Origin: Dyadobacter sp. MSC1_007
GTDB taxonomy: Bacteria > Bacteroidota > Bacteroidia > Cytophagales > Spirosomataceae
Assembly: GCF_023667495.1 (NCBI RefSeq)
Contig: NZ_JAMOZL010000007.1
Span: forward strand, 124,001 to 188,000
Direction of reading: 5' to 3'
DNA: 64,000 nucleotides
The notes under the pieces were generated by a model that had not been told where the DNA came from, searched no databases, and saw nothing but the letters and a program-made list of their open reading frames with translations. The stretch's first letter is position 1, and each line of letters opens with the position of its first letter. This document shows positions 1 through 64,000 of this stretch, one piece after another. Position numbers and translations under genes: made by a program.

Positions 1-540
1 CTGTTCAATGCTGATAGCATCAAATTTGATAAAAGTAAGGTTTATAAAACCGATGGCGGCCGCATTGTATACGGCGGTGGCGGTATTACGCCGGATATTT
101 TTGTTCCAAAAGATACTTTGATGAACAGCAAATATCTGTTTGAGCTTTATTCAAAAAACATCATCAGGGAATACGCATTAAGATATGCGAATGAGAACCA
201 TAAAAAGCTTGAAAAACAGCCATTCAATGAGTTTCTGCAATCATTCCAGGTCTCGGATGCCATGCTGGCCGAATTGGTAAAAGACGCTTCCAAAGCTGGT
301 ATTAAGCTAAACGAGAAAGAATTGAGCCTTTCCAAACCGCTTATTACTTCACAAACCAAGGCAATCATTGGCCGGTATGTTTGGGGAAGAAAGCAGAAGA
401 ACGGCCTCAATAACGAAGTCTTCCAGGTGCTCAACCCCACTGATAATGTATATCAGCAAGCGGTCCAACTGTTTAGCCAGGCAGCACAGCTCGAAAAAGG
501 GAAGTTCAGCAGCCTCAATATTCCCAAAAACAACAAGTAG
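1..540 (+). CDS. S41 C-terminal-processing peptidase, 3' end only
   Basis: The reading frame is open from base 1, so the gene starts upstream of the window. The first residues contain the GGRIVYGGGGITPDIFVP stretch that closes the catalytic domain of S41 (Tsp/CtpA-type) proteases. About 145 mostly helical, charged residues follow, as in the C-terminal extension of Bacteroidota Tsp-like enzymes. The PDZ domain and the Ser/Lys dyad would lie upstream and cannot be checked. These periplasmic enzymes cut substrate C-termini and act in envelope quality control. Family call firm; exact role unknown. Confidence 0.85.
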   Translation: MFNADSIKFDKSKVYKTDGGRIVYGGGGITPDIFVPKDTLMNSKYLFELYSKNIIREYALRYANENHKKLEKQPFNEFLQSFQVSDAMLAELVKDASKAGIKLNEKELSLSKPLITSQTKAIIGRYVWGRKQKNGLNNEVFQVLNPTDNVYQQAVQLFSQAAQLEKGKFSSLNIPKNNK

Positions 541-575
541 TACTCCACATCATTATTAACGAATTAACCATTTCC

Positions 576-1328
576 ATGTCACGTATTGCACTGATTACCG
601 GAGCCACCTCCGGGATAGGTAAGGCCACGGCGGAAGCTTTCGCCAATGCCGGAATCGACCTTATTCTGTGTGGACGCCGCCAGGAACGACTCGACGAAGT
701 TGCTTCCGAATTGTCTGCCAAAGTAAAAGTGACCACCCTAATTTTCGACGTGAGGGACAAAGGAGCGGTTATCGCGATGATCGGGTCGTTAGCCGATGAA
801 TGGAAGAACATCGATATACTCGTTAATAATGCCGGTAATGCGCACGGATTGGGCACGCTGGATGAGGGCGACACCGATGATTGGGATGCGATGATTGATG
901 GAAATGTGAAAGGCCTGTTATACGTCTCAAAAGCGGTGATACCGCTTTTGCTGGAACGCGGGAAGGGCCATATCGTCAATATCAGTTCCATCGCTGGTAA
1001 ACAGACTTATGCCAATGGAGCCGTGTATTGCGCTTCCAAGGCTGCGGTGGAGGTTTTGAGTGAAGGAATGCGCCTCGAACTGACCCAGCACGGCATTAAA
1101 GTAACCAATGTAGCGCCGGGTGCGGTGGAAACTGAGTTTTCTCTGGTGCGGTTTAAAGGTGATGAGGAGCGTGCCGAAAAAGTATATCAGGGGTTTGATC
1201 CATTACAACCGGAAGATATCGCCGATGCTATCCTGTATGCGGTGAATGCGCCTTCGCGGGTTACCATTGCCGATATCACGCTTCTTGCCGGAGCACAATC
1301 CACCGCTACAACCATTCATCGCAAGTAG
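576..1328 (+). CDS. SDR family NAD(P)-dependent oxidoreductase (YdfG-like)
   Basis: A classical short-chain dehydrogenase of 250 aa, the normal length. The TGATSGIG nucleotide-binding motif is at residues 8-15, NNAG at 84-87, the catalytic Ser at 137/138, and YxxxK at Tyr151/Lys155. Arg34-Arg35 after the second strand suggest NADP(H) preference. The overall pattern resembles the YdfG / 3-hydroxy acid dehydrogenase group, which oxidises small hydroxy acids or serine, but substrate cannot be read from sequence. It starts 35 nt after the protease stop and is followed closely by an MFS gene, so the three could be co-transcribed. Confidence 0.9.
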   Translation: MSRIALITGATSGIGKATAEAFANAGIDLILCGRRQERLDEVASELSAKVKVTTLIFDVRDKGAVIAMIGSLADEWKNIDILVNNAGNAHGLGTLDEGDTDDWDAMIDGNVKGLLYVSKAVIPLLLERGKGHIVNISSIAGKQTYANGAVYCASKAAVEVLSEGMRLELTQHGIKVTNVAPGAVETEFSLVRFKGDEERAEKVYQGFDPLQPEDIADAILYAVNAPSRVTIADITLLAGAQSTATTIHRK

Positions 1329-1361
1329 AACTATCTGGTGCCCGCATGCTGTTTAAAGTCT

Positions 1362-2582
1362 ATGAAAAGTTTTGACCAAAGTCCCCCCGCTGAATCCGTA
1401 GCGGCAGTTTCCGCCTCTCAGACTGTATTTCCAATCCTGTTGGCACTGAGTTTCTCCCACTTGTTGAATGATACGATGCAGTCCCTCATTCCATCCATTT
1501 ACCCAATGGTGAAGGAGTCGTTTCATTTGAGTTTTTCGCAAATCGGCCTCATTACCTTTACTTTCCAGGTAAGCGCGTCTATTTTTCAGCCACTCGTAGG
1601 TTCATTTACGGATAAACGGCCACAACCCTATGCGTTGGCAGTCGGCATGTGTTTTACCCTTTTGGGCCTGGTTTTGATGTCGGTTGCCGACCATTTTAAT
1701 ATTGTATTGCTTTCCGTTGGCTTGATAGGCATTGGTTCGGCAGTATTTCATCCGGAGGCGTCGCGGGTGGCGCGTATGGCATCGGGCGGTAAGCATGGTA
1801 TGGCGCAATCGCTTTTTCAGGTGGGCGGCAATGCGGGAAGTTCGCTGGGGCCTTTGCTTGCTGCATTGATATTGCTGCCTTATGGAAGGTTCCAGGTAAT
1901 CTGGTTTTCGCTGGTCGCATTGCTCGCAATTTTGATCCTTTCGTGGGTAGGAGGTTGGTATAAACAAAAGTTGGGCACGGTGGTCAGCAAGTCGGGCGCA
2001 GTAGCACAGGAGAGTACGCTACCCAAAGGGACGATCGTCCTGTCCATCGGCATATTACTGCTGCTGATTTTCTCGAAATACATCTATATGGCGAGCATTT
2101 CAAGCTATTTTACATTTTACCTGATCGATAAGTTCGGGGTCTCCATTCAGAGTTCTCAGATCTATCTTTTTGCATTTCTCTTTGCAGTGGCCGCCGGAAC
2201 TTTCATCGGAGGCCCTGTTGGCGACCGGATCGGTCGTAAATATGTGATCTGGATTTCTATCCTTGGAGCGGCGCCGTTTGCATTGTTGCTGCCTTACGTC
2301 GACCTTTTCTGGACAGGTGTACTGAGCTGCATTATCGGTCTGATATTGTCATCCGCATTCTCGGCGATTTTGGTGTATGCACAGGAATTGATCCCTGGAA
2401 AGGTAGGGATGATCGCAGGGCTTTTCTTTGGATTTGCATTTGGTATCGGTGGAATCGGCTCAGCCCTCTTGGGGACATTGGCAGATAAAACAAGCATTGA
2501 GCACGTTTTCTGGATCTGCTCGTTCCTGCCACTGATCGGTCTATTAACCGGTTTTCTGCCAAATTTGGAGAAAAAGCGTTAA
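1362..2582 (+). CDS. MFS transporter, Fsr (fosmidomycin resistance)-like
   Basis: A roughly 406-residue major facilitator protein with about 12 hydrophobic segments. Family signs are the SHLLNDTMQSLIPSIYP stretch in helix 1, DKRPQPYAL in loop 2-3, GIGSAVFHPEASR, and GDRIGRK in the second half. These match the Fsr group of drug/H+ antiporters, known for fosmidomycin export in E. coli. I chose the ATG at 1362; an in-frame GTG at 1338 would add a cysteine-rich leader unlikely to be translated. It lies 33 nt after the SDR gene. The natural substrate is unknown. Confidence 0.88.
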   Translation: MKSFDQSPPAESVAAVSASQTVFPILLALSFSHLLNDTMQSLIPSIYPMVKESFHLSFSQIGLITFTFQVSASIFQPLVGSFTDKRPQPYALAVGMCFTLLGLVLMSVADHFNIVLLSVGLIGIGSAVFHPEASRVARMASGGKHGMAQSLFQVGGNAGSSLGPLLAALILLPYGRFQVIWFSLVALLAILILSWVGGWYKQKLGTVVSKSGAVAQESTLPKGTIVLSIGILLLLIFSKYIYMASISSYFTFYLIDKFGVSIQSSQIYLFAFLFAVAAGTFIGGPVGDRIGRKYVIWISILGAAPFALLLPYVDLFWTGVLSCIIGLILSSAFSAILVYAQELIPGKVGMIAGLFFGFAFGIGGIGSALLGTLADKTSIEHVFWICSFLPLIGLLTGFLPNLEKKR

Positions 2583-2583
2583 G

Positions 2584-3000
2584 TCAAACCATTTGAAGGA
2601 ATTCACGAACACTGCGCACGGGTAGTTGAACGGTACCCAGGCCTTGCAAAACCCTGTCGCTGCTGATAAAAACGTCTAGTTTATGCTGGATAGCAGTGTA
2701 ATATTGCAGCGCGTCTTCGACATCATCAATTTTTGAATGTAACGCAAAAATGGCTACATCATGCGTGCAGTCAATAACCCTGATGTCCGAGAGTAATAGT
2801 AGGAGCAGGTCCCTGGTTGTAGGTTTTCCGTAAGATTTGGTCAACCAATAGCTTACTATATGAATAATCGCTGGGGAAATGCAGGCCTGAATCTTTCTTT
2901 CCGTGACCAGTTGGATGATCGTGCGGGCATCTTCATACCCTTTGCGTTTCAGCAGAAAATCAAGCAGGACGTTTGCGTCTAGAAAAACTTTAAAAGCCAT
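2584..3000 (-). CDS. PIN-domain toxin (VapC-like ribonuclease)
   Basis: A 138-aa PIN domain protein. The metal-binding acidic residues are visible: Asp8 in FLDANVLLDF, Glu95/Asp96 in DVEDALQYY, and Asp115 in ISSDR. PIN toxins are Mg-dependent RNases that cut tRNA or rRNA and are neutralised by the antitoxin encoded upstream. The start codon overlaps the end of the antitoxin gene by 11 nt, which indicates translational coupling. The gene ends 1 nt after the convergent MFS stop. The RNA target cannot be predicted. Confidence 0.88.
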   Translation of the reverse strand: MAFKVFLDANVLLDFLLKRKGYEDARTIIQLVTERKIQACISPAIIHIVSYWLTKSYGKPTTRDLLLLLLSDIRVIDCTHDVAIFALHSKIDDVEDALQYYTAIQHKLDVFISSDRVLQGLGTVQLPVRSVREFLQMV

Positions 3001-3238
3001 ATTTTTTGCTGCGCTGCTCGTAATAAGATTTCTTTAAATCGACATCGTCATCAAGTCCCGAGGGAGCTTTGAGGTTGTCGACCATTTCAAGAATGTTATT
3101 TTTTTTTGCAGTTGAGCTAATAATGCTTTTGAAGTAATCTTCGATGATCTGTGAAAGACTTACGTGTTTTGACGCGGCATAATCCTTCACCTGGTCAAGC
3201 AGGCTGTCTTCGATGGTGATGTTTAGTCTGGCTTTCAT
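2990..3238 (-). CDS. RHH-type antitoxin (DUF6364-like), partner of PIN toxin
   Basis: An 82-aa protein. Its N-terminus (KARLNITIEDSLLDQVKDYA, then SLSQIIEDYF) has the strand-helix-helix pattern of ribbon-helix-helix DNA-binding antitoxins. The C-terminal half is charged and probably disordered until it wraps the toxin. It is the first gene of a two-gene unit, followed by the PIN gene with an 11-nt overlap. A perfect 15-bp inverted repeat lies 6 nt upstream of the start codon and is the likely autoregulatory operator. The family assignment is by pattern; the toxin-antitoxin role follows from arrangement. Confidence 0.82.
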   Translation of the reverse strand: MKARLNITIEDSLLDQVKDYAASKHVSLSQIIEDYFKSIISSTAKKNNILEMVDNLKAPSGLDDDVDLKKSYYEQRSKKYGF

Positions 3239-3243
3239 AAAAT

Positions 3244-3281
3244 AAATATGCGCATAAATTTTCAGTTATGCGCATATTTAG
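3244..3281 (-). promoter_or_regulatory. Operator of the RHH/PIN toxin-antitoxin unit
   Basis: Two 15-bp arms, 3244-3258 and 3267-3281, are perfect inverted repeats separated by 8 bp. Each arm itself contains the palindrome TATGCGCATA, so the site offers two symmetric half-operators about two helical turns apart. It begins 6 nt before the antitoxin start codon. This is the expected layout for cooperative binding by two RHH dimers. Binding itself is inferred. Confidence 0.75.
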
Positions 3282-3291
3282 TGCTGGTTTT

Positions 3292-3972
3292 TTAAGTCAA
3301 CTTCCAACAAATCCTCAAAATCAAATCCGGATCGGGGCATAGCGCCAGGTAGTAATCTTGTTCCTCGACGCTGCTGACTCCGGGAAAATCGCCGCGGTAA
3401 CCGCCGATATCGCTGATAATCTGAAAGTGTAAATGCGGAGGCCAGTCACCGTTTTCCGGGTAGGGGCCGATGAATGCAAAGTTTTCTCCTGCCGAAATTG
3501 GTTTTCCCTGATAAATATCTTTCAGGGATTCGAGGGACAGATGGCCGTACAATGTATAAAACGTGGCACCACTCAATTCGTGGGCGAGGATAATGGTCGG
3601 GCCGTAATCCCCGTAATGGTCGTTGAATGCGTAACTATGCACAATGCCATCCAAAGGCGCATGAACAGGTTCGCCTGCATCAGTCCAGATATCGATACCT
3701 AAATGAATACTCCTGGGCTTGTCCGAATCGGTAAAATGCTTCCTATGCCGGTATATTATCCTATTTTCGGCATAGCCACCAATGCCGTTGAAAGTATTTT
3801 CAGAAAGCAGTTCCCTGGAAACATAATCCGAAAAAGCGGACGTTTCGGAAAAATCTCTTCGCATCAGATCAGCATTATTCTCCGTGAAATCCAGCTTCCG
3901 ATATGGTTTTGAATTTTGTACCAAATCGGAAAACCGGGGATATTCACGGAGAGTTTTGCTGAGATCAGGCAT
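3292..3972 (-). CDS. M23-family metallopeptidase, no signal peptide
   Basis: A 226-aa protein whose second half is an M23 (LytM-like) zinc peptidase domain. The ligands are visible as His90-x3-Asp94 (HLGID) and the HLH pair His180/His182 (PPHLHFQI), with LYGH at 140-143. M23 enzymes usually cut peptidoglycan cross-links outside the cytoplasm, yet the N-terminus here (MPDLSKTLREYPRFSDLV) has no signal peptide or membrane anchor. It resembles the M23 domains found joined to class-III aminotransferases. Substrate and location are open. It is encoded alone, between the toxin-antitoxin unit and a zinc protease. Confidence 0.8.
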   Translation of the reverse strand: MPDLSKTLREYPRFSDLVQNSKPYRKLDFTENNADLMRRDFSETSAFSDYVSRELLSENTFNGIGGYAENRIIYRHRKHFTDSDKPRSIHLGIDIWTDAGEPVHAPLDGIVHSYAFNDHYGDYGPTIILAHELSGATFYTLYGHLSLESLKDIYQGKPISAGENFAFIGPYPENGDWPPHLHFQIISDIGGYRGDFPGVSSVEEQDYYLALCPDPDLILRICWKLT

Positions 3973-4017
3973 GGTGCCGGATTTAAATATGGTTAGAAGC
4001 TGATTTTACTTCGAATA

Positions 4018-6597
4018 TTACTTTGGGTCCAACGCCTGTTTGATCCGTTGCGATACGTCCTGCAAGTGGTAGCGGGTGTTCTTGTCCGGACTTTTAGCGA
4101 TGGCACTGGCCAATGTCGTTTTCAAGCTTTCCAAATGCGCCCTTGCAACGGACGGCAAGTCGGTTTTCTCCAATTCCACCATACGGGTCGAAAAGCCATA
4201 AGTAATGCCAACAGGAACGGAAAGCACAGTAGCGCGGCCTGGTTTAAGCAAACTGATCAACTTCTCGGCATACACTTTTTGCAGGTTACGGCGATACAGA
4301 TCGATTGTTTTTCCTGTCTTCGCTTCCGCCCAAATTCCACCTTCGAGATCTGTAAAGAGATCATCAAGCGTATAATTTTTGGTAGAAAGCCCTGTTTCCA
4401 TCAGCCTCACGGCACGGTCACCGGCAAAAAGCGATGTCAATGCATATTCCTGCAATGCTTTCACGGCTTCTACACCGGATTCAGGCTTCACTTTATTCAA
4501 AATATTCTGATCCAAAAGCCAGGTAGGGGTTTTAAATAACTGGGCATTCAGGAAGTCAACTGCCTCTTTCTGAGTAGTTTTTGATACTGTTTCAAAAGTA
4601 GGGCCCTCCATATCATACGTTGTAGGCGTGTCGTAAATCCCTCCCACGTTCTTGATCACATGGCCAAGGTAACGACGGTATTGCGCCACGACATTACCAT
4701 AAATTTCATCGAGTTCCTTGTAGCTTTCGCCGTCTTCCTTGCTCCATTCGATCAGGTTGGGAATGATCCTTTTCAGGTTTTTAATACCATATTCCGAAGC
4801 TTTCATCGCATTGTCACTCAGGTCTTCCGTCTGGTAACGTGGGTCATAAGGGCTAATCTCGGTCCCAAAATGAAGACGCACATCCTTATAAGCCTCTTTC
4901 GTGAGATTGTTCAGCAGAGTCTTCTCGGCGGTCACATCTTTGGCATCCGCAAAATTGCTGTAACCCCATTTGATCGCCCATTTATCATAATCACCGATAC
5001 GCGGGAACAGGTTTGTAATGCCATCTTCCGGCTGGGCCACGTAGTTGAACCTCGCATAGTCCATGATCGAAGAAGTATGCCCATGCGCGTCCACCCACGC
5101 TTTGTCCCGCAGCTTTTCCACAGGCGTAGCCGAGCTGGCGCCCATATTATGCCTCAAACCGAGCGTATGACCTATTTCGTGAGATGATACAAACCGCACA
5201 AGCTGGCCCATCAACTCATCATCAAACTTTTTCTTGCGGGCACCCGGATCGACTGCACCTGCCTGGATAATGTACCAGTTGCGCAACAACCGCATTACAT
5301 TATGGTACCAGCCGATGTGACTTTCAAGGATCTCGCCGCTTCTCGGGTCATGTACATTAGGGCCGTAAGCATTCTGAATATCGGCAGCAAAATAACGGAT
5401 CACCGAATAGCGTGCATCTTCCAGGCTCATAGTAGTGTCCTTTTCCGGCCAGTATTCGCCGCGGATGGCGTTTTTCCAGCCTGCCTGCTCAAATGCGACC
5501 TGCCAATCGTCGACTCCCGCTTTCAGGTATTTTCGCCATTTTTCGGGGGTTGAAGGATCGATGTAGTAAATAATCGGTTTTTTAGGTTCGATGAGCTCAC
5601 CGTTTTTCTGGCGTCGTGCGTCTTCGGCATTCTTAGGTTCCAAGCGCCATCTTACAGCGAAAACCTCGGTATCCGAGCGTTGCGATTCTTCACTGAATGT
5701 GGCATATTGATTGGCGAAATAGCCTACGCGACTATCAAAAATCCGCTTTCTCATCGGTGATTTCGGTAATAGGATCAGCGACGTGTTCATTTCGAACGTC
5801 ACGACACCCGCATCGAGGCCCGATGGGAGATACTGACCGATGGTGGGGACAGGTGTGGGTGTTAAAAGCTGCGGCGCGACAGTGAACGTTTTGATCGAGC
5901 GAATCTCGGTATTGATCGGATAAGAGCAAATCTTTTCGATAAACGAAGCCTCCTTTTTAAACGCAGTCAGTTTTAATAACTGTTTGCTGACCGAACTAAG
6001 CGAAAAGACTTGGTTATCGGCATTGAAGAAATCAGTCACATCTATGACAGACGACCTTGCGCCCGGTTCTTTTTTAATTGCCTTAATATCAAAAACACCA
6101 ATAATGGGATCAGAATTAGAGTTTTTGACGGCCTGGAATATTGGTTTCGTACTGTCCGGGCTGGTCACTACAATGGTTACCGAGCGCAAAAGCAGGTTAT
6201 CGTCCATTCCCTTTTCCCAACGGATCATCTGACGGTTAACCTCTTCACCGCCAAAAATTCCACCACCGGCTGCTGTTTTTGAATAGCGGGTAACGGCCAT
6301 AATGTCCCTGTTGAGGAGAGAATCGGGTATTTCGAAATACCATTTCTGGTCCATTTTGTGCACCGAAATCATTCCTTTCTGGCTCACCGCGCTGGTGTCG
6401 ATCAGGTCTTTGAATGCTTTCGGACCTTTCTTTTTGTCGTCTTTCAGCTTGTCTTTCACAGCCGACGCCACGGCATCCACCGCTTTGTCGATCTTGACAT
6501 CTTCCTGTTTTTCTTTCTTTTTCTTTCTTTGGGCCCGGGTATCGTGCATGATCAGGCATGCCAGCACCGCGAGGAGAAGGTAACGCATTAATCTCAT
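4018..6597 (-). CDS. Secreted zinc-dependent metalloprotease (DUF5117/DUF5118-like)
   Basis: An 859-aa protein with an N-terminal signal peptide (MRLMRYLLLAVLACLIMHDTRAQ) and then a lysine-rich linker. The zinc site HEIGHTLGLRHN lies near residue 470 and follows the HExxHxxGxxH pattern of metzincin-type proteases. An SSIMDY/ARFNY segment downstream would hold the Met-turn. Architecture and length match the large Bacteroidota zinc-dependent metalloprotease family with DUF5117 before and DUF4953-like sequence around the active site. It probably acts in the periplasm or outside the cell. It lies 59 nt after the Ppx/GppA gene on the same strand. Substrate unknown. Confidence 0.88.
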   Translation of the reverse strand: MRLMRYLLLAVLACLIMHDTRAQRKKKKEKQEDVKIDKAVDAVASAVKDKLKDDKKKGPKAFKDLIDTSAVSQKGMISVHKMDQKWYFEIPDSLLNRDIMAVTRYSKTAAGGGIFGGEEVNRQMIRWEKGMDDNLLLRSVTIVVTSPDSTKPIFQAVKNSNSDPIIGVFDIKAIKKEPGARSSVIDVTDFFNADNQVFSLSSVSKQLLKLTAFKKEASFIEKICSYPINTEIRSIKTFTVAPQLLTPTPVPTIGQYLPSGLDAGVVTFEMNTSLILLPKSPMRKRIFDSRVGYFANQYATFSEESQRSDTEVFAVRWRLEPKNAEDARRQKNGELIEPKKPIIYYIDPSTPEKWRKYLKAGVDDWQVAFEQAGWKNAIRGEYWPEKDTTMSLEDARYSVIRYFAADIQNAYGPNVHDPRSGEILESHIGWYHNVMRLLRNWYIIQAGAVDPGARKKKFDDELMGQLVRFVSSHEIGHTLGLRHNMGASSATPVEKLRDKAWVDAHGHTSSIMDYARFNYVAQPEDGITNLFPRIGDYDKWAIKWGYSNFADAKDVTAEKTLLNNLTKEAYKDVRLHFGTEISPYDPRYQTEDLSDNAMKASEYGIKNLKRIIPNLIEWSKEDGESYKELDEIYGNVVAQYRRYLGHVIKNVGGIYDTPTTYDMEGPTFETVSKTTQKEAVDFLNAQLFKTPTWLLDQNILNKVKPESGVEAVKALQEYALTSLFAGDRAVRLMETGLSTKNYTLDDLFTDLEGGIWAEAKTGKTIDLYRRNLQKVYAEKLISLLKPGRATVLSVPVGITYGFSTRMVELEKTDLPSVARAHLESLKTTLASAIAKSPDKNTRYHLQDVSQRIKQALDPK

Positions 6598-6656
6598 AGA
6601 GTGGTTTTGGTTATTGGATTAAATAAATCTGAAAACGAGGGGGAATGCTTTTAAAT

Positions 6657-7592
6657 CTATTGGGCCATTAATTCAGCAAGAACGCCTTCTTTCAGGGCAT
6701 ATTTGGATACCTGTATTTCACTGATTCCATAAGTTTTAAGCACATAATCGACCAGGCAAACGGCCACGACGATCATATCCACCCGCAATTCGATCATGCC
6801 CGGGATCAACAGTCTTTCATCATGATTTCGGGAAAGGATTAGCGCGTATGCCCTGTAAAACTCGTCAAGCGGGATATTAAAGTCGGTTTGTGTGGAAGGC
6901 GGCCAGTTGTCGGTGCGATAATGAAAGTCGATATCGACCAGCGTGTCGAACGTTCCTGACGAGCCTACCAGTTTGCCAGGTGCATACTGATGAACTGCAT
7001 TTGCAAGCGGTATAAGGTTTTCTTCAAAATGGTTATACAAATTTTTCCGGTCGGCCTGGGAAAGCGGGTCGTTGCGCATGAATTTCTCCATTAAACGTTG
7101 TCCGCCGATCTCGAAGCTCTGTTTCCAGAAGATCTGGCTCCGGTTGCCGATAATGAATTCCACACTGCCGCCTCCGATGTCCATGATCAGCGAAGGTTGT
7201 TCGCCAATGTCCGCACCATGTCTCACGCCGTGATAAATGTATTCCGCTTCCCGATTGCCGTCGATAACTGTAATGGAAATGTTGGTTTTACTGAGAATTT
7301 CAGAGCAGAACTCTTGTTTGTTTTCCGCATTCCGGATCGCGCTGGTGCCGAATGCGAAGGTATTACCGGGGTTGACGTCAAAGGAATCGAGCTTTTCCCT
7401 GAAATAGGAGAGGACATCGAGGGCTCGGCCCACGGCCTCAGGCGTAATGATCCGCTTGTTAATGCCGCCTAATCCGATCCTCGCTGGCCTGCTTTCATGG
7501 AAGACCGTCTTGAAATGAGCGCCATTTTTTTCCGCGATCAGCAGGTGAAAAGTGTTTGTTCCTAAATCAATTATTCCCAGTCTCGAACTCAT
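6657..7592 (-). CDS. Ppx/GppA-type exopolyphosphatase
   Basis: A 311-aa protein of the ASKHA-fold Ppx/GppA family. Visible motifs are the phosphate-1 loop GIIDLGTNTFHLLIAE at the N-terminus, AFGTSAIRNAEN near residue 90, and the phosphate-2 loop IMDIGGGSVEFIIG near residue 140. It is the short form that lacks the C-terminal HD-like domain of E. coli Ppx. Members hydrolyse polyphosphate or the pentaphosphate alarmone pppGpp; which one applies here cannot be told. A TATTTTTG box (plus-strand 7641-7648) about 50 nt upstream fits a -7 element, with no clear -33. Confidence 0.9.
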   Translation of the reverse strand: MSSRLGIIDLGTNTFHLLIAEKNGAHFKTVFHESRPARIGLGGINKRIITPEAVGRALDVLSYFREKLDSFDVNPGNTFAFGTSAIRNAENKQEFCSEILSKTNISITVIDGNREAEYIYHGVRHGADIGEQPSLIMDIGGGSVEFIIGNRSQIFWKQSFEIGGQRLMEKFMRNDPLSQADRKNLYNHFEENLIPLANAVHQYAPGKLVGSSGTFDTLVDIDFHYRTDNWPPSTQTDFNIPLDEFYRAYALILSRNHDERLLIPGMIELRVDMIVVAVCLVDYVLKTYGISEIQVSKYALKEGVLAELMAQ

Positions 7593-7671
7593 ATCGGGCT
7601 GTTTAATCTGTTAATGACTTTCTTCTCAATGCAATGAATACAAAAATAACCTAATTTTAACGACTTATTTC

Positions 7672-7702
7672 TTGATTTTCTGTTGGATATAGTTTTTCTT
7701 TG
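7672..7702 (+). promoter_or_regulatory. Probable rpsU promoter
   Basis: TTG at 7672-7674, a 20-nt spacer, then TTTCTTTG at 7695-7702. This fits the Bacteroidota sigma-A consensus TTG-N17-23-TAnnTTTG with one mismatch. It would give a leader of about 40 nt before rpsU. Confidence 0.5.
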
Positions 7703-7749
7703 CAGTCCGATTTCAGAAACCAATTCAAAGAACATTATAATTTATAAGC

Positions 7750-7944
7750 ATGCTTATTATTAACATTAAAGACAACGAATCGATTGATCGCGCTCTTAAG
7801 CGTTACAAGAAGAAATTTGAAAGAACTGGTACAATGCGCCAGCTCCGTGCTCGTACTGCTTTCGAAAAACCATCTGTTAAGCGTCGTTTCGAAGTTTTGC
7901 GTGCAGTTTACAAAGAAAAAACATACGGTCATTTAGAAGACTAG
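7750..7944 (+). CDS. rpsU: 30S ribosomal protein bS21
   Basis: A 64-aa basic protein with the bS21 pattern: IINIKDNESIDRALKRYKKK, then KFERTGTMRQLRAR and KPSVKRRFEVLRAVYK. Length and composition fit the Bacteroidota form. bS21 sits on the small subunit platform near the 3' end of 16S rRNA and influences mRNA docking. In Bacteroidota it is linked to the sequestration of the anti-Shine-Dalgarno sequence. A strong terminator hairpin follows, just before the recombinase gene. Confidence 0.97.
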   Translation: MLIINIKDNESIDRALKRYKKKFERTGTMRQLRARTAFEKPSVKRRFEVLRAVYKEKTYGHLED

Positions 7945-7997
7945 TTCCTGACGGAATGGTTCTCTGAAAGACTTCTACAGGATTATTATATCCATAT

Positions 7998-8043
7998 CAT
8001 ACGAAAAAGAGCTGTCTTGAATTAGACGGCTCTTTTTCGTATG
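7998..8043 (+). terminator. rpsU terminator, bidirectional hairpin
   Basis: The arms 7998-8012 and 8029-8043 are perfectly complementary and extend inward by four more pairs (one T-G) to an 8-nt loop. The outer part is A-rich on one side and T-rich on the other, so it can terminate in both directions. It ends only 8 nt before the next start codon. Confidence 0.85.
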
Positions 8044-8051
8044 TTAGGACT

Positions 8052-8924
8052 ATGATAACCCCATTTCTCGAATTCCTGCAATTCGAAAAGCGCGCCAGCA
8101 CGCATACGATCAAGTCGTATCACACTGATCTCGAACAGTTTCAGAAATATCTTTTGTTTCAATATGACTGCGCCGAACCCGAAACGGCAAAGTCGCCCAT
8201 GCTGCGCTCATGGATTGTCAGTTTAATGGAAGAAGGGCTCAATCCGTCGTCCATTAATCGTAAAATCGCTTCATTAAGGACCTACTATGGGTTTTTAAGA
8301 AAGAAAAAGTACATTCAGGATGATCCTACCAAAATCCTATCTGCATTAAAGACCCGAAAAAAACTGCCGGCTTTCGTAGATGAAAAATCGATGGAAATGC
8401 TGTTTGGGGACGACTTATTTTCGGAGGATTTCGAGGGTATCCGCGACAGGCTTATTTTAGAACTGCTCTATGGCAGCGGTATCCGGCTTTCGGAGCTGGT
8501 CAATCTGGAACTTAAAGACCTGAACCTGCCTGCAAGGACCATCAGGGTTTTTGGGAAACGTGCGAAAGAAAGGATCGTGCCGGTAGCCACATCCTTGGCA
8601 TCACTTCTTGCTAAGTACATTGAACAGCGTGCGCCAGCCGAGGATACAGGAATATTGTTGCTAACGGATGCATTTAAGCCGGTTTATCCTGTATTTGTCC
8701 AGCGAAAAGTCAAACAGTATCTCTCTGCTGTCACCACACTCTCGCAGAAAAGCCCTCACGTGTTACGCCATACCTACGCGACACACCTGCTGAACCGCGG
8801 TGCCGACCTTAATGCGATCAAGGAATTACTCGGGCACGCTGGTCTGGCAGCCACGCAGATCTACACGCATAACTCCATTGAAAAGCTTAAAAAAACGCAC
8901 CAACAAGCGCACCCAAAAGCCTGA
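8052..8924 (+). CDS. xerC: Tyrosine recombinase XerC/XerD
   Basis: A 290-aa tyrosine recombinase. The N-terminal SAM-like core-binding domain starts directly (TPFLEFLQFEKRASTHTIKSY). Catalytic residues are in GSGIRLSELVNL (Arg I), HVLRHTYATHLLNRG (His-x-x-Arg), LLGHAGLAATQIYTH (His/Trp position and the Tyr nucleophile). XerCD recombinases resolve chromosome dimers at dif near replication termination. Its place after rpsU is a conserved Bacteroidota arrangement, which argues for a housekeeping Xer protein rather than a mobile integrase. Whether it is XerC or XerD is uncertain. The ATG is only 8 nt after the rpsU terminator stem. Confidence 0.88.
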   Translation: MITPFLEFLQFEKRASTHTIKSYHTDLEQFQKYLLFQYDCAEPETAKSPMLRSWIVSLMEEGLNPSSINRKIASLRTYYGFLRKKKYIQDDPTKILSALKTRKKLPAFVDEKSMEMLFGDDLFSEDFEGIRDRLILELLYGSGIRLSELVNLELKDLNLPARTIRVFGKRAKERIVPVATSLASLLAKYIEQRAPAEDTGILLLTDAFKPVYPVFVQRKVKQYLSAVTTLSQKSPHVLRHTYATHLLNRGADLNAIKELLGHAGLAATQIYTHNSIEKLKKTHQQAHPKA

Positions 8925-8941
8925 AACCCATTTTTTAGGAG

Positions 8942-8949
8942 TATATTTG
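8942..8949 (+). promoter_or_regulatory. Possible -7 box of the ppc promoter
   Basis: TATATTTG matches TAnnTTTG exactly, 41 nt before the ppc start and after the recombinase stop. I see no good TTG at -33, so this is a partial promoter call. Confidence 0.35.
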
Positions 8950-8990
8950 CCTTCAGTGCAAATTCCAAAATATAATTTCGTCACTCCATT

Positions 8991-11576
8991 ATGAATAACA
9001 GTTTCCAGGACGCAGTTGTAACGAAGTACAATATTTTTAACAGCCTGTTTCTGAGCTTGCCTTACCGCGGGATCTTTCAGACAGGCTCGTTGCTTCCGAT
9101 ACTGACACAACAGAGCGAAATCGGGTTCCAGGAGGGCAAGTCCCCCAAAGAAATCATCGAGCATTTTTTTTCTGAGCTGCTGGAAACGGCTACCCCCAAG
9201 GAACGTGCGGATCTTCTCTTTGCATTTATCCAATACATCGAGCGTCAGGTCGTCCTTTTCGACTCAGTTGAAGATGCTGCTTTCGATCAGACCCACGATC
9301 TGACGGGCAAAGGCTCGGTAACATATCTTACAGAGCGGCTGGATAATGACGAGCTGAAAAAGAAATTGCTGACGAAGTTGGAAGATTTTAGCGTCCGGAT
9401 CGTGCTTACTGCTCACCCGACGCAGTTTTACTCGGGCAAAGTGCTGGGCATTATCAACGACCTGGAAGACGCTATTAAGGAGAACGATTTTACGGAAGTC
9501 AACCAGTTGCTATTACAATTGGGTAAAACCGCATTCATCAACCACGAAAAGCCCACGCCATTCGACGAGGCGGTGAGCCTGTGCTGGTTCCTGGAAAATG
9601 TATATTATGATGCGATTCCGTCGATTCTTGAAAAGCTGATCAATGGCCTCGGCATGAGCGTTCATGACTGGCCATATCCGAATGTATACCGGTTAGGATT
9701 CTGGCCTGGCGGTGACCGTGACGGCAATCCGTTTGTAAACCCGGAAATTACACTGAAAGTGGCCGCGCGCCTTCGCGAGACCCTGCTGAGAGGTTACTAC
9801 CGTGATCTGCGCACTTTGAAACGCAGGTTGACTTTTAAAGGGGTCGATGATGCGATTTCTTTGGCTGAGAAAAAGATGAACAGCACCATTTTTGGACCTT
9901 TTGAGGAAGGTTACGAGAATGCGCAGGAGTTGATGGACGAATTCCTGCAAGCGCGTGAAGTGCTGGTTAACAAGCATCAGGGCCTGTTTGTGGAGCTGCT
10001 CGACAATTTTATATTGAAACTAAATATTTTCGGCTTCTTTTTCGCAAGTCTGGATGTTCGTCAGGACAGTCGGAAGCATGCCAAAGCATGGGAAGATATC
10101 CTGAAAAGACTTGAAAAGAAAATACCGCTATTAAAATACAGCGATTACGAAAGCTGGGACGAAGCAAAGAAGATCGACCTGCTTTTATCGCTGAATATCC
10201 CTTTGCGCGACGAGGATTATGAAGATCCGCTGACCAAAGACATTCTCGGATCCATCAGGGCCATTAAAACCATTCAGGAAAAGAATGGTGAAAAAGGTGC
10301 TCATCGCTACGTAATTAGCAATAACACTTCCGCATTGAATGTGATGCAAGTGGTGGCACTGGCGAAAAACCTGATCGCTGATGAAGACGGCAAACTGGCG
10401 CTGGATGTAGTGCCATTGTTCGAAACCGTTGACGATCTCGCGAATGCACCGGACATCATGCGGACGCTTTATGAAAACGAATTTTACCGTAACCATTTGA
10501 GCAATCGTGAAAACCACCAGACCATTATGGTTGGGTTTTCGGACGGAACCAAGGATGGTGGATATTTGCGCGCCAACTGGTCTATCTACCGGGCGAAAGA
10601 AGAATTGACGAAAGTATCTCGGGAGTTTGGCATTAAAGTGACCTTCTTCGACGGTCGTGGAGGCCCTCCTGCGCGTGGCGGGGGCAATAACCACAACTTC
10701 TATTCTTCACTGGGCAAGGATATTGAGGATAAAGAAATCCAGCTTACGGTTCAAGGACAGACGATCAGTTCAAATTATGGAACGGTTACCACGGCGATGT
10801 ACAATCTCGAAAGGTTGTTCACGGCTGGTCTGGAAAATCACTTGTTCAGAGGTAACCGCGTTGAAGAGGAGCTCAGTGAAGAAGACAAAGAGCTGATCGA
10901 AGAGATGGCGGAATATGCCTATAACTCCTACCTGGACCTGAAAAATCATCCGATGTTCGTGAAATATCTGGATAAAAAGACGCCGTTGCGTTTTTACGGT
11001 CAGACCAACATCGGCAGTCGCCCTACCAAGCGTGGCAATGATGATGAAGGCTTGAAATTCGAGGATTTACGTGCTATCCCGTTCGTGGGTTCGTGGGCGC
11101 AGATGAAGCAGAATGTTCCCGGTTTCTACGGCTTCGGCTCGGCGATTAAGCACCTTGCGACCCAGAACAAGCTCGATGACATAAAGAAGCTTTATCAGAA
11201 ATCACTTTTCTTCCGCACTTTGATCGAAAACTCCATGCAGTCATTGTCAAAGGCATTTTTTCCTGCGACAAAATACCTGCGCGACGACGAAGATTACAGG
11301 GAGTTTTGGGACAAAATGTATGAAGAGTTCCTGCTGACCCGCGAGCTGCTTCTGGACGTTTCAGGCCAGAAAGAGCTTTTAGACAGCAATAATGTTACCA
11401 AAGTGTCGATCAAAACGCGGGAGCGGATTGTGTTGCCATTGATCACGATCCAGCAATATGCATTGCAAATGCTGGCCAGCGATCCAAAGGATTTACAAGT
11501 CGATGTTGAAACTTATAACCAATTGATTATCCGGGCGATGTTCGGGATTATCAATGCGGCGCGGAATTCGGCTTAG
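8991..11576 (+). CDS. ppc: Phosphoenolpyruvate carboxylase
   Basis: An 861-aa PEP carboxylase, which carboxylates PEP with bicarbonate to form oxaloacetate and refills the TCA cycle. Visible motifs are VLTAHPTQ with the catalytic His near residue 140, WPGGDRDGNPFV, the FFDGRGGPPARGGG loop in the middle, and GSRPTKR/FVGSWAQ towards the C-terminus. The enzyme is soluble and usually tetrameric. The C-terminus ends NAARNSA rather than the common NTG of enterobacterial enzymes. It is monocistronic: recombinase gene upstream, strong terminator downstream. Confidence 0.96.
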   Translation: MNNSFQDAVVTKYNIFNSLFLSLPYRGIFQTGSLLPILTQQSEIGFQEGKSPKEIIEHFFSELLETATPKERADLLFAFIQYIERQVVLFDSVEDAAFDQTHDLTGKGSVTYLTERLDNDELKKKLLTKLEDFSVRIVLTAHPTQFYSGKVLGIINDLEDAIKENDFTEVNQLLLQLGKTAFINHEKPTPFDEAVSLCWFLENVYYDAIPSILEKLINGLGMSVHDWPYPNVYRLGFWPGGDRDGNPFVNPEITLKVAARLRETLLRGYYRDLRTLKRRLTFKGVDDAISLAEKKMNSTIFGPFEEGYENAQELMDEFLQAREVLVNKHQGLFVELLDNFILKLNIFGFFFASLDVRQDSRKHAKAWEDILKRLEKKIPLLKYSDYESWDEAKKIDLLLSLNIPLRDEDYEDPLTKDILGSIRAIKTIQEKNGEKGAHRYVISNNTSALNVMQVVALAKNLIADEDGKLALDVVPLFETVDDLANAPDIMRTLYENEFYRNHLSNRENHQTIMVGFSDGTKDGGYLRANWSIYRAKEELTKVSREFGIKVTFFDGRGGPPARGGGNNHNFYSSLGKDIEDKEIQLTVQGQTISSNYGTVTTAMYNLERLFTAGLENHLFRGNRVEEELSEEDKELIEEMAEYAYNSYLDLKNHPMFVKYLDKKTPLRFYGQTNIGSRPTKRGNDDEGLKFEDLRAIPFVGSWAQMKQNVPGFYGFGSAIKHLATQNKLDDIKKLYQKSLFFRTLIENSMQSLSKAFFPATKYLRDDEDYREFWDKMYEEFLLTRELLLDVSGQKELLDSNNVTKVSIKTRERIVLPLITIQQYALQMLASDPKDLQVDVETYNQLIIRAMFGIINAARNSA

Positions 11577-11596
11577 CAGGTTAAATTTTACAATAA

Positions 11597-11635
11597 GCGG
11601 GTGCTCTGGTCTATTCTCCGGGCACCCGTTTTTTT
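11597..11635 (+). terminator. ppc terminator
   Basis: Stem CGGGTGC (11598-11604) pairs with GCACCCG (11622-11628), followed by seven Ts. A canonical intrinsic terminator 21 nt after the ppc stop. Confidence 0.85.
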
Positions 11636-11733
11636 GTTAAACAGTCCAAATTTTCTCCCACAATTATTAGTAGACGAATAGTTAATGAGGCTTATATCTG
11701 AATATTCGATGCTAACTTCTACTCCACTTCCAC

Positions 11734-12168
11734 ATGACACATCAGTCGGATCATCGTGCCTATTTTTTTAAGATAGATACGACCATTAAAAAGATTCGGA
11801 ACGCCCTCCAAAAGCAACTTACTGAGGCGGGTTTCGATCTGACAGTAGACCAATGGGTACTTATCGATCATATTTTTCGAAAACAAGGGATCAGTCAGAA
11901 TGAGTTGGCGGAAATGACTTTCAAAGACCCGCCGACGGTGACCAGGATTATTGATTTGCTGGAAAAAAAAGGTCTGGTGGAACGTGGCCCGGCTGCCGGA
12001 GATCGTAGGAAATTCAACCTGTTTCTGACTAAGGATGGGGAGGTGATTTATAAGCAGGCATTTCCGATCGTTGCTGACATCCGCCGTAAAGGATGGGGAA
12101 GTCTGAGCGATTCGGATTACCAGCATTTCGTACGGATTATGGATTCTATTTACCAGAATTTTACCTGA
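11734..12168 (+). CDS. MarR-family transcriptional regulator
   Basis: A 144-aa winged-helix protein of the MarR/SlyA type. The core is DQWVLIDHIFRKQGISQNELA (helices before recognition), DPPTVTRIIDLLEKKGLVER (recognition helix), then the wing GDRRKFNLFLTKDGEVIY. MarR dimers usually repress a nearby gene and release DNA on binding a small phenolic or oxidative signal. No divergent partner exists; its neighbours are ppc upstream and a SIMPL gene downstream, each separated by a terminator, so the target is not evident. Confidence 0.88.
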   Translation: MTHQSDHRAYFFKIDTTIKKIRNALQKQLTEAGFDLTVDQWVLIDHIFRKQGISQNELAEMTFKDPPTVTRIIDLLEKKGLVERGPAAGDRRKFNLFLTKDGEVIYKQAFPIVADIRRKGWGSLSDSDYQHFVRIMDSIYQNFT

Positions 12169-12193
12169 ACTGACAAAATATTTACTTTTCAGC

Positions 12194-12238
12194 AAGTGGA
12201 AGAATAACAGCGTTTTAAGTTGTTCTTCCACTTTTTTA
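12194..12238 (+). terminator. Terminator after the MarR gene
   Basis: AAGTGGAAGAA (12194-12204) pairs with TTCTTCCACTT (12223-12233), followed by a T run. It lies 25 nt after the MarR stop. Confidence 0.8.
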
Positions 12239-12405
12239 TTTCAATTTTAGGCATTGAGAAGGCCGTTACGGAGTTAGAAAACCAATCCTGTGATTAAACC
12301 TTTCGGGCTTGTTTTGTATCTAAACGATACGTTTTGGCCTTAATGAAAGTAATCGTAATGCAGGCCGACGGTTTATTTTTATTCATCTTACTAATTGAAA
12401 AAGCC

Positions 12406-13137
12406 ATGAAAAAAGTCTTTTTGCTCGGCGCACTCCTTACTTCATCCGTGTTGGTACCCGCATTTTCGCAGGTAAAATATGAGCAGCAAATACAGGTTCC
12501 GAATATTGAGGTTGCGGGTTTTGCGGAAATGGAAGTAGAGCCGGACGAGATTTACTTTAATATCTCACTTCGCGAATTCTTCCAGGACGAGAAAAACCAG
12601 AAGGATAAAGTGAACATCAGTACGCTCGAAAAACAGCTGATCAAAGCAGTGGCCGACGCCGGGTTGCCTAAGGAAGCTCTGTCTATCAGTGGCGTGGGCG
12701 GTTATCAGAATTACACGGATAAGAAGAAGAAACCAGCGACATTCCTGGAAAGCAAGCAATATGAGCTGAAAGTGAGCAGCCCCGAGAAGCTGGACGGTAT
12801 TTTGTCCAAAGTGGAAAGCCGTGGCGTGCAATATGCGAATGTGTCCCGTGTAGACCATTCCAAAAAAGAAGAATTCAAGAAACAGGTGAAAATCGATGCG
12901 TTGAAGGCTGCGAAAGCAAAAGCTGAATATCTGGTGGCGTCACTGGATCAGAAACTAGGTAAGGTGCTCGAAATCAAAGAGCTGGACGAGAACCTCTATT
13001 TCCCACAGCCAGTATATGCAAAGGCTAACGTCCGTACATTTGCCGCGGAAGCTGCCGACACGGTGCAGGACAGCGAAGTGCCATTTCAGAAGATTAAGAT
13101 CAGCTACCGGATGCAGGCGGCTTTCGAAATTAAATAG
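12406..13137 (+). CDS. SIMPL-domain (DUF541) exported protein
   Basis: About 243 aa with a signal peptide (MKKVFLLGALLTSSVLVPAFSQ) and a SIMPL domain: IEVAGFAEMEVEPDEIYFNISL, later SRGVQYANVSRVDHSKKEEF and ALKAAKAKAEYLVASL. SIMPL proteins form periplasmic or outer-membrane-linked oligomers; most have no defined activity. I chose the ATG at 12406 because the signal peptide begins there; the in-frame ATG at 12334 adds 24 residues that break it. It stands alone between terminators. A short AAACG-N3-CGTTT palindrome lies in its leader (about 12319-12331). Confidence 0.85.
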   Translation: MKKVFLLGALLTSSVLVPAFSQVKYEQQIQVPNIEVAGFAEMEVEPDEIYFNISLREFFQDEKNQKDKVNISTLEKQLIKAVADAGLPKEALSISGVGGYQNYTDKKKKPATFLESKQYELKVSSPEKLDGILSKVESRGVQYANVSRVDHSKKEEFKKQVKIDALKAAKAKAEYLVASLDQKLGKVLEIKELDENLYFPQPVYAKANVRTFAAEAADTVQDSEVPFQKIKISYRMQAAFEIK

Positions 13138-13160
13138 CTCATTTGCTCATCGGAGCGTAT

Positions 13161-13200
13161 AGTTGTGCCTGGCGTGTATCATGCCGGGCACAATTCTTTT
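13161..13200 (+). terminator. Terminator after the SIMPL gene
   Basis: TTGTGCCTGGC (13163-13173) pairs with GCCGGGCACAA (13183-13193) with a single G-T pair, followed by TTCTTTT. Confidence 0.8.
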
Positions 13201-13297
13201 GATGTATATAGCCTTGAATTGTTGACGCATTTCTTTTGTAACGAGTATTTGTTTTTTTAAATTTAAACTTAAATCTCAAACTAAGTAACTGGAAATC

Positions 13298-13624
13298 ATG
13301 AGCATTAACGCAAAACACCTGGCCACATTTATTTTGGGCGCTGCCGCCGGAGTGGCAGCACATAAATATCTTCAAACCGAAGAAGGCGAAAAGCTTTTGG
13401 AAGACCTTAAAACAAAGGCGAACAATCTGAAAGCGGAAGCCGAGGGGGCCATCGATAAAGCTCCTGAATATTTCGAAGAACTTAAAACAAAAGGGGCAGA
13501 GACGCTGAAAGGTAATTTCCCGGATGCAGAGGCATTTTTTAAAGACCTTTACGATAAATTCACCGGTGGAAAAGGCGCGTCAACCGATCCGGAACCATCG
13601 CCAACTCCCAATCCGATTTCATAA
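13298..13624 (+). CDS. YtxH-domain protein
   Basis: A 108-aa protein. A short hydrophobic N-terminal helix (HLATFILGAAAGVAAHKYL) is followed by a Lys/Glu-rich amphipathic helix and a Pro/Ser/Thr tail (DPEPSPTPNP). This is the YtxH layout: a glycine/alanine-rich membrane helix plus a coiled tail. YtxH proteins are often stress-induced in Firmicutes, but the biochemical role is unknown. It is monocistronic with a terminator shared with the convergent Nudix gene. Confidence 0.75.
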   Translation: MSINAKHLATFILGAAAGVAAHKYLQTEEGEKLLEDLKTKANNLKAEAEGAIDKAPEYFEELKTKGAETLKGNFPDAEAFFKDLYDKFTGGKGASTDPEPSPTPNPIS

Positions 13625-13640
13625 GCATTTTAATTTTCAT

Positions 13641-13681
13641 AAGGTCGAAGAATGCCTGTAACCGGCGCTCTTCGACTTTTT
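13641..13681. terminator. Bidirectional terminator between YtxH and Nudix genes
   Basis: GTCGAAGA (13644-13651 region) pairs with TCTTCGAC (13669-13676) and the stem is flanked by A- and T-rich ends. It sits between two convergent genes and overlaps the Nudix stop region. Confidence 0.75.
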
Positions 13682-14268
13682 TATGGTGCTAACAGTCCAT
13701 TTAGCTGCGCATATTGGATCAGCATGATCGTTTTGGCATCGCGGATCTCGCCGCTCGCAACCATGGCTACGGCGTCGTTGAATGATATCTCAATCACTTC
13801 GATATTTTCCTGCTCGGTTTCGCACCCGCCGCCGTCGCCGATTTTCATATCATCGGAATATTCTGCTACGAAGAAATAGAGAATTTCTGTCACGGAGCCC
13901 GGCGACATATATGCTTCAAATATCTTTCTGACAGCCTTCAGCTGGTAACCCGTTTCTTCTTCGGTTTCCCTCCGGATGCAGTCTTCCGCATTATCCTTAT
14001 CCAGCAATCCTGCACAGGCTTCGATCATAATGCCGGATTCATTCCCATTCGTGTAAGTAGGCAGCCTGAATTGCCGTGTGAGCACGACAGTTTGCTTTTC
14101 CACATTATAAAGCAGGATCGTTGCGCCATTGCCACGGTCATACGCTTCCCGGCTTTGTCGCTCCCAGGATCCGTCCGCACGTTGGTAGTCGAAAGTGTAT
14201 TTGCGGAGTGTGTACCAGTTGTCCGAAAGCACTTCTTGGCCAGCAATCTTAACCCTTTGGTTTTTCAT
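13681..14268 (-). CDS. nudK: NudK-like Nudix hydrolase (GDP-mannose pyrophosphatase type)
   Basis: A 195-aa Nudix hydrolase. The Nudix box reads [22 protein letters not shown] and matches E. coli NudK in spacing, including the GLLD.D start. The N-terminal strand segment ([21 protein letters not shown]) is also NudK-like. NudK cleaves GDP-mannose to GMP and mannose-1-phosphate, so it could connect to the gmd pathway at 29-30 kb. I chose the start at 14268; an upstream ATG at 14307 would lie within the promoter described next. Substrate is inferred from similarity only. Confidence 0.85.
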
Positions 14269-14304
14269 ATTGATCAAAATTGATTGTTTTTGTTTATTTA
14301 TGAT

Positions 14305-14336
14305 CAAAACTAGTCAAAAGATTTTTGCTGGCAAAA
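14305..14336 (-). promoter_or_regulatory. Promoter of the NudK-like gene
   Basis: On the minus strand, TTTTG (plus 14332-14336), a 19-nt spacer and TAGTTTTG (plus 14305-14312) form an exact TTTG-N19-TAnnTTTG promoter. TGATCAAAA occurs at 14271 and again at 14301, exactly 30 bp apart, with the second copy overlapping the -7 box. Confidence 0.7.
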
Positions 14337-14408
14337 TAGAATGAGGGAATGGATTCTTTGGCGATAGCATTTACCTTGCAAACCAAACGACGTTGCGACT
14401 CAATCTTT

Positions 14409-14915
14409 ATGAAACCTGCATCTTACTGGATCGCCAAATACAAGCTCACCGAACATCCCGAGGGTGGCTATTACGCGGAAACTTACCGCGCCTCCGAAAA
14501 AATAGCGCATCACGCATTGCCAGACCGGTTTGGCGGTGACCGGTCGTTTTCGACGGGCATTTATTTCTTGCTGGAATCGCACAACTTTTCAGCATTTCAC
14601 CGGATACAATCCGACGAAATGTGGCATTTCTATGCCGGGGAAGTGTTGGAAATCTTCGTGATCGATCCCGAGACGAGGGAAATGCAGGTTATCCGGTTAG
14701 GGAATGATCCTGAAAAAGGGGAGACGTTTCAGGCTGTTGTACCCGCGGGAGCATGGTTTGGCTCCCGACCAGCGGCAGGAAGCGCCTATTCGCTGGTAGG
14801 ATGCACCGTAGCGCCGGGTTTCGACTTTCAGGATTTCGAAATGGCCGAACGCGATGGGCTAACGACGATTTATCCGGAACATAGCGGGTTGATCCGGGAG
14901 CTGACACGCGCCTGA
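14409..14915 (+). CDS. Cupin-like protein (DUF985 family)
   Basis: A 168-aa protein that opens with YWIAKYKLTEHPEGGYYAETYR and continues with STGIYFLLES, DEMWHFYAGEVLEIFVID and VVPAGAWFGSRP. This is the DUF985/cupin_5 signature, a beta-barrel related to cupins. Structures of the family exist but no agreed function; sugar-phosphate epimerase-like chemistry has been suggested. I chose the ATG at 14409, where the conserved region begins; the in-frame ATG at 14349 gives a non-conserved leader. It is convergent with the ggt gene, 18 nt apart. Confidence 0.85.
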   Translation: MKPASYWIAKYKLTEHPEGGYYAETYRASEKIAHHALPDRFGGDRSFSTGIYFLLESHNFSAFHRIQSDEMWHFYAGEVLEIFVIDPETREMQVIRLGNDPEKGETFQAVVPAGAWFGSRPAAGSAYSLVGCTVAPGFDFQDFEMAERDGLTTIYPEHSGLIRELTRA

Positions 14916-14933
14916 ACCAACCCGGATATTTGA

Positions 14934-16700
14934 TCAATAACCCGCACTGGTATCATCGCCGCGCGGGTCGGAACCGCCTTCCAGCGAACCGTCGGGGAGT
15001 ACGAGAATGCAATCCATCCGACCGATGGAATTGCGTTGTTGTTCGAGGATATAGCCTTTATCCTGCAATTTTTTAATGGCGTCGGCCGAGAATGCACTGG
15101 CCTCAAAGGTTGTTTTGTCGGGTAACCATTGGTGATGGAATTTCAGTGCATTCACTGCCTGTTGCATGGTCATACCGTACTCAAGTACATTCAAAATGGT
15201 CTGGTACACAGAGGTAATGATCGTCGAACCACCCGGCGTGCCTACTACCATCAACAATTTGCCATCCTTTTCGATAATGGTCGGGGTCATGGAAGAAAGC
15301 ATGCGTTTTCCCGGGGCAATGGCATTGGCCTTGTTGCCGATAAGGCCGTACATATTGGGGGCGCCGGCTTTAATGCTGAAATCGTCCATTTCATTATTCA
15401 TGAAAAATCCGCCCCCCTTGATTACGACGCGGCTTCCATAACCTCCATTCAGGGTAGTGGTGACGGCAACCGCATTTCCTTCCTTATCGACAACCGAAAA
15501 GTGTGTCGTTTCCAGGCTTTCATATCCGGGCAATGTGCCTCCGCTGACATTTTTACTGTCCGTAGCTTTATCCCATGAAAAGTCGCTCCAACGTTTTTGG
15601 AGATAATCTTTACTGATCAGACTTTCGACCGGCACCTTCACGAAATCCGGATCGCCCAGGAACTTGGCGCGGTCTGCATACACACGTCTCTCTGCCTCGA
15701 TCATCACCTGCACGGCCGAGTCGCTGTGCCAGCCCCATTTGCGTAATGGATGCCGCTCGGTCAGCCGCATGAGTTGCAGCAATGCCACTCCGCCGCTCGA
15801 AGGCGGTGCCATAGTGATCACTTTATATTCTTTATAGCCTTCCGTAATCGTTTCGCGCCATTGTGCATGGTAATCAGCAAGGTCTTTTTTACTGATAATG
15901 CCTTCATTGTTCTTATTAATATCCTTAACGAGCCGCCTGGCGACTTTTCCAGCATAAAATCCGTCACGTCCTTTCTTCTGAATGCGGCTAAGCACTTTAC
16001 CGAGGTCTTCCTGAACAAGCAAATCGCCAGCAACCCAGGCTTTACCAGTCGGGTTCAGGAAGTAGGACGTGCCTGGATTGAGCTCCTGAATGTCTTTTTT
16101 AATGGAATTGAGGCTCCGCGCTTCCCGTTCGGTGAGTATGACACCTTTTTTTGCAAGGTCTATCGCAGGTTGGAGCACTTGCTTCCAGCTGAGTTTACCA
16201 TATTTGGCATGTGCCTGCGCCATCCCGTCAACCGAGCCCGGTACACCCGAAGCCAATCGTCCGAGCGTGCTGGCGTTCGGTATTATATTTCCGTCTTTAT
16301 CGAGATACATGTCAGCATGTCCCTTGCCCGGCGCTTTTTCGCGAAAATCAATGCTGGTGCTTTTACCTTCTTTATCACGCAGCACCAAAAAACCACCTCC
16401 ACCGAGATTACCCGCCGATGGATGGACTACTGCCAACGCAAACTGCACAGCAACGGCCGCATCGATTGCATTGCCGCCAGCTTTGAGAATATCGACGCCT
16501 ACCCGCGACGCTTCCGGGTGCGCCGAAGCAACCATACCGTTTTTGGCAATGACACCCTTTCTGTCGCTGTAAAAAGGTTTTTGATTAGGGTCGTCGGAAA
16601 GGAACTGGTAAAAGCCTGTGGATTCCTGAACGGGTTTCTGGGCATTGGAAACACCAGGTAATATGCCGTAAAGCAGCAATAATGTGTACCGTAAATTCAT
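14934..16700 (-). CDS. ggt: Gamma-glutamyltransferase
   Basis: A 588-aa gamma-glutamyltranspeptidase precursor with a signal peptide (MNLRYTLLLLYGILPGVSNAQ). The autocleavage and catalytic site LETTHFSVVD is near residue 398; the first Thr-Thr-His residues supply the new N-terminal nucleophile of the small subunit. Substrate-binding features GGGFLVLR, FREKAPG and GYGSRVV...GFFMNNEMDDF are present. The enzyme cleaves glutathione and gamma-glutamyl compounds in the periplasm, supplying glutamate and cysteine. It is divergent from the permease at 16826, with a palindrome between. Confidence 0.95.
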   Translation of the reverse strand: MNLRYTLLLLYGILPGVSNAQKPVQESTGFYQFLSDDPNQKPFYSDRKGVIAKNGMVASAHPEASRVGVDILKAGGNAIDAAVAVQFALAVVHPSAGNLGGGGFLVLRDKEGKSTSIDFREKAPGKGHADMYLDKDGNIIPNASTLGRLASGVPGSVDGMAQAHAKYGKLSWKQVLQPAIDLAKKGVILTEREARSLNSIKKDIQELNPGTSYFLNPTGKAWVAGDLLVQEDLGKVLSRIQKKGRDGFYAGKVARRLVKDINKNNEGIISKKDLADYHAQWRETITEGYKEYKVITMAPPSSGGVALLQLMRLTERHPLRKWGWHSDSAVQVMIEAERRVYADRAKFLGDPDFVKVPVESLISKDYLQKRWSDFSWDKATDSKNVSGGTLPGYESLETTHFSVVDKEGNAVAVTTTLNGGYGSRVVIKGGGFFMNNEMDDFSIKAGAPNMYGLIGNKANAIAPGKRMLSSMTPTIIEKDGKLLMVVGTPGGSTIITSVYQTILNVLEYGMTMQQAVNALKFHHQWLPDKTTFEASAFSADAIKKLQDKGYILEQQRNSIGRMDCILVLPDGSLEGGSDPRGDDTSAGY

Positions 16701-16779
16701 ATAGGAGTGATAAGGTTAGTGTTGTAATTTATCAAATCCAACCCTTTTTCTTACCTTTTATACTAATTTATTTCAATGC

Positions 16780-16792
16780 GTTAGCGCTAACA
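16780..16792. promoter_or_regulatory. LacI/GntR-type palindromic operator candidate
   Basis: GTTAGCGCTAAC (16780-16791) is a perfect 12-bp palindrome and, with the next A, fits the TGTTAnCGnTAACA pattern of some LacI-family regulators with one outer mismatch. It lies in the 125-bp gap between ggt and the ABC permease. A related site is at 55050-55063. Confidence 0.45.
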
Positions 16793-16825
16793 GTTAACTT
16801 TTGAATTCAAATCGTCTTCAAGGTC

Positions 16826-18070
16826 ATGATGAAGTTTTTACGACAGCTATTGGAAAGTTTCAGGTTTGCCTGGGGAGCGTTGAAATCCAACATTACCCGC
16901 ACCATTTTGTCGCTTTTGGGCGTTACGGTGGGCATTTTCGCGATCGTGGCGGTTTTCACGATCGTGGATTCACTCGAAAGAAGCATCCGCGAAAGCCTTA
17001 GCTTCATCGGGGACAAAGTAATATATGTTCAAAAGTGGCCGTGGGGCTTCGGGGGTGAATACCAATGGTGGAAGTACTTTCAATGGCCGGAGCCTTCTTT
17101 TGCAGAATACAAATATCTGTACGACAACATGGAAAGCGCAAGCGCCGTGGCTGTTATGGATTTCAGGGGCAGCACTACGCTAAAAAACGGCTCCAACAGC
17201 ATCAGCGCGCAGATCCAGGGAGTTTCTTACGAATACAACATGATTTCCGATATTCCGATACAGACCGGCCGCTATTTCATTCCTCTTGAAACCAATAATG
17301 CACGCAATGTAGCCGTCGTAGGCGCTGATATCGCGGAGGCGCTTTATCCTGGGCAGGATCCGGTCGGGAAGCCTTTCAAACTCTCGGGGCACAAATTTAC
17401 GATCGTTGGCGTGCAGGTCAGGAAGGGCGAAAGCCTTATCGACTTTGGTGGAAGCCCGGATAAGAACTGCATTATACCCATTGCCGCTTTCTCCAAAATG
17501 TTTCAGTCAGGCCGGAGGAGCGCGGATATAGTAGTGAAAGGCTTTCCGGATGATGTGGGGATGAAAGAGGTTGAAGCCGAAATCATTGGTCTGATGCGCA
17601 CCAAACGGGGCATTAAACCCAGGGACGGCAATAATTTTGCGTTAAACCGACCGGAAGCGGCTGCCGACGCTATTTCAGGGCTATTTGCGGTGCTGACAAT
17701 CGCTGGCTGGGTAATAGGCAGTTTTTCGATTCTGGTAGGCGGTTTTGGCATTGCCAATATCATGTTTGTGTCAGTAAAGGAACGAACGAACCTGATCGGG
17801 ATCCAAAAATCGCTGGGCGCCAAGAATTATTCAATTTTGTTCCAGTTTCTGTTTGAAGCAGTAATGTTGAGCCTCGTTGGTGGGTTGGTGGGCATATTTC
17901 TGGTTTATTTGCTATCATTTATGAAAATGGGGTCTTTAGAAATACTGCTTACCCCGGCAAATATCCTGTTGGGTCTGGGGGTTTCCAGCATTATCGGTGT
18001 GCTTTCGGGCATTATTCCCGCCATGCTGGCCGCAAGAATGGATCCTGTGATCGCCATTCGCTCCAAATAA
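16826..18070 (+). CDS. ABC transporter permease, MacB/FtsX type
   Basis: A 414-aa permease with an N-terminal transmembrane helix (about 35-55), a periplasmic MacB-like core domain (about 60-270) and three C-terminal helices of an FtsX domain, ending IIPAMLAARMDPVIAIRSK, the typical closing motif. Type VII ABC proteins of this kind do mechanotransmission for lipoprotein, peptide or drug export rather than classical import. No ATPase or membrane-fusion partner is adjacent, so it must pair with one encoded elsewhere. No clear promoter box. Confidence 0.88.
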   Translation: MMKFLRQLLESFRFAWGALKSNITRTILSLLGVTVGIFAIVAVFTIVDSLERSIRESLSFIGDKVIYVQKWPWGFGGEYQWWKYFQWPEPSFAEYKYLYDNMESASAVAVMDFRGSTTLKNGSNSISAQIQGVSYEYNMISDIPIQTGRYFIPLETNNARNVAVVGADIAEALYPGQDPVGKPFKLSGHKFTIVGVQVRKGESLIDFGGSPDKNCIIPIAAFSKMFQSGRRSADIVVKGFPDDVGMKEVEAEIIGLMRTKRGIKPRDGNNFALNRPEAAADAISGLFAVLTIAGWVIGSFSILVGGFGIANIMFVSVKERTNLIGIQKSLGAKNYSILFQFLFEAVMLSLVGGLVGIFLVYLLSFMKMGSLEILLTPANILLGLGVSSIIGVLSGIIPAMLAARMDPVIAIRSK

Positions 18071-18135
18071 TAACTAGGAAAAATGAAACCGTTTTGCGAA
18101 GTTAGCCACCATCATTAACACTGAAAATTACTCTT

Positions 18136-18582
18136 ATGCGTAAATGGGTCATATTTGCCATATTCCTGGCCATCGTATTCGGAATTTTGTATTATCTCAC
18201 TTTCGGCTATTACAGCGAAGGAAAACGCGGAGGTTTTGTTACAAAGCTGAGCAACAGAGGTTACCTTTTTAAAACTTATGAGGGCGAATTGCGGATGGGT
18301 GGTTTGTATGAGGGAGACGGCACGATGAACTCATCGCAATGGGTGTTTTCGGTGAGTGGAAAAAATAAGGATGCGATCGCTAAATTGGAAGAAGCCATTA
18401 AAAACGGCCATAGGGTGTCGCTCACGTACGAAGAGAAATTCTTTTCCCTGCCCTGGAATGGCGACACAAAGTATTTTGTGACGGATGTCGAAGTCCTCGG
18501 AAGCGCCCGGCCTGCGGTAGAAGCCACGCCGACAAAGCCGCTTCCAGCTCCGACAGAAATTGATACAACTAAGGCATTATAA
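18136..18582 (+). CDS. Hypothetical membrane-anchored protein
   Basis: A 148-aa protein with one N-terminal transmembrane helix (WVIFAIFLAIVFGILYYLTFGYY), then a soluble domain with GGFVTKLSNRGYLFKTYEGELRMGG and SLPWNGDTKYFVTDVE, and a Pro/Thr tail. Close relatives are widespread in Bacteroidota and are sometimes labelled 6-phosphogluconate dehydrogenase; nothing here supports that, since there is no nucleotide-binding fold. It follows the permease by 65 nt and could share its transcript. Function unknown. Confidence 0.75.
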   Translation: MRKWVIFAIFLAIVFGILYYLTFGYYSEGKRGGFVTKLSNRGYLFKTYEGELRMGGLYEGDGTMNSSQWVFSVSGKNKDAIAKLEEAIKNGHRVSLTYEEKFFSLPWNGDTKYFVTDVEVLGSARPAVEATPTKPLPAPTEIDTTKAL

Positions 18583-18586
18583 CAAA

Positions 18587-18634
18587 GGCCGGGGGTAGGG
18601 GTTCCACCCGGGGGGCTATCCTCCGGCTTTTTTT
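18587..18634 (+). terminator. Possible terminator after the membrane-anchored protein
   Basis: GCCGG (18588-18592) pairs with CCGGC (18623-18627) around a GC-rich middle, followed by a run of seven Ts. It overlaps the last codons of the convergent SUI1 gene. Confidence 0.5.
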
Positions 18635-18978
18635 GCTTTATAAGCCTTGCTCGTGAGCCAGGTGATGACTTTGTCCCTGTGATCGCCCTGGATCTGGATT
18701 TCCAGATCTTTTACTGTGCCGCCGCTCCCGCAAAGCGCTTTAAGCTGTTTTCCTAATGCTTCCAGATCGGCAGTTATCCCGATAAAGCCTTTTACAACCG
18801 TAATTACCTTGCCGCCACCTTTGCGGTCGAGCCACACGCGTAGATCCTGCTGGCCCGGCGACAGTGTTTCCGGTTCGTCTTCCGAATCATTGAATTCAAA
18901 TTCAGGATTGGTAGAATAAATGATTCCTGAGCGGTTCTTTTTTGACATATCCTTCAAAATTTTATCAGAATCCGGCAT
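18616..18978 (-). CDS. yciH: SUI1/eIF1-family translation factor (YciH-like)
   Basis: A 120-aa protein: a charged N-terminal arm (about 1-40) and a SUI1 domain with LRVWLDRKGGGKVITVVKGFIG and LKALCGSGGTVKDLEIQIQGDHRDKVITWL. This is the eIF1 fold with the conserved KxGGK and GTVKD motifs. Bacterial YciH proteins bind the 30S subunit and can discriminate against non-canonical initiation complexes. It is the last gene of a three-gene unit, 9 nt after the lipid kinase. Confidence 0.9.
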   Translation of the reverse strand: MPDSDKILKDMSKKNRSGIIYSTNPEFEFNDSEDEPETLSPGQQDLRVWLDRKGGGKVITVVKGFIGITADLEALGKQLKALCGSGGTVKDLEIQIQGDHRDKVITWLTSKAYKAKKAGG

Positions 18979-18987
18979 TCAATACGA

Positions 18988-19863
18988 TCAGACGATCACG
19001 TGCAGGCTTCCGGGCTTTATTTTCACTTCAATTCTGTTGGTATCCAGCTGCAAAGGCTCCCCGTCGTAATGGATCATCGGAGGTTTGTCGGTTTCAACAA
19101 TGGCAGTTTCTGCACGTTGGTACTCAATGAAACGCGATTTTTTCAGCTGCCTTGTGAACAGTCCGTAAGCGAGTGTGGTCCCATACCATTGCGGAAAGGG
19201 CTTTACGGTACAAATATCGAGCAAGCCATCTTGTAAATTAGCCTGCGGGGCAATCCACGCATTGTTACCAAACTGTCCCGCATTGGCGAACGATAACGAG
19301 AATGCGCGGGTATCTGTGCCGTTGAGCCGGAATTGCTGTGGCTTGTACGACCAATATGCCCGAAAAGACACATTCACGTACGTACCAAGGCCCCTGGATT
19401 TTTGCTGGCTGAACAAATGCCCTACATAAGCGTCGAACCCCATTCCAGCGGTGCAAAAGAAAGGGATACCATTCAATTCGGCGCTGTCGATGGTGCTGAC
19501 TGTTCCTTCAAAAAGTCTTTTTAATGCAGCATCAAGCGTGAGCGGAAGGCCCAGATGGCGCGCGAGGCCATTGCCGGAGCCGAGTGGGAGAATGCCGATG
19601 GGTGTGTCGGAGCCGACTAGCGGTTGTGCTATTTCATTGACCGTTCCATCGCCGCCTACCGCCACGACAGCCTTCCAGTTATCGAGTGGCAAATGCTCAG
19701 TTACCAGTGTGGTGGCGTGAGCACGCTCTTCCGTGAACAGGATTTTGGCGGTTGTACCGTGCTTTTTTGCAAAAGCATGGATCTTTTCCCGGACTGTTGT
19801 GATGTTCCGGCCAATCGAGGTCCCTGAATTAGGATTTAAAATAAATAGGTAAGGACGGTTCAC
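18988..19863 (-). CDS. Diacylglycerol kinase-type lipid kinase (YegS/DgkB family)
   Basis: A 291-aa kinase with the DAGK catalytic domain: FILNPNSGTSIGRN at the N-terminus, AVGGDGTVNEIAQPL near residue 68 (the GGDGT nucleotide motif), and IGILPLGSGNGLARHL near 93. Members phosphorylate diacylglycerol, sphingosine or related lipids at the membrane. It is soluble or peripheral with no transmembrane helix of its own. It starts 2 nt after a 39-aa membrane-peptide gene, which might serve as an anchor (inference). Confidence 0.9.
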   Translation of the reverse strand: MNRPYLFILNPNSGTSIGRNITTVREKIHAFAKKHGTTAKILFTEERAHATTLVTEHLPLDNWKAVVAVGGDGTVNEIAQPLVGSDTPIGILPLGSGNGLARHLGLPLTLDAALKRLFEGTVSTIDSAELNGIPFFCTAGMGFDAYVGHLFSQQKSRGLGTYVNVSFRAYWSYKPQQFRLNGTDTRAFSLSFANAGQFGNNAWIAPQANLQDGLLDICTVKPFPQWYGTTLAYGLFTRQLKKSRFIEYQRAETAIVETDKPPMIHYDGEPLQLDTNRIEVKIKPGSLHVIV

Positions 19864-19865
19864 TT

Positions 19866-19985
19866 TTAGCCGAAGAAAATAAACAAAATAAGCAGAAACA
19901 CGAGGATGAACAGATAGTAGAGACCGTCTACAAAAGGGTATTTCTGACGGTCGATTCTTTTGAAAATGTTATCAAATTTGCTCAT
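19866..19985 (-). CDS. 39-aa single-pass membrane microprotein
   Basis: A short gene read directly from the sequence: MSKFDNIFKRIDRQKYPFVD, then GLYYLFILVFLLILFIFFG and stop. The N-terminal half is basic and polar, the C-terminal half one transmembrane helix that ends at the stop codon. This predicts an inner-membrane tail-anchored peptide. It is separated from the lipid kinase start by only 2 nt, which supports real translation. No family recognised. Usual gene callers with a length cutoff would miss it. Confidence 0.6.
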   Translation of the reverse strand: MSKFDNIFKRIDRQKYPFVDGLYYLFILVFLLILFIFFG

Positions 19986-20089
19986 ACCTGATTGTATCTG
20001 CGATATTTCAATTTTGGGTTGATATTGTTACGCCGATCTTTGATGTATATTTAGCAGCAGGAACAGCATTACAAAAATCCATAAAAAAT

Positions 20090-20524
20090 ATGAGAAAGTG
20101 GTTTTTTACATTGATTCTGATGGGCGCGATTACGACCGTCATGGCACAGTCGGCGAAGGACGAGCAGGAAATATTCACTATCCTTGAAAGGCAGGTCTCG
20201 GATTGGAACAATGGCGACATCACGTCCTTTATGAACGGATACTGGGAGTCGGATTCGCTGATGTTTGTAGGTAAGTCAGGCATTACTTATGGCTACAAAC
20301 AGACTTATGAAGGTTATTTGAAGCGCTATCCCGATCGCGCAACGATGGGAACATTGAAATTTACATTTCTGAATTTCTCATTTCCCGGCCCAGGCGTAGC
20401 ATTTGTGGTCGGCAAGTTTCACCTGACCCGCCCCGAAAAAGGTGACCTGGAAGGGCATTACACGCTTTTATGGAAGAAGATCAACGGAAAATGGGTGATC
20501 GTTTGCGACCATACCAGCGCATAA
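20090..20524 (+). CDS. NTF2-like (SnoaL/DUF4440-type) exported protein
   Basis: A 144-aa protein with a signal peptide (MRKWFFTLILMGAITTVMAQ) and an NTF2-like cone fold: ILERQVSDWNNGDITSFMNGYWESDSLMFVG, then GTLKFTFLNFSFPGPGVAFVVGKFHL and HYTLLWKKINGKWVIVCDHTS. The WNxGD and closing WxIxxDH motifs fit DUF4440. These small domains bind ligands or serve as isomerases; the specific role is unknown. TTTTG followed 18 nt later by GATCTTTG in the divergent gap may be its promoter. Confidence 0.82.
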   Translation: MRKWFFTLILMGAITTVMAQSAKDEQEIFTILERQVSDWNNGDITSFMNGYWESDSLMFVGKSGITYGYKQTYEGYLKRYPDRATMGTLKFTFLNFSFPGPGVAFVVGKFHLTRPEKGDLEGHYTLLWKKINGKWVIVCDHTSA

Positions 20525-20560
20525 AAAACGAGCCGGACCTGTGAAGATCCGGCTCGTTGC
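20523..20560. terminator. Terminator between NTF2-like gene and lipoprotein gene
   Basis: Perfect 11-bp stem, 20527-20537 with 20548-20558. Six As precede it on the plus strand, so it terminates best on the minus strand (lipoprotein gene), and may also stop the convergent NTF2-like transcript. Confidence 0.8.
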
Positions 20561-20574
20561 TTATTTCAGATATA

Positions 20575-21054
20575 TTAAAGCTTTTTGAAAGTCAAAACTG
20601 CATTTACCGCCGGTTTTGTCGTATCCGTGTTGGTATTTACGACAATTTTCAGCTCGGTTGCTGTTTGTGTATATTTAAAAGACTGGCTTGTCGCACCTCT
20701 TGAGAGTACCAGCTTATCTCCATCCACCTTCCATTTCGCTTCCGATATGGGTACAATTGGGTCAATGGCCGAAACGGCTGCTGAGCAGTCGGCTGCGGTA
20801 ATTGAATTGTCCGTCTTAAATGTAAGTTTCAAATTGAACAGACAGGCAACTGATGCCTTTGCAAACTCTATCGCAGGAATGATAGTGCCTGGCGTTTCGG
20901 GAGTAATGGCTGTGAGCTGCCAAGTTGCTGCGATCGGGTTATTATCTACCGGTTTTGGATCGGGATCTTCGTCGTCTTTGCAGGCAAATACGACCGAAAG
21001 GATCATTACAAATGCCAGGAGTGAGGTTTTGCCGAGGGTGAAGGCATGTTTCAT
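20575..21054 (-). CDS. Lipoprotein, lipocalin-like, probable surface export signal
   Basis: A 159-aa lipoprotein: signal peptide with lipobox VVFAC, mature Cys25 followed by KDDEDPDPK. The Lys-Asp-Asp-Glu stretch just after the Cys matches the lipoprotein export signal (K followed by two acidic residues) that sends Bacteroidota lipoproteins to the cell surface. The body has AATWQLTAITPET and the closing DTTKPAVNAVLTFKKL, like small lipocalin-type beta-barrels. Ligand unknown. Monocistronic with its own terminator. Confidence 0.78.
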   Translation of the reverse strand: MKHAFTLGKTSLLAFVMILSVVFACKDDEDPDPKPVDNNPIAATWQLTAITPETPGTIIPAIEFAKASVACLFNLKLTFKTDNSITAADCSAAVSAIDPIVPISEAKWKVDGDKLVLSRGATSQSFKYTQTATELKIVVNTNTDTTKPAVNAVLTFKKL

Positions 21055-21167
21055 ACGTTCAGGAAAAAGAAGTTTAAATCGGTTGAGTTAGTACGCGTTA
21101 AGCTTAACGTTCAAACTTAGTTTAAAAATGCTTTGCCAGCCAAATTTTATGATCCAACGGGCAAATT

Positions 21168-22154
21168 TCAGGATTTCAGGAAAAGGCTGATCAAATCGTT
21201 GCCTGCCTGCGCGGGTAATGCTTCCCCATCCTTCACCGCCCGCTCCACTTCAACAAGCTGTTTCCTGACGGCTTCATTTTCATAAAACCGGTCTTCTAAA
21301 GTCTGCCGGATGTGGTCGTGCAGCCAGTCGACCTGCTGGAACTGGCGGTTTTTTTCGAAATACCCGTTCGAAATGGTTTTAGATTGATATTCCTGTATCA
21401 ATGCCCATATCTTTTCCATGCCCGTAGCTTCCAGTGCCGAACAGGCGACAACCTGCACCGGAACTCCCGACGTATTTGCAGGAAGCAGGTGTAATGCATG
21501 CGTGTATTCCGAAACGGCGAGGGCCGCCAGGTTTTCATTTCCGCTATCGGCCTTATTCACAGCAATGGCATCTACCATCTCCATAATGCCTTTCTTAATA
21601 CCCTGAAGTTCATCGCCAGCTCCGGAAAGCATCAGCAGCAGGAAAAAGTCGGTCATGCCTTTCACAAGTGTTTCAGATTGTCCGACACCGACAGTTTCTA
21701 CAATAATAATATCAAATCCTGCCGCTTCGCAAAGCAATATGGCCTCACGTGTATAACGCGCAACCCCGCCCAGGGACAGGCCGGTTGCGGATGGACGTAT
21801 GAATGCATGCGGGTTACGGGCGAGTTGTTCCATCCTGGTTTTGTCCCCAAGAATGCTGCCTCCCGAATTTTTGCTCGAAGGGTCGATCGCGAGCACGGCC
21901 ACGCGCTTGCCTAACGCTGTTAGATACTGTCCGAAAGCCTCGATGAAAGTGCTTTTACCCACACCCGGAACACCTGTGATGCCTATTCTGAGGGACTTAC
22001 CAGTGTTAGGTAAGATTTTTTTAAGGATCTCGTCCGCTATGGCGCGGTCGTCGGGCAGGCGGCTTTCGATGACTGTGATAGCCCTGCTAAGCATGCCGGT
22101 GTCTCCGGCCAAAATGCCATCAGTATAGGTTTCAACGGAAAGACGGGGACGCAT
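21168..22154 (-). CDS. meaB: Methylmalonyl-CoA mutase-associated GTPase MeaB
   Basis: A 328-aa P-loop GTPase of the MeaB/ArgK group. Walker A is GITGVPGVGKSTF near residue 58; the switch region shows DPSSKNSGGSILGDKTRM; Walker B lies in IIIVETVGVGQSE; NKAD gives base specificity. MeaB protects and reloads the B12-dependent methylmalonyl-CoA mutase (propionate and odd-chain metabolism). The mutase genes are not in the window, so MeaB is unlinked here. Confidence 0.95.
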   Translation of the reverse strand: MRPRLSVETYTDGILAGDTGMLSRAITVIESRLPDDRAIADEILKKILPNTGKSLRIGITGVPGVGKSTFIEAFGQYLTALGKRVAVLAIDPSSKNSGGSILGDKTRMEQLARNPHAFIRPSATGLSLGGVARYTREAILLCEAAGFDIIIVETVGVGQSETLVKGMTDFFLLLMLSGAGDELQGIKKGIMEMVDAIAVNKADSGNENLAALAVSEYTHALHLLPANTSGVPVQVVACSALEATGMEKIWALIQEYQSKTISNGYFEKNRQFQQVDWLHDHIRQTLEDRFYENEAVRKQLVEVERAVKDGEALPAQAGNDLISLFLKS

Positions 22155-22285
22155 GGATTGTCTGGGCTAGAGGCTTTGTATAAATGTACTGAACCCCGGC
22201 AAAAATGAAACTTTTTGTTCTAAAAAAGGCGAAAAGGTGTATATTGCTCGTTTACAACCCAATATTTTAATTTTTAATTATTGTA

Positions 22286-24283
22286 ATGAAAATCTCAATA
22301 TTTCGCCTGGGACTTATTGCTATAAGTAGCCTGGGCTTCGTCAACAACACTATCGCACAGGAAGCGGAGAAAGGGAAATATGATCCACACGTCCTTTTTC
22401 ATCCGCTTTTTAATTTCCAGCCGGGCAACGAGTACCGGACCGGAAGCGGTGCCCCGGGGCCAAAATACTGGCAAAATCGGGCCGATTACAAAATCAACGT
22501 CGCGCTGGAAGAGGATAAGGGCATTGTGAGTGGTGATGTGGAACTGACCTATAAGAACAACAGCCCCGAAAACCTCGAATTCATCTGGTTGCAGCTTGAT
22601 CAGAATGCATTCAGCAACCATTCAAGAGGTGGCAAAACGACGCCTGTAACAGGTGGCCGCTTTGGTAATACGGGTTTTGAAGGAGGCGACTCTATCAAGG
22701 CAGTGAGCATTCAGCAGGGAAAGGATAAGTTCGTCGATGCCGATTTTAAAATTACCGATACCCGGATGCAGATCAGACTTAAAACACCTGTGAAAGCGAA
22801 TGGCGACGTCATCAAAATTAAAATTGTCTATTCTTTCAAGATCCCCGAATACGGATCCGACCGAATGGGTACACTCGAAACCAAGAATGGTATTGTGTAT
22901 GAAATGGCACAATGGTATCCACGCGTAGCTGTTTTTGATGATATCGAAGGCTGGAACTTGCTGCCTTACCTGGGCGCAGGAGAGTTTTACCTGGAATACG
23001 GCGACTTTGAATACAATGTAACTGTCCCCTGGGACCATATCGTGGTGGGTTCTGGTGAACTGACTAACCCGAACGACGTTTTGACGGCTGAACAAAGAAA
23101 AAGACTTGCTGACGCTGCTAAAAGCGATCAGACCGTAGCGATCCGGAGCGCTGAGGAGGTGACCAATCCATCTACACGGCCCAAACAGTCGGGTACGCTC
23201 ACATGGCGTTTCCGTTGCTTGCAGGCGCGTGATATTGCGTGGGCTACTTCAAAGGCATTTGTATGGGATGCGGCACGCATGAACTTGCCAAAAGGTAAAA
23301 CTGCATTGGCGCAATCCGTATACCCTGCGGAAGATGGCGGACTAGACGGATGGGGCCGTTCGACGGAATATGTGAAGGGTTGTATTGAGTTTTATTCCAA
23401 TTATGTACACGAGTTTACGTACCCGGTTGCGACCAACGTCGCGGGTATCGTGGGTGGAATGGAGTATCCGGGAATTGTATTTTGCAGCAGCAAAAGCCGC
23501 AAGGAAGATCTATGGGGAGTTACGGACCATGAATTTGGCCATAACTGGTTCCCAATGATCGTGGGTAACAACGAGCGTAAATATGCGTGGATGGACGAAG
23601 GTTTTAATACTTTCATCAATTTCCTTTCCGGAGATAATTTCAATAACGGGGAATACAAAACCACGCAGATGAACGATATGCACCGCCTGGCGCCAATGAT
23701 TTTCCGTCCCAAAGCAGATCCGATCATGACTATTCCGGATGTGGTGCAGGCTGTGAACCTGGGCTGGGAAGCTTATTACAAACCTGCATTAGGATTGAAA
23801 ATGCTCCGTGAGCAGATTTTAGGAAAAGACCGGTTCGATTATGCATTTCATTTATATGTACAGCGTTGGGCTTTCAAACACCCTACTCCTTATGACTTCT
23901 TCCGTACCATGGAAGATGCGGCGGGTGAAGACCTGGGCTGGTTCTGGAAAGGCTGGTTCTTTGAGAACTACAAGCTTGACCAATCTGTAAAAGACGTTAG
24001 TTATGTCGAGCAAAATCCTCAAAAGGGATCGTACATCACTATCGAGAACCTCGACCAGTTGGCAATGCCTGCGAAAGTGGATATTGAAGAAGTGAATGGC
24101 AAGAAAACGCGTGTGGAGCTGCCCGTTGAAGTATGGCAGAGAGGCGGAAGCTGGACTTTTAAAGCTGCAACACAGCAGCCGATCCGTTCGGTAACGATTG
24201 ATCCTGAGCACGCTTTGCCGGACATCGATCCTGGAAATAACGTCTGGAAGCCGGCCATGTTCACCGAGCCGGAAGTGAATTAA
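22286..24283 (+). CDS. M1-family zinc metallopeptidase, secreted
   Basis: A 665-aa gluzincin peptidase with a signal peptide ([25 protein letters not shown]). The HEFGHNWFP zinc site is near residue 415 and the third ligand is in WMDEGFNTF about 19 residues later; the exopeptidase motif appears as GGMEYPG rather than GAMEN. N-terminal beta domain, catalytic domain, short C-terminal region. Probably an extracytoplasmic aminopeptidase-like enzyme. A weak promoter (TTTTTG about 22 nt before TATATTG) lies upstream. Separate transcription unit with a terminator after it. Confidence 0.9.
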
Positions 24284-24300
24284 GATTTTATATTGATGAT

Positions 24301-24336
24301 AAAAAAGCCTTCCGTTGATGCGGGAGGCTTTTTTTA
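24301..24336. terminator. Bidirectional terminator between M1 peptidase and FabH-like gene
   Basis: AAAAAAGCCTTCCG (24301-24314) pairs with CGGGAGGCTTTTTTT (24321-24335). A-rich and T-rich flanks make it active on both strands between two convergent genes. Confidence 0.85.
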
Positions 24337-24358
24337 CGTGCTTATATTGAGAAAAATA

Positions 24359-25303
24359 TCAGACGGTAATCAGCATTGCACCGTAAGAATAACCACCCCC
24401 AAACACGGTAATGACGATGTTTTCTCCTTTTTTGAATTTATCCTTATTCTCTGAAAGCGCGATTGCACAGCCTGCACAACCGGTATTGCCGAGATATTGA
24501 ATGTTTGAAATCAGTTTTTCAGGCGATATCCCAAGCGTATTGATCACATTCAGACTAATGCGGTGGTTGGCCTGGTGCGGGATCAGATAATCGAGATCGT
24601 TGATCGTCAGTCCGCATGCTTGCAGCACCTGCTGGCTCACTTTGGGCATATAAACACATGCATTCTGGAAAACATCGCGGCCGAATGGCATCACCACGCC
24701 GCGGTGGTTAGGGCGCAACACTACTGCTTCGACGGCTTTTCCGCTCGTTGCGGCGCCACCGGTGATCAGTTTCTGGATCTTCATATCCGTTTCGGTCTGA
24801 CGCTCTTTCGAGATCAGTACCGCCGAAGCGCCGTCACCCCACAAATGTCCTGAAACGGTATCCATTTCATTATAATAAGCGGTATTATGGTCGGACACGA
24901 CTACGAGCGCTTTGGAAGCCTTACCCATCGCAAAGTATCCCTCCACAATCTCAATCGCGTTGAGTAAAGAAGAACAGGCAGATGATATGCTGACGACAGG
25001 AATATCGGGAATCTGAAGCTGATGTTGCACTGCGTGGGCCAATGTCACAATGGTGTCATAAGGCGTGTAAGTTGCCCCAACGATCAGATCGATTTCGTTT
25101 TTACTGTATGGTATGCTTTCAAGTAAAGATTCCACCGCTTTGATAGCCATGGTGGAAGTATTTTCTTCGGATGATGCTTTACGTCTTTCTGATATTCCTG
25201 TTCTCTCTACGATCCACTCGTTAGAAAGATTGTTGAGATTTGTAAAATATTCATTACCAATAACTTCGCTTGGCAGATAATGACTAACCGTATTAATATA
25301 CAT
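24359..25303 (-). CDS. Beta-ketoacyl-ACP synthase III family (FabH-like)
   Basis: A 314-aa thiolase-fold enzyme. The Cys-His-Asn triad is visible: Cys110 in SISSACSSLLNAI, His in IPHQANHRI near residue 240, Asn in LGNTGCAGC near 270. FabH condenses acetyl-CoA with malonyl-ACP to start fatty acid synthesis; relatives act in branched lipids, flexirubin or aryl-polyene pathways. The full-length match and triad are clear, but the starter acid is not. It lies next to a glycosyltransferase, not a fab operon, so a specialised role is possible. Confidence 0.88.
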   Translation of the reverse strand: MYINTVSHYLPSEVIGNEYFTNLNNLSNEWIVERTGISERRKASSEENTSTMAIKAVESLLESIPYSKNEIDLIVGATYTPYDTIVTLAHAVQHQLQIPDIPVVSISSACSSLLNAIEIVEGYFAMGKASKALVVVSDHNTAYYNEMDTVSGHLWGDGASAVLISKERQTETDMKIQKLITGGAATSGKAVEAVVLRPNHRGVVMPFGRDVFQNACVYMPKVSQQVLQACGLTINDLDYLIPHQANHRISLNVINTLGISPEKLISNIQYLGNTGCAGCAIALSENKDKFKKGENIVITVFGGGYSYGAMLITV

Positions 25304-25434
25304 GATTGAGAAGTTGACTTCGCAAACTACAATTCTTTTTAATTCCGAAAGTTAAATATTTCGTAGAAATCGTAGTACTCAATATTTGAACAATTCAATA
25401 ATAAATTTATATAATTATAACGATGGCGGCTTTT

Positions 25435-26559
25435 TTAAACATTTTTATCACCCGCTAGAATTTTGTCATAAAACGATAGCAACAATGCCTCCTCGGAAGC
25501 CCAGTTGTAACGCTCTTTCGCCAACTGCCTGCCACGTCTTCCCATTTCGCCCGCTTCATCCCTTTTTTCGATGCACCTTGCGAGTTTGAAATAAAGCGCG
25601 TCCGCGTCGTAAGGGGAAATGCAAAAGCCGCATTCCGATCGTTCCACTATTTCCCGGTATATGGGAAAGTCAGAAGTGATCACTGGTAGCTCCATCGCCA
25701 TGTATTCGAACAATTTGGTCGGATAAGATTCGGGGTAATCTGCAACGGGTTTCAGCAATGCAATACCGGCCAATGCATTTCCAACTTTGCTAAGCGCCGT
25801 TTTTTGGTCTGTGTAGCCGTAAAAGGTCAAGTTATCAGCTACGTGATCGTATCCGTCAAGCGCTTTGAGCTCTTGCATTGAAATCCTTAGTGGGCCGAAC
25901 AAATGCATGTGAAAATCGTGCCCGGCTTCTTTTAGTTGGCTTAAAGCTACCAGAAGTGTATCGAGGCATCTTTCTAGGGATATCACACCGAGATAGAAAA
26001 ACTCCGGCTTATCCTGCGTCCTGTGATCTTGAATGACGTTTTCGTGTGAAATTGAAGCATAATTATGGATCACGGCAAATGGCCGGGAAAGCTGGTCATA
26101 CTCTTTCAGATACGCATCGTCAGTGAAAATACAGTGGAACCGCTGCCGTGCCAGCTTGTCGAAATAAACAAACAGAGCCCTGAAAATGACATGGTTGTTG
26201 TACCGTTTGATCGCGAATTTTTTGTAAAGATTTTCCTGTACTTCATATATGACTTTCGCGCCCAGCCATTGGAACAAAAAAGCAACCGGGATAAGCTCCG
26301 GAACGAAAATATGAACGAGGTGCGGGCGAAGACGCAGACATTTCAACAGCACAACGGGATGCGTAAACAGCAGCCGCCAGAGCAAATGCTCAAATAATGG
26401 AAGACGAATCAGTGTAATAGATTGCTGTTCAGCGCTTTGACTCGCATGCGGAAGCGCACAAAACAGCTCGTAATGCTGTCCGAGGCCTGGCGCGATCTTG
26501 TACCGAATGCGCGGGTCCGTTGCCGGATGTACTGTACTGAGCAGCAATACCCGTTTCAT
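25435..26559 (-). CDS. Glycosyltransferase, GT4/GT1 family (GT-B fold)
   Basis: A 374-aa retaining glycosyltransferase. The N-terminal domain begins KRVLLLSTVHPATDPRIRYKI, typical of GT4-like sugar transferases; the C-terminal domain carries PTKLFEYMAMELPVITSDFPIYREIVE with the E-x7-E-type nucleotide-sugar site. It probably builds a surface polysaccharide or glycolipid in the cytoplasm. Its ATG overlaps the deoC stop codon by 4 nt (ATGA), so the two genes are translated together. Confidence 0.88.
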   Translation of the reverse strand: MKRVLLLSTVHPATDPRIRYKIAPGLGQHYELFCALPHASQSAEQQSITLIRLPLFEHLLWRLLFTHPVVLLKCLRLRPHLVHIFVPELIPVAFLFQWLGAKVIYEVQENLYKKFAIKRYNNHVIFRALFVYFDKLARQRFHCIFTDDAYLKEYDQLSRPFAVIHNYASISHENVIQDHRTQDKPEFFYLGVISLERCLDTLLVALSQLKEAGHDFHMHLFGPLRISMQELKALDGYDHVADNLTFYGYTDQKTALSKVGNALAGIALLKPVADYPESYPTKLFEYMAMELPVITSDFPIYREIVERSECGFCISPYDADALYFKLARCIEKRDEAGEMGRRGRQLAKERYNWASEEALLLSFYDKILAGDKNV

Positions 26560-27215
26560 GACTCCGAGATAATGGAAACTGCGGAGGTGGTGCCGATGCG
26601 TTCTGCGCCGGCTTCGATCATCTCGATGGCCTGTGCTCTCGTTTTAATGCCCCCCGAAGCCTTGATCTTCACATTCGGTGGAAGGATAGCACGCATTTTA
26701 CGGATTATCTCCGCATCGGCGCCGGTAGGGGCGAAGCCTGTTGAGGTTTTTACAAAATCGGCATTCGATTCGGCGCAGATCTCACAAGCAGTATAAAGGT
26801 CAAATGAATCCAGGTAAGCGGTTTCGATGATCACTTTCAGGAGCGCATTGTGCTCATGTGCCAAGTCGGCAATCTGTTTCAACTCCTCCCTTACGCTCAA
26901 ATATGCCATCGATTTGAACTGCGAAATGTTCATCACCACATCCAGTTCCGTGGCCCCATTTTGCAAGGCATCCAGCGCTTCGGCCACTTTGACTTTCGTC
27001 GTGGAATAGCCCATTGGAAAGCCGATCACTGTCGCTACTTCTATTCTGACCGGACAAAATTCCATCATTTCGATCACATAGGGCACATACACCGGCGCAA
27101 TGCAAACAGCCTTGAACTGGTGTATCCAGGCTTCTTCACAAACTTTGCGGATATCCGTTTCGCTTGCAGTCGGCCTTAGCAATGTGTGGTCGATATAGGA
27201 AGAAAGATTGTCCAT
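26556..27215 (-). CDS. deoC: Deoxyribose-phosphate aldolase
   Basis: A 219-aa class I aldolase that splits 2-deoxyribose-5-phosphate into acetaldehyde and glyceraldehyde-3-phosphate. The Schiff-base lysine is Lys156 in DFVKTSTGF; other signatures are YIDHTLL at the N-terminus, VATVIGFPMGY, and IKASGGIKT near the C-terminus. Nucleoside salvage normally groups deoC with deoA/deoD, but here it is coupled to a glycosyltransferase gene. A terminator separates it from DUF5606 upstream. Confidence 0.95.
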   Translation of the reverse strand: MDNLSSYIDHTLLRPTASETDIRKVCEEAWIHQFKAVCIAPVYVPYVIEMMEFCPVRIEVATVIGFPMGYSTTKVKVAEALDALQNGATELDVVMNISQFKSMAYLSVREELKQIADLAHEHNALLKVIIETAYLDSFDLYTACEICAESNADFVKTSTGFAPTGADAEIIRKMRAILPPNVKIKASGGIKTRAQAIEMIEAGAERIGTTSAVSIISES

Positions 27216-27243
27216 TAATGTGCCGCAAGGTACTTTTTAATGT

Positions 27244-27270
27244 AAAAACCCTGCCGGACTGGCAGGGTTC
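27244..27270 (-). terminator. Terminator after the DUF5606 gene
   Basis: AACCCTGCC (27247-27255) pairs with GGCAGGGTT (27261-27269). On the minus strand it is followed by five Ts. It separates DUF5606 from deoC. Confidence 0.75.
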
Positions 27271-27291
27271 ACTATTATCGGTCAGCTTGGA

Positions 27292-27816
27292 TTAAGCTTT
27301 GCTTTTCTCTTTTTTAGTCGATTTTTTGACCGGCTCTTCCGCTACTTCCTCTTCTGCTGCGACTTCGGTTTCTACGGCAGCTTCGGATGCAACAAATGCT
27401 TCGGGAATGTATTTCGACAACAGGTTATACCAGGTAATTACCTTCTTGATGTCGGAAACATATACTTTGGTACGGTCGAAATCGGGAAGGACCTTCGCAA
27501 GAAATTCGATCAGTTCTTTGTCTGATGAGGTTTTGACAGCGAGTGTAACTTCTTCGCCGTGAATTTCACGGATTTTAAGAAACACATCTGACAAGGCAAC
27601 GGATTCTTCTGCTCCATCGGTAAAAATGGAAACGTCTTTCAGCACCGATACGCGCGCGGTTGGCCCGATCAGCGTTTTTTCACGTTTTTCATCGAGGCTT
27701 TCCACGATTACACCTGCGCGGCTTGGTTTCAGGATGCGGAACAATCCTCCTTTACCGGATACGTTGGCTACTTCTTTCAACAAATCCATTCCTGTTGACT
27801 CTACTTTTTCACTCAT
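27292..27816 (-). CDS. DUF5606 family protein
   Basis: A 174-aa protein. Residues 10-150 match the Bacteroidota-specific DUF5606 pattern: ANVSGKGGLFRILKPSRAGVIVESLDEKREK, SVLKDVSIFTDGAEESVALSDVF, and DRTKVYVSDIKKVITWYNLL. The last 30 residues are alternating Glu/Ala/Val and Lys, a low-complexity tail. The start is uncertain: ATG at 27816 or at 27789 (MDLLKEV), the latter closer to where the domain begins. The function is not known; the domain looks cytosolic. Confidence 0.82.
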   Translation of the reverse strand: MSEKVESTGMDLLKEVANVSGKGGLFRILKPSRAGVIVESLDEKREKTLIGPTARVSVLKDVSIFTDGAEESVALSDVFLKIREIHGEEVTLAVKTSSDKELIEFLAKVLPDFDRTKVYVSDIKKVITWYNLLSKYIPEAFVASEAAVETEVAAEEEVAEEPVKKSTKKEKSKA

Positions 27817-27923
27817 CCTTTCTTACTATGGTTATATCTTAAATGTGTTAATGTTGGATGCGGCAATGAAATTCAAATTTCCCGCAAAATAACGGAAAGA
27901 TTACCCGCGAAACAACCGATATC

Positions 27924-28532
27924 CTATTTTGCCTTCTCAAACGTCTGATTATAAGTCCCTATTGCTTGCAGAATGGGTTCGCGTCCGTCATTTTTTTCTG
28001 CCGACGTCACAAACACAGGCGGGATTTCTTCCCAAAGCTCGGCTAATTTCTTTTTGTAGGCTTCCACCTGATTGGCGACCTGGCCGGGTTTAAGCTTATC
28101 CGCTTTTGTAAAAATGATGTGAAAAGGGATGCCGGCTTCGCCCAATGTCGACATAAATTCGAGATCGACGGCCATTGCGCTGTGGCGGACGTCGATCAAT
28201 ACGAAAGTACAAACCAGGTTTTCGCGGTTATAGAGGTAATCGTTGATCATCTTCTCCCATTTGTCGCGCTCCACTTTGCTTACTTTGGCATAACCATAAC
28301 CCGGTAAATCGACCAGGTACCAGGTGTCGTCGATCAGGAAATGGTTGATCAGTTGGGTCTTTCCGGGCTGCTGAGAGGTTTTGGCCAGTGCTTTTTTGCC
28401 GGTCAGCATGTTGATAAGTGACGATTTACCCACATTGGACCTGCCGATAAAGGCGTATTCGGGAAGGATGGGCTGGGGACATTTTAAATAGTCCGAATTA
28501 CTCATCACATATCTTGCTTCCTGAACTTTCAT
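27924..28532 (-). CDS. engB: Ribosome biogenesis GTPase YihA/YsxC (EngB)
   Basis: A 202-aa TRAFAC GTPase. G1 is GRSNVGKSSLINML near residue 31, G3 is DLPGYGYAKVS near 75, G4 is TKADKL near 142. EngB assists late assembly of the 50S subunit and is usually essential. Length and motifs are standard. It is upstream of DUF5606 on the same strand with a 107-nt gap. Confidence 0.95.
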   Translation of the reverse strand: MKVQEARYVMSNSDYLKCPQPILPEYAFIGRSNVGKSSLINMLTGKKALAKTSQQPGKTQLINHFLIDDTWYLVDLPGYGYAKVSKVERDKWEKMINDYLYNRENLVCTFVLIDVRHSAMAVDLEFMSTLGEAGIPFHIIFTKADKLKPGQVANQVEAYKKKLAELWEEIPPVFVTSAEKNDGREPILQAIGTYNQTFEKAK

Positions 28533-28624
28533 TGTATTTTGGCGTTATTGAAGATGCGAAGTTACTTTTTTTGAAGGTGAAAACAGCAAAACGCAGGACC
28601 GGCTGACTAACACAGAATTGTGTA

Positions 28625-28665
28625 AAATAAAACAATGGCTTATTTTCGTTAGAGGATTGTTGAAA
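28625..28665 (+). promoter_or_regulatory. Possible promoter of the thioredoxin-fold gene
   Basis: TTG near 28619, a spacer of about 20 nt and TATTTTCG fit the TTG-N20-TAnnTTTG pattern with one mismatch, upstream of the start at 28685. Box limits are approximate. Confidence 0.35.
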
Positions 28666-28684
28666 TCATATAAAATATCAAAAG

Positions 28685-29149
28685 ATGAAAAATATTAAAA
28701 AGCTGGCCGTACTGTTCGTTGCATTCATTTTGACCGTTTCAGTGGCGATGGCCGACAAAGGAGAGAAAGACGGCAAAGCGGCAGATCAGGGGATCCAGTT
28801 TACCGAAGCATCCTGGGCAGCAATCCTGAAAAAAGCAAAAGCAGAGAAAAAGATCATATTCTTTGACGCCTACACCACCTGGTGCGGACCGTGTAAGCAG
28901 TTACAGAAAAATGTGTTCACACGCAGCGATGTGGCAGAAGTTTTCAATAACAATTTTATCAATGTAAAATTTGATATGGAAAGCGGTGAAGGGCTTAAAC
29001 TGGCGAAGAAATATCCGATCGAAGGCTACCCGACCCTGTTTTTTATCAATGAGAAAGGGAAAGTGGTGAAGCAGTTGTTGGGATATCAGCAACCGCAAGA
29101 TTTGATCAAGGTAGCGAAGTCGTTGAAAAAGAAGGATCGTGCCATCTAA
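28685..29149 (+). CDS. Exported thioredoxin-fold protein
   Basis: A 154-aa protein with a signal peptide (MKNIKKLAVLFVAFILTVSVAMA) and a thioredoxin-like domain. The redox motif WCGPC is in YTTWCGPCKQL near residue 66, with the cis-Pro in IEGYPTLFF. This is a periplasmic thioredoxin_7/DsbD-gamma-like domain that could reduce or shuttle disulfides. It starts with ASWAAILKKAKAEKKIIFFDA, typical of the family. Convergent with gmd, with a terminator between. Confidence 0.88.
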   Translation: MKNIKKLAVLFVAFILTVSVAMADKGEKDGKAADQGIQFTEASWAAILKKAKAEKKIIFFDAYTTWCGPCKQLQKNVFTRSDVAEVFNNNFINVKFDMESGEGLKLAKKYPIEGYPTLFFINEKGKVVKQLLGYQQPQDLIKVAKSLKKKDRAI

Positions 29150-29167
29150 GTTCTTAAAAAACATAAA

Positions 29168-29212
29168 AGAAAGACCCCGACGGAATTGCTCCACCGGGGT
29201 TTTTCTTTATAT
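29168..29212. terminator. Bidirectional terminator between thioredoxin-fold gene and gmd
   Basis: ACCCCG (29174-29179) pairs with CGGGGT (29195-29200) and the stem extends through A-rich and T-rich ends. It lies between convergent genes. Confidence 0.75.
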
Positions 29213-29225
29213 GCATATCTAGATC

Positions 29226-30338
29226 TTATTCGTAGTAGTTCGGAACGCGGTGTCCGCTGCTTTCGAGCAGACGATCCTTGCGGAAAAGCAGCACGTCGGC
29301 AGCTACCATGTCGTTCACGAGCGCTTTCAAATCATATTTAGGCTTCCAACCTAGCTTGGTCATGGATTTTGTCGGATCGCCGATCAACAATTCTACTTCT
29401 GTTGGACGGAAATAACGCGGATCAACTGCCACCACTTCCTTACCGATTTCAATCTGGTAGTCCGGATTGTTACATTTGGTGATCTTTGCAACTTCATCTA
29501 CACCTTCGCCGGTAAATTCGACTTCGATACCTACCTCTGCAAAAGCCATTCTTACAAACTCGCGGATTCGGGTCGTGATACCCGTCGCAATCACAAAGTC
29601 CTCAGGGGTTTCCTGTTGCAGGATGAGCCACATTGCCTCTACGAAGTCTTTGGCATGTCCCCAGTCGCGTTGCGCGTCGAGGTTACCCAGGTATACTTTA
29701 TCCTGTAAGCCTAATGCAATGCGGGCCACCGCGCGGGTGATCTTCCTGGTTACGAAGGTCTCGCCACGCAATGGAGACTCATGGTTGAACAGGATTCCGT
29801 TCACCGCAAACATATTATATGCTTCGCGGTAGTTAACGGTAATCCAGTAGCCGTAAAGTTTGGCAACCGCGTAAGGCGACCGTGGGTAGAAAGGTGTAGT
29901 TTCCGATTGAGGCACTTCCTGAACCAGTCCGTACAGCTCTGAGGTCGACGCCTGGTAGATCTTGGTTTTCTGGGTAAGTCCCAGCAAGCGCACCGCTTCG
30001 AGGATACGCAATGTGCCTATTCCATCGACGTTGGCAGTATATTCAGGTTCTTCAAAACTCACCTGCACGTGCGACATGGCGCCCAGATTGTATATTTCGT
30101 CAGGCTGAACCTCCTGGATAATGCGGATGATATTGGTAGAGTCGCTCAGGTCTCCGTAATGAAGGTGAAAGCGCACATTTTTTTCATGCGGATCTTCATA
30201 AATATGGTCGATCCGTTGCGTATTGAACAACGAGCTGCGACGTTTGATACCGTGCACTTCATATCCCTTGCTCAGCAGGAGCTCGGCCAGATAAGAGCCA
30301 TCCTGGCCAGTGATCCCTGTAATTAGCGCTTTCTTCAT
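29226..30338 (-). CDS. gmd: GDP-mannose 4,6-dehydratase
   Basis: A 370-aa extended SDR. The Rossmann motif [14 protein letters not shown] starts at residue 7, the NADP-binding GIKRRSS follows, and the catalytic Ser/Tyr/Lys are in STSELYG and [15 protein letters not shown]. The [16 protein letters not shown] segment is the Gmd signature. It converts GDP-mannose to GDP-4-keto-6-deoxymannose, the precursor of GDP-fucose, rhamnose or perosamine. No fucose synthase is adjacent. A GGATAAT-G-ATTATCC palindrome is 23 nt upstream of the start. Confidence 0.96.
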
Positions 30339-30360
30339 TCTAATCTTAGTATGTATATGT

Positions 30361-30375
30361 GGATAATGATTATCC
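30361..30375 (-). promoter_or_regulatory. Fur-box-like palindrome upstream of gmd
   Basis: GGATAATGATTATCC: perfect 7-bp arms around one base, containing the 13-bp core GATAATnATTATC of the Fur 7-1-7 consensus. It lies 22 nt before the gmd start. Iron control of gmd is only a possibility; it might be any symmetric operator. Confidence 0.4.
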
Positions 30376-30414
30376 GGTTAATAAGTGAGATACAAGGTTA
30401 TTTTGCGACAGCCG

Positions 30415-30987
30415 TCAATTGCTGTCCGCCGTCGGGCTTACCAAAAGGCTTCTCTTGATGTCGACTCTGTCGGCCAGTATCACAGCGGATGAATATTGCT
30501 CCCGGATCAGGTCCAGGTATTGCTCCGCGTCGCTCCGGTACATAAAATCCCCTACTTTGACCCGATAAGTCGGTTGAGAGTAGGAAACGTATGGGTTAAG
30601 GTCCGGAAACGACTGGTAAATATAGGATTTGGCGTTGTCGGCCTCCTGTCTTACATTCCCGACGTAGATCTGAATCCGGAAACCATTAATGTAACGGATG
30701 GATTTATTTTGTTTTGCGAGTGTGTCAAGCACCGTTTCCAGTTTCTTGTTGACATATAGCGGCTTGTCGACGTCGACCGGCTTGTTTGCGCTGCTATTCC
30801 TGGCTGGTGCAGTTGCCGCAGGCCTGTTTACAACGGTTGGCTCCACGTATTCATAACGGGGGCGCACCTGGGAAAGATCTTCCCGGTATTCCGAGCCGGA
30901 AGAACTCACCGCCGACTTTTTACTGCAACCCGAGATGATAATAATGCCAAGATGCAGAGCCCATAAAAATTTCTTTTTCAGCTTCAT
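30415..30987 (-). CDS. SPOR-domain lipoprotein
   Basis: About 190 aa with a lipoprotein signal (MKLKKKFLWALHLGIIIISGC). The C-terminal region YINGFRIQIYVGNVRQEADNAKSYI ... PTYRVKVGDFMYRSDAEQYLDLIREQYSSAVILADRV is a SPOR domain, which binds denuded glycan strands of peptidoglycan, usually at the septum. The middle is low-complexity with Ala/Asn/Ser. I chose the ATG at 30987 for the signal peptide; 31044 would add an unlikely leader. A TAAGTTTG box (plus 31014-31021) may be its -7 element. Divergent from murB. Confidence 0.85.
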   Translation of the reverse strand: MKLKKKFLWALHLGIIIISGCSKKSAVSSSGSEYREDLSQVRPRYEYVEPTVVNRPAATAPARNSSANKPVDVDKPLYVNKKLETVLDTLAKQNKSIRYINGFRIQIYVGNVRQEADNAKSYIYQSFPDLNPYVSYSQPTYRVKVGDFMYRSDAEQYLDLIREQYSSAVILADRVDIKRSLLVSPTADSN

Positions 30988-31098
30988 ATCCTGAATCGTT
31001 GTGACCGAGCCCACAAACTTAAACAAAATTGGATGAATCACCATACCACTTAATTTTGAATGTAATACCTAACTTTACCCGGTTTATACACGATTTCA

Positions 31099-32115
31099 AT
31101 GCAAGTTCAATCCAACTTTTCACTTCGTCACCTCAATACATTCGGCCTCGATGCAGACGCCCGGTTTTTTGTCAATGTCACGTCTGTTGAAGAATTAACA
31201 GAAATTTTGCTTGATCCCGTATGGCAGGCTTCGCCAAAATTTGTCCTGGGTGGTGGCAGCAATATCCTTCTAACCCAGGATGTGGAGGCGCTGGTGATCC
31301 ATCCGGATATCAAGGGTATTTCGATTGTGAAAGAGGACGAGGAGGGGGTCATTTTGCAAGTTGGGGCGGGAGAAAACTGGCACCAGTTCGTAATGTATTG
31401 TGTGGAGCATGGCTATGGCGGTGTTGAAAATCTGTCGCTCATTCCAGGCACGGTTGGTGCTGCGCCGATGCAGAATATTGGTGCTTATGGAGTTGAAATC
31501 AGGAGTGTGATCGTCTCGGTTGAGGCTGTTTCGATCGATAACGCGCAAAAGCGGATCTTTTCAAATGCGGAATGTGAGTTTGGATATAGAGAAAGTATTT
31601 TCAAGAAGGCGTTAAAGGATAAGTACATTATTACCGGCGCGACGTTCAGGCTAAATAAGAAACCGGTTTTGAACATCGGCTATGGCGATGTCCAGAAAAC
31701 TTTACAGGAAATGAACGCGGCCACGCCTACTATAAAAGATGTGAGTGAGGCGATTATCAAAATCCGTCAAAGCAAGCTCCCCGATCCCGCCGAAATAGGC
31801 AATGCAGGCAGTTTTTTTAAAAACCCTGAAATACCCGTTGCACAATTTGAAAAGCTGAGGTCCGCGTACCCTGAAATTCCGGGTTATCCGGTCAGTTCCG
31901 AAATGGTGAAAGTTCCGGCTGGATGGCTGATTGAAAAAGCTGGCTGGAAAGGTTATCGCGAGGGCGCAATCGGCGTCCATGCCAGGCAGGCGCTGGTGCT
32001 GGTGAATTATGGCGGCGGTGTTGGGAAAGATATTAAGGCGCTATCCGAAAAGGTACAAAATTCGGTGGAGGCCCAATTTGGGATCCGCCTGCATGCGGAA
32101 GTCAATTTTATTTAA
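31099..32115 (+). CDS. murB: UDP-N-acetylmuramate dehydrogenase (MurB)
   Basis: A 338-aa FAD enzyme that reduces UDP-GlcNAc-enolpyruvate to UDP-MurNAc with NADPH, the second step of peptidoglycan precursor synthesis. FAD-binding sites are LGGGSNILL and SLIPGTVGAAPMQNIGAYG; the catalytic Ser is in GNAGSFFKNP; GAIGVHARQALVLVN closes the fold. Length matches the type I (E. coli) enzyme. Its stop codon overlaps the stop of the convergent GT2 gene by 4 nt. Confidence 0.96.
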   Translation: MQVQSNFSLRHLNTFGLDADARFFVNVTSVEELTEILLDPVWQASPKFVLGGGSNILLTQDVEALVIHPDIKGISIVKEDEEGVILQVGAGENWHQFVMYCVEHGYGGVENLSLIPGTVGAAPMQNIGAYGVEIRSVIVSVEAVSIDNAQKRIFSNAECEFGYRESIFKKALKDKYIITGATFRLNKKPVLNIGYGDVQKTLQEMNAATPTIKDVSEAIIKIRQSKLPDPAEIGNAGSFFKNPEIPVAQFEKLRSAYPEIPGYPVSSEMVKVPAGWLIEKAGWKGYREGAIGVHARQALVLVNYGGGVGKDIKALSEKVQNSVEAQFGIRLHAEVNFI

Positions 32116-32822
32116 CCTCCCAAACCATACCGTACAATACAGTACAATGCGCGGAAACCGTCTTTCCAGTTGATTTTCTTGCCTTCGTCATAAGTGCGGC
32201 CATAATACGACACACCTACTTCATAAATGCGGATTTTTGGGACTTTGGAAATTTTCGCCGTCACTTCCGGCTCGAAGCCGAACCGGTTTTCGACCAGTTT
32301 GAGACCTTTCAGAATATCGGCCCGGAACAATTTATAGCATGTTTCCATATCAGTGAGGTTCAGATTGGTAAACATATTGCTCAGGAAAGTGAGAAACTTG
32401 TTGCCGATGGTATGCCAGAAAAAGAGGATGCGGTGTGGTCTTCCACCCATAAACCGGGAGCCGTACACCACATCCGCATATCCTTCGATAACCGGCTTTA
32501 ATAATATATTGAATTCCTGCGGATCATATTCCAGATCGGCGTCCTGTACGATGATATAATCTCCCGTGGCCCGCCGGATCCCAGTATGAAGCGCGGCACC
32601 TTTGCCCTGATTGTATTCGTGGCGAAAGTAGCTGACCTCCATGGCCGGGTTTTCTTCAATAAATCTTTTTGCGACAGCTTCCGTATTGTCGGAAGAGCAG
32701 TCATTTACAATTACAATCTCCTTTTGAAAATTACCGATCAACTCGACGGATTTTAATTTATCAAGTACTTTCCAGATTGTCTTTTCTTCGTTGTAAGCAG
32801 GAACGATAACTGATAATTTCAT
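32112..32822 (-). CDS. Glycosyltransferase family 2 (DPM1-like)
   Basis: A 236-aa GT-A enzyme. It opens KLSVIVPAYNEEKTIWKVL; the DAD nucleotide-sugar/metal motif is in VQDADLEYDPQEF near residue 95; a YGSRFMGGRPHR segment follows. It is like dolichol-phosphate mannose synthase and undecaprenyl-phosphate glucosyl/mannosyl transferases. It has no C-terminal membrane helices, unlike the YfdH type, so it is cytosolic or peripheral. Encoded 60 nt after the ROK kinase on the same strand. Confidence 0.9.
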   Translation of the reverse strand: MKLSVIVPAYNEEKTIWKVLDKLKSVELIGNFQKEIVIVNDCSSDNTEAVAKRFIEENPAMEVSYFRHEYNQGKGAALHTGIRRATGDYIIVQDADLEYDPQEFNILLKPVIEGYADVVYGSRFMGGRPHRILFFWHTIGNKFLTFLSNMFTNLNLTDMETCYKLFRADILKGLKLVENRFGFEPEVTAKISKVPKIRIYEVGVSYYGRTYDEGKKINWKDGFRALYCIVRYGLGG

Positions 32823-32882
32823 TAAGGAGAATATAAGTGTACAATAGTTTAAGAGTGATTCTTGATTATTTCGGGGTTATTC

Positions 32883-33791
32883 TTAATCAAAACACAGTGA
32901 AGCGGCACCTAGCAGCCCTGCGTCATTAGCCAATGTGGCACGTTTGATAGTGATGGTTTTAAGATAATAAGGTGTCAGCCAGTAGTTAAAACGATCATTA
33001 ATCGCGGGCAAAATAAATTCAAATGAAGCAGAAATACCACCTCCGATCAAAATAGTTGTAATATCCAATATCCTGACCATCGATACGAGGCCTTCTCCCA
33101 GCAAATAGCCCATCTCGTGAAATACTTCTTTCGCCAGTTCGTCACCAGATGAAGCCGCCGCAACGAGCCCTGTTGTGGAGATCGTGCCATCAGCAGGAAG
33201 CTGGGTAGTACCAGTATAAGAAGCTCTCATGGCATTGGCCATATCCAGCAATTCTTTTTTACCGATGTTGCGTTCCAATACCTTTCCGTTTTTGGAAGGC
33301 ACGTGGCCAGGCTCCATTGCGTTTCCGCCGCCGCCTTTGAACACCCTCTTGTCGATAATGGCCGCGCCGCCGATGCCTGTTCCCAGCGTTACGAAAATAT
33401 AATCTTCGGGTAGCTTGTCCTCGCCAAAATAGTATTCACCTAACGCCGCCGCATTGGCATCATTTTCGAGGTAAAAATCATGATTTGGAAATCTTGCTTT
33501 CAAATCGGGAACGATAGTGATTCCGTCGATTTCAGGGATGGCAGTAATTTCGATTAACGTAGTCCTGTCGCGGCTGATAAGCCCGGGAACGCCGATTCCG
33601 ACTTTTTTAACTTCAGGATATTCAACAAGCTGCAGTGCTATTGCGTCACCTAATCTCTCTATAAAATGCCCGGAGGTACGCCAGCTGGCGGTGTCGTGAC
33701 TGTAAAAATTGGATATTCTTCCATCCGTAGCGTCAACGATCCCCATTTTTACGTTGGTACCGCCCACGTCTATACCGAGGTATTGTTCCAT
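32883..33791 (-). CDS. ROK-family sugar kinase
   Basis: A 302-aa ROK protein. ATP-binding motif LGIDVGGTNVKMGIVD at residue 4, ENDANAAALGEYYFGE with the catalytic Asp near 112, and GTGIGGAAIIDKRVFKGGGG near 137, followed by EPGHV. The usual ROK cysteine-rich zinc motif CxCGxxGCxE is missing. Related enzymes are glucokinases or N-acetylmannosamine kinases. Hexokinase-type activity is likely, but the sugar is undetermined. Confidence 0.88.
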   Translation of the reverse strand: MEQYLGIDVGGTNVKMGIVDATDGRISNFYSHDTASWRTSGHFIERLGDAIALQLVEYPEVKKVGIGVPGLISRDRTTLIEITAIPEIDGITIVPDLKARFPNHDFYLENDANAAALGEYYFGEDKLPEDYIFVTLGTGIGGAAIIDKRVFKGGGGNAMEPGHVPSKNGKVLERNIGKKELLDMANAMRASYTGTTQLPADGTISTTGLVAAASSGDELAKEVFHEMGYLLGEGLVSMVRILDITTILIGGGISASFEFILPAINDRFNYWLTPYYLKTITIKRATLANDAGLLGAASLCFD

Positions 33792-33864
33792 GTAATGAAA
33801 TATGGGTTTAATAAATAATTTTAAAAATGCGGCAATTTAGTAAAAATGCGCTATTGTTCACTCA

Positions 33865-34575
33865 TTAATCCAAATCTCCCAATTGGGGCCGGATCAAAAT
33901 TTCTTCTACAACAGCACGTGGCGATAATGAATAAGTCGCCCAAATAGATTCGGCAATATCCATGGAATCGATGAACCGTTCTTCGGGCAGGTCGACGCCC
34001 TTCCAACTGTCGGTGAAGGTGGCTCCGGGAAGGACCGCTGTCACTTTTACATTGTGAGGCTTCATTTCTTCCCGCAACACTTTCGTCATGCCGTACAATG
34101 CAAATTTGGAAATGCAATAAGAGCCGCCGTTCGGGTAGGCCATAATGCTCGCCGTCGAACATATCGTGAAAATATGCCCTTTTTTAGCCTCCATCATGGC
34201 AGGAAGGACGCCTCTCGTCAGGTGATAGGCACTGTATAAATTCGTTTCCATCGTTTTTTCCAGCGTCCCTTCTGTTTCATTGTGGACCTGGCCCGGAATA
34301 AATACGCCGGTATTATTAATCAGTACCCCTGGAAACTGATTTTTTGATTTTATAAATTCAATAAATGCATCAACCTGCGACCTTATTGAAAGGTCTGCCG
34401 GTAAATAATGCAGATTGGATTGTGGGAAGCGCTGACTGTGCTCCTTTTTAAGTTCAAGGAGGTCATTCTCGTTTCTGGCGCAGGTAATGATGTCGAAGCC
34501 GCCCGCTGAAAATTTTTCAATTACCGCCCGTCCTATTCCTTTTGTTCCACCGGTTACTACCGCTAATGGATTCAT
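33865..34575 (-). CDS. SDR family oxidoreductase
   Basis: A 236-aa classical SDR. TGGTKGIGRAVIEKF at residues 8-22, NNTG (in place of NNAG) near residue 88, Ser near 138 (ICSTAS), and YxxxK in GSYCISKFAL. The N-terminal Gly-rich turn and CARNE segment suggest NADP(H). Substrate unknown. It is divergent from mlaE with a 62-bp gap, and separate from the ROK gene. Confidence 0.9.
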   Translation of the reverse strand: MNPLAVVTGGTKGIGRAVIEKFSAGGFDIITCARNENDLLELKKEHSQRFPQSNLHYLPADLSIRSQVDAFIEFIKSKNQFPGVLINNTGVFIPGQVHNETEGTLEKTMETNLYSAYHLTRGVLPAMMEAKKGHIFTICSTASIMAYPNGGSYCISKFALYGMTKVLREEMKPHNVKVTAVLPGATFTDSWKGVDLPEERFIDSMDIAESIWATYSLSPRAVVEEILIRPQLGDLD

Positions 34576-34637
34576 TTTTCTGATTGCTTCTTTTTTTGCC
34601 TAATTTTCCCGAAAATATTGAATACAATTAAGATATC

Positions 34638-35366
34638 ATGTCTGTAATCGGGAAATACTTTATTTTTTTAGGGACATTGTTTGGGAAAGGCGAGAAACTC
34701 TCGGTTTACTGGCGCAGACTGATGGAGGAGTGCGTCGGGATCGGTGTAAGTTCGATTTTCATCGTGGCGATCGTTTCCACGTTTATCGGCGCGGTATCCT
34801 GCATACAGACGGCCTATAACCTGGTCAGCCCCATTATCCCTATCTCGACGGTGGCGCTTATCGTGCGTGACATGGAGATCCTCGAACTTGCACCAACGAT
34901 CACTTGTATCGTTCTGGCCGGAAAAGTCGGGTCTAACATTGCCAGTGAGCTGGGTACCATGCGCATTACGGAACAGATAGACGCCCTGGAAGTAATGGGT
35001 ATCAATTCGTCGTCGTATCTGGTGCTGCCCAAAGTCATAGCGGCGATGATCACTTTTCCCATGCTGGTCATTTTTTCCGCTTTTCTCGGGATTTTGGGCG
35101 GTTATATGGCAGGTACGCTTACCGGTGTGATCACCGAGCGCGACTATCTTTATGGGATCCGGGATTCATTTGTTCCGTACAATATCTTTTTTATGTGTGT
35201 CAAACCTTTTGTATTCGGGTTTTTAATCGCATCAATATCTTCATTTAAAGGATTTTTTACAGAAGGCGGAGCGTTGGAAGTAGGTAAGTCAAGCACGGAT
35301 GCCGTGACAAACAGCTGTATCTCTATTCTGATAGCTGATTATTTGTTGGCGCAGCTGCTTTTATAA
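34638..35366 (+). CDS. mlaE: MlaE-family lipid ABC transporter permease
   Basis: A 242-aa integral membrane protein of the MlaE/YrbE family, with five hydrophobic segments and the SELGTMRITEQIDALEVMGI stretch that is the family hallmark. It forms the core of a trans-envelope phospholipid transporter that keeps outer-membrane asymmetry. The ATPase gene mlaF follows 43 nt later; the MCE-domain protein MlaD is not here, although it often follows in Bacteroidota. Confidence 0.95.
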   Translation: MSVIGKYFIFLGTLFGKGEKLSVYWRRLMEECVGIGVSSIFIVAIVSTFIGAVSCIQTAYNLVSPIIPISTVALIVRDMEILELAPTITCIVLAGKVGSNIASELGTMRITEQIDALEVMGINSSSYLVLPKVIAAMITFPMLVIFSAFLGILGGYMAGTLTGVITERDYLYGIRDSFVPYNIFFMCVKPFVFGFLIASISSFKGFFTEGGALEVGKSSTDAVTNSCISILIADYLLAQLLL

Positions 35367-35409
35367 GGTTCATAACAGACCTCCGCATCGTTTTCAACAG
35401 GACCACAAA

Positions 35410-36156
35410 ATGATTGAAATCAATAATATCGTCAAGGCTTTCAACGGTAAGGAAGTATTAAAAGGGATAACAGCCAACTTTCAGAAAGGCGAAACCAATC
35501 TCATCATCGGAGGTAGCGGAACGGGTAAAAGTGTTTTACTCAAATGCATGATCGGGCTCGTGAAGCCTGATCAAGGCAGCGTGCTCTATAATGGCCGCGA
35601 TTTTTACAATTGTGACAAGGACATGAAACAGTCTATTCGCCGCGAAATGGGTGTGCTTTTCCAAGGCGGGGCATTGTTTGATTCCAAAACCGTGGAGGAA
35701 AATGTGCGTTTTCCGTTGGATATGCTTACCGAGCAGTCTGCGGAAGAGAAACGAGAACGCGTCGCATTCTGTCTTCAGCGTGTAGGTTTGGAGGCTGCCG
35801 CGAAAAGGATGCCTTCGGAAATCAGCGGGGGGATGAAAAAACGGGTAGGGATCGCCCGGGCCATCGTAATGAACCCCATGTACCTGTTTTGCGACGAACC
35901 TAACTCCGGTCTCGACCCGCTAACCTCAGTAAAGATCGATGAACTGATCAAGGAGATTACGGAAGAATATCAGATCACAACGATCATCATCACCCATGAT
36001 ATGAACTCGGTAATGGAAATTGGCGAGAATATCATGTTCTTATATCAGGGGAGCAAGCTGTGGGAAGGCATCAACTCTGAAATCACCAAGACCGACGTTC
36101 CTGAGTTGAAGGAATTCCTGTTTTCGAACAAGTTATTACGGGAAATGCAGCCTTAG
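35410..36156 (+). CDS. mlaF: MlaF-like ABC transporter ATPase
   Basis: A 248-aa ABC ATPase: Walker A GGSGTGKSVLLK near residue 36, Q-loop VLFQGGALFDSKTV, signature SGGMKKRVGIARA near 137, Walker B YLFCDEPNSGLDPL near 158, H-loop THDM. The Phe-Gln-Gly-Gly-Ala-Leu-Phe-Asp region and the modified SGGM signature are typical of MlaF. It forms an operon with mlaE. Confidence 0.95.
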   Translation: MIEINNIVKAFNGKEVLKGITANFQKGETNLIIGGSGTGKSVLLKCMIGLVKPDQGSVLYNGRDFYNCDKDMKQSIRREMGVLFQGGALFDSKTVEENVRFPLDMLTEQSAEEKRERVAFCLQRVGLEAAAKRMPSEISGGMKKRVGIARAIVMNPMYLFCDEPNSGLDPLTSVKIDELIKEITEEYQITTIIITHDMNSVMEIGENIMFLYQGSKLWEGINSEITKTDVPELKEFLFSNKLLREMQP

Positions 36157-36158
36157 CC

Positions 36159-37661
36159 TTATTTCCTTTTAAATGCAGGAATATTTTTTCTCTCAATCAG
36201 GAAAACTACAAGCATAAATACCGCCAGCACCGCCATATGGACGGGGACCGACACCCAGAGATCGGGAATTTTAAATAACGTTGATCCATAAATGACGATG
36301 GCCCCCGCCCCAATATAACCCATGGCGGAAATGACGTCATAAGGCACCGGATAAAACTTCTGCCCGAAATAGTAGCAGAGCGATAGCATAATGAAGCCAG
36401 AAAGTGCAAATGCAATGGCAAAGCCCAGGTATCCGATCATCGGGACGAGCAAAAAGCTGGTTGCAATGGTGATCCCGGCCCCGGTAAGGGTCAACCAGGT
36501 ACCATAATGCGTTTTATCAGTAAGCTTGAACCACGTTGCCAGATTGTAATACACACCCAGGAAAAGATACCCGGCAAGCAGCCAGGGAACTACAACGAGC
36601 CCTTCGTGGTAAATTTTCTTCTTCAAAAACAGCTCCGCAAACAAGTCCAGGTTCAGGGATATTCCTACCCACATGAGCACACATATAATGATGAAATATT
36701 TGGTAACCTTGGCGAATACAGGCGGCGCATTCTTGTCTTCCCCTTTCGAAAAGAAAAATGGCTCTGCGGCGTATTTGAAGGCCTGAATAGCCAGGTTCAT
36801 GAAAATGGACAGCTTATAACACTGCACATAAATACCGATCGCGGCTTCGCGGGTCCTGCCGGGATAGAAATTTTCTGGCAACAAAAACTGGATAAATGCC
36901 CGGTCAAAAAGCATATTCAAGACGCCGCCGATATTCATCACCATAATAGGGAAGGCATACACCCACACCGGTTTGAAAAGCGTCCGGTCAAGGACAAACC
37001 GGAATTGCGCAAACTCCTTCCTGAGCATCCAGAAGAATAGCAGATTGGCAATGAGGTTCGCCATAACAATATAGTCCGGCGCATGGAGCGGGTTGTAGAA
37101 CGTGGCAATGAGCGGTTTCAGCTGAGTAAGATACTTGCCAGCATCGATATCACGGCAAACCAGCAGGAAAAACAGGTTCAAGGCAATATTGATCAGGATA
37201 TTGGTAACCCTGACGATCACGAATTTCTTCCCTTTTCCTTCCAGCCTGAGCTTGGCGAATGGTATCGAAACAATTCCGTCCGTAGCCATGATGATCGCAA
37301 ACATCCTGACAATGGACGTGCTATCCGGGTATTTGATCAGTGCAGCGGTTTGCTCTGCAAAAATGAATAGCAGTCCGGAAAAGAACAGACTAACGATGAT
37401 GACCGCGCTTAGTATGACATTGTAATATTGATCGCGGTCTTTCTCCTGTCGGGCGAAGCGGAAAAAAGCGGTCTCCATCCCGAAAGTATACAGCACGAGC
37501 GCGAGACCGGCATAGGCGAAAAGCTGGCCCTGTGCGGCGATCTGTTCGGGCTCGAAAAGTTTAGTGTGAAGTGCAACCAGCAGATAGTTCAGAAAGCGGC
37601 CCAGCATGGTGCTGATCCCGTATGTGGCGGTTTCACTAGCCAGTTTCTTAAGTACGCTCAT
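36159..37661 (-). CDS. Polysaccharide flippase (Wzx/MATE-like, MOP superfamily)
   Basis: A 500-aa protein with about 14 transmembrane helices, starting SVLKKLASETATYGISTMLGRFLNYLLVAL. These are the features of lipid-linked oligosaccharide flippases such as Wzx/RfbX (polysaccharide_synt domain). It would move undecaprenyl-linked glycans across the inner membrane. Genes gmd, GT4 and GT2 in the same region may supply its substrate, although they are not in one operon. It is convergent with mlaF, only 2 nt apart. Confidence 0.88.
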   Translation of the reverse strand: MSVLKKLASETATYGISTMLGRFLNYLLVALHTKLFEPEQIAAQGQLFAYAGLALVLYTFGMETAFFRFARQEKDRDQYYNVILSAVIIVSLFFSGLLFIFAEQTAALIKYPDSTSIVRMFAIIMATDGIVSIPFAKLRLEGKGKKFVIVRVTNILINIALNLFFLLVCRDIDAGKYLTQLKPLIATFYNPLHAPDYIVMANLIANLLFFWMLRKEFAQFRFVLDRTLFKPVWVYAFPIMVMNIGGVLNMLFDRAFIQFLLPENFYPGRTREAAIGIYVQCYKLSIFMNLAIQAFKYAAEPFFFSKGEDKNAPPVFAKVTKYFIIICVLMWVGISLNLDLFAELFLKKKIYHEGLVVVPWLLAGYLFLGVYYNLATWFKLTDKTHYGTWLTLTGAGITIATSFLLVPMIGYLGFAIAFALSGFIMLSLCYYFGQKFYPVPYDVISAMGYIGAGAIVIYGSTLFKIPDLWVSVPVHMAVLAVFMLVVFLIERKNIPAFKRK

Positions 37662-37718
37662 TAAATCTTGAATTGGAGACGCAAATATAGGCTATCCCGA
37701 CACGCGATGTGAAATAAA

Positions 37719-37747
37719 AAAGCCTTCCCCGCGAAAGGGAAGGCTTT
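37719..37747 (-). terminator. Terminator of the TetR gene
   Basis: AAAGCCTTCCC (37719-37729) pairs perfectly with GGGAAGGCTTT (37737-37747). On the minus strand it is followed by a T run, so it ends the TetR transcript before the flippase start. Confidence 0.8.
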
Positions 37748-37763
37748 GGTCTTGATTTATTTT

Positions 37764-38369
37764 TTAACCTCGCACGTCTGTGATAATATTTTCGATCACT
37801 TTCTCGATGCGGTTCCAGCCGTCGTCGGACTGCAGGTCTACATCCAGCATTTTTTCACGATAATCAGAGGAGATGGTCATAAAATAAATACCTGCGGAAA
37901 TGAATGCGATAAGCGCACTGGTGTCGTGATAATAGGGCAGGTCTCCTATTTTCGTCAGAATGCGATTGGCAACCTGGTTACGGGCATCCGAAAGCATTGA
38001 TTTCCCGGTGCCGATTTCCCAGCGGAGTAAGTCCCGTGTAGCCTTACGTTCGCGTAGGTCCTTGGTGAACGTGTGCATGAGGCTCATAAGTGCTTTGCTG
38101 CGTTCTTCAGGACTTAGCTGCGGGATGTTGTCAATGTAATCTGTGCTAAGGGTGGACGTGTATTCGCCGGATTTGACATACTGTTCCATTAGCCCGTCTA
38201 CACTCTCGAAGTACCTGTAAATGAGTACTTTGTTAACTCCCGCCGTTCTTGCGATCAGGTTTACACCAACCTTTTCTGTACCATGCTGTTCAATTACCTC
38301 GCCAACTGCCTTGAGTATTTTACTCTTGGTACGCTCGCGATCGCGCTTTTTAACTTTTTCAATTTTCAT
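37764..38369 (-). CDS. TetR/AcrR-family transcriptional regulator
   Basis: A 201-aa regulator. The N-terminal HTH is in ILKAVGEVIEQHGTEKVGVNLIARTAGVNKVLIYRYFESVDGLMEQYV, the standard TetR DNA-binding helix set. The C-terminal ligand-binding domain is unlike well-known members. The neighbours (flippase downstream, tRNA-Gln and fabD upstream) do not reveal a target. In the 248 bp up to the tRNA, ATAGTAAATG occurs twice (about 38390 and 38506), possible operator halves. Confidence 0.9.
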   Translation of the reverse strand: MKIEKVKKRDRERTKSKILKAVGEVIEQHGTEKVGVNLIARTAGVNKVLIYRYFESVDGLMEQYVKSGEYTSTLSTDYIDNIPQLSPEERSKALMSLMHTFTKDLRERKATRDLLRWEIGTGKSMLSDARNQVANRILTKIGDLPYYHDTSALIAFISAGIYFMTISSDYREKMLDVDLQSDDGWNRIEKVIENIITDVRG

Positions 38370-38582
38370 ATGGGTGCTGTTTAGGTTAAAACATAGTAAA
38401 TGTAATATTTCATCTCCAAATTTTATAGGAGAAAAATCTTCTAAGTAACCATTTTTTTGATTTTGTTTCCTTAGCCATGTTTTATGCCTTAAAATGGCCT
38501 AAAAAGATAGTAAATGGCAGGTTTTGCGTGGAATTTGGAGAAATTCTAATTTACGGGGAGACACAAAAAGAGAGGCACAAAA

Positions 38583-38609
38583 AAAGAGCTCACTTTTGAT
38601 GAGCTCTTT
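38583..38609 (-). terminator. tRNA-Gln terminator
   Basis: AAAGAGCTC (38583-38591) pairs perfectly with GAGCTCTTT (38601-38609); on the minus strand a T run follows. It sits just downstream of the tRNA. Confidence 0.8.
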
Positions 38610-38617
38610 GAATACTG

Positions 38618-38688
38618 TTGGCCGACAAGGACTCGAACCCTGAATAAGACAACCAAAATGTCCTGTGTTACCATTACACCATCGGCCA
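38618..38688 (-). tRNA. tRNA-Gln (anticodon TTG)
   Basis: A 71-nt cloverleaf on the minus strand. The 7-bp acceptor TGGCCGA/TCGGCCA is perfect; the anticodon stem GGACA/TGTCT holds the 7-nt loop TTTTGGT, giving anticodon TTG (CAA codons); the T arm is CAGGG-TTCGAGT-CCTTG. No CCA is encoded. A consensus promoter and a terminator flank it, so it is a single-gene transcript. Confidence 0.95.
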
Positions 38689-38706
38689 AAACCGTAAACA
38701 GTGGTG

Positions 38707-38737
38707 CAAAAGTAATGTGAGCAGGTTAAGTTGTCAA
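38707..38737 (-). promoter_or_regulatory. tRNA-Gln promoter
   Basis: On the minus strand TTG (plus 38735-38737), 20-nt spacer, TACTTTTG (plus 38707-38714): an exact TTG-N20-TAnnTTTG promoter, 18 nt from the tRNA 5' end. Confidence 0.8.
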
Positions 38738-38754
38738 GTTTTTTGGTAAAAAAA

Positions 38755-39633
38755 TTAAATACTTTTTAGCTCAACGGTGCTAGAGATCTTTTTTACAAGG
38801 CCTTGCAAAACTTTGCCCGGACCGGATTCGATGAAGATTTCTGCGCCGTCCGCTACCATTTGCTCGACGGATTGCGTCCAGCGCACCGGGGCGGTCAACT
38901 GAGAGATGAGATTTTCCTTGATAACTGAGACCTCGGTTGCAGGTTTTGCATTGACATTTTGATAAACCGCGCAGATAGGCGCCTGGAATTGCGCCGCGTG
39001 AATGGCCGAAGCGAGTTCTTCGCGAGCAGGCTCCATCAATGGCGAATGGAATGCTCCTCCAACCGGAAGTATCAATGCACGCTTCGCACCGGCCGCCTTC
39101 AATAGTTCACACGCCTTTTCTACTCCTTCGATCGTACCGGAGATTACAACCTGTCCGGGGCAGTTGTAGTTGGCTGGAACGACAATCTCGTCGGTAATGC
39201 CCGCACAAACCTCTTCAATCACCTGATCGGGAAGACCCAGAATGGCAGCCATCGTCGACGGACGGATCTCGCAGGCTTTCTGCATAGCGTCAGCACGTTT
39301 GGCAACCAGCGAAAGGCCGTCTTCAAAAGACAATGCGCCCGCAGCTACCAGGGCCGAAAATTCACCAAGGGAATGCCCGGCAACCATATTGGGGGCGAAA
39401 TCGGGGCTGATTTTTGCCAGGATAACCGAATGGATAAATATAGCGGGTTGCGTAACATTCGTTTGTTTGAGCTCTTCGTCAGAGCCTTCAAACATCACTT
39501 TGGTTATATCAAACCCTAGTATTTCGTTGGCTTTTTCAAATAGCGCTTTGGCGGAATCGGAGCTCTGGTAGAGGTCCAGCCCCATTCCTTTAAATTGCGA
39601 ACCCTGTCCTGGGAAAACATATGCCCTTTTCAT
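38755..39633 (-). CDS. fabD: Malonyl-CoA:ACP transacylase
   Basis: A 292-aa FabD. It opens MKRAYVFPGQGSQFKGMG; the nucleophile is Ser88 in GHSLGEFSALVA; the catalytic His is in GAFHSPLM near residue 200. It transfers malonyl groups to acyl carrier protein for fatty acid synthesis. The start at 39633 is where FabD homology begins; an in-frame upstream ATG (39669) adds 12 non-conserved residues. It stands alone here without other fab genes. Confidence 0.95.
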   Translation of the reverse strand: MKRAYVFPGQGSQFKGMGLDLYQSSDSAKALFEKANEILGFDITKVMFEGSDEELKQTNVTQPAIFIHSVILAKISPDFAPNMVAGHSLGEFSALVAAGALSFEDGLSLVAKRADAMQKACEIRPSTMAAILGLPDQVIEEVCAGITDEIVVPANYNCPGQVVISGTIEGVEKACELLKAAGAKRALILPVGGAFHSPLMEPAREELASAIHAAQFQAPICAVYQNVNAKPATEVSVIKENLISQLTAPVRWTQSVEQMVADGAEIFIESGPGKVLQGLVKKISSTVELKSI

Positions 39634-39664
39634 ATTGGATGATTTTAGGTTATTCCTGATTGAA

Positions 39665-39692
39665 AACAAAAAGCCCGGCGTAAAACCGGGCT
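39665..39692 (-). terminator. Terminator of the first T9SS cargo gene
   Basis: AGCCCGG (39672-39678) pairs with CCGGGCT (39686-39692); on the minus strand TTTTTGTTTTC follows. It separates the T9SS gene from fabD. Confidence 0.75.
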
Positions 39693-39759
39693 ACAAAGGA
39701 AATACTTCAATATGAAAGAAAAAAGGCCAGTAACTTTCCTGTGTTCCTGCGATTTTATT

Positions 39760-42675
39760 TTACCTGATGATCTGCACCCATCCTTTGATAGTAGTGGGCG
39801 AGCTTTGTTTTTTGAAAGACTCAAAGTAGACAGTAAGCTCGTAATAGTACTGTCCTGCTGCAAGCTCTTTTCCTCCGTTTGTCTTGCCGTCCCAGTTGAT
39901 ATTGACGTCTTTGGTAGAGAAAACCTGAGCTCCCCAGCGGTTGAAAGCCTTGAATTCGAGGGACTGCACAAAAGCGGGGCATTCATAAGGCTGGAAGACG
40001 TCGTTTTTGGCGTCGCCATTGGGTGTAAATACATTGGGCAGCACATACATAGGGCAGTTGTCCCTGCAAACGACATTGCTTGGCGCGCTTTCACTTCCAA
40101 ACCTGTTGACAGCCGTCACATAATAGCAGCCTGCAAAAGAAGTAAGTCCTTCATGGTCATAAGTGGTCGACAGCGGAGATGGGGGCGTGGTCACAGTCGC
40201 GATCAACACCGGGGTATCGCCTTCATACCTTGCATAATACACTTTGTAAGCCGAGATATTAGGATCGCAGTCTTTGCCTCCGACCTGGCCGGGATACTTC
40301 CATGAAAGGTGGTTGGTAAAACCTGTTGTGGTACAGAAAGCCTCCGGATGTGCCCTGAGCGAATCACAGTTGAGCGGGTCCAGGGCCAGCACCGGCGGGC
40401 ATGGCTTGGTGGTATCCGATGAGGATACGCAAAGGATCTGCGAGAAATTGTACAGGACAGCCGGTTTGATCTGGCTGTTATTATAGGAACCGACGGTCTC
40501 TACTTTATAGCAATAGGTCGAATCCTTGACAATGGTAACATTGACCGTCCCATCAGCTGCATAGCGGTCGGTACCATCGTCGACGAAGGTAAACGACTGG
40601 TCCCCTTGGACAGGCACATCGGCAATTCGGTTGAAAGTCCCGCGCTTGGCTTTGTCTTCGCGGTACACCCTGTGGATGCGGTTGGTATTGTCCCATGGCA
40701 CCAATGCGGTCCATTTAATGCCTACCTGGTTGGGCTGGGCAGCGGCCTGTTCGAGCCTGACACTGCTGGCCGTCTCGGTTTCATCGAGCTTGACGAGCTG
40801 TGAACCTTGCGTGTAATAGTATTCGAGCTTGTAATTGTAGGCATTGACCAATGTGTTCAGGTTCCTGTCTACAAAAATCGTGTCGGCAGCCCCTGGTGTG
40901 AGGTTAGTATTGATGGTGGAGATCAATGTAAAAGCACCGCCGTTCTGTCCTGTTGCCCTGTAAAGCCTGTACTGTGCAGGCAGCCCTGACGAAGCGGCCG
41001 GTTTGGTCCATTTAACGGTGATAACGCCTTTTGTTTCGCTGGTAGAATCGACGGTAACATTGGTGATGACCGGCATAAGCATGGGCAGGTTCAGGCAAAA
41101 CTCTGCCGAAGCAATGCTTTCGCCACCACCGACCAGGCTTCCAGCCTCATTAGGGGCCGTTCCCGGCCTTGGGAACATGACCACGATGCGGTAGCTGTAA
41201 GAAACGCCCGGGCGCAACCCATTGCCACTATTATTGTCCAGGAAAGTGGTTTCATTGACATTCACACGTCCGATCTCTTCATAGCCCGAGCCTGCGGGTA
41301 TACCTGTGATGCAGCCGACAGGAATATCGGTACATTTTTCAGCCCTGTAAATGGCGATCTTGGCCCCTGGCACCTGGCATTTGTAGGTGTCCCAGTTGAG
41401 GCGGTATGCAGTGCCTGCCGGGTCGGTGGTGGCCGTGGCTTTGAGCCCTGTGGCTTTCGGGCCGACGATTTTAATGCGCATCGTTGTAATATCGACAAGC
41501 TTTCGGAAGGTAGACGGGTTCACATTAGGCCCGGGCGCATCCTCGACTTTAAAGAGCACATCATAAGGTTCAAGCCGGATGTGGTTACAGGAAGTCTGCC
41601 ATGATAAAGTCCCTGTTACCTTGCTCTGTGCGCCCTGCTGTGCGACGGTGAACTTGGCCAGGGCAGGCGAGATCAGCGTGCCGTCATAAACACCGCCCGA
41701 AGATGTGAGATTTAGTTTATCGCCGTTTTTGTCAGTGGCAGTAATTGTCTCGTTGATGAGCGAACCGGCTTCGATACAGATATCGGGCAATGGCTGCATG
41801 AGCGGCCTGTCGTTTTTAGAGTCCTCGACGATGATCTGCATGTCCCGGACGATCTGTCCGATCAGAAAGCCGTCCCGCCATTCCTCGACGACGAATGCGA
41901 CATTGTAATAGCCTTTGGTAACCGGCGCATCCCATATCAGGTCACCATTAAGCCTGTTCATGCTGAAAGTAGCCGGTGATGCACCTGCTTCTGTCTGGCC
42001 GGGGGCGCCTATCTGGTTGGGATTTACATATTGCAGGTTAATACCGGACCCTTTTACACCGCTTCTTTGTGGTACAAACAGGCGGTAGGCCAAACTATCG
42101 CCGTCCGCATCAAATGCACCTGGGTTATGGATGTATCTCTGGCCAACTGCGGCTACATCAATCGGGGCATTCAGAAGTACCGGGGTCTGGTTCATTCCGA
42201 AGTTTGAATTGATCTCGAGAATCGTGCTTACGTAGAAATTGAGGTTCTGGGTAGGCGGCGGACCGATGTTCAGGACGTTGTTGTTCCGGTTGTCCTCCTC
42301 AAAGGAAATACGGTACTGGCCTGCCGAGGGAAATGTATAACTGATGATATAAGTGTTCTGTGTGGTATTGTTCCCGATATTCGGAATAGGCGTAAGACGA
42401 GGCGCTTCCAGCACTACCGGATTGGTATTGTCGTTGAGTTTAACCGGGCCAATCGTAAAAAATACACTGTTCTGTGCATTAGCAGCACCTTCTCCGTTCT
42501 GCATGTCGAAATAGGCGGTCAGCTTTATTTCGTAGGTATGGCGTGGAGAGTTTGCCGGACTTGTCCTCCTGGCTGTGATTTCCCCTGCCCGAATGTGCGT
42601 GGCAAATGCCTGGTTTAGAGTAAGTAACAGGAATAGAGGTATAAGTAATAATGAGAATTGTAAAACCGAGCGCAT
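39760..42675 (-). CDS. Giant secreted protein with T9SS type B / gliding-motility C-terminal domain (copy 1)
   Basis: A 971-aa protein with a signal peptide (MRSVLQFSLLLIPLFLLLTLNQAFA). N-terminal domain begins THIRAGEITARR, a motif seen in many Bacteroidota T9SS cargo proteins; an FDADGDSLAYRL segment suggests a calcium-binding/cadherin-like fold. Several fibronectin-III-like modules occupy the middle (around 420-850). The last 90 residues, LPNVFTPNGDAKNDVFQPYECP ... FNRWGAQVFST ... NINWDGKTNGGKELAAGQYYYELTVYF, are the CHU_C/type B sorting domain. It is probably displayed on the cell surface. Function unknown. From residue about 243 onward it is nearly identical to copy 2. Confidence 0.9.
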   Translation of the reverse strand: MRSVLQFSLLLIPLFLLLTLNQAFATHIRAGEITARRTSPANSPRHTYEIKLTAYFDMQNGEGAANAQNSVFFTIGPVKLNDNTNPVVLEAPRLTPIPNIGNNTTQNTYIISYTFPSAGQYRISFEEDNRNNNVLNIGPPPTQNLNFYVSTILEINSNFGMNQTPVLLNAPIDVAAVGQRYIHNPGAFDADGDSLAYRLFVPQRSGVKGSGINLQYVNPNQIGAPGQTEAGASPATFSMNRLNGDLIWDAPVTKGYYNVAFVVEEWRDGFLIGQIVRDMQIIVEDSKNDRPLMQPLPDICIEAGSLINETITATDKNGDKLNLTSSGGVYDGTLISPALAKFTVAQQGAQSKVTGTLSWQTSCNHIRLEPYDVLFKVEDAPGPNVNPSTFRKLVDITTMRIKIVGPKATGLKATATTDPAGTAYRLNWDTYKCQVPGAKIAIYRAEKCTDIPVGCITGIPAGSGYEEIGRVNVNETTFLDNNSGNGLRPGVSYSYRIVVMFPRPGTAPNEAGSLVGGGESIASAEFCLNLPMLMPVITNVTVDSTSETKGVITVKWTKPAASSGLPAQYRLYRATGQNGGAFTLISTINTNLTPGAADTIFVDRNLNTLVNAYNYKLEYYYTQGSQLVKLDETETASSVRLEQAAAQPNQVGIKWTALVPWDNTNRIHRVYREDKAKRGTFNRIADVPVQGDQSFTFVDDGTDRYAADGTVNVTIVKDSTYCYKVETVGSYNNSQIKPAVLYNFSQILCVSSSDTTKPCPPVLALDPLNCDSLRAHPEAFCTTTGFTNHLSWKYPGQVGGKDCDPNISAYKVYYARYEGDTPVLIATVTTPPSPLSTTYDHEGLTSFAGCYYVTAVNRFGSESAPSNVVCRDNCPMYVLPNVFTPNGDAKNDVFQPYECPAFVQSLEFKAFNRWGAQVFSTKDVNINWDGKTNGGKELAAGQYYYELTVYFESFKKQSSPTTIKGWVQIIR
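39773..41946. repeat. 2174-bp near-identical block, copy A (within T9SS gene 1)
   Basis: This matches 42914-45087 in the same orientation and at exactly the same length, with no insertions or deletions. Differences are scattered single bases (a few percent by eye, not calculated), mostly silent; only about seven amino acids differ over about 724 codons. Both edges fall inside the coding sequences, and identity breaks off abruptly outside. Confidence 0.92.
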
Positions 42676-42850
42676 ATATGAGACGAAACTAGGATCAGGA
42701 GATGTTTTTACTAATCGGCAATTGATTATTTAACGAAAAATGTTTGAAACGAGTATTTAAACGCAGGCTAATGAAAAGCTCTTCGTAAACATAATAAAAC
42801 AATTTCAATTGTCTATTTCCATCGTTTCAGGCTCACCACATAGCATAACA

Positions 42851-42872
42851 CTCCCGCGGTTCCGTCGCGGGA
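42851..42872 (-). other. GC hairpin after T9SS gene 2
   Basis: CTCCCGCG (42851-42858) pairs with CGCGGGAG (42865-42872) with a 6-nt loop, about 30 nt after the stop. No T run follows on either strand, so a terminator call is weak; it may stabilise the mRNA 3' end. Confidence 0.4.
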
Positions 42873-42900
42873 GGAGCGTTTAAGGTAAGGTACGTAGTAT

Positions 42901-45789
42901 TTATCTAAGTAGTTGCACCCATCCTTTGATAGTAGTGGGCGAGCTTTGTTTTTTGAAAGACTCAAAGTAGACAGTAAGCTCGTAATAGTACTGTCCTGCT
43001 GCAAGCTCTTTGCCGCCATTTGTTTTACCGTCCCAGTTGATATTGACGTCTTTGGTGGAGAAAACCTGAGCGCCCCAGCGATTGAAAGCCTTGAATTCGA
43101 GCGACTGCACAAAAGCGGGGCATTCATAAGGCTGGAAGGTGTCGTTTTTGGTGTCGCCATTGGGTGTAAACACATTGGGCAGCACATACATGGGGCAGTT
43201 ATCCCTGCAAACGACATTGCTAGGCGCGCTTTCACTTCCGAACCTGTTGACAGCCGTTACATAATAGCAGCCTGCAAAAGAAGTAAGGCCTTCATGGTCA
43301 TAGGTGGTCGATAGCGGAGATGGGGGCGTGGTCACAGTCGCGATCAGGACAGGGGTGTCGCCTTCATACCTTGCATAATATACTTTGTAAGCCGAGATAT
43401 TAGGATCGCAGTCTTTGCCTCCCACCTGGTCGGGGTACTTCCATGAAAGGTGGTTGGTAAAACCTGTTGTGGTACAGAAAGCCTCCGGATGTGCCCTGAG
43501 TGAATCACAGTTGAGCGGGTCCAGGGCCAGCACCGGCGGGCATGGCTTGGTGGTATCCGAAGAGGATACACAAAGGATCTGCGAGAAGTTGTACAGGACA
43601 GCCGGTTTGATCTGGCTGTTATTATAGGAGCCGACAGTCTCTACCTTATAACAATAAGTGGAATCCTTGACAATGGTGACATTGACCGTCCCATCGGCGG
43701 CATAGCGGTCGGTACCATCGTCGACGAAGGTAAACGACTGGGCCCCTTGGACAGGCACATCGGCAATGCGGTTGAAAGTCCCGCGCTTGGCTTTGTCTTC
43801 GCGGTACACTCGGTGGATGCGGTTGGTATTGTCCCATGGCACCAATGCGGTCCATTTAATGCCTACCTGGTTGGGCTGGGCAGCGGCCTGTTCGAGCCTT
43901 ACACTGCTGGCTGTCTCGGTTTCATCGAGCTTGACGAGCTGGGAGCCTTGGGTGTAATAGTATTCGAGCTTGTAATTGTAGGCATTGACCAATGTGTTCA
44001 GGTTCCTGTCTACAAAGATGGTGTCGGCAGCCCCTGGTGTGAGGTTGGTATTGATGGTGGAGATCAATGTAAAAGCACCGCCGTTCTGTCCTGTTGCCCT
44101 GTAAAGCCTGTACTGTGCAGGCAGCCCTGAGGAAGCGGCCGGCTTGGTCCATTTAATAGTGATAACCCCTTTTGTCTCGCTGGTAGAATCGACGGTAACA
44201 TTGGTGATGACCGGCATAAGCATGGGCAGGTTCAGGCAAAACTCGGCCGAAGCAATGCTTTCGCCGCCACCGACCAGGCTACCAGCCTCATTAGGGGCCG
44301 TTCCCGGTCTTGGGAACATGACCACAATGCGGTAGCTGTAAGAAACGCCCGGGCGTAACCCATTGCCACTATTATTGTCCAGGAAAGTGGTTTCATTGAC
44401 ATTCACGCGGCCGATCTCTTCATAGCCGGAGCCTGCGGGTATGCCTGTGATGCAGCCGACAGGTATATCGGTACATTTTTCAGCCCTGTAAATGGCGATC
44501 TTGGCACCCGGCACCTGGCATTTGTAGGTGTCCCAGTTGAGGCGGTATGCAGTGCCTGCCGGGTCGGTGGTGGCCGTGGCTTTGAGTCCTGTGGCTTTCG
44601 GGCCTACGATTTTAATGCGCATCGTTGTAATATCGACAAGCTTCCGGAAGGTGGACGGGTTCACATTGGGCCCGGGCGCATCCTCGACTTTGAAGAGCAC
44701 ATCATAAGGTTCAAGCCTGATGTGGTTACAGGAAGTCTGCCATGAGAAAACGCCTGTTACCTTGCTCTGTGCGCCCTGCTGGGCGACGGTGAACTTGGCC
44801 AGGGCGGGAGAAATCAGCGTGCCATCATAAACACCACCCGAAGAGGTGAGATTGAGCTTATCCCCGTTTTTGTCAGTGGCAGTAATTGTCTCGTTGATGA
44901 GCGAACCGGCTTCGATACAGATATCGGGCAATGGCTGCATGAGCGGCCTGTCGTTTTTAGAGTCCTCGACGATGATCTGCATGTCCCGGACGATCTGTCC
45001 GATCAGAAAGCCGTCCCGCCACTCCTCGACGACGAATGCGACATTGTAATAGCCTTTGGTAACCGGCGCATCCCATATCAGGTCACCGGTGCGCCTGTCC
45101 ATCGTGAAAGTAGCAGGCGATGCACCCGCTTCGGTTTGCCCGGGGATAGTTACCAGGTTCGGATGTTTGTATTGAAGGTTGACCCCTCCACCCTTAGCGG
45201 TGGCTTGCTGCGGTACAAACAGGCGGTAGGCCAAACTGTCGCCGTCTGCATCGAATGCGCCCGGATTGTGGATATACCGCTGGCCGACTGACGCAAGATC
45301 GATGGGAGAATTCAATAACACAGGGGAATGGTTCCACCCGAATGCAGCATTGATCTCGATCGTAGAGGCGACGTAAAAGTTAAGGTCCTGTGTGGGTGGC
45401 GGGCCGAGGTTCAGGATGTTATTATTGCGCCTGTCTTCCTCGAACGAGATCCTGTATACCCCCGCCGCGCGGAAGGTATGAATGACGGTATAGACGTTTC
45501 TGGTCGTGCCATTGCCGACATCGTCACGATCAACTCTTTGAACGTCCGCAATGTAATCCGTCCCGGCGTAGAAATTCACCTTTTCCTGCCTGATAGAGGC
45601 TTCCGGGCCGTTTATTTCGTCGAAATAGGCGGTGAGGGTGATCTCGTATGTGAAGCCGCTTGGGTAGCCAGGATGTCTCCTCGCGGTGATCTCGCCAGCA
45701 CGGATATGCGTCGCGCTGGCCTGGTATGCGGATAAAAAAAGCAATAAGAAACCTATTGCCCTGAACAGAGAGGATAGAGGATTTTGCAT
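42901..45789 (-). CDS. Giant secreted protein with T9SS type B / gliding-motility C-terminal domain (copy 2)
   Basis: A 962-aa paralog of the preceding protein with the same layout: signal peptide (MQNPLSSLFRAIGFLLLFLSAYQASA), THIRAGEITARR, a YIHNPGAFDADGDSLAYRL segment, fibronectin-like modules and a C-terminal type B sorting domain (LPNVFTPNGDTKNDTFQP ... WVQLLR). Residues 1 to about 234 show only about 60% similarity by eye to copy 1; the rest differs by about seven residues. The two are in tandem, 225 bp apart, and could be expressed separately: copy 2 has a 12-bp inverted repeat in its leader that copy 1 lacks. Function unknown. Confidence 0.9.
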   Translation of the reverse strand: MQNPLSSLFRAIGFLLLFLSAYQASATHIRAGEITARRHPGYPSGFTYEITLTAYFDEINGPEASIRQEKVNFYAGTDYIADVQRVDRDDVGNGTTRNVYTVIHTFRAAGVYRISFEEDRRNNNILNLGPPPTQDLNFYVASTIEINAAFGWNHSPVLLNSPIDLASVGQRYIHNPGAFDADGDSLAYRLFVPQQATAKGGGVNLQYKHPNLVTIPGQTEAGASPATFTMDRRTGDLIWDAPVTKGYYNVAFVVEEWRDGFLIGQIVRDMQIIVEDSKNDRPLMQPLPDICIEAGSLINETITATDKNGDKLNLTSSGGVYDGTLISPALAKFTVAQQGAQSKVTGVFSWQTSCNHIRLEPYDVLFKVEDAPGPNVNPSTFRKLVDITTMRIKIVGPKATGLKATATTDPAGTAYRLNWDTYKCQVPGAKIAIYRAEKCTDIPVGCITGIPAGSGYEEIGRVNVNETTFLDNNSGNGLRPGVSYSYRIVVMFPRPGTAPNEAGSLVGGGESIASAEFCLNLPMLMPVITNVTVDSTSETKGVITIKWTKPAASSGLPAQYRLYRATGQNGGAFTLISTINTNLTPGAADTIFVDRNLNTLVNAYNYKLEYYYTQGSQLVKLDETETASSVRLEQAAAQPNQVGIKWTALVPWDNTNRIHRVYREDKAKRGTFNRIADVPVQGAQSFTFVDDGTDRYAADGTVNVTIVKDSTYCYKVETVGSYNNSQIKPAVLYNFSQILCVSSSDTTKPCPPVLALDPLNCDSLRAHPEAFCTTTGFTNHLSWKYPDQVGGKDCDPNISAYKVYYARYEGDTPVLIATVTTPPSPLSTTYDHEGLTSFAGCYYVTAVNRFGSESAPSNVVCRDNCPMYVLPNVFTPNGDTKNDTFQPYECPAFVQSLEFKAFNRWGAQVFSTKDVNINWDGKTNGGKELAAGQYYYELTVYFESFKKQSSPTTIKGWVQLLR
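42914..45087. repeat. 2174-bp near-identical block, copy B (within T9SS gene 2)
   Basis: Direct-repeat partner of 39773-41946. The 3141-bp offset means homologous recombination between the copies would fuse the two genes into one chimera and delete about 3.1 kb. Confidence 0.92.
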
Positions 45790-45792
45790 AGA

Positions 45793-45835
45793 AGTAATTC
45801 GTTGATCGCCGCAATTATGTAAACAACGAATTACT
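45793..45835 (-). promoter_or_regulatory. 12-bp inverted repeat in the leader of T9SS gene 2
   Basis: AGTAATTCGTTG (45793-45804) and CAACGAATTACT (45824-45835) are perfectly complementary, separated by 19 nt. The proximal arm is 3 nt from the start codon. It could be a regulator site or an mRNA hairpin that masks translation initiation. Confidence 0.5.
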
Positions 45836-45992
45836 AATTAAAAACTGTGTGTAAAATGGTTACATAAGTGACGTTTTGCTGATGCGGAGTAATTGGGTTC
45901 TAGCGGGTTGGCGATCCAGATGCTAATCAGTCTAAATAATTCTTAATAATGATTATAAATAGAAGTTGTGTTTTGCAAAAATGGAAGGATTT

Positions 45993-46024
45993 TTTGCCTC
46001 GCATACGTTTGTGATATACCTTTG
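45993..46024 (+). promoter_or_regulatory. sdhCAB promoter
   Basis: TTTG (45993-45996), 20-nt spacer, TACCTTTG (46017-46024): an exact Bacteroidota sigma-A promoter, giving a leader of about 45 nt before sdhC. Confidence 0.8.
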
Positions 46025-46076
46025 AAAGGTTCTAAATATACCTAATTTTTTTGCACTACAACCATTCGTTTCCATT

Positions 46077-46748
46077 ATGTCGTGGTTTTCACAAACGTTA
46101 ACGAGCTCTATCGGTAAAAAACTTCTGATGGCTCTTACCGGACTATTTCTAATAAGCTTTCTGGTGATCCATGCCACCATCAATGCCATGATTTTTTACA
46201 ATGACGGCGGCGAGACATTTACCCACTGGGGGCATTTTATGGGTACCAACCCAATTGTACGTACGCTTGAAATCGGCCTTATAATAGGCTTTCTGATCCA
46301 TATCATCGATGGTCTGCTACTTTGGAAAAACAATCGTGATGCACGCCCGGTAAGATATGCGGTGAACAATGCGGCAGCCAACAGTACCTGGTATTCGAGG
46401 AGCATGGGTTTGCTGGGAACACTCCTGCTGATCTTTCTGGTGATCCACACTTCACATTTTTGGATTCCAAACAGGACCAACCAGTTTGCAACAGGCGAAG
46501 AGCTGAATCTTTATCAGATGATGCTCGATATATTTCAGAATCCTGTTATAGTGATCATCTACATTCTCGGTTGCGTTTCCCTCTTCTGGCATTTGCTTCA
46601 CGGGTTCAAAAGCGCATTTCAATCGCTGGGATTGAACCACGTCAAATACAACGGCATCATTTCATTCATCGGGACTGCATTCTCCATCGTCGTGCCGATC
46701 CTCTTCGCGCTGATGCCGCTTTCAATCTATCTTGGGTGGGTGAAGTAA
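46077..46748 (+). CDS. sdhC: Succinate dehydrogenase cytochrome b subunit
   Basis: A 223-aa membrane protein with five hydrophobic helices, as in the single-subunit b558 anchor of type B succinate dehydrogenases. Helix 1 region SSIGKKLLMALTGLFLISFLVIHATINAMIFY and later HTSHFW and HLLHGFKSAFQSLG contain the histidines expected to ligate two hemes. It anchors SdhAB and carries electrons to menaquinone. First gene of sdhCAB, with the promoter at 45993. Confidence 0.93.
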   Translation: MSWFSQTLTSSIGKKLLMALTGLFLISFLVIHATINAMIFYNDGGETFTHWGHFMGTNPIVRTLEIGLIIGFLIHIIDGLLLWKNNRDARPVRYAVNNAAANSTWYSRSMGLLGTLLLIFLVIHTSHFWIPNRTNQFATGEELNLYQMMLDIFQNPVIVIIYILGCVSLFWHLLHGFKSAFQSLGLNHVKYNGIISFIGTAFSIVVPILFALMPLSIYLGWVK

Positions 46749-46796
46749 TTCCGCAAAATTTCTTTTTTAATTTTTCGATTAAATAAAATCTGATAT

Positions 46797-48785
46797 ATGG
46801 CAACTTCATCTCGTCTGGATGCCAAAATACCACAAGGATCTCTGGAAAGTAAATGGAGCAAATACCGCTCTTCGGTTCCTCTTGTTAACCCTGCCAACAA
46901 ACGTAATCTTGAAATTATTGTAGTTGGGACCGGACTCGCAGGTGCATCGGCTGCTGCCACGCTTGCGGAGCTGGGTTACTCAGTTAAAGCCTTCTGTTTT
47001 CAGGACTCCCCACGCCGTGCGCACTCGATCGCAGCACAAGGGGGAATCAATGCTGCTAAAAATTACCAAAACGACGGTGACTCGGTTTACCGTCTTTTTT
47101 ATGATACCATTAAAGGAGGTGACTATCGTGCAAGAGAGGCCAATGTGCACCGTCTTGCAGAAGTTTCCGGCAATATTATCGACCAATGCGTAGCGGCTGG
47201 TGTGCCTTTCGCGCGTGAGTACGGCGGTTTGCTGTCCAACCGTTCATTCGGTGGAACACAAGTGCAGCGTACGTTCTACGCGGCGGGACAAACAGGTCAG
47301 CAGCTTCTGCTAGGTGCATATTCAGGTTTGCAGCGCCAGGTGGGAATGGGTACAGTGAAAATGTACAACCGCCACGAAATGCTTGATATTGTGAATATTG
47401 ATGGCAAATGCCGCGGTATCATCGCCAGGAACCTCATCACCGGAGAACTTGAAAGACACGGCGGACACGCAGTATTGCTTTGCACAGGAGGTTACGGAAA
47501 CGTTTTCTACCTCTCAACCAATGCAATGGGAAGCAATGTTACCGCAGCATGGAAAGCGCACAAACGCGGTGCATTCTTTGGTAACCCTTGCTTTACACAG
47601 ATTCACCCGACCTGTATCCCTGTATCGGGCGAGCACCAGTCGAAACTGACGCTGATGTCAGAATCACTTCGGAACGACGGACGTATCTGGGTTCCGAAAG
47701 CGAAAAACGACACCCGTCCAGGTAATGAGATCCCTGAAAACGAACGCGATTACTACCTCGAACGCCGTTACCCTGCATTTGGTAACCTTGTTCCCCGTGA
47801 TATTGCGTCGCGTGCGGCCAAGGAACGTTGCGATGCCGGATATGGTGTTGGTTCCTCAAAATTGGCCGTTTACCTGGATTTCGCAGCAGCGGTAGAGCGT
47901 TACGGTCGAGGCGAAGCCAGCAAGAACAATATTCACAATGCATCCGATGCCGACATTACTGCCTGGGGAAAAGCTGTCGTGAAAGAAAAATATGGCAACC
48001 TCTTTGATATGTATAAGCAAATCACGGGAGAAGACCCTTACGAGGTGCCAATGCGTATTTATCCAGCGGTACACTATACCATGGGCGGACTTTGGGTCGA
48101 TTACAACCTGATGACCACCGTTCCAGGCTTATATGCATTGGGAGAAGCCAACTTCTCAGATCATGGAGCAAACAGGCTGGGAGCATCTGCATTGATGCAG
48201 GGCCTCGCCGACGGTTATTTCGTGATCCCTTACACAATCGGGGCTTATCTGGCGAGTGAAATTCGGACCGGAAAGATCTCGACGGACCACGAGGCGTTTG
48301 TGAAAACAGAGCAGGAGGTAAGAGAAAGAATCGAGAAACTAATCAGCATCCAGGGTAAAACTTCCCCTGAACTTTTCCACCGTCGTTTGGGCAAGATCAT
48401 GTGGGATAAGTGCGGTATGGCCCGGAATGAGCAGGGTTTGAAAGAGGCGATCGTTGAAATCCGTGCACTGAGAAAGGAATTCTGGTCGGATGTGAAGGTA
48501 ATGGGAACAGCTAGCTATTTCAATCCGGAGCTGGATAAAGCGAATCGCGTTGCCGACTTCATCGAACTCGGTGAGCTTATGTGCCTCGACGCATTGACGC
48601 GCGAGGAATCATGCGGCGGCCACTTCCGCGAAGAACATCAGACTGAGGAAGGCGAAGCATTGCGTGACGATGAAAACTTCATGTTTGTTTCGGCCTGGGA
48701 AAATAAAGGCACGGAAGAATGGGAGCTTCACAAAGAAGACCTGATTTACGAAAACATTAAGATTGCCCAGAGAAGCTACAAATAA
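46797..48785 (+). CDS. sdhA: Succinate dehydrogenase flavoprotein subunit
   Basis: A 662-aa flavoprotein. FAD dinucleotide motif [20 protein letters not shown] near residue 42; covalent FAD His in [18 protein letters not shown] near 78; substrate site [20 protein letters not shown] near 272; GGLWVDYN and [25 protein letters not shown] complete the active site. It oxidises succinate to fumarate (or reverse) on the cytoplasmic face. Follows sdhC by 48 nt. Confidence 0.97.
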
Positions 48786-48878
48786 CACGGCGGATCATCC
48801 TGCGGTTTATTTTGTGCGCTTACGACAGTGAATTTTTAGTTTATAGAAAAAGTAATATCAGTAATAAAGGATATAGGT

Positions 48879-49643
48879 ATGGAAGGAAATATGAGTTTGT
48901 CGCTGAAAGTATGGAGACAAAGTAATAAAGATACAGCAGGAGGGTTTGAGAACTATAAATTGGATCACGTGTCTCCTGACATGTCGTTTCTTGAAATGTT
49001 CGATGTATTGAATGAGCAGCTCATCGAAGAAGGGAAAGAGCCTGTTTCATTTGATCACGATTGCCGCGAAGGCATTTGCGGTGCGTGCTCGATGTACATC
49101 AACGGTCGCCCGCATGGACCGCTCAGAGGAGTAACCACTTGTCAGCTGCACATGCGATCGTTCAACGACGGCGATACTATCGTGGTAGAACCATGGAGAG
49201 CAGCGGCATTCCCGGTGATCAAGGACCTTGTTGTTGATCGTGATGCATTCGACCGTGTGATTTCTGCGGGAGGTTTTGTTTCCGTTAATACCGGTAATGC
49301 CCAGGATGCAAACAGCCTGCCTATTCCAAAAGTGGCTGCGGACGATGCATTTGCTGCGGCAGCCTGCATCGGATGCGGGGCCTGTGTGGCAGCTTGTAAA
49401 AATGCTTCGGCGATGTTGTTTGTTTCTGCCAAGATTTCCCAGCTGGCGCTATTGCCGCAAGGACAAGCGGAACGCAGCATTCGTGCGGAGAAAATGGTCG
49501 CTCAAATGGATGCAGAAGGTTTCGGAGCCTGCACTAACACTGGTGCCTGCTCGGCTGAATGCCCCAAAGAAATCAGTCTCGAAAATATAGCCCGCATGAA
49601 CCGAGAATACATCGGCGCGAAATTCTCTTCGTCGGCTGTTTAG
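48879..49643 (+). CDS. sdhB: Succinate dehydrogenase iron-sulfur subunit
   Basis: A 254-aa Fe-S protein that links SdhA to the heme subunit. The [2Fe-2S] site is [15 protein letters not shown] with Cys in TTCQLHM; the [4Fe-4S]/[3Fe-4S] sites are [11 protein letters not shown] and [15 protein letters not shown]. Length and cysteine spacing are standard for the type B enzyme. The start may be 48879 or the ATG at 48891 (MSLSLKVW). Follows sdhA by 93 nt; terminator downstream. Confidence 0.96.
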
Positions 49644-49661
49644 AGAGCGTAATTAAGTAGC

Positions 49662-49718
49662 ATACATAAACAAAGAAGCCGGCAATCGCATTGATCGCCG
49701 GCTTCTTTGTTTATGTAT
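49662..49718. terminator. Bidirectional terminator between sdhB and OmpH-like gene
   Basis: A perfect 22-bp stem, 49662-49683 with 49697-49718, around a 13-nt loop. Flanking T/A tracts are inside the stem on both sides. It closes two convergent transcripts. Confidence 0.88.
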
Positions 49719-49735
49719 CTGAATGCAATACCCGA

Positions 49736-50359
49736 TTACTTTTTCGAGGTAGTATCGGCTGCGGCTGGTTTGCCGGAGCTTTTGTATTCTTTGTTCAAAC
49801 CGTCGATGATCTTCTTCGTTACATCCAGAGAAGGATTTGCAAAGAGAATACCGCCGCCAAGTGAATAGCCAAGAACGTACTCGTAGCCGTTTTCCTTGTT
49901 GTATTTTTCAATATAGGCACGGATGTTCTTATACAATTCTTCATTCTTTTTAGCCTCTTCCTGGCCAAGCGCCTGAGCCGACTGATCGCGGTATGCCATC
50001 AGGTCTTGTTGTTTTTTCATCAACTGAGCCTCTGTCGAACGAGCTTGCTCGGGAGTCATTGTCTGGGCACGTTGCTGAAAGAAAGCGACTTCATTTTGCA
50101 AAGAGCGTCCTTTGGTTGTCAACTCGTTTTCCAGTTGGAAATTTTTGTTTTCAAGCTCTTTTCTGGTATCCTTGAAGAAGTCATAATTCTTCAAAAGCGA
50201 GTCAACCTGAACGTAAACCGTGCGACGCCCTGCCACTACTGCACCATCTGCGGCAGCACCTGATTCCGTTGACGACTTGCTTGAAAAATGTAGGAAGAAT
50301 AACACCGCTACCGCAAGCGAAAGGACGATGTTCCAGATCAATGAAGTATTATTGTTCAC
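49736..50359 (-). CDS. OmpH/Skp-family periplasmic protein
   Basis: A 207-aa protein with an N-terminal membrane anchor or signal (SLIWNIVLSLAVAVLFFLHF), then VYVQVDSLLKNYDFFKDTRKELENKNFQLENELTTKGR, and a long coiled coil ending with YVLGYSLGGGILFANPSLDVTKKIIDGLN. This is OmpH/Skp (periplasmic chaperone for outer-membrane proteins), with the retained anchor common in Bacteroidota. It has an exact promoter and is monocistronic. Confidence 0.9.
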   Translation of the reverse strand: MNNNTSLIWNIVLSLAVAVLFFLHFSSKSSTESGAAADGAVVAGRRTVYVQVDSLLKNYDFFKDTRKELENKNFQLENELTTKGRSLQNEVAFFQQRAQTMTPEQARSTEAQLMKKQQDLMAYRDQSAQALGQEEAKKNEELYKNIRAYIEKYNKENGYEYVLGYSLGGGILFANPSLDVTKKIIDGLNKEYKSSGKPAAADTTSKK

Positions 50360-50393
50360 GTTTTTAAGATTTTATTGTTTTTTTAACGAGCCG

Positions 50394-50422
50394 CAAAGAT
50401 AATGATTTGTGTTTAAGTACAA
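50394..50422 (-). promoter_or_regulatory. Promoter of the OmpH-like gene
   Basis: On the minus strand TTG (plus 50420-50422), 18-nt spacer, TATCTTTG (plus 50394-50401), matching the TTG-N-TAnnTTTG consensus, 35 nt before the start codon. Confidence 0.7.
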
Positions 50423-50447
50423 TGAATATCCGCCACCATGAAGCGGA

Positions 50448-50813
50448 TCATGCCGTACCGACGGATACTGCTACTGGCTGTTTCCGGAATAACCGACGGG
50501 CCCAATGGCCTGTTAACGCCGAAAACCCGCCAACGAGCCCCACAACCACAGCGCTTACGATGAGCAGGAGAACCCCGGAAGGCAGCATAAAAATGGCAGC
50601 GACCCGGTCAGAGATAGCGCCGTCGGAAATAAAATGCAGGTAATAGCCATATATGAGCCATGGAACGGCTATGCCGAGGAAACCCGTCCAGAATGCACCG
50701 GAGGGCCCGGCCGACCGCCAGAAAAGTACCAGAAAAGGGATAATGGCAATTACCCACCATGGGGCAAATATTTGCAGCAAGACGGACAAAACGGCTATAA
50801 TCGCAAAATTCAT
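50448..50813 (-). CDS. Hypothetical multi-pass membrane protein
   Basis: A 121-aa hydrophobic protein with about four transmembrane segments (around 4-30, 38-60, 73-95 region and 85-103), ending in a basic tail (RRLFRKQPVA). No family recognised. It starts 10 nt after the penicillin acylase stop, so it is the last gene of the cutC-acylase unit. Confidence 0.65.
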   Translation of the reverse strand: MNFAIIAVLSVLLQIFAPWWVIAIIPFLVLFWRSAGPSGAFWTGFLGIAVPWLIYGYYLHFISDGAISDRVAAIFMLPSGVLLLIVSAVVVGLVGGFSALTGHWARRLFRKQPVAVSVGTA

Positions 50814-50823
50814 ATCAACCTGG

Positions 50824-53277
50824 TTAACGCTTTTTCAAAACAATACTTGATGTGAGGTGAGGGACTTTCTGGTCCGGAGATGTCAGAAAAATCAGTTCAT
50901 TCAGCTCACCTTTCTCCCACTTTTTCAGCAAATTAAGGTAATACGGACTACCGGGATTACCCGACTGGCCGCCCGGATAAATGCCATATGCGCGCGGCGT
51001 AGGCCCAAGCTCGACCACCATTCTCCACGACGGCCCTTTGCGTTTGGTTATCGCATTTACAATACTGCTTCCTCCGCCTGTAGTAAGCGGTGGGGCATTA
51101 AATGGCTTAATACTCCTGCTCAGATGCCGGATTTCGGCAGCTTTTACTTTCGACCATTCCCACTCAGGGCTCATAGGTCCCTTGTGCGCGGTAAGGGTAT
51201 CCAGGGAAGCTTTGAAGCTTTGATAAACCAGATCTTGCAAAGTCTCTTTGTTTGGAGTGCCTACATTGTCGAACCATGGCGCGTTCGGTTCTTTTAAGAT
51301 CATATATAAGGTACGATCGCGCGACGGGTATTCCATAGGTGTTTCCGGAATAGAAAAATCATCATTCCAAATGGCCTGGCCGAGTAATGGGAACCACGTT
51401 TCGAAAATCGAGGCAGCAATGGATTTTGGGGTATTTTCGTAATTCCAGTTTGACAGCATAATGCGTGCCGCTTTCTCTTTCGGGCTCAGCGCCGTTGTTT
51501 CCAGGATACCAAGAAGCTTTGGAAGAAGGGTCCGGGCCAGAACGCTGAAATTATCATTCTGAAGCATTCTCAAACTATCCGCATTCGCATTGGTCATTGC
51601 TTGCAGCCGTTCGTTGATACGGATGCCGCGCTCGGATGGGGCAAAACTCCAATTGATATAATAAGGATAGGTAGTATCTGCAGAAGATTGGTTGGCGCTA
51701 CTCACGAAACCGCGGGGTGGATTTTTAACAAATGGATTCTGCTCCGCCGGGATCCAGCCGTTCCAGTCGTCGGAAGGAGAAGTGCCGTCGAGCAGGAATT
51801 TACCTTGCTCCTTGTATTTCAATGGAAGTTTACCATTCACAGTGATGGCTATATTCTTCCCATTATCAGCAAACACAAAGTTTTGCGCAGGGCCTACATA
51901 ATGACTTAATGCCTTTCGGTAATCATCGTAATTCTTAGCTTTATTAAGCTCATAAAATGTAATGAAACTATTGCCCGGTTCGTGCCCAATCCATTTAATA
52001 GCCAGGTTAGGGACATCGCCGGAAGTTCCGTCGGAATCAGTAACCGGACCGTGGTGCGTGTAGATAACCTGCTCTCGATATGGTTTTTGTCCTTTTACAT
52101 AAATAATTTCTTCCCGCTTGCGTGTCGGTTTCCATTGATTATCATGCCAATAAAAGTTCCGGTACTCGTTTTTGAACTTGATTTTATATAAATCAAAAAC
52201 ATCGGCATCCACATTGGTCACTCCCCAGGCAACAGACTGGTTGAACCCAATAATCACGCTTGGAATCCCTGGAAGAGAAACCCCATATACATTCATATCT
52301 GGCGAATGCAGCTGTACCTGATACCAAATGGATGGCAATGATAGTTCAAGATGCGGGTCGTTGGCCAGGATAGGGTAGCCGGTAATAGACTTTTCGGCCC
52401 CCACAGCCCAGTTGTTGCTTCCAATTCCTTCTTCTTTGGGAAGTCTGTTGGCAAGAGAGCCAACCGGTTTCTTGCTGAATGAAATGCTGTCTCCGGGTAG
52501 CAACGGTGGAATGTGCCTCGGAACGGGCAACCTTGGAAAATCCCAGGAAGTGCCGCTCGGAATAACCGGGCTTTCCTGCAACTTGGGGTAGTTGGGGAAG
52601 AGCTTAGCTACGGTTTCAGCGCCATATTTTTTGAGCGCATTGGTCATTGCAATCTCATTAGACCTGCCCGCGAGCGTAAGCGTCATCTGTTCAAGCATGT
52701 ACATCGTGTTAATGGGCTTCCAGGGCTCCGGTTTGTAGCCCAGCAGCTTAAACTCGATCGGGTAATGCTTTGGAGACAGCTGCCGGATGTAGGCATTGAC
52801 ACCAGCCGTATAGCCAAGCAGCGCTTCACGTGAGCGTGGGTCAGTTATGGCCATTTTGAGGTTCGCTTCTGCTCCATAGCCCATTCCCAGGCGGCGGCTT
52901 TGCTGGTCCATGGCCAATGTAGCTGGTCCTAATATTTCCGAAAGCCGCCCGGCAGCAGCCCGCGTCTGCAGGTCCATTTGCCAGAGCCTGTCTTTGGCAG
53001 TGATATAACCTTGCGCATAGAAAAGGTCGAAATCATTTTTGGCAAAAATGTGCGGCACTCCGTATTCGTCGAACCGAATGGTGACGGCATCTTTGAGGCT
53101 GTCGAGTTCGAGGGTTTGCGTGCTTTTTGGATCAAGGGTTGTTTCTCCGTTTTGCCATAGACCCGTAAAAGGACTAAGGAATGGCCCCAGCGCAGGTGCC
53201 AGTCCCCAGGGCTTGTTTAATGCATAAACAAGCCCGGCAGTCACGAGAAGTGATATCAGTACCTTGACAAATTTCAT
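50824..53277 (-). CDS. Penicillin acylase family protein (Ntn hydrolase)
   Basis: An 817-aa precursor with an N-terminal signal/anchor (MKFVKVLISLLVTAGLVYAL). The alpha-chain region carries VTIRFDEYGVPHIFAKNDFDLFYAQGYITAKDRLWQMD; the autoprocessing site is GIGSNNWAVG with nucleophile Ser287; beta-chain motifs are GYPILANDPHLELSLPSIWYQ and FVSSANQ. These periplasmic enzymes self-cleave and hydrolyse amides such as penicillins or acyl-homoserine lactones. The natural substrate here is unknown; quorum quenching is possible. 39 nt after cutC. Confidence 0.92.
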   Translation of the reverse strand: MKFVKVLISLLVTAGLVYALNKPWGLAPALGPFLSPFTGLWQNGETTLDPKSTQTLELDSLKDAVTIRFDEYGVPHIFAKNDFDLFYAQGYITAKDRLWQMDLQTRAAAGRLSEILGPATLAMDQQSRRLGMGYGAEANLKMAITDPRSREALLGYTAGVNAYIRQLSPKHYPIEFKLLGYKPEPWKPINTMYMLEQMTLTLAGRSNEIAMTNALKKYGAETVAKLFPNYPKLQESPVIPSGTSWDFPRLPVPRHIPPLLPGDSISFSKKPVGSLANRLPKEEGIGSNNWAVGAEKSITGYPILANDPHLELSLPSIWYQVQLHSPDMNVYGVSLPGIPSVIIGFNQSVAWGVTNVDADVFDLYKIKFKNEYRNFYWHDNQWKPTRKREEIIYVKGQKPYREQVIYTHHGPVTDSDGTSGDVPNLAIKWIGHEPGNSFITFYELNKAKNYDDYRKALSHYVGPAQNFVFADNGKNIAITVNGKLPLKYKEQGKFLLDGTSPSDDWNGWIPAEQNPFVKNPPRGFVSSANQSSADTTYPYYINWSFAPSERGIRINERLQAMTNANADSLRMLQNDNFSVLARTLLPKLLGILETTALSPKEKAARIMLSNWNYENTPKSIAASIFETWFPLLGQAIWNDDFSIPETPMEYPSRDRTLYMILKEPNAPWFDNVGTPNKETLQDLVYQSFKASLDTLTAHKGPMSPEWEWSKVKAAEIRHLSRSIKPFNAPPLTTGGGSSIVNAITKRKGPSWRMVVELGPTPRAYGIYPGGQSGNPGSPYYLNLLKKWEKGELNELIFLTSPDQKVPHLTSSIVLKKR

Positions 53278-53316
53278 GAGAGAGGATGTTGGCGTGCGCT
53301 GGTTGGAAAAGAAGGT

Positions 53317-54048
53317 TTACGGCGAAACTACTTGTACGATAGCCTCCACAAGTCCAAGATCGCTGTATAGGACTGATCGCTCGTCGGGGATCTCGCCAGC
53401 CATAGAAATGCCTTCCGGAAAATATTTCTGCCGGCCCGGCCTGAAAGCTTTGGCGGTCAAGTGCAATGCATGGACGCCGGTGGCAGCCAGTTCAGCAGCA
53501 TTGTTGTGGTTAACACCTCCGCCTGCCATGATCTCTATGGCTCCTTTGGCTTCGGCAGCAAGTTTGGCTAGCAATTCGGTTGCCTGAATGGCCGAAGGTT
53601 TCTGTCCTGAAGTTAGAATGCGTTCTGCGCCCGTCGCGATGACGTCCTTCAATGCTTTAACGGGATCGGGAGTGAGGTCGAACGCCCGGTGGAAGGTCAC
53701 TTTCATCGGAGCGGCGTATTCGACTAGCGCTTTCGTGCGGGCTACGTCGACCTGGCCGTCGGCAGTAAGTACGCCCAGGACTACACCATCTGCACCGAGA
53801 TTTTTGGCGAGATCAATGTCTTTTCGCATGATTTCTTCTTCAAAAAAATCATATACAAAATCACCTCCACGCGGCCTGATCATCACATATATCGGTATTT
53901 CGATGTGTTTTCTAACGATTTCGATGAGTCCGGCGCTGGGTGTAGTGCCGCCTTCACCAAGGCCGCCGCATAGCTCGATCCTGCCTGCTCCGCCAGCCTG
54001 CGCATTGATGCAGGATTCAAGGGAGTAAGCGCAAATTTCAATAGTCAT
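53317..54048 (-). CDS. cutC: CutC-family protein
   Basis: A 243-aa TIM-barrel protein. It starts IEICAYSLESCINAQAGGAGRIELCGGLGEGGTTPSAG and contains PIYVMIRPRGGDFVY and MAGGGVNHNNAAEL, all family hallmarks. It was first described as a copper-homeostasis protein in E. coli, but that role is disputed; the fold suggests an enzyme. It is the first gene of a likely operon with the penicillin acylase. Confidence 0.93.
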   Translation of the reverse strand: MTIEICAYSLESCINAQAGGAGRIELCGGLGEGGTTPSAGLIEIVRKHIEIPIYVMIRPRGGDFVYDFFEEEIMRKDIDLAKNLGADGVVLGVLTADGQVDVARTKALVEYAAPMKVTFHRAFDLTPDPVKALKDVIATGAERILTSGQKPSAIQATELLAKLAAEAKGAIEIMAGGGVNHNNAAELAATGVHALHLTAKAFRPGRQKYFPEGISMAGEIPDERSVLYSDLGLVEAIVQVVSP

Positions 54049-54166
54049 ATTATGGTATTTATAATGGCAGGGGAAATTAAGGGTTTTTCAGGAAAGAACC
54101 GGAATTCGGGTTAATGCAACATTGGAATTTTGATTTAATTACCGACTTTGTAAACATCTTACTAAA

Positions 54167-54562
54167 GTGAGAAACAGTTTAACCATGAAAAACTTAGCGC
54201 AGATCAAGAGTGAGCTGAAACCGATCTCTTCCGAGAAAACGTACAGGGAATATTTGGCTATAATCGATTCGCTGGTGGACTGTGCAGAAAATAGCCCTGA
54301 GGAAGAGTTACTGGAACTGGTTTCGATTTTAGTCGAGAATTACGAATCCCGGCATTATCCTATCGAGGCACCGGATCCCTTGGAGGCGATCAAAATCAGA
54401 ATGGAGGAGCAGGGGTTGAAAAGGAAGGATATGGTGAGCTATTTTGGCAGTGCAAGCCGGGTGTCGGAAGTACTAAACAGAAAACGTCCGTTGACCCTGG
54501 AAATGATGCGAAAAATACACATTGGGCTAGGTATTTCGGCAGAAACATTATTAATGGGTTGA
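54167..54562 (+). CDS. HigA-like XRE-family antitoxin/regulator (orphan)
   Basis: A 131-aa protein. The C-terminal half is an XRE helix-turn-helix: AIKIRMEEQGLKRKDMVSYFGSASRVSEVLNRKRPLTLEMMRKIHIGLGISAETLL, as in HigA/YgjM antitoxins. The N-terminal half (LKPISSEKTYREYLAIIDSLVD) is the matching dimer/toxin-binding region. No HigB toxin is encoded on either side, although the upstream 118 bp were checked. The start could also be the ATG at 54185. Confidence 0.78.
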   Translation: MRNSLTMKNLAQIKSELKPISSEKTYREYLAIIDSLVDCAENSPEEELLELVSILVENYESRHYPIEAPDPLEAIKIRMEEQGLKRKDMVSYFGSASRVSEVLNRKRPLTLEMMRKIHIGLGISAETLLMG

Positions 54563-54674
54563 CTTTTAATATATTGATTTTCAATTCATTAATAATATTG
54601 ACGAAATTAAATTTTTCGCCGAGCAATTATTTTTCTTTTTTTTCGCTTTAAGCTTTTAAAAGATAGCAAATTTT

Positions 54675-54694
54675 TTACTTTTGCAAAAAAGTAA
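54675..54694 (+). promoter_or_regulatory. Palindrome overlapping the DUF2795 gene -7 box
   Basis: TTACTTTT and AAAAGTAA are perfect 8-bp arms around GCAA. The left arm overlaps TACTTTTG, an exact -7 match, although no TTG is present at -33. It could be an operator or the promoter core. Confidence 0.45.
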
Positions 54695-54720
54695 AGTAAC
54701 CATTAATAGGCGAAAATATT

Positions 54721-54942
54721 ATGTACTGGACTCTCGAACTCGCATCGTATCTTGAAGATGCTCCCTGGCCAGCTACCAAAGACGAGCTAATTGACTTTGC
54801 AATCAGAACAGGCGCTCCGTTAGAAGTAGTTGAAAACCTTCAGGAGCTTGAAGATGATGGTCAGCCTTATGAAAGCATTGAAGAGATTTGGCCCGACTAT
54901 CCCACCAAAGACGACTTCTTTTTCAACGAAGATGAATACTAG
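54721..54942 (+). CDS. DUF2795 family protein
   Basis: A 73-aa acidic protein: YWTLELASYLEDAPWPATKDELIDFAIRTGAPLEVVENLQELEDDG, then YESIEEIWPDYPTKDDFFFNEDEY. The WPATKDELIDxAxRxGAP core is DUF2795, a small helical domain of unknown function found in many Bacteroidota as stand-alone genes. The tail is strongly acidic. It has its own strong terminator and a palindrome at the promoter, so it is probably well expressed. Confidence 0.85.
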   Translation: MYWTLELASYLEDAPWPATKDELIDFAIRTGAPLEVVENLQELEDDGQPYESIEEIWPDYPTKDDFFFNEDEY

Positions 54943-54946
54943 AATG

Positions 54947-54978
54947 AAAACGGCACTTTATCGGTGCCGTTTTTTTTG
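54947..54978 (+). terminator. Terminator of the DUF2795 gene
   Basis: AAAACGGCAC (54947-54956) pairs with GTGCCGTTTT (54964-54973) and continues into a T run, 5 nt after the stop codon. Confidence 0.85.
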
Positions 54979-55049
54979 TAATTATTTGGTCAGTTTTTTG
55001 CGCAACTCGTTCCCTATTATTTTTTTAATCTGACAAAAGGAATGTAAAT

Positions 55050-55063
55050 TGTTAGCGTTAACA
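55050..55063. promoter_or_regulatory. LacI/GntR-type palindromic operator candidate
   Basis: TGTTAGCGTTAACA matches the TGTTAnCGnTAACA pattern fully. It lies 69 nt upstream of the AlbA_2 gene and shares GTTAGCGyTAACA with the site at 16780. Confidence 0.45.
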
Positions 55064-55131
55064 TAGAGGAAGACGAGGTAAGTTACCGAAAGTGATTTAG
55101 TCATAACTCAGAAATCTATCCATTCCGACCG

Positions 55132-55785
55132 ATGGAGCTTCGATTGTTGAAAGAGCTGGTTAAGAAAGGTGAGGGTGAACATGTGGAATTCAAACTGAAA
55201 TCCAACCATCCTGAGAAAATCGTCCGCGAAGTGGTAGCTTTCGCAAATTCCGGTGGCGGTAAACTGTTCGTGGGCGTCGGTGACGACAAAACGATCAAAG
55301 GCCTCAAAGACGCAGAAGAAGATGAATACACCCTCACAAGGGCGATCGACAAGTACATTTTCCCCAAAATAAGTTATAGAAGAGAACGCGTGCCGGTCAG
55401 TCCTGATCGTGACGTGCTCGTTCTGACTATCCCGCGAAGCATCGACAAGCCGCATTATGTGGTGGACGACACGGGAAACAGGCAAGCCTATATCCGCGTG
55501 GAAGACAAATCTATTCAGGCAAGCCGCGAAATGAAGGAAATTATGCGACGTGGCCGAGGGGAAAGGGACATCAGCTTTCAGTACGGCGACAAGGAAGAGA
55601 AACTGATGAAGCTGCTGGATGAGAAGGAATCCGTAACGGTTGATTTGTTTGCGACATTTGCAGGTATTCCACGGAAAATAGCATCAAATACATTGGTAGT
55701 AATGGTGCTTGCACGCATTCTTGAAGTGCATCCGCAGGAAATGATCGACAAGTTTACAATGTCGATGGCATATCAATCGAGCTGA
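55132..55785 (+). CDS. AlbA_2/Schlafen-type domain protein
   Basis: A 217-aa protein. N-terminal AlbA_2 (AAA_4, Schlafen-like) domain with GEGEHVEFKLKSNHPEKIVREVVAFANSGGGKLFVGVGDDKTIKGL, where the Glu-Phe-Lys and Asn-Ser-Gly-Gly segments are the family signature. The C-terminal part (SVTVDLFATFAGIPRKIASNTLVVMVLARILEVH) looks like a winged helix. Such proteins are nucleic-acid-binding regulators or nucleases; some act in defence. It is small and single here, with no effector partner visible. Confidence 0.82.
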   Translation: MELRLLKELVKKGEGEHVEFKLKSNHPEKIVREVVAFANSGGGKLFVGVGDDKTIKGLKDAEEDEYTLTRAIDKYIFPKISYRRERVPVSPDRDVLVLTIPRSIDKPHYVVDDTGNRQAYIRVEDKSIQASREMKEIMRRGRGERDISFQYGDKEEKLMKLLDEKESVTVDLFATFAGIPRKIASNTLVVMVLARILEVHPQEMIDKFTMSMAYQSS

Positions 55786-55787
55786 TT

Positions 55788-56171
55788 TCAGACTGAGAAA
55801 AGCGTTTTACCAAACCACATACCCAGGAATGTGGCACCGAAGCAAAGAACAACGCTGAGGAGCACATTCAGGAAAGCTTCTGTCCAGCGGTTGTTGAGAA
55901 ACAATTGAATGGTTTCGTTGCTGAAACTGGAAAAAGTGCTGAAACCGCCGCAAAATCCAACGACTATAAACATCCTTGAGGCCGTCACCATGTCGGCGGA
56001 TCTTAGGGCGGCCCATCCTGTAAAAGTACCCAGTATCAGGCAGGCAAGAATATTGGCCGTCAATGTTCCGAAAGGGAAAACTGACGGCCATGCTGAAAGG
56101 GCTTTCGCTGTACCGTAACGTGCCAGACTGCCCAATCCACCTCCTATAAATACTAGTACGAGATTATTCAT
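55788..56171 (-). CDS. crcB: Fluoride channel CrcB/Fluc
   Basis: A 127-aa four-helix membrane protein: IGGGLGSLARYG, FGTLTANILACLILGTFTG with the pore Asn, and GGFCGGFSTFSSFSNET with the Phe-box. It exports fluoride as a dual-topology dimer. It ends 2 nt from the convergent AlbA_2 gene and follows DUF3127 by 32 nt. No fluoride riboswitch fits in the short leader. Confidence 0.94.
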   Translation of the reverse strand: MNNLVLVFIGGGLGSLARYGTAKALSAWPSVFPFGTLTANILACLILGTFTGWAALRSADMVTASRMFIVVGFCGGFSTFSSFSNETIQLFLNNRWTEAFLNVLLSVVLCFGATFLGMWFGKTLFSV

Positions 56172-56203
56172 GGCAGATTACCGGCCGTTGGATAAACGAA
56201 GGA

Positions 56204-56560
56204 TCAGAACGGAAGGTCGTCCGATTCTTCGCTGAATGTCGTAACCGGAGGCAATGGATTGCTGCCCGCGCTATATGAAGGGTTTCCGCCTCCTGATCCT
56301 GCTTTGTCTACTTTCCATGCCTTCACTTCTGTATACCAGCGTGAATTATACTCACGGCTCTCCACGTCAATGGAAGCAGTTACGGAGTCGTTCACCTGAA
56401 GGTTAGCCTGATCGATTTTATCTCCCCAAAGCGAGATACACACTTTTTTCGGGTATTGAGAAGGTATTTCAAGAATGAACTCCTGCTTACGCCACATTCC
56501 GTTTTTTCCCTGGCCGGTTACTTCCGGAAGCAAGGCGATAACTGTTCCTGATAGTTCCAT
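56204..56560 (-). CDS. DUF3127 family protein with SSB-like acidic tail
   Basis: A 118-aa protein. Residues 1-85 (MELSGTVIALLPEVTGQ, EFILEIPSQYPKKVCISLWGDKIDQ, VESREYNSRWYTEVKAWKVDK) match DUF3127, predicted to be an OB-fold. The tail is a Gly/Pro/Ser linker ending SEESDDLPF, which strongly resembles the acidic DDDIPF tip of bacterial SSB that docks DNA-repair proteins. Role in DNA metabolism is an inference. It is upstream of crcB in a probable two-gene unit. Confidence 0.85.
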   Translation of the reverse strand: MELSGTVIALLPEVTGQGKNGMWRKQEFILEIPSQYPKKVCISLWGDKIDQANLQVNDSVTASIDVESREYNSRWYTEVKAWKVDKAGSGGGNPSYSAGSNPLPPVTTFSEESDDLPF

Positions 56561-56630
56561 TGATCAATTAGTTTTTAGTGCTTTCAAAAATGGTTCCAAA
56601 AGTAAGGCATTTGTCCTTTGATTGCAAAGC

Positions 56631-57776
56631 TTAATCGCCTTCTATGGCCTGTTGTAAGTCGGCAATGAGGTCGTCCACATCTTCAATCCCGACGCTGAGC
56701 CGGATGAGTGTGTCTTTCAATCCTACCTTTTGCCGTTCTTCCCTGGGAATGCTCGCGTGCGTCATGCTCGCGGGGTGTGTGCAAAGCGACTCCACGCCTC
56801 CGAGTGATTCGCCGAGAGAAAATATTTCCAGGCGCTCCATTGTGCGTACTGCTTCTTCATATATATCGCCCTTCAACTCAAATGAAAGCATTCCACCAAA
56901 ATCACGCATTTGTTTTTTGGCAAGATCGTGCCCGGGATGGTCGGGGAGGCCTGGGTAATACACTTTACCGACTTTCGGGTGGTTATTTAGCCATGTAGCC
57001 ACTTTTGAGGCATTCTCACAATGTCTTTGCATCCGGATATGCAGCGTTTTGATACCGCGCAACACCAAAAAGCAATCCTGCGGGCCAGGTACAGCGCCGC
57101 TGGCGTTCTGGATGAAGGCAAGTTGTTTGGCGAGCTCATCGTCGCTGGTAATCAATGCACCCATGACGGTATCCGAATGTCCACCAAGGTATTTCGTCAC
57201 CGAATGCATGACGATATCAGCACCCAGGTCGAGCGGATTTTGCAGGTAGGGCGATGCAAAAGTGTTATCGACGACCGTGTGAACGCCCAGCTCCCGGCAA
57301 ATGCCGGTGATTTCTTTAATGTCGATGATCTTTAAAAGCGGGTTTGTGGGCGTTTCGAGCCACACCATTTTGGTTTTATTTGTGATCAAACGCCTGATCT
57401 CGCTGGCCTCGCTCATGTCCACGAACTTGAAGATGAGACCAAACGGCTCGAAAATGCGCTTCATAATACGGTAAGTGCCGCCATAAATATCACTCGTGGC
57501 GATGATCTCATCACCGGGGCGGTACATTTTAAGTACTGCGTCGGTTGCTGCAAGCCCCGAGGCGTAACAGATGCCATGTTTCCCATTTTCCAATGCGGCC
57601 AAAGCATTCTGCAATGCGGTGCGAGTAGGGTTGTGGGTCCGGGAATATTCGTAGCCTTTGTGCTTGCCCGGGCTCTCCTGCACGTAGGTGGACGTCTGGT
57701 AAATCGGCGTCATGATAGCGCCTGTTGTTGGGTCCGGTTCTACACCGGCGTGTATGGCTTTGGTTGCGAATTTCAT
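56631..57776 (-). CDS. Cystathionine gamma-synthase/lyase-type PLP enzyme
   Basis: A 381-aa fold type I PLP enzyme. PLP Lys195 is in SVTKYLGGHSD; substrate/PLP residues are YEYSRTHNPTR near residue 42, VWLETPTNP near 138, and SLGGVESLCTHPASMTH at the C-terminus. It belongs to the Cys/Met metabolism family and could act as cystathionine gamma-synthase, gamma-lyase, or methionine gamma-lyase. The start at 57776 gives the conserved MKFATKAIHAG; an upstream ATG (57815) is less likely. Confidence 0.92.
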   Translation of the reverse strand: MKFATKAIHAGVEPDPTTGAIMTPIYQTSTYVQESPGKHKGYEYSRTHNPTRTALQNALAALENGKHGICYASGLAATDAVLKMYRPGDEIIATSDIYGGTYRIMKRIFEPFGLIFKFVDMSEASEIRRLITNKTKMVWLETPTNPLLKIIDIKEITGICRELGVHTVVDNTFASPYLQNPLDLGADIVMHSVTKYLGGHSDTVMGALITSDDELAKQLAFIQNASGAVPGPQDCFLVLRGIKTLHIRMQRHCENASKVATWLNNHPKVGKVYYPGLPDHPGHDLAKKQMRDFGGMLSFELKGDIYEEAVRTMERLEIFSLGESLGGVESLCTHPASMTHASIPREERQKVGLKDTLIRLSVGIEDVDDLIADLQQAIEGD

Positions 57777-57924
57777 GTTTGAGTTTTTATATGCCACGAA
57801 TGCATTAATGGACACGAAGGCTGTTTACTGGCATCAAAATATTAATGTACAAAAGCAAGATTACAAAAACCTTTTGACCATGCAACTGGTTATCCATTTA
57901 CAGAACAAGTAAAGCCAATTAGCC

Positions 57925-58608
57925 TTGGAAACGTCTACACCAAAAAGATTTTCATTACCAGTCGTTGTTAGCATATTAATGACGATTGTTCCCCTGGTGA
58001 CGACCTCTATCCTGACTGCCTGGGTAATTAATCATGAAAAACTGCTCCGGAACCTTCCTATTGAATGGTGGCTTGGCGTTACATTCATTCTGACGCTCGC
58101 GTCTGCATCAGCCCTCACGCCCCCCACATTTCTTGCATTGGTTTATGGTTATGTGCTGGGATGGGCATCGCTGCCAATGCTTTTTGCCCTGAATATTGGT
58201 GCAATAGCTATCATATATGTATCCGCCCATTTCCTGCATGCGGCTTCGGTGAGAAGCTATCTTATACAGGTGTACCCGCAGGTTGCGACACTCTTGAGAA
58301 GGTTTTATCAAAATGAGTTGCGGCTGATATTTTTTGCCAAATTGTCGCCGGTGCTACCATTCGCAATCACAAATCTATTTTTCGCTATGGCTGGCGCGCG
58401 GTTCAAGCAGGTACTGACTGGCGGCACATTAGGCATGATCCCCCGGACGATGCTGGCGGTTTGGGCCGGGAAAGAAGCACAGGACATCCGCTATCTCCTC
58501 GAACATCCAAATGAAGGATTAGCAACAAAAATTATTCTTATTGTACTGATTGTCATTTCCACCGTTGGGATCGGTTATTTCTTCAAAGACAAGAAGATAG
58601 TAGAATAA
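57925..58608 (+). CDS. VTT-domain (TMEM64/DedA-like) membrane protein
   Basis: A 227-aa protein with about five hydrophobic segments. The SNARE-associated/VTT signature is visible: ALTPPTFLALVYGYVLGW, FFAKLSPVLPFAITNLFFAMAGARFKQVLTGGTLGMIPRTMLAVWAG, with the conserved Pro and the Gly-x-x-Pro-Arg loop. These proteins act in lipid or envelope handling (some move undecaprenyl-phosphate). The start is a TTG at 57925; an ATG at 57979 is a possible shorter start. Confidence 0.85.
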   Translation: METSTPKRFSLPVVVSILMTIVPLVTTSILTAWVINHEKLLRNLPIEWWLGVTFILTLASASALTPPTFLALVYGYVLGWASLPMLFALNIGAIAIIYVSAHFLHAASVRSYLIQVYPQVATLLRRFYQNELRLIFFAKLSPVLPFAITNLFFAMAGARFKQVLTGGTLGMIPRTMLAVWAGKEAQDIRYLLEHPNEGLATKIILIVLIVISTVGIGYFFKDKKIVE

Positions 58609-58737
58609 TAGTGGCAATTTTGGCAAAGCGACCTTACGCTTTGATAATATCGTACAATAATAGGATACAAAATGACACAAAACCATTAACTTCATCCTGT
58701 TTCTTTGTGGTAAAGTTATACTTACCCGAAAACTAGA

Positions 58738-60321
58738 ATGAAATCCTTACCATTCATTGACCTCTTTATCGTCATTGCCTACCTGGCAGGAATGGTTGCG
58801 GTAGGTGTTTATTTTTCAAGACGAAATACAACTGCAGACCAGTTTACGAAAGCTTCCGGCAGTATTCCGGGTTGGGCCATCGGAATCTCCATTTACGCGA
58901 CATTTCTTAGCAGCAATACTTTTCTTGGCGTACCGGGCAAGGCCTTCGGAAGCAACTGGAACTCATTTGTTTTTAGTTTATCGATGCCGTTTGCCGCATG
59001 GGTAGCGACCAAGTTTTTCATACCTTTTTACAGAAGCACCGGAGAGGTGTCGGCATACACCCACCTAGAACATCGTTTTGGTCCCTGGGCCAGGACTTAC
59101 GCGGTGGTATGCTTTCTTTTAACGCAATTGGCCCGTATGGGTTCTATTTTCTTTGGGATTGCATTAAGTCTTCAGGCGCTCACCGGCTATCCCATGTCGA
59201 CGATCATGATCGTGGTAGGGATATGCATTGTGCTTTACACCGTCATGGGCGGAATGGAAGCGGTGATCTGGACTGAGGTTGTGCAGGGCGTTATCAAGAC
59301 AATTGGTGCGTTGGTTATCCTCTATCTTGTAGTCGACGGGGTTTCGGGCGGAATGCCTGGAATTATCGATATCGGGAAAGCCAATGACAAGTTTAGTCTC
59401 GGTACCTACGCCCCGGATTTTACACAGGCGTCGTTTTGGGTGATTTTGTTCTACGGGTTTTTCATGAACCTGAACAATTTTGGCATGGATCAGAACTACG
59501 TTCAGCGCTATCATACAACCGGTTCAGCCAAAGAAGCAGCGGGGTCTGTGTGGCTTTGCGTGTACCTGTATGTGCCGGTTTCGTTGATATTCTTTTTGTT
59601 AGGTACTTGTTTATTTGCCTATTACCAGGGCAATCCCGAATTGTTGCAAGTCATTAAAATGCAGGTCGCAACGGAGAAACTGCCGGGAGGAACTTCCGAT
59701 GCCATTACGAGTCTTGCTGCGACACTCACACCAGCCGACTATGGCGACAAAGTAATGCCGCATTTTATGGTTAACAAAGTGCCGGTAGGTTTATTGGGAT
59801 TGATTATCGCTGCGATTATGTCGGCGGCGATGAGCACAATCAGCTCTGGAATGAATGCTTCTGCTACGGTGTTTTCGGTCGATATTTATCAAAAATATAT
59901 TAAAGAGGATCTGACACCGAAACAGTCGTTGCGCCTGCTTTACATTGCTACCACTGTTTTTGGTTTGCTGGGAATGGTAACCGGCATTGCGATGATCGGC
60001 GTGAAAAGTGTGCTGGATGTTTGGTGGATGCTTTCGGGCATATTCGCGGGCGGAATGCTCGGCTTGTTCCTGCTCGGGATTATATCCAGAAGTACCGGTA
60101 ACATTGAGGCGCTTACGGCTACTTTGATAGGGATCCTGGTTATTGTCTGGATGACGTTTTCAAACCAGCTGCCGGACAACTATTCGTATTTACGCAACCC
60201 GCTCCACCAGAATATGATCATGGTGGTGGGGACATTGACGATCTTCTTGACGGGAATGCTCCTGACCAGGCTCAGACGCAAGCAACCATCCGAAAAGAAC
60301 GTGCTTTTACACAGCAAATAA
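58738..60321 (+). CDS. Sodium:solute symporter (SSS family)
   Basis: A 527-aa membrane protein with about 13 helices of the LeuT-like SSS family (SGLT/PutP/NanT-Na type). Signs are FSRRNTTADQFTKASGSIPGWAIGISIYATFLSSNTFLGVPGKAFG near residues 28-75 and the helix 8 region AAIMSAAMSTISSGMNASATVFSVDIYQKYI, the Na2-site segment. It likely takes up a sugar, sugar acid or amino acid with sodium. The aldolase gene follows 66 nt later, suggesting uptake and breakdown of the same compound, e.g. sialic acid or a 2-keto-3-deoxy acid. Confidence 0.9.
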   Translation: MKSLPFIDLFIVIAYLAGMVAVGVYFSRRNTTADQFTKASGSIPGWAIGISIYATFLSSNTFLGVPGKAFGSNWNSFVFSLSMPFAAWVATKFFIPFYRSTGEVSAYTHLEHRFGPWARTYAVVCFLLTQLARMGSIFFGIALSLQALTGYPMSTIMIVVGICIVLYTVMGGMEAVIWTEVVQGVIKTIGALVILYLVVDGVSGGMPGIIDIGKANDKFSLGTYAPDFTQASFWVILFYGFFMNLNNFGMDQNYVQRYHTTGSAKEAAGSVWLCVYLYVPVSLIFFLLGTCLFAYYQGNPELLQVIKMQVATEKLPGGTSDAITSLAATLTPADYGDKVMPHFMVNKVPVGLLGLIIAAIMSAAMSTISSGMNASATVFSVDIYQKYIKEDLTPKQSLRLLYIATTVFGLLGMVTGIAMIGVKSVLDVWWMLSGIFAGGMLGLFLLGIISRSTGNIEALTATLIGILVIVWMTFSNQLPDNYSYLRNPLHQNMIMVVGTLTIFLTGMLLTRLRRKQPSEKNVLLHSK

Positions 60322-60387
60322 TGCAGGGGCTGGTTCACTGACCCCTGGTTTTCGATAGATTAATCACATTTCGCATATCCAATTCAT

Positions 60388-61371
60388 ATGATGTCATCTG
60401 CAACGTCTTCCGCCACCGCTTTGCCTCAAGGGTTCATTCCGGTCATGTTAACACCTTTTCTCGAATCCGGGGAAGTGGATTATGATGGATTGAAGGCTTT
60501 GACAGAATTATACCTCGAAGCGGGTTCCGCAGGACTTTTTGCCAACTGCCTTTCCAGTGAAATGTACGAATTGTCTGAGGATGAAAGGCTGGAAGTGACC
60601 CGTACTGTGGTGGAGCAGGTAGCTGGGCGGGTACCCGTCGTGGCCACAGGCACATTCGGAGGGCCGATTGCCGAGCAAGCACTTTTTGTAAAACGTATAT
60701 ATGATACCGGAGTACAGGCCGTGATTGTAATTACCGGACTTATAGCCGATGAAGACGAGTCGGATGCGGTATTTGTTCAAAGAGCTAACGAACTGATCAG
60801 TCTTACAGAGGACATTCCGCTTGGCTTTTATGAATGCCCTGTCCCTTACAAACGATTGATCAGCAGCGACATTCTGGCAGAACTGATGCCGACTAACCGC
60901 ATTATTTACCATAAAGACACTTGTCTGGACCTGGATGAAGTGATGCGCCGCATTAAGGTAGCAGAAGGTTGCCGGTTTGGATTGTACGACGCATATATGG
61001 TCAACGCAGTTGCTTCGCTGAATGCGGGCGCGGCGGGATTGTCCTGCATCCAGGGCAATATCTATCCTGAGCTGATTGTATGGATTTGTGAAAATTATAA
61101 TAATGCTGAAAAGCAGGCGGAAGTCGAAATGCTGCAAAAATTCTTCGTCGATTCGATGGAGATTGTGCATTCGGCTTACCCTACGATTGCCAAATACTGC
61201 CTCCAAAAAAGAGGCTTCCCGATCTCGACGTACACGCGTCGCGATGTGGGATTGTTGACGAGCGATTTGCAGGAGCAGGCTGATACACTGCTGGATGAAA
61301 TCGACAGGGTCCAGGCGGAACTGAACATTTCCAGTGTTTTTAAAAAGAGCCTTGCAGCACCATTGAAATAA
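60388..61371 (+). CDS. Dihydrodipicolinate synthase/N-acetylneuraminate lyase family aldolase
   Basis: A 327-aa TIM-barrel class I aldolase. The Schiff-base Lys176 is in IIYHKDTC and the catalytic Tyr148 in GFYECPVPYKR; the substrate-carboxylate loop is AGSAGLFANCLSSEMYELS in place of the usual G-T-T-G-E. The replaced loop argues against lysine biosynthesis (DapA) and for a catabolic role with the adjacent symporter. A 12-residue N-terminal arm precedes the barrel. Exact substrate not determinable. Confidence 0.9.
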   Translation: MMSSATSSATALPQGFIPVMLTPFLESGEVDYDGLKALTELYLEAGSAGLFANCLSSEMYELSEDERLEVTRTVVEQVAGRVPVVATGTFGGPIAEQALFVKRIYDTGVQAVIVITGLIADEDESDAVFVQRANELISLTEDIPLGFYECPVPYKRLISSDILAELMPTNRIIYHKDTCLDLDEVMRRIKVAEGCRFGLYDAYMVNAVASLNAGAAGLSCIQGNIYPELIVWICENYNNAEKQAEVEMLQKFFVDSMEIVHSAYPTIAKYCLQKRGFPISTYTRRDVGLLTSDLQEQADTLLDEIDRVQAELNISSVFKKSLAAPLK

Positions 61372-61406
61372 CCCGAACGGTCCATAAAACCCATACTTTC
61401 AAAGCT

Positions 61407-61730
61407 ATGACTTTTCCTAACCAACAAATTTTGTTTCGGGTAACCCAAGGCGACGAGGCGGCCTTCACGCAACTGCGGTCGTATTTTCATGTTCCTGCGT
61501 TCAAATTTTGCTCAGTCCTGCTAAAAGATGAAAAGGAAGCGGAAACGGTGATTGAAGATGTGTTTAGTAAGATCTGGGACGAAAGGCTTGCATTATGTGC
61601 AGATGATAATTTCCAATCTTATCTATTTACAAACCTGAAAAATCAGATTTTCGGTCAAATGAGAAAGTATAGCGACCCAGTAGCCAGGAAGCAATATTTG
61701 GACAGAATGCAATCGTTTCGGGCAGAGTAG
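61407..61730 (+). CDS. Region-2-only RNA polymerase sigma-70-like protein
   Basis: A 107-aa protein. FPNQQILFRVTQGDEAAFTQLRSYFHVPAFKFCSVLLKDEKEAETVIEDVFSKIWDERL and then NFQSYLFTNLKNQIFGQMRK match ECF sigma region 2 (core binding and -10 recognition) of the Bacteroidetes type. It stops where region 4 should begin; the downstream 148 nt hold no continuation in any frame I could see. It follows the aldolase by 35 nt. It may be a decoy, a remnant, or a partner-dependent factor. Confidence 0.75.
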   Translation: MTFPNQQILFRVTQGDEAAFTQLRSYFHVPAFKFCSVLLKDEKEAETVIEDVFSKIWDERLALCADDNFQSYLFTNLKNQIFGQMRKYSDPVARKQYLDRMQSFRAE

Positions 61731-61878
61731 AAAACTTTTTACCCGGTATAATATTAGTATTACCCGATTAAATAGTATTTTTTTAGAGGTTTGCAGACAT
61801 TGCAGGATGGATATTTAAAAAAAATTCATTTAAATTGAGCAATGGCAGAATACCTAAACCCTGCCTGTGTTGATTTAA

Positions 61879-62754
61879 ATGAAACCGCATTTCCACAAAG
61901 TCCCGATCCCGTCGAGGACTTCGTTTAGTATTCGTCATGACAAAGACTCCGGCTTTGGTACGGTATGGCATTACCATCCGGAGCTAGAATTGCATTATTT
62001 GGTTAAAGGAAGGGGAGTCCGGTTCATTGGTGACAATATCAGTAACTTCTCCGATGGCGAATTGATCCTGATGGGAGAAAATTTGCCGCACACCTGGCGC
62101 GTTGAAGAAGGTGCGAGCAACAGTACCGTCGAAGTAATAATCATCCACTTTTTGCCGAACTGCCTGGGGAGCGAATTGCTGCTCTTGCCAGAAGCTTATC
62201 AGATACCAAAACTCTTCGAACGGGCGAAGCGAGGCCTCCTCATTCAGGGGGAAGCCAGAGAAAAAGTGATCGAGTTAATGCATTCGGCTGTTGACGCCGA
62301 AAACCTCGACCGGTTGATAGCACTTTTGTCTATTCTTAAAATTTTGGCCGAGGCAAATGAATACGAAACCATCGCGTCAGCACATGCCTTTTATAAGTCG
62401 AACGATGCGGAAACACTTCGTTTGAACAAAATCTACGCTTATACGCTTTCCAACTACCGCAACGACATTTCATTGCAGGACGTAGCTTCTATCGCAAATT
62501 TGGGTATTACTTCGTTTTGCAGGTATTTCAAATTGATGACTAAAAAGACGTACAATGACTTTCTGGTGGAAATCCGGATCAGTCAGGCGTGCCGGTTTTT
62601 GATCGAAGATAAAATGGCTACTGAGGTAATTTGTTTCGAGTGCGGTTTTAACAATGTATCCAATTTTTACCGGCATTTCAAAAAGGTGACTGATATGACG
62701 CCATTGGAATACAAAAGGAAATATCTCTACAAAGCCGCACCCGAAATGGTGTGA
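61879..62754 (+). CDS. AraC-family regulator with cupin sensor
   Basis: A 291-aa protein. The N-terminal cupin-like sensor (TVWHYHPELELHYLVKGRGVRFIGDNI ... GELILMGENLPHTWRV) has the HxHxxxE-like pattern of sugar-sensing domains. C-terminal AraC HTH pair: DISLQDVASIANLGITSFCRYFKLMTKKTYNDFLVEIRISQACRFL and EVICFECGFNNVSNFYRHFKKVTDMTPLEYKRKY. It is a good candidate to control the symporter/aldolase cluster upstream. An AATAT-rich leader separates it from the sigma-like gene. Confidence 0.9.
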   Translation: MKPHFHKVPIPSRTSFSIRHDKDSGFGTVWHYHPELELHYLVKGRGVRFIGDNISNFSDGELILMGENLPHTWRVEEGASNSTVEVIIIHFLPNCLGSELLLLPEAYQIPKLFERAKRGLLIQGEAREKVIELMHSAVDAENLDRLIALLSILKILAEANEYETIASAHAFYKSNDAETLRLNKIYAYTLSNYRNDISLQDVASIANLGITSFCRYFKLMTKKTYNDFLVEIRISQACRFLIEDKMATEVICFECGFNNVSNFYRHFKKVTDMTPLEYKRKYLYKAAPEMV

Positions 62755-63189
62755 TCATTTATCATGTGTCCTCATCCATTCATCCATCGAATAACGCCCT
62801 GAGCCGATAATAGAGAAAGTTATCACCAGGATCAATGTAATCATCGAAAGCCATAATTCTGAGTTGAGATAGGAAAAACCCATCCGGATATTGACAAAGA
62901 ATACAGCAGTAAGCAGGATCGGAATCTGGATGAGGGATGCGATTCTGGTCAGGCATCCCATGGCAATCAGGAATCCTCCAAAAATGTGTGCAAAAGCTAC
63001 GTAATGAACGGCTGTAACAGTGTACAGATGGAAATCCAGCCCGGTAACCAAATGAGACAACTTGGTAGTATCGCTGATAAAGCTGATACCTTTAGCAAAC
63101 AAAAAAATCCCCAAAGCAATACGAACTAAATCCATCCAGGCAGGATGATGTGTATCGCCCCAATGCTCGATTCGATCCATCATGTTCAT
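62755..63189 (-). CDS. DoxX family membrane protein
   Basis: A 144-aa protein with four transmembrane helices. The DoxX signature is seen in LVRIALGIFLFAKGISFI, VAFAHIFGGFLIAMGCLTRIASLIQIPILLTAVFFVN. DoxX proteins are small quinone-linked membrane subunits of uncertain function, associated with oxidative stress in some bacteria. Its stop is adjacent to the AraC stop (0-nt gap), a convergent arrangement. Confidence 0.85.
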   Translation of the reverse strand: MNMMDRIEHWGDTHHPAWMDLVRIALGIFLFAKGISFISDTTKLSHLVTGLDFHLYTVTAVHYVAFAHIFGGFLIAMGCLTRIASLIQIPILLTAVFFVNIRMGFSYLNSELWLSMITLILVITFSIIGSGRYSMDEWMRTHDK

Positions 63190-63282
63190 AACTACAAGAA
63201 GTTTGGTTTGTAGAAAGTTACACTTTTAAATGGACGGAGTCAAGAGTAAATGGATTTTTTCCAAGAGTTTAAATAGCCCGGA

Positions 63283-64000
63283 TCAATGCTTTTCGATGAG
63301 CGAAGTATGTTTGGTATCCTTCATTTTGATGTAAATAATGAGGGATAGAAAAATGCAGGCCGTCACGTACCAGTAATAGTACGTTTCATGCCCTTGATTT
63401 TTAGCCCAAAGCGCGAGGTACTCCGCGGTACCCCCGAAAATGGCCACGGTAAGTGAATAGGGTAATCCCACACCCAAAGCGCGCACTTCCACAGGGAATA
63501 ACTCCGCTTTCACCACGGCATTGATGGACGTATAGCCGCTTACGATGATAAGCGCAGCCATCAGCAACCCGAATGCCGACCATAGTCCGGTGGTGTGACT
63601 TAATGTATTCAGTAATGGATAAGTGAAGATCGTTCCCAGAACACCGAACGAAATCAGTAGGGGCCGCCTGCCTACTTTGTCGCTGATCGCGCCGAAAACA
63701 GGTTGCAGCATTGCAAAAATGAATAATGAGCAGAATGTCAGCATGGTGGACTCGTACTTCGTTAATCCTACCGTATTGACCAGGAACTTCTGCATATAGG
63801 TCGTATAAGTGTAGAACGCAAGCGTACCGCCCATTGTGAGCCCTATTACGACCAGGATCGCTTTCGGGTGTTTAAGAAGCTCTTTGAGCGACCCTTCTTT
63901 CTTTACTTTCAAATCCTTTGCCTGGAATGCTTCTGTTTCGTTCAAATTGGCGCGTAGGTAAAGGGCTACCAATGAGAGCATTGCGCCAATGATGAAAGGA
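63283..64000 (-). CDS. MFS transporter, MHS (metabolite:H+ symporter) type, 5' truncated
   Basis: The C-terminal half of an MFS protein; the frame continues beyond the window edge (PFIIGAM upstream of an internal Met at 63981). Six helices are visible with the linker FQAKDLKVKKEGSLKELLKHPKA, DKVGRRPLLIS, and VKAELFPVEVRALGVGLPYSL, which is the MHS/ProP/KgtP-like signature of dicarboxylate or osmolyte transport. Substrate unknown. Confidence 0.85.
   Translation of the reverse strand, partial: PFIIGAMLSLVALYLRANLNETEAFQAKDLKVKKEGSLKELLKHPKAILVVIGLTMGGTLAFYTYTTYMQKFLVNTVGLTKYESTMLTFCSLFIFAMLQPVFGAISDKVGRRPLLISFGVLGTIFTYPLLNTLSHTTGLWSAFGLLMAALIIVSGYTSINAVVKAELFPVEVRALGVGLPYSLTVAIFGGTAEYLALWAKNQGHETYYYWYVTACIFLSLIIYIKMKDTKHTSLIEKH

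What the first reader, a model, noticed from the sequence alone, without database searches (positions are those of the whole stretch)
39773..45087. Two adjacent giant T9SS genes share an exactly equal 2174-bp near-identical block
Seen directly: 39773-41946 and 42914-45087 align without any indel, differ by scattered mostly silent bases, and encode about 724 codons with only about seven amino-acid changes. The N-terminal 240 residues are only about 60% alike and the intergenic DNA is unrelated. The edges are sharp and lie inside codons. This fits gene conversion or selection that keeps the fibronectin/sorting part constant while the N-terminal head diversifies. Functionally, one scaffold is presented with two different heads. 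Homologous recombination would fuse the genes and remove 3.1 kb.
Basis: seen in the sequence. Interest (0 to 1): 0.7.

Follow-up and report, generated by a model that had tools for sequence, protein, structure and literature searches.

The report
Twin secreted proteins sharing copied bodies
Two neighbouring genes for secreted proteins keep overwriting each other's body sequence by gene conversion while keeping two different front ends, and related bacterial genera show the same pattern; the process is known elsewhere, but this protein family and the breadth of the pattern look new.

Summary
In detail: 39773-41946 and 42914-45087 align without indels, with 95 mismatches and 7 amino-acid changes in 724 codons; the heads are 61% identical. 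Both genes encode T9SS type B (CHU_C) cargo in a Dyadobacter genome.

Partners are sisters in the body tree in 23 of 27 pairs, in the head tree in 1 of 27. Tract edges differ between species and some tracts are internal patches: recurrent gene conversion.

"The head diversifies" is not supported: in the 22 usable between-species comparisons head dN/dS is at most 0.16. Heads are preserved types, though types have turned over.

Of 21 pairs fetched from seven other genera, some with copies 0.2-3 Mb apart, 10 have homogenised bodies and unlike heads. Over all 48 pairs, 28 have homogenised bodies and none a homogenised head. A loop of about 21 codons also stays unconverted inside converted DNA in five pairs. 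Closest precedent: 3'-limited concerted evolution of H. pylori babA/babB and homA/homB.

The parts
39760..42675 (-). Downstream copy ('D'), 971-aa T9SS type B cargo protein
   Evidence: ORF; CHU_C 5e-18, TIGR04131 7.5e-14; matches in 143 of 150 family genomes at E<=1e-60
42901..45789 (-). Upstream copy ('U'), 962-aa paralogue
   Evidence: ORF; CHU_C 4e-18, TIGR04131 2.7e-14
39773..41946 (-). Homogenised block in D (codon 244 to about 4 codons before the stop)
   Evidence: 95 mismatches, 0 indels in 2174 bp
42914..45087 (-). Homogenised block in U
42196..42600 (-). D head: N-terminal beta-sandwich domain (about residues 26-160), not converted
   Evidence: 89/110 codons differ from U at residues 26-148; predicted structure
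45337..45711 (-). U head (about residues 27-151), not converted
   Evidence: limits transferred from D by alignment
42022..42087 (-). D loop, about residues 197-218, in the second, cadherin-like domain; an unconverted island in some relatives. In this genome it lies outside the block
   Evidence: domain
45163..45228 (-). U loop equivalent to the D loop
   Evidence: limits transferred by alignment
39769..40041 (-). D CHU_C type B sorting domain
   Evidence: residues 879-969
42910..43182 (-). U CHU_C type B sorting domain
   Evidence: residues 870-960
42676..42900 (.). 225-bp spacer with the D upstream region
38755..39669 (-). Conserved right neighbour: acyltransferase domain gene, fabD-like (the name fabD is recalled)
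   Evidence: PF00698 3e-43; flank family F12 at 46 of 55 loci clustered
46077..49643 (+). Conserved left neighbours sdhC-sdhA-sdhB
   Evidence: sdhC and sdhA flank families F11 and F14 at 47 and 46 of 55 loci clustered

Best explanation
U and D are paralogous T9SS cargo proteins: a variable N-terminal beta-sandwich domain, a cadherin-like domain, several further beta-sandwich domains and a C-terminal type B sorting domain. Homologous recombination repeatedly copies the body of one gene onto the other within a genome (gene conversion; RecA dependence is inferred). Tracts mostly stop short of the first 160-300 codons, because head DNA is too diverged to pair and probably because cells that lose one head are selected against. 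The result is two stable head types on a body and sorting module that evolve as one sequence. The same process acts on paralogue pairs in related genera, including copies far apart. Shown: homogenisation, its recurrence, its variable edges, purifying selection on heads. Inferred: RecA, and display of two binding or assembly specificities on one secreted scaffold.
For: Body sister pairs 23 of 27 against 1 of 27 for heads. The nearest row is the own-genome partner for 7, 17, 29, 40, 45, 45, 47, 43 of 54 copies in eight consecutive segments from head to tail. Minimum U/D label changes are 8 on the head tree and 26 on the body tree. Body dS within the G000 pair is 0.197, against 1.19-1.33 to G022. 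Breaks at species-specific alignment columns (231 in G004 to 774 in G018), with internal patches such as G038 429-561 at 97% between 70% and 88%. The longest run of identical codons is not reached in any of 500 shuffles in 15 of 27 pairs. Same locus beside sdh and fabD-like genes in the genus. In genus g5 (G163, G139, G178; copies 1.3-3 Mb apart) heads follow locus and flanking genes while bodies follow genome; in g17 the same holds for G103.
Against: Four pairs (G009, G018, G029, G041) are not sisters in the body tree; G009, G011, G029 and G041 bodies are only 76-82% identical. Over all 27 pairs the U heads are not one clade (AU p 1e-95), so head types have been replaced or re-duplicated, as in G021. 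In other genera the locus-versus-genome contrast is not shown for every pair: heads of G123, G073, G094 and G107 also group by genome, heads of G051 and G180 are unresolved, the G084 bodies are unresolved, and 7 of 8 g17 pairs plus G064 are not homogenised. In G107 the conversion runs through the loop and into the head. In G000 the mismatches are evenly spread (153 of 500 shuffles reach its longest run), so one old event is enough there. No function was measured.
Confidence: 0.9

Rival explanations
1. Independent recent tandem duplication in each species, followed by fast divergence of the head only.
For: G021 looks like this: both copies have D-like upstream DNA, the same DNA after the stop codons, and sister heads. 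In G123, G073, G094 and G107 of other genera the heads group by genome too.
Against: For 10 genomes chosen after seeing the head tree, U heads form one clade (support 100) while U bodies as one clade are rejected, AU p 6e-102. Heads of the same type are 97-100% alike between species in G019/G035 and G001/G005, so they predate those splits. Where bodies are nearly identical, heads still carry many synonymous differences (for example G094 28 in 88 codons), which one duplication date cannot give.
Confidence: 0.05
2. Purifying selection alone keeps the body constant; no DNA exchange.
For: The body is under purifying selection between species (median dN/dS 0.053 and 0.043).
Against: Synonymous sites are homogenised: body dS is 0 to 0.02 in G004, G010, G015, G021, G030, G033 and G039, while bodies of the related species pairs compared differ by dS 0.3 or more.
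Confidence: 0.01
3. Unequal crossing-over with copy-number cycling (three copies, then back to two) rather than conversion.
For: 10 of 48 genus genomes carry one copy; G032 and G046 have U upstream DNA and head with a D-like 3' flank, the expected deletion product.
Against: Internal tracts with both edges inside the gene (G038) and homogenised copies 3 Mb apart (G163) cannot arise this way; no three-copy locus was seen among the 48 in the listed matches.
Confidence: 0.08
4. Head swapping: a recently duplicated gene receives a foreign head by horizontal transfer.
For: Head types have turned over (at least 8 label changes on the head tree).
Against: In most Dyadobacter subclades, in g5 and in g17, heads stay with locus and flanking genes, which places head identity before body homogenisation.
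Confidence: 0.06

Closest known systems
Helicobacter pylori babA/babB and homA/homB outer-membrane protein genes (PMC3960876 passages; PMC2795765 passages)
   Same: Paralogue pairs whose 3' segment clusters by strain (concerted evolution by gene conversion) while the 5' segment clusters by gene.
   Different: Those are strains of one species, with regulation of adhesion by conversion described for bab and sab genes. Here it is between species and genera, in T9SS type B cargo of Bacteroidota; switching is not shown.
Salmonella tufA/tufB gene conversion (PMC5485169 passages)
   Same: Distant copies (762 kb apart there) converting; [quoted passage not shown]
   Different: Two nearly identical whole genes there; here part of each gene is kept different.
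Long-lasting concerted evolution of 26 prokaryotic genes (PMC6053082, abstract and two passages)
   Same: Recurrent conversion in separate lineages; one case, fla, is a tandem pair.
   Different: Described as mostly key members of important pathways; its main text has no occurrence of Bacteroidetes, Cytophaga or secretion.

Membership tests
T9SS type B (CHU_C) cargo proteins | C-terminal CHU_C / Bac_Flav_CTERM domain above the curated cut-off | tested here: met
   65.3 and 65.7 bits vs 27; 51.6 and 53.0 vs 35
T9SS type B (CHU_C) cargo proteins | N-terminal Sec signal peptide and export by T9SS | not testable with these tools
   A helix is predicted at residues 3-19; no export assay or signal-peptide program was run
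Domain-limited concerted evolution of bacterial paralogues (bab/hom type) | One segment groups by genome | tested here: met
   23 of 27 pairs
Domain-limited concerted evolution of bacterial paralogues (bab/hom type) | Another segment of the same genes groups by gene or locus | tested here: met
   1 of 27 pairs sister in the head tree; met within subclades, as U heads are not one clade over all 27
Domain-limited concerted evolution of bacterial paralogues (bab/hom type) | Intragenomic recombination shown in the laboratory | not testable with these tools
   Inferred from tract structure only
Cassette-type antigenic variation | A repertoire of donor heads in the genome feeding an expressed locus | tested here: not met
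   Own genome (30 contigs, E<=0.001): besides the pair, the only matches covering the head region are two of 31-37% identity; heads are under purifying selection between species
Cadherin-like domain (residues 160-286) | Structural match to cadherin repeats | tested here: inconclusive
   VIA Z about 6, rmsd 2.4-2.9 over 93-101 residues in rows 2-11; the top row is a two-domain V-type protein, Z 7.1, rmsd 5.2. Z under 8 may mean only a common arrangement

The most novel reading that the evidence does not exclude
Separate paralogue pairs in several genera settle on the same mosaic: the first domain and a loop of about 21 codons in the second domain (residues 197-218) stay different while everything around them is homogenised. 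The two elements would form one specificity surface, and conversion is filtered by selection for two distinct specificities on a shared secreted scaffold, so conversion maps mark the functional site.
Probability: 0.3. Interest if true: 0.7.

Novelty: new member of a known kind. Interest (0 to 1): 0.5.

Why it matters
It is a natural experiment on how far gene conversion reaches: one gene family, 48 pairs examined in eight genera, adjacent and distant copies, with tract edges readable codon by codon. It shows that bacteria can keep a large secreted scaffold nearly identical in two genes while preserving two different front ends, and it points to residues that may have to stay different. It also warns that draft assemblies break at this locus: in 8 of 48 genus assemblies a contig ends inside the gene body.

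Tried and rejected
Positive selection on heads: not found; dN/dS at most 0.157 in 7 U and 15 D comparisons with dS under 1.5 in head and body (the comparisons share species and are not independent). U-versus-D head dS is saturated (1.06 or more in 27 of 27 pairs, infinite in 13), so selection right after duplication cannot be tested.

Selection as the only reason for the unconverted loop: not established. In G084 and G073 the block before the loop (residues 164-197) is converted while the stretch after it is not (2/33 against 34/63, and 3/33 against 38/63 differing codons), so short conserved patches convert on their own and similarity-gated pairing may explain the island.

Solved relatives by sequence: none convincing; best E 0.024, to a FlgD stretch. 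Foldseek with the whole model gives generic Ig/FN3 strings, TM-score of the query 0.10-0.18 in the 50 rows shown. Head model: best Foldseek E 2e-4, TM-score 0.25. A Pfam scan of 58 N-terminal parts gave only weak hits, the commonest PKD in 20 of 58 members, best E 0.0042. Rfam: only the tRNA at gathering thresholds in 37600-46800.

Literature: judged by their listings, gave no report of conversion between T9SS cargo paralogues of Cytophagales in this open-access library. One search found one P. gingivalis paper (passages read) on domain rearrangement and allelic exchange; one search found one paper on T9SS components (PMC7323717, listing only). Subscription papers are not covered.

Rows left out or counted apart: the frameshifted D copies of G006 and G043, the fragmented G028 gene and the contig-broken pieces were not in the trees. 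The intact U copies of G006, G040 and G043 were in the 67-row trees but are not among the 27 pairs. Pairs in other genera were picked because two hits of one genome stood in the list, which was cut; that sample of 21 is not exhaustive. In one search the two tests of U as one clade ran; the tests of single pairs that were to follow did not (script error). The head tree used the careful method, the body tree and the trees the quick one.
Full report
OBSERVATION. The two blocks are real. At a constant offset of 3141 bp, 39773-41946 and 42914-45087 align over 2174 bp without indels and with 95 mismatches; 84 of the mismatches are at third codon positions and 7 of 724 codons change the amino acid. 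The proteins are 971 aa (39760-42675, downstream copy, here D) and 962 aa (42901-45789, upstream copy, here U), both on the minus strand. Both end in a T9SS type B sorting domain (CHU_C, TIGR04131). Before the block the proteins are 61% identical. Change-point segmentation gives DNA identity 49% (alignment columns 2-118), 70% (119-262), 95% (263-1003).

LOCUS AND ORGANISM. The window lies in G000, 7.45 Mb in 30 contigs. The pair sits between sdhCAB and an acyltransferase (PF00698, fabD-like) gene, with a tRNA-Gln beyond. Flanking families for sdhC, sdhA and the acyltransferase were found at 47, 46 and 46 of the 55 loci clustered, contig-end pieces included. The protein is widespread: 143 of 150 genomes of the family sample match at E<=1e-60.

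SPECIES COMPARISON. All 48 genus genomes searched have a match. By my sorting: 27 have two intact adjacent copies (including G000), 2 have a pair with a frameshifted downstream copy (G006, G043), 8 have a contig end inside the gene (G003, G007, G012, G017, G023, G024, G040, G042), 1 has a fragmented gene (G028), and 10 have one copy (G002, G013, G016, G025, G026, G032, G034, G045, G046, G047). DNA identity in windows of 40 codons is mostly 45-75% over the first 160 columns, while the body ranges from about 60-85% in unconverted pairs to 100%. Body dS within the pair is 0 to 0.02 in seven genomes (G004, G010, G015, G021, G030, G033, G039) and 0.197 in G000, while the G000 bodies differ from those of G022 by dS 1.19-1.33.

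TREES. In the head tree (residues 25-170, 67 rows, careful method) one pair of 27 is a sister pair, G021. In the body tree (codons 520-960, DNA, quick method) 23 of 27 are; the exceptions are G009, G018, G029 and G041. Going from head to tail in eight segments, the nearest row of a copy is its own-genome partner in 7, 17, 29, 40, 45, 45, 47 and 43 of 54 cases. For ten genomes, chosen after seeing the head tree, U heads are one clade (support 100) and U bodies as one clade are rejected (AU p 6e-102). Over all 27 pairs, U as one clade is rejected for bodies (p 5e-5) and also for heads (p 1e-95), with at least 26 and 8 label changes respectively: heads follow position within subclades, but head types have been replaced or re-duplicated several times. 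G021 looks like a re-duplication: both copies have D-like upstream DNA and the same DNA after the stop codon.

TRACTS. Breaks lie at different columns in different species (for example 231 in G004, 421 in G010, 543 in G001, 774 in G018), and G038 has an internal patch (429-561, 97%) between 70% and 88%. In 15 of 27 pairs the longest run of identical codons after column 300 is not reached in any of 500 shuffles; in G000 it is reached in 153, so its mismatches are evenly spread as after one older event. Such internal patches are the mark of gene conversion rather than of duplication or simple selection. Four pairs (G009, G011, G029, G041) have bodies only 76-82% identical and look unconverted for a long time.

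HEADS. Between related species each head type is conserved. With dS under 1.5 in head and body, median head dN/dS is 0.094 for U (7 comparisons, maximum 0.157) and 0.037 for D (15 comparisons, maximum 0.085), against 0.053 and 0.043 for bodies. U heads are more varied between species than D heads (median identity 52% against 71%). So the pair keeps two preserved heads; on this evidence it is not a diversification engine.

OTHER GENERA. I fetched 21 further pairs from seven other genera of the family, chosen because two hits of one genome were listed. By the measure (at most 20% differing codons in residues 480-960), 10 of the 21 have homogenised bodies: G051, G180, G049, G107, G073, G103, G163, G123, G084 and G094. 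They include adjacent pairs (G051, G180, G049) and distant ones: G163 (2.9 and 6.0 Mb of one contig), G123 (3.2 and 4.3 Mb), G094 (3.4 and 3.6 Mb) and G084 (0.04 and 5.75 Mb of a 6.3-Mb contig, nearer if it is circular). The contrast of head by locus and body by genome is shown in g5, where flanks and heads pair G163a with G139b and G178b, and G163b with G139a and G178a, while bodies group by genome, and in g17 for G103, while the other seven g17 pairs keep two distinct bodies. In g3 the heads of G049 and G084 match by type; the G049 bodies are sisters (support 84) and the G084 bodies unresolved. Against this, in G123, G073, G094 and G107 the heads group by genome too, and the heads of G051 and G180 are unresolved; there separate duplications are not excluded, although a nearly identical body beside a head with many synonymous differences still needs conversion or a head from elsewhere. 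Neighbours sdhA/sdhC were found at 5 of the 40 loci of other genera, so most of these pairs lie elsewhere in the genome or the neighbours lie beyond the stretch fetched. Over all 48 pairs, 28 have at most 20% differing codons in residues 480-960; 27 of these 28 have at least 40% differing codons in the head (exception G107, 27%), and none of the 48 has a head with 20% or less.

THE LOOP. A stretch of about 21 codons (residues 197-218) in the second domain can stay different inside converted DNA: G015 1/33, 17/21, 0/63 differing codons before, in and after the loop; G051 0/33, 13/24, 3/61; G094 1/33, 12/25, 1/63. With a cut-off of 10% for both flanks three pairs qualify (G015, G051, G094), with 16% five (also G004, G180); one pair, G107, has the loop converted too. 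The cut-offs were set after seeing the data. The loop differs at synonymous as well as amino-acid-changing codons (G015 6 and 11, G051 7 and 6, G094 3 and 9), so it was not simply changed after a conversion that covered it. Whether selection or poor pairing spares it is open, because in G084 and G073 the short block before the loop converted while the stretch after it did not.

STRUCTURE. AlphaFold2 on D (58-row alignment) gives mean pLDDT 85, pTM 0.57: a string of beta-sandwich domains; Foldseek returns generic Ig/FN3 receptors. The first 290 residues alone (pLDDT 90, pTM 0.85) show two domains, the second resembling cadherin repeats at Z about 6, which is not diagnostic.

MECHANISM. Shown: body sequence is homogenised between paralogues in a genome, repeatedly and separately in many lineages, and also between distant copies; heads are mostly left out and are conserved. 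Inferred: RecA-dependent conversion limited by sequence divergence, plus selection against loss of a head; two specificities on one secreted scaffold. Single-copy genomes G032 and G046 carry U-like upstream DNA and a U-type head with a D-like 3' flank (the 3' flank judged by eye), as expected from deletion by recombination between the bodies, but G032 matches a MAG record (435394 bp) and collapse by the assembler cannot be excluded for either. Six other singles have D-like upstream DNA (G002, G013, G025, G026, G034, G045); G016 and G047 had no upstream match.

WHAT IS KNOWN. The pattern is that of H. pylori babA/babB and homA/homB, where 3' segments cluster by strain and 5' segments by gene (PMC3960876 and PMC2795765, passages). 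Distant conversion, blocked by large differences, is known for tuf (PMC5485169, passages). A survey lists 26 prokaryotic genes with long-lasting concerted evolution (PMC6053082, abstract and passages). I found no report for T9SS cargo in the listings. I therefore file it as a new member of a known kind, with unusual breadth.

Noticed in passing
window 42676-42900 and 45790-46076; same place in relatives: DNA upstream of U and D genes in the genomes printed carries a similar element, roughly CACACATTTTT, a short gap, then ATTTTTCGTTGA, although the regions are otherwise unlike; it is weaker before the window's D gene (seen by eye).
   Followed up: no
downstream of D, window about 39670-39759, and in relatives: A stretch like CTTTTTTCTTTC ... 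AAGTATTTCCTTTGTAGCCCGG followed by a hairpin and T run lies between the D stop codon and the acyltransferase gene in most genomes printed (seen by eye); no Rfam match.
   Followed up: partly
L058 (G043) and L063 (G006): The downstream copy is split into two frames while the upstream copy is intact; pseudogene or sequencing error cannot be told apart.
   Followed up: no
L186 (genus g28, G107): The most extreme pair: conversion reaches into the head (1 of 21 codons differs at residues 126-148), with copies about 1.2 kb apart.
   Followed up: partly
G000:C13:231389-232159 and G000:C16:155407-156288: Distant relatives of the head region (31-37% identity) in open frames of other lengths; the C16 frame of 736 aa also matches the sorting end of the query.
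   Followed up: no
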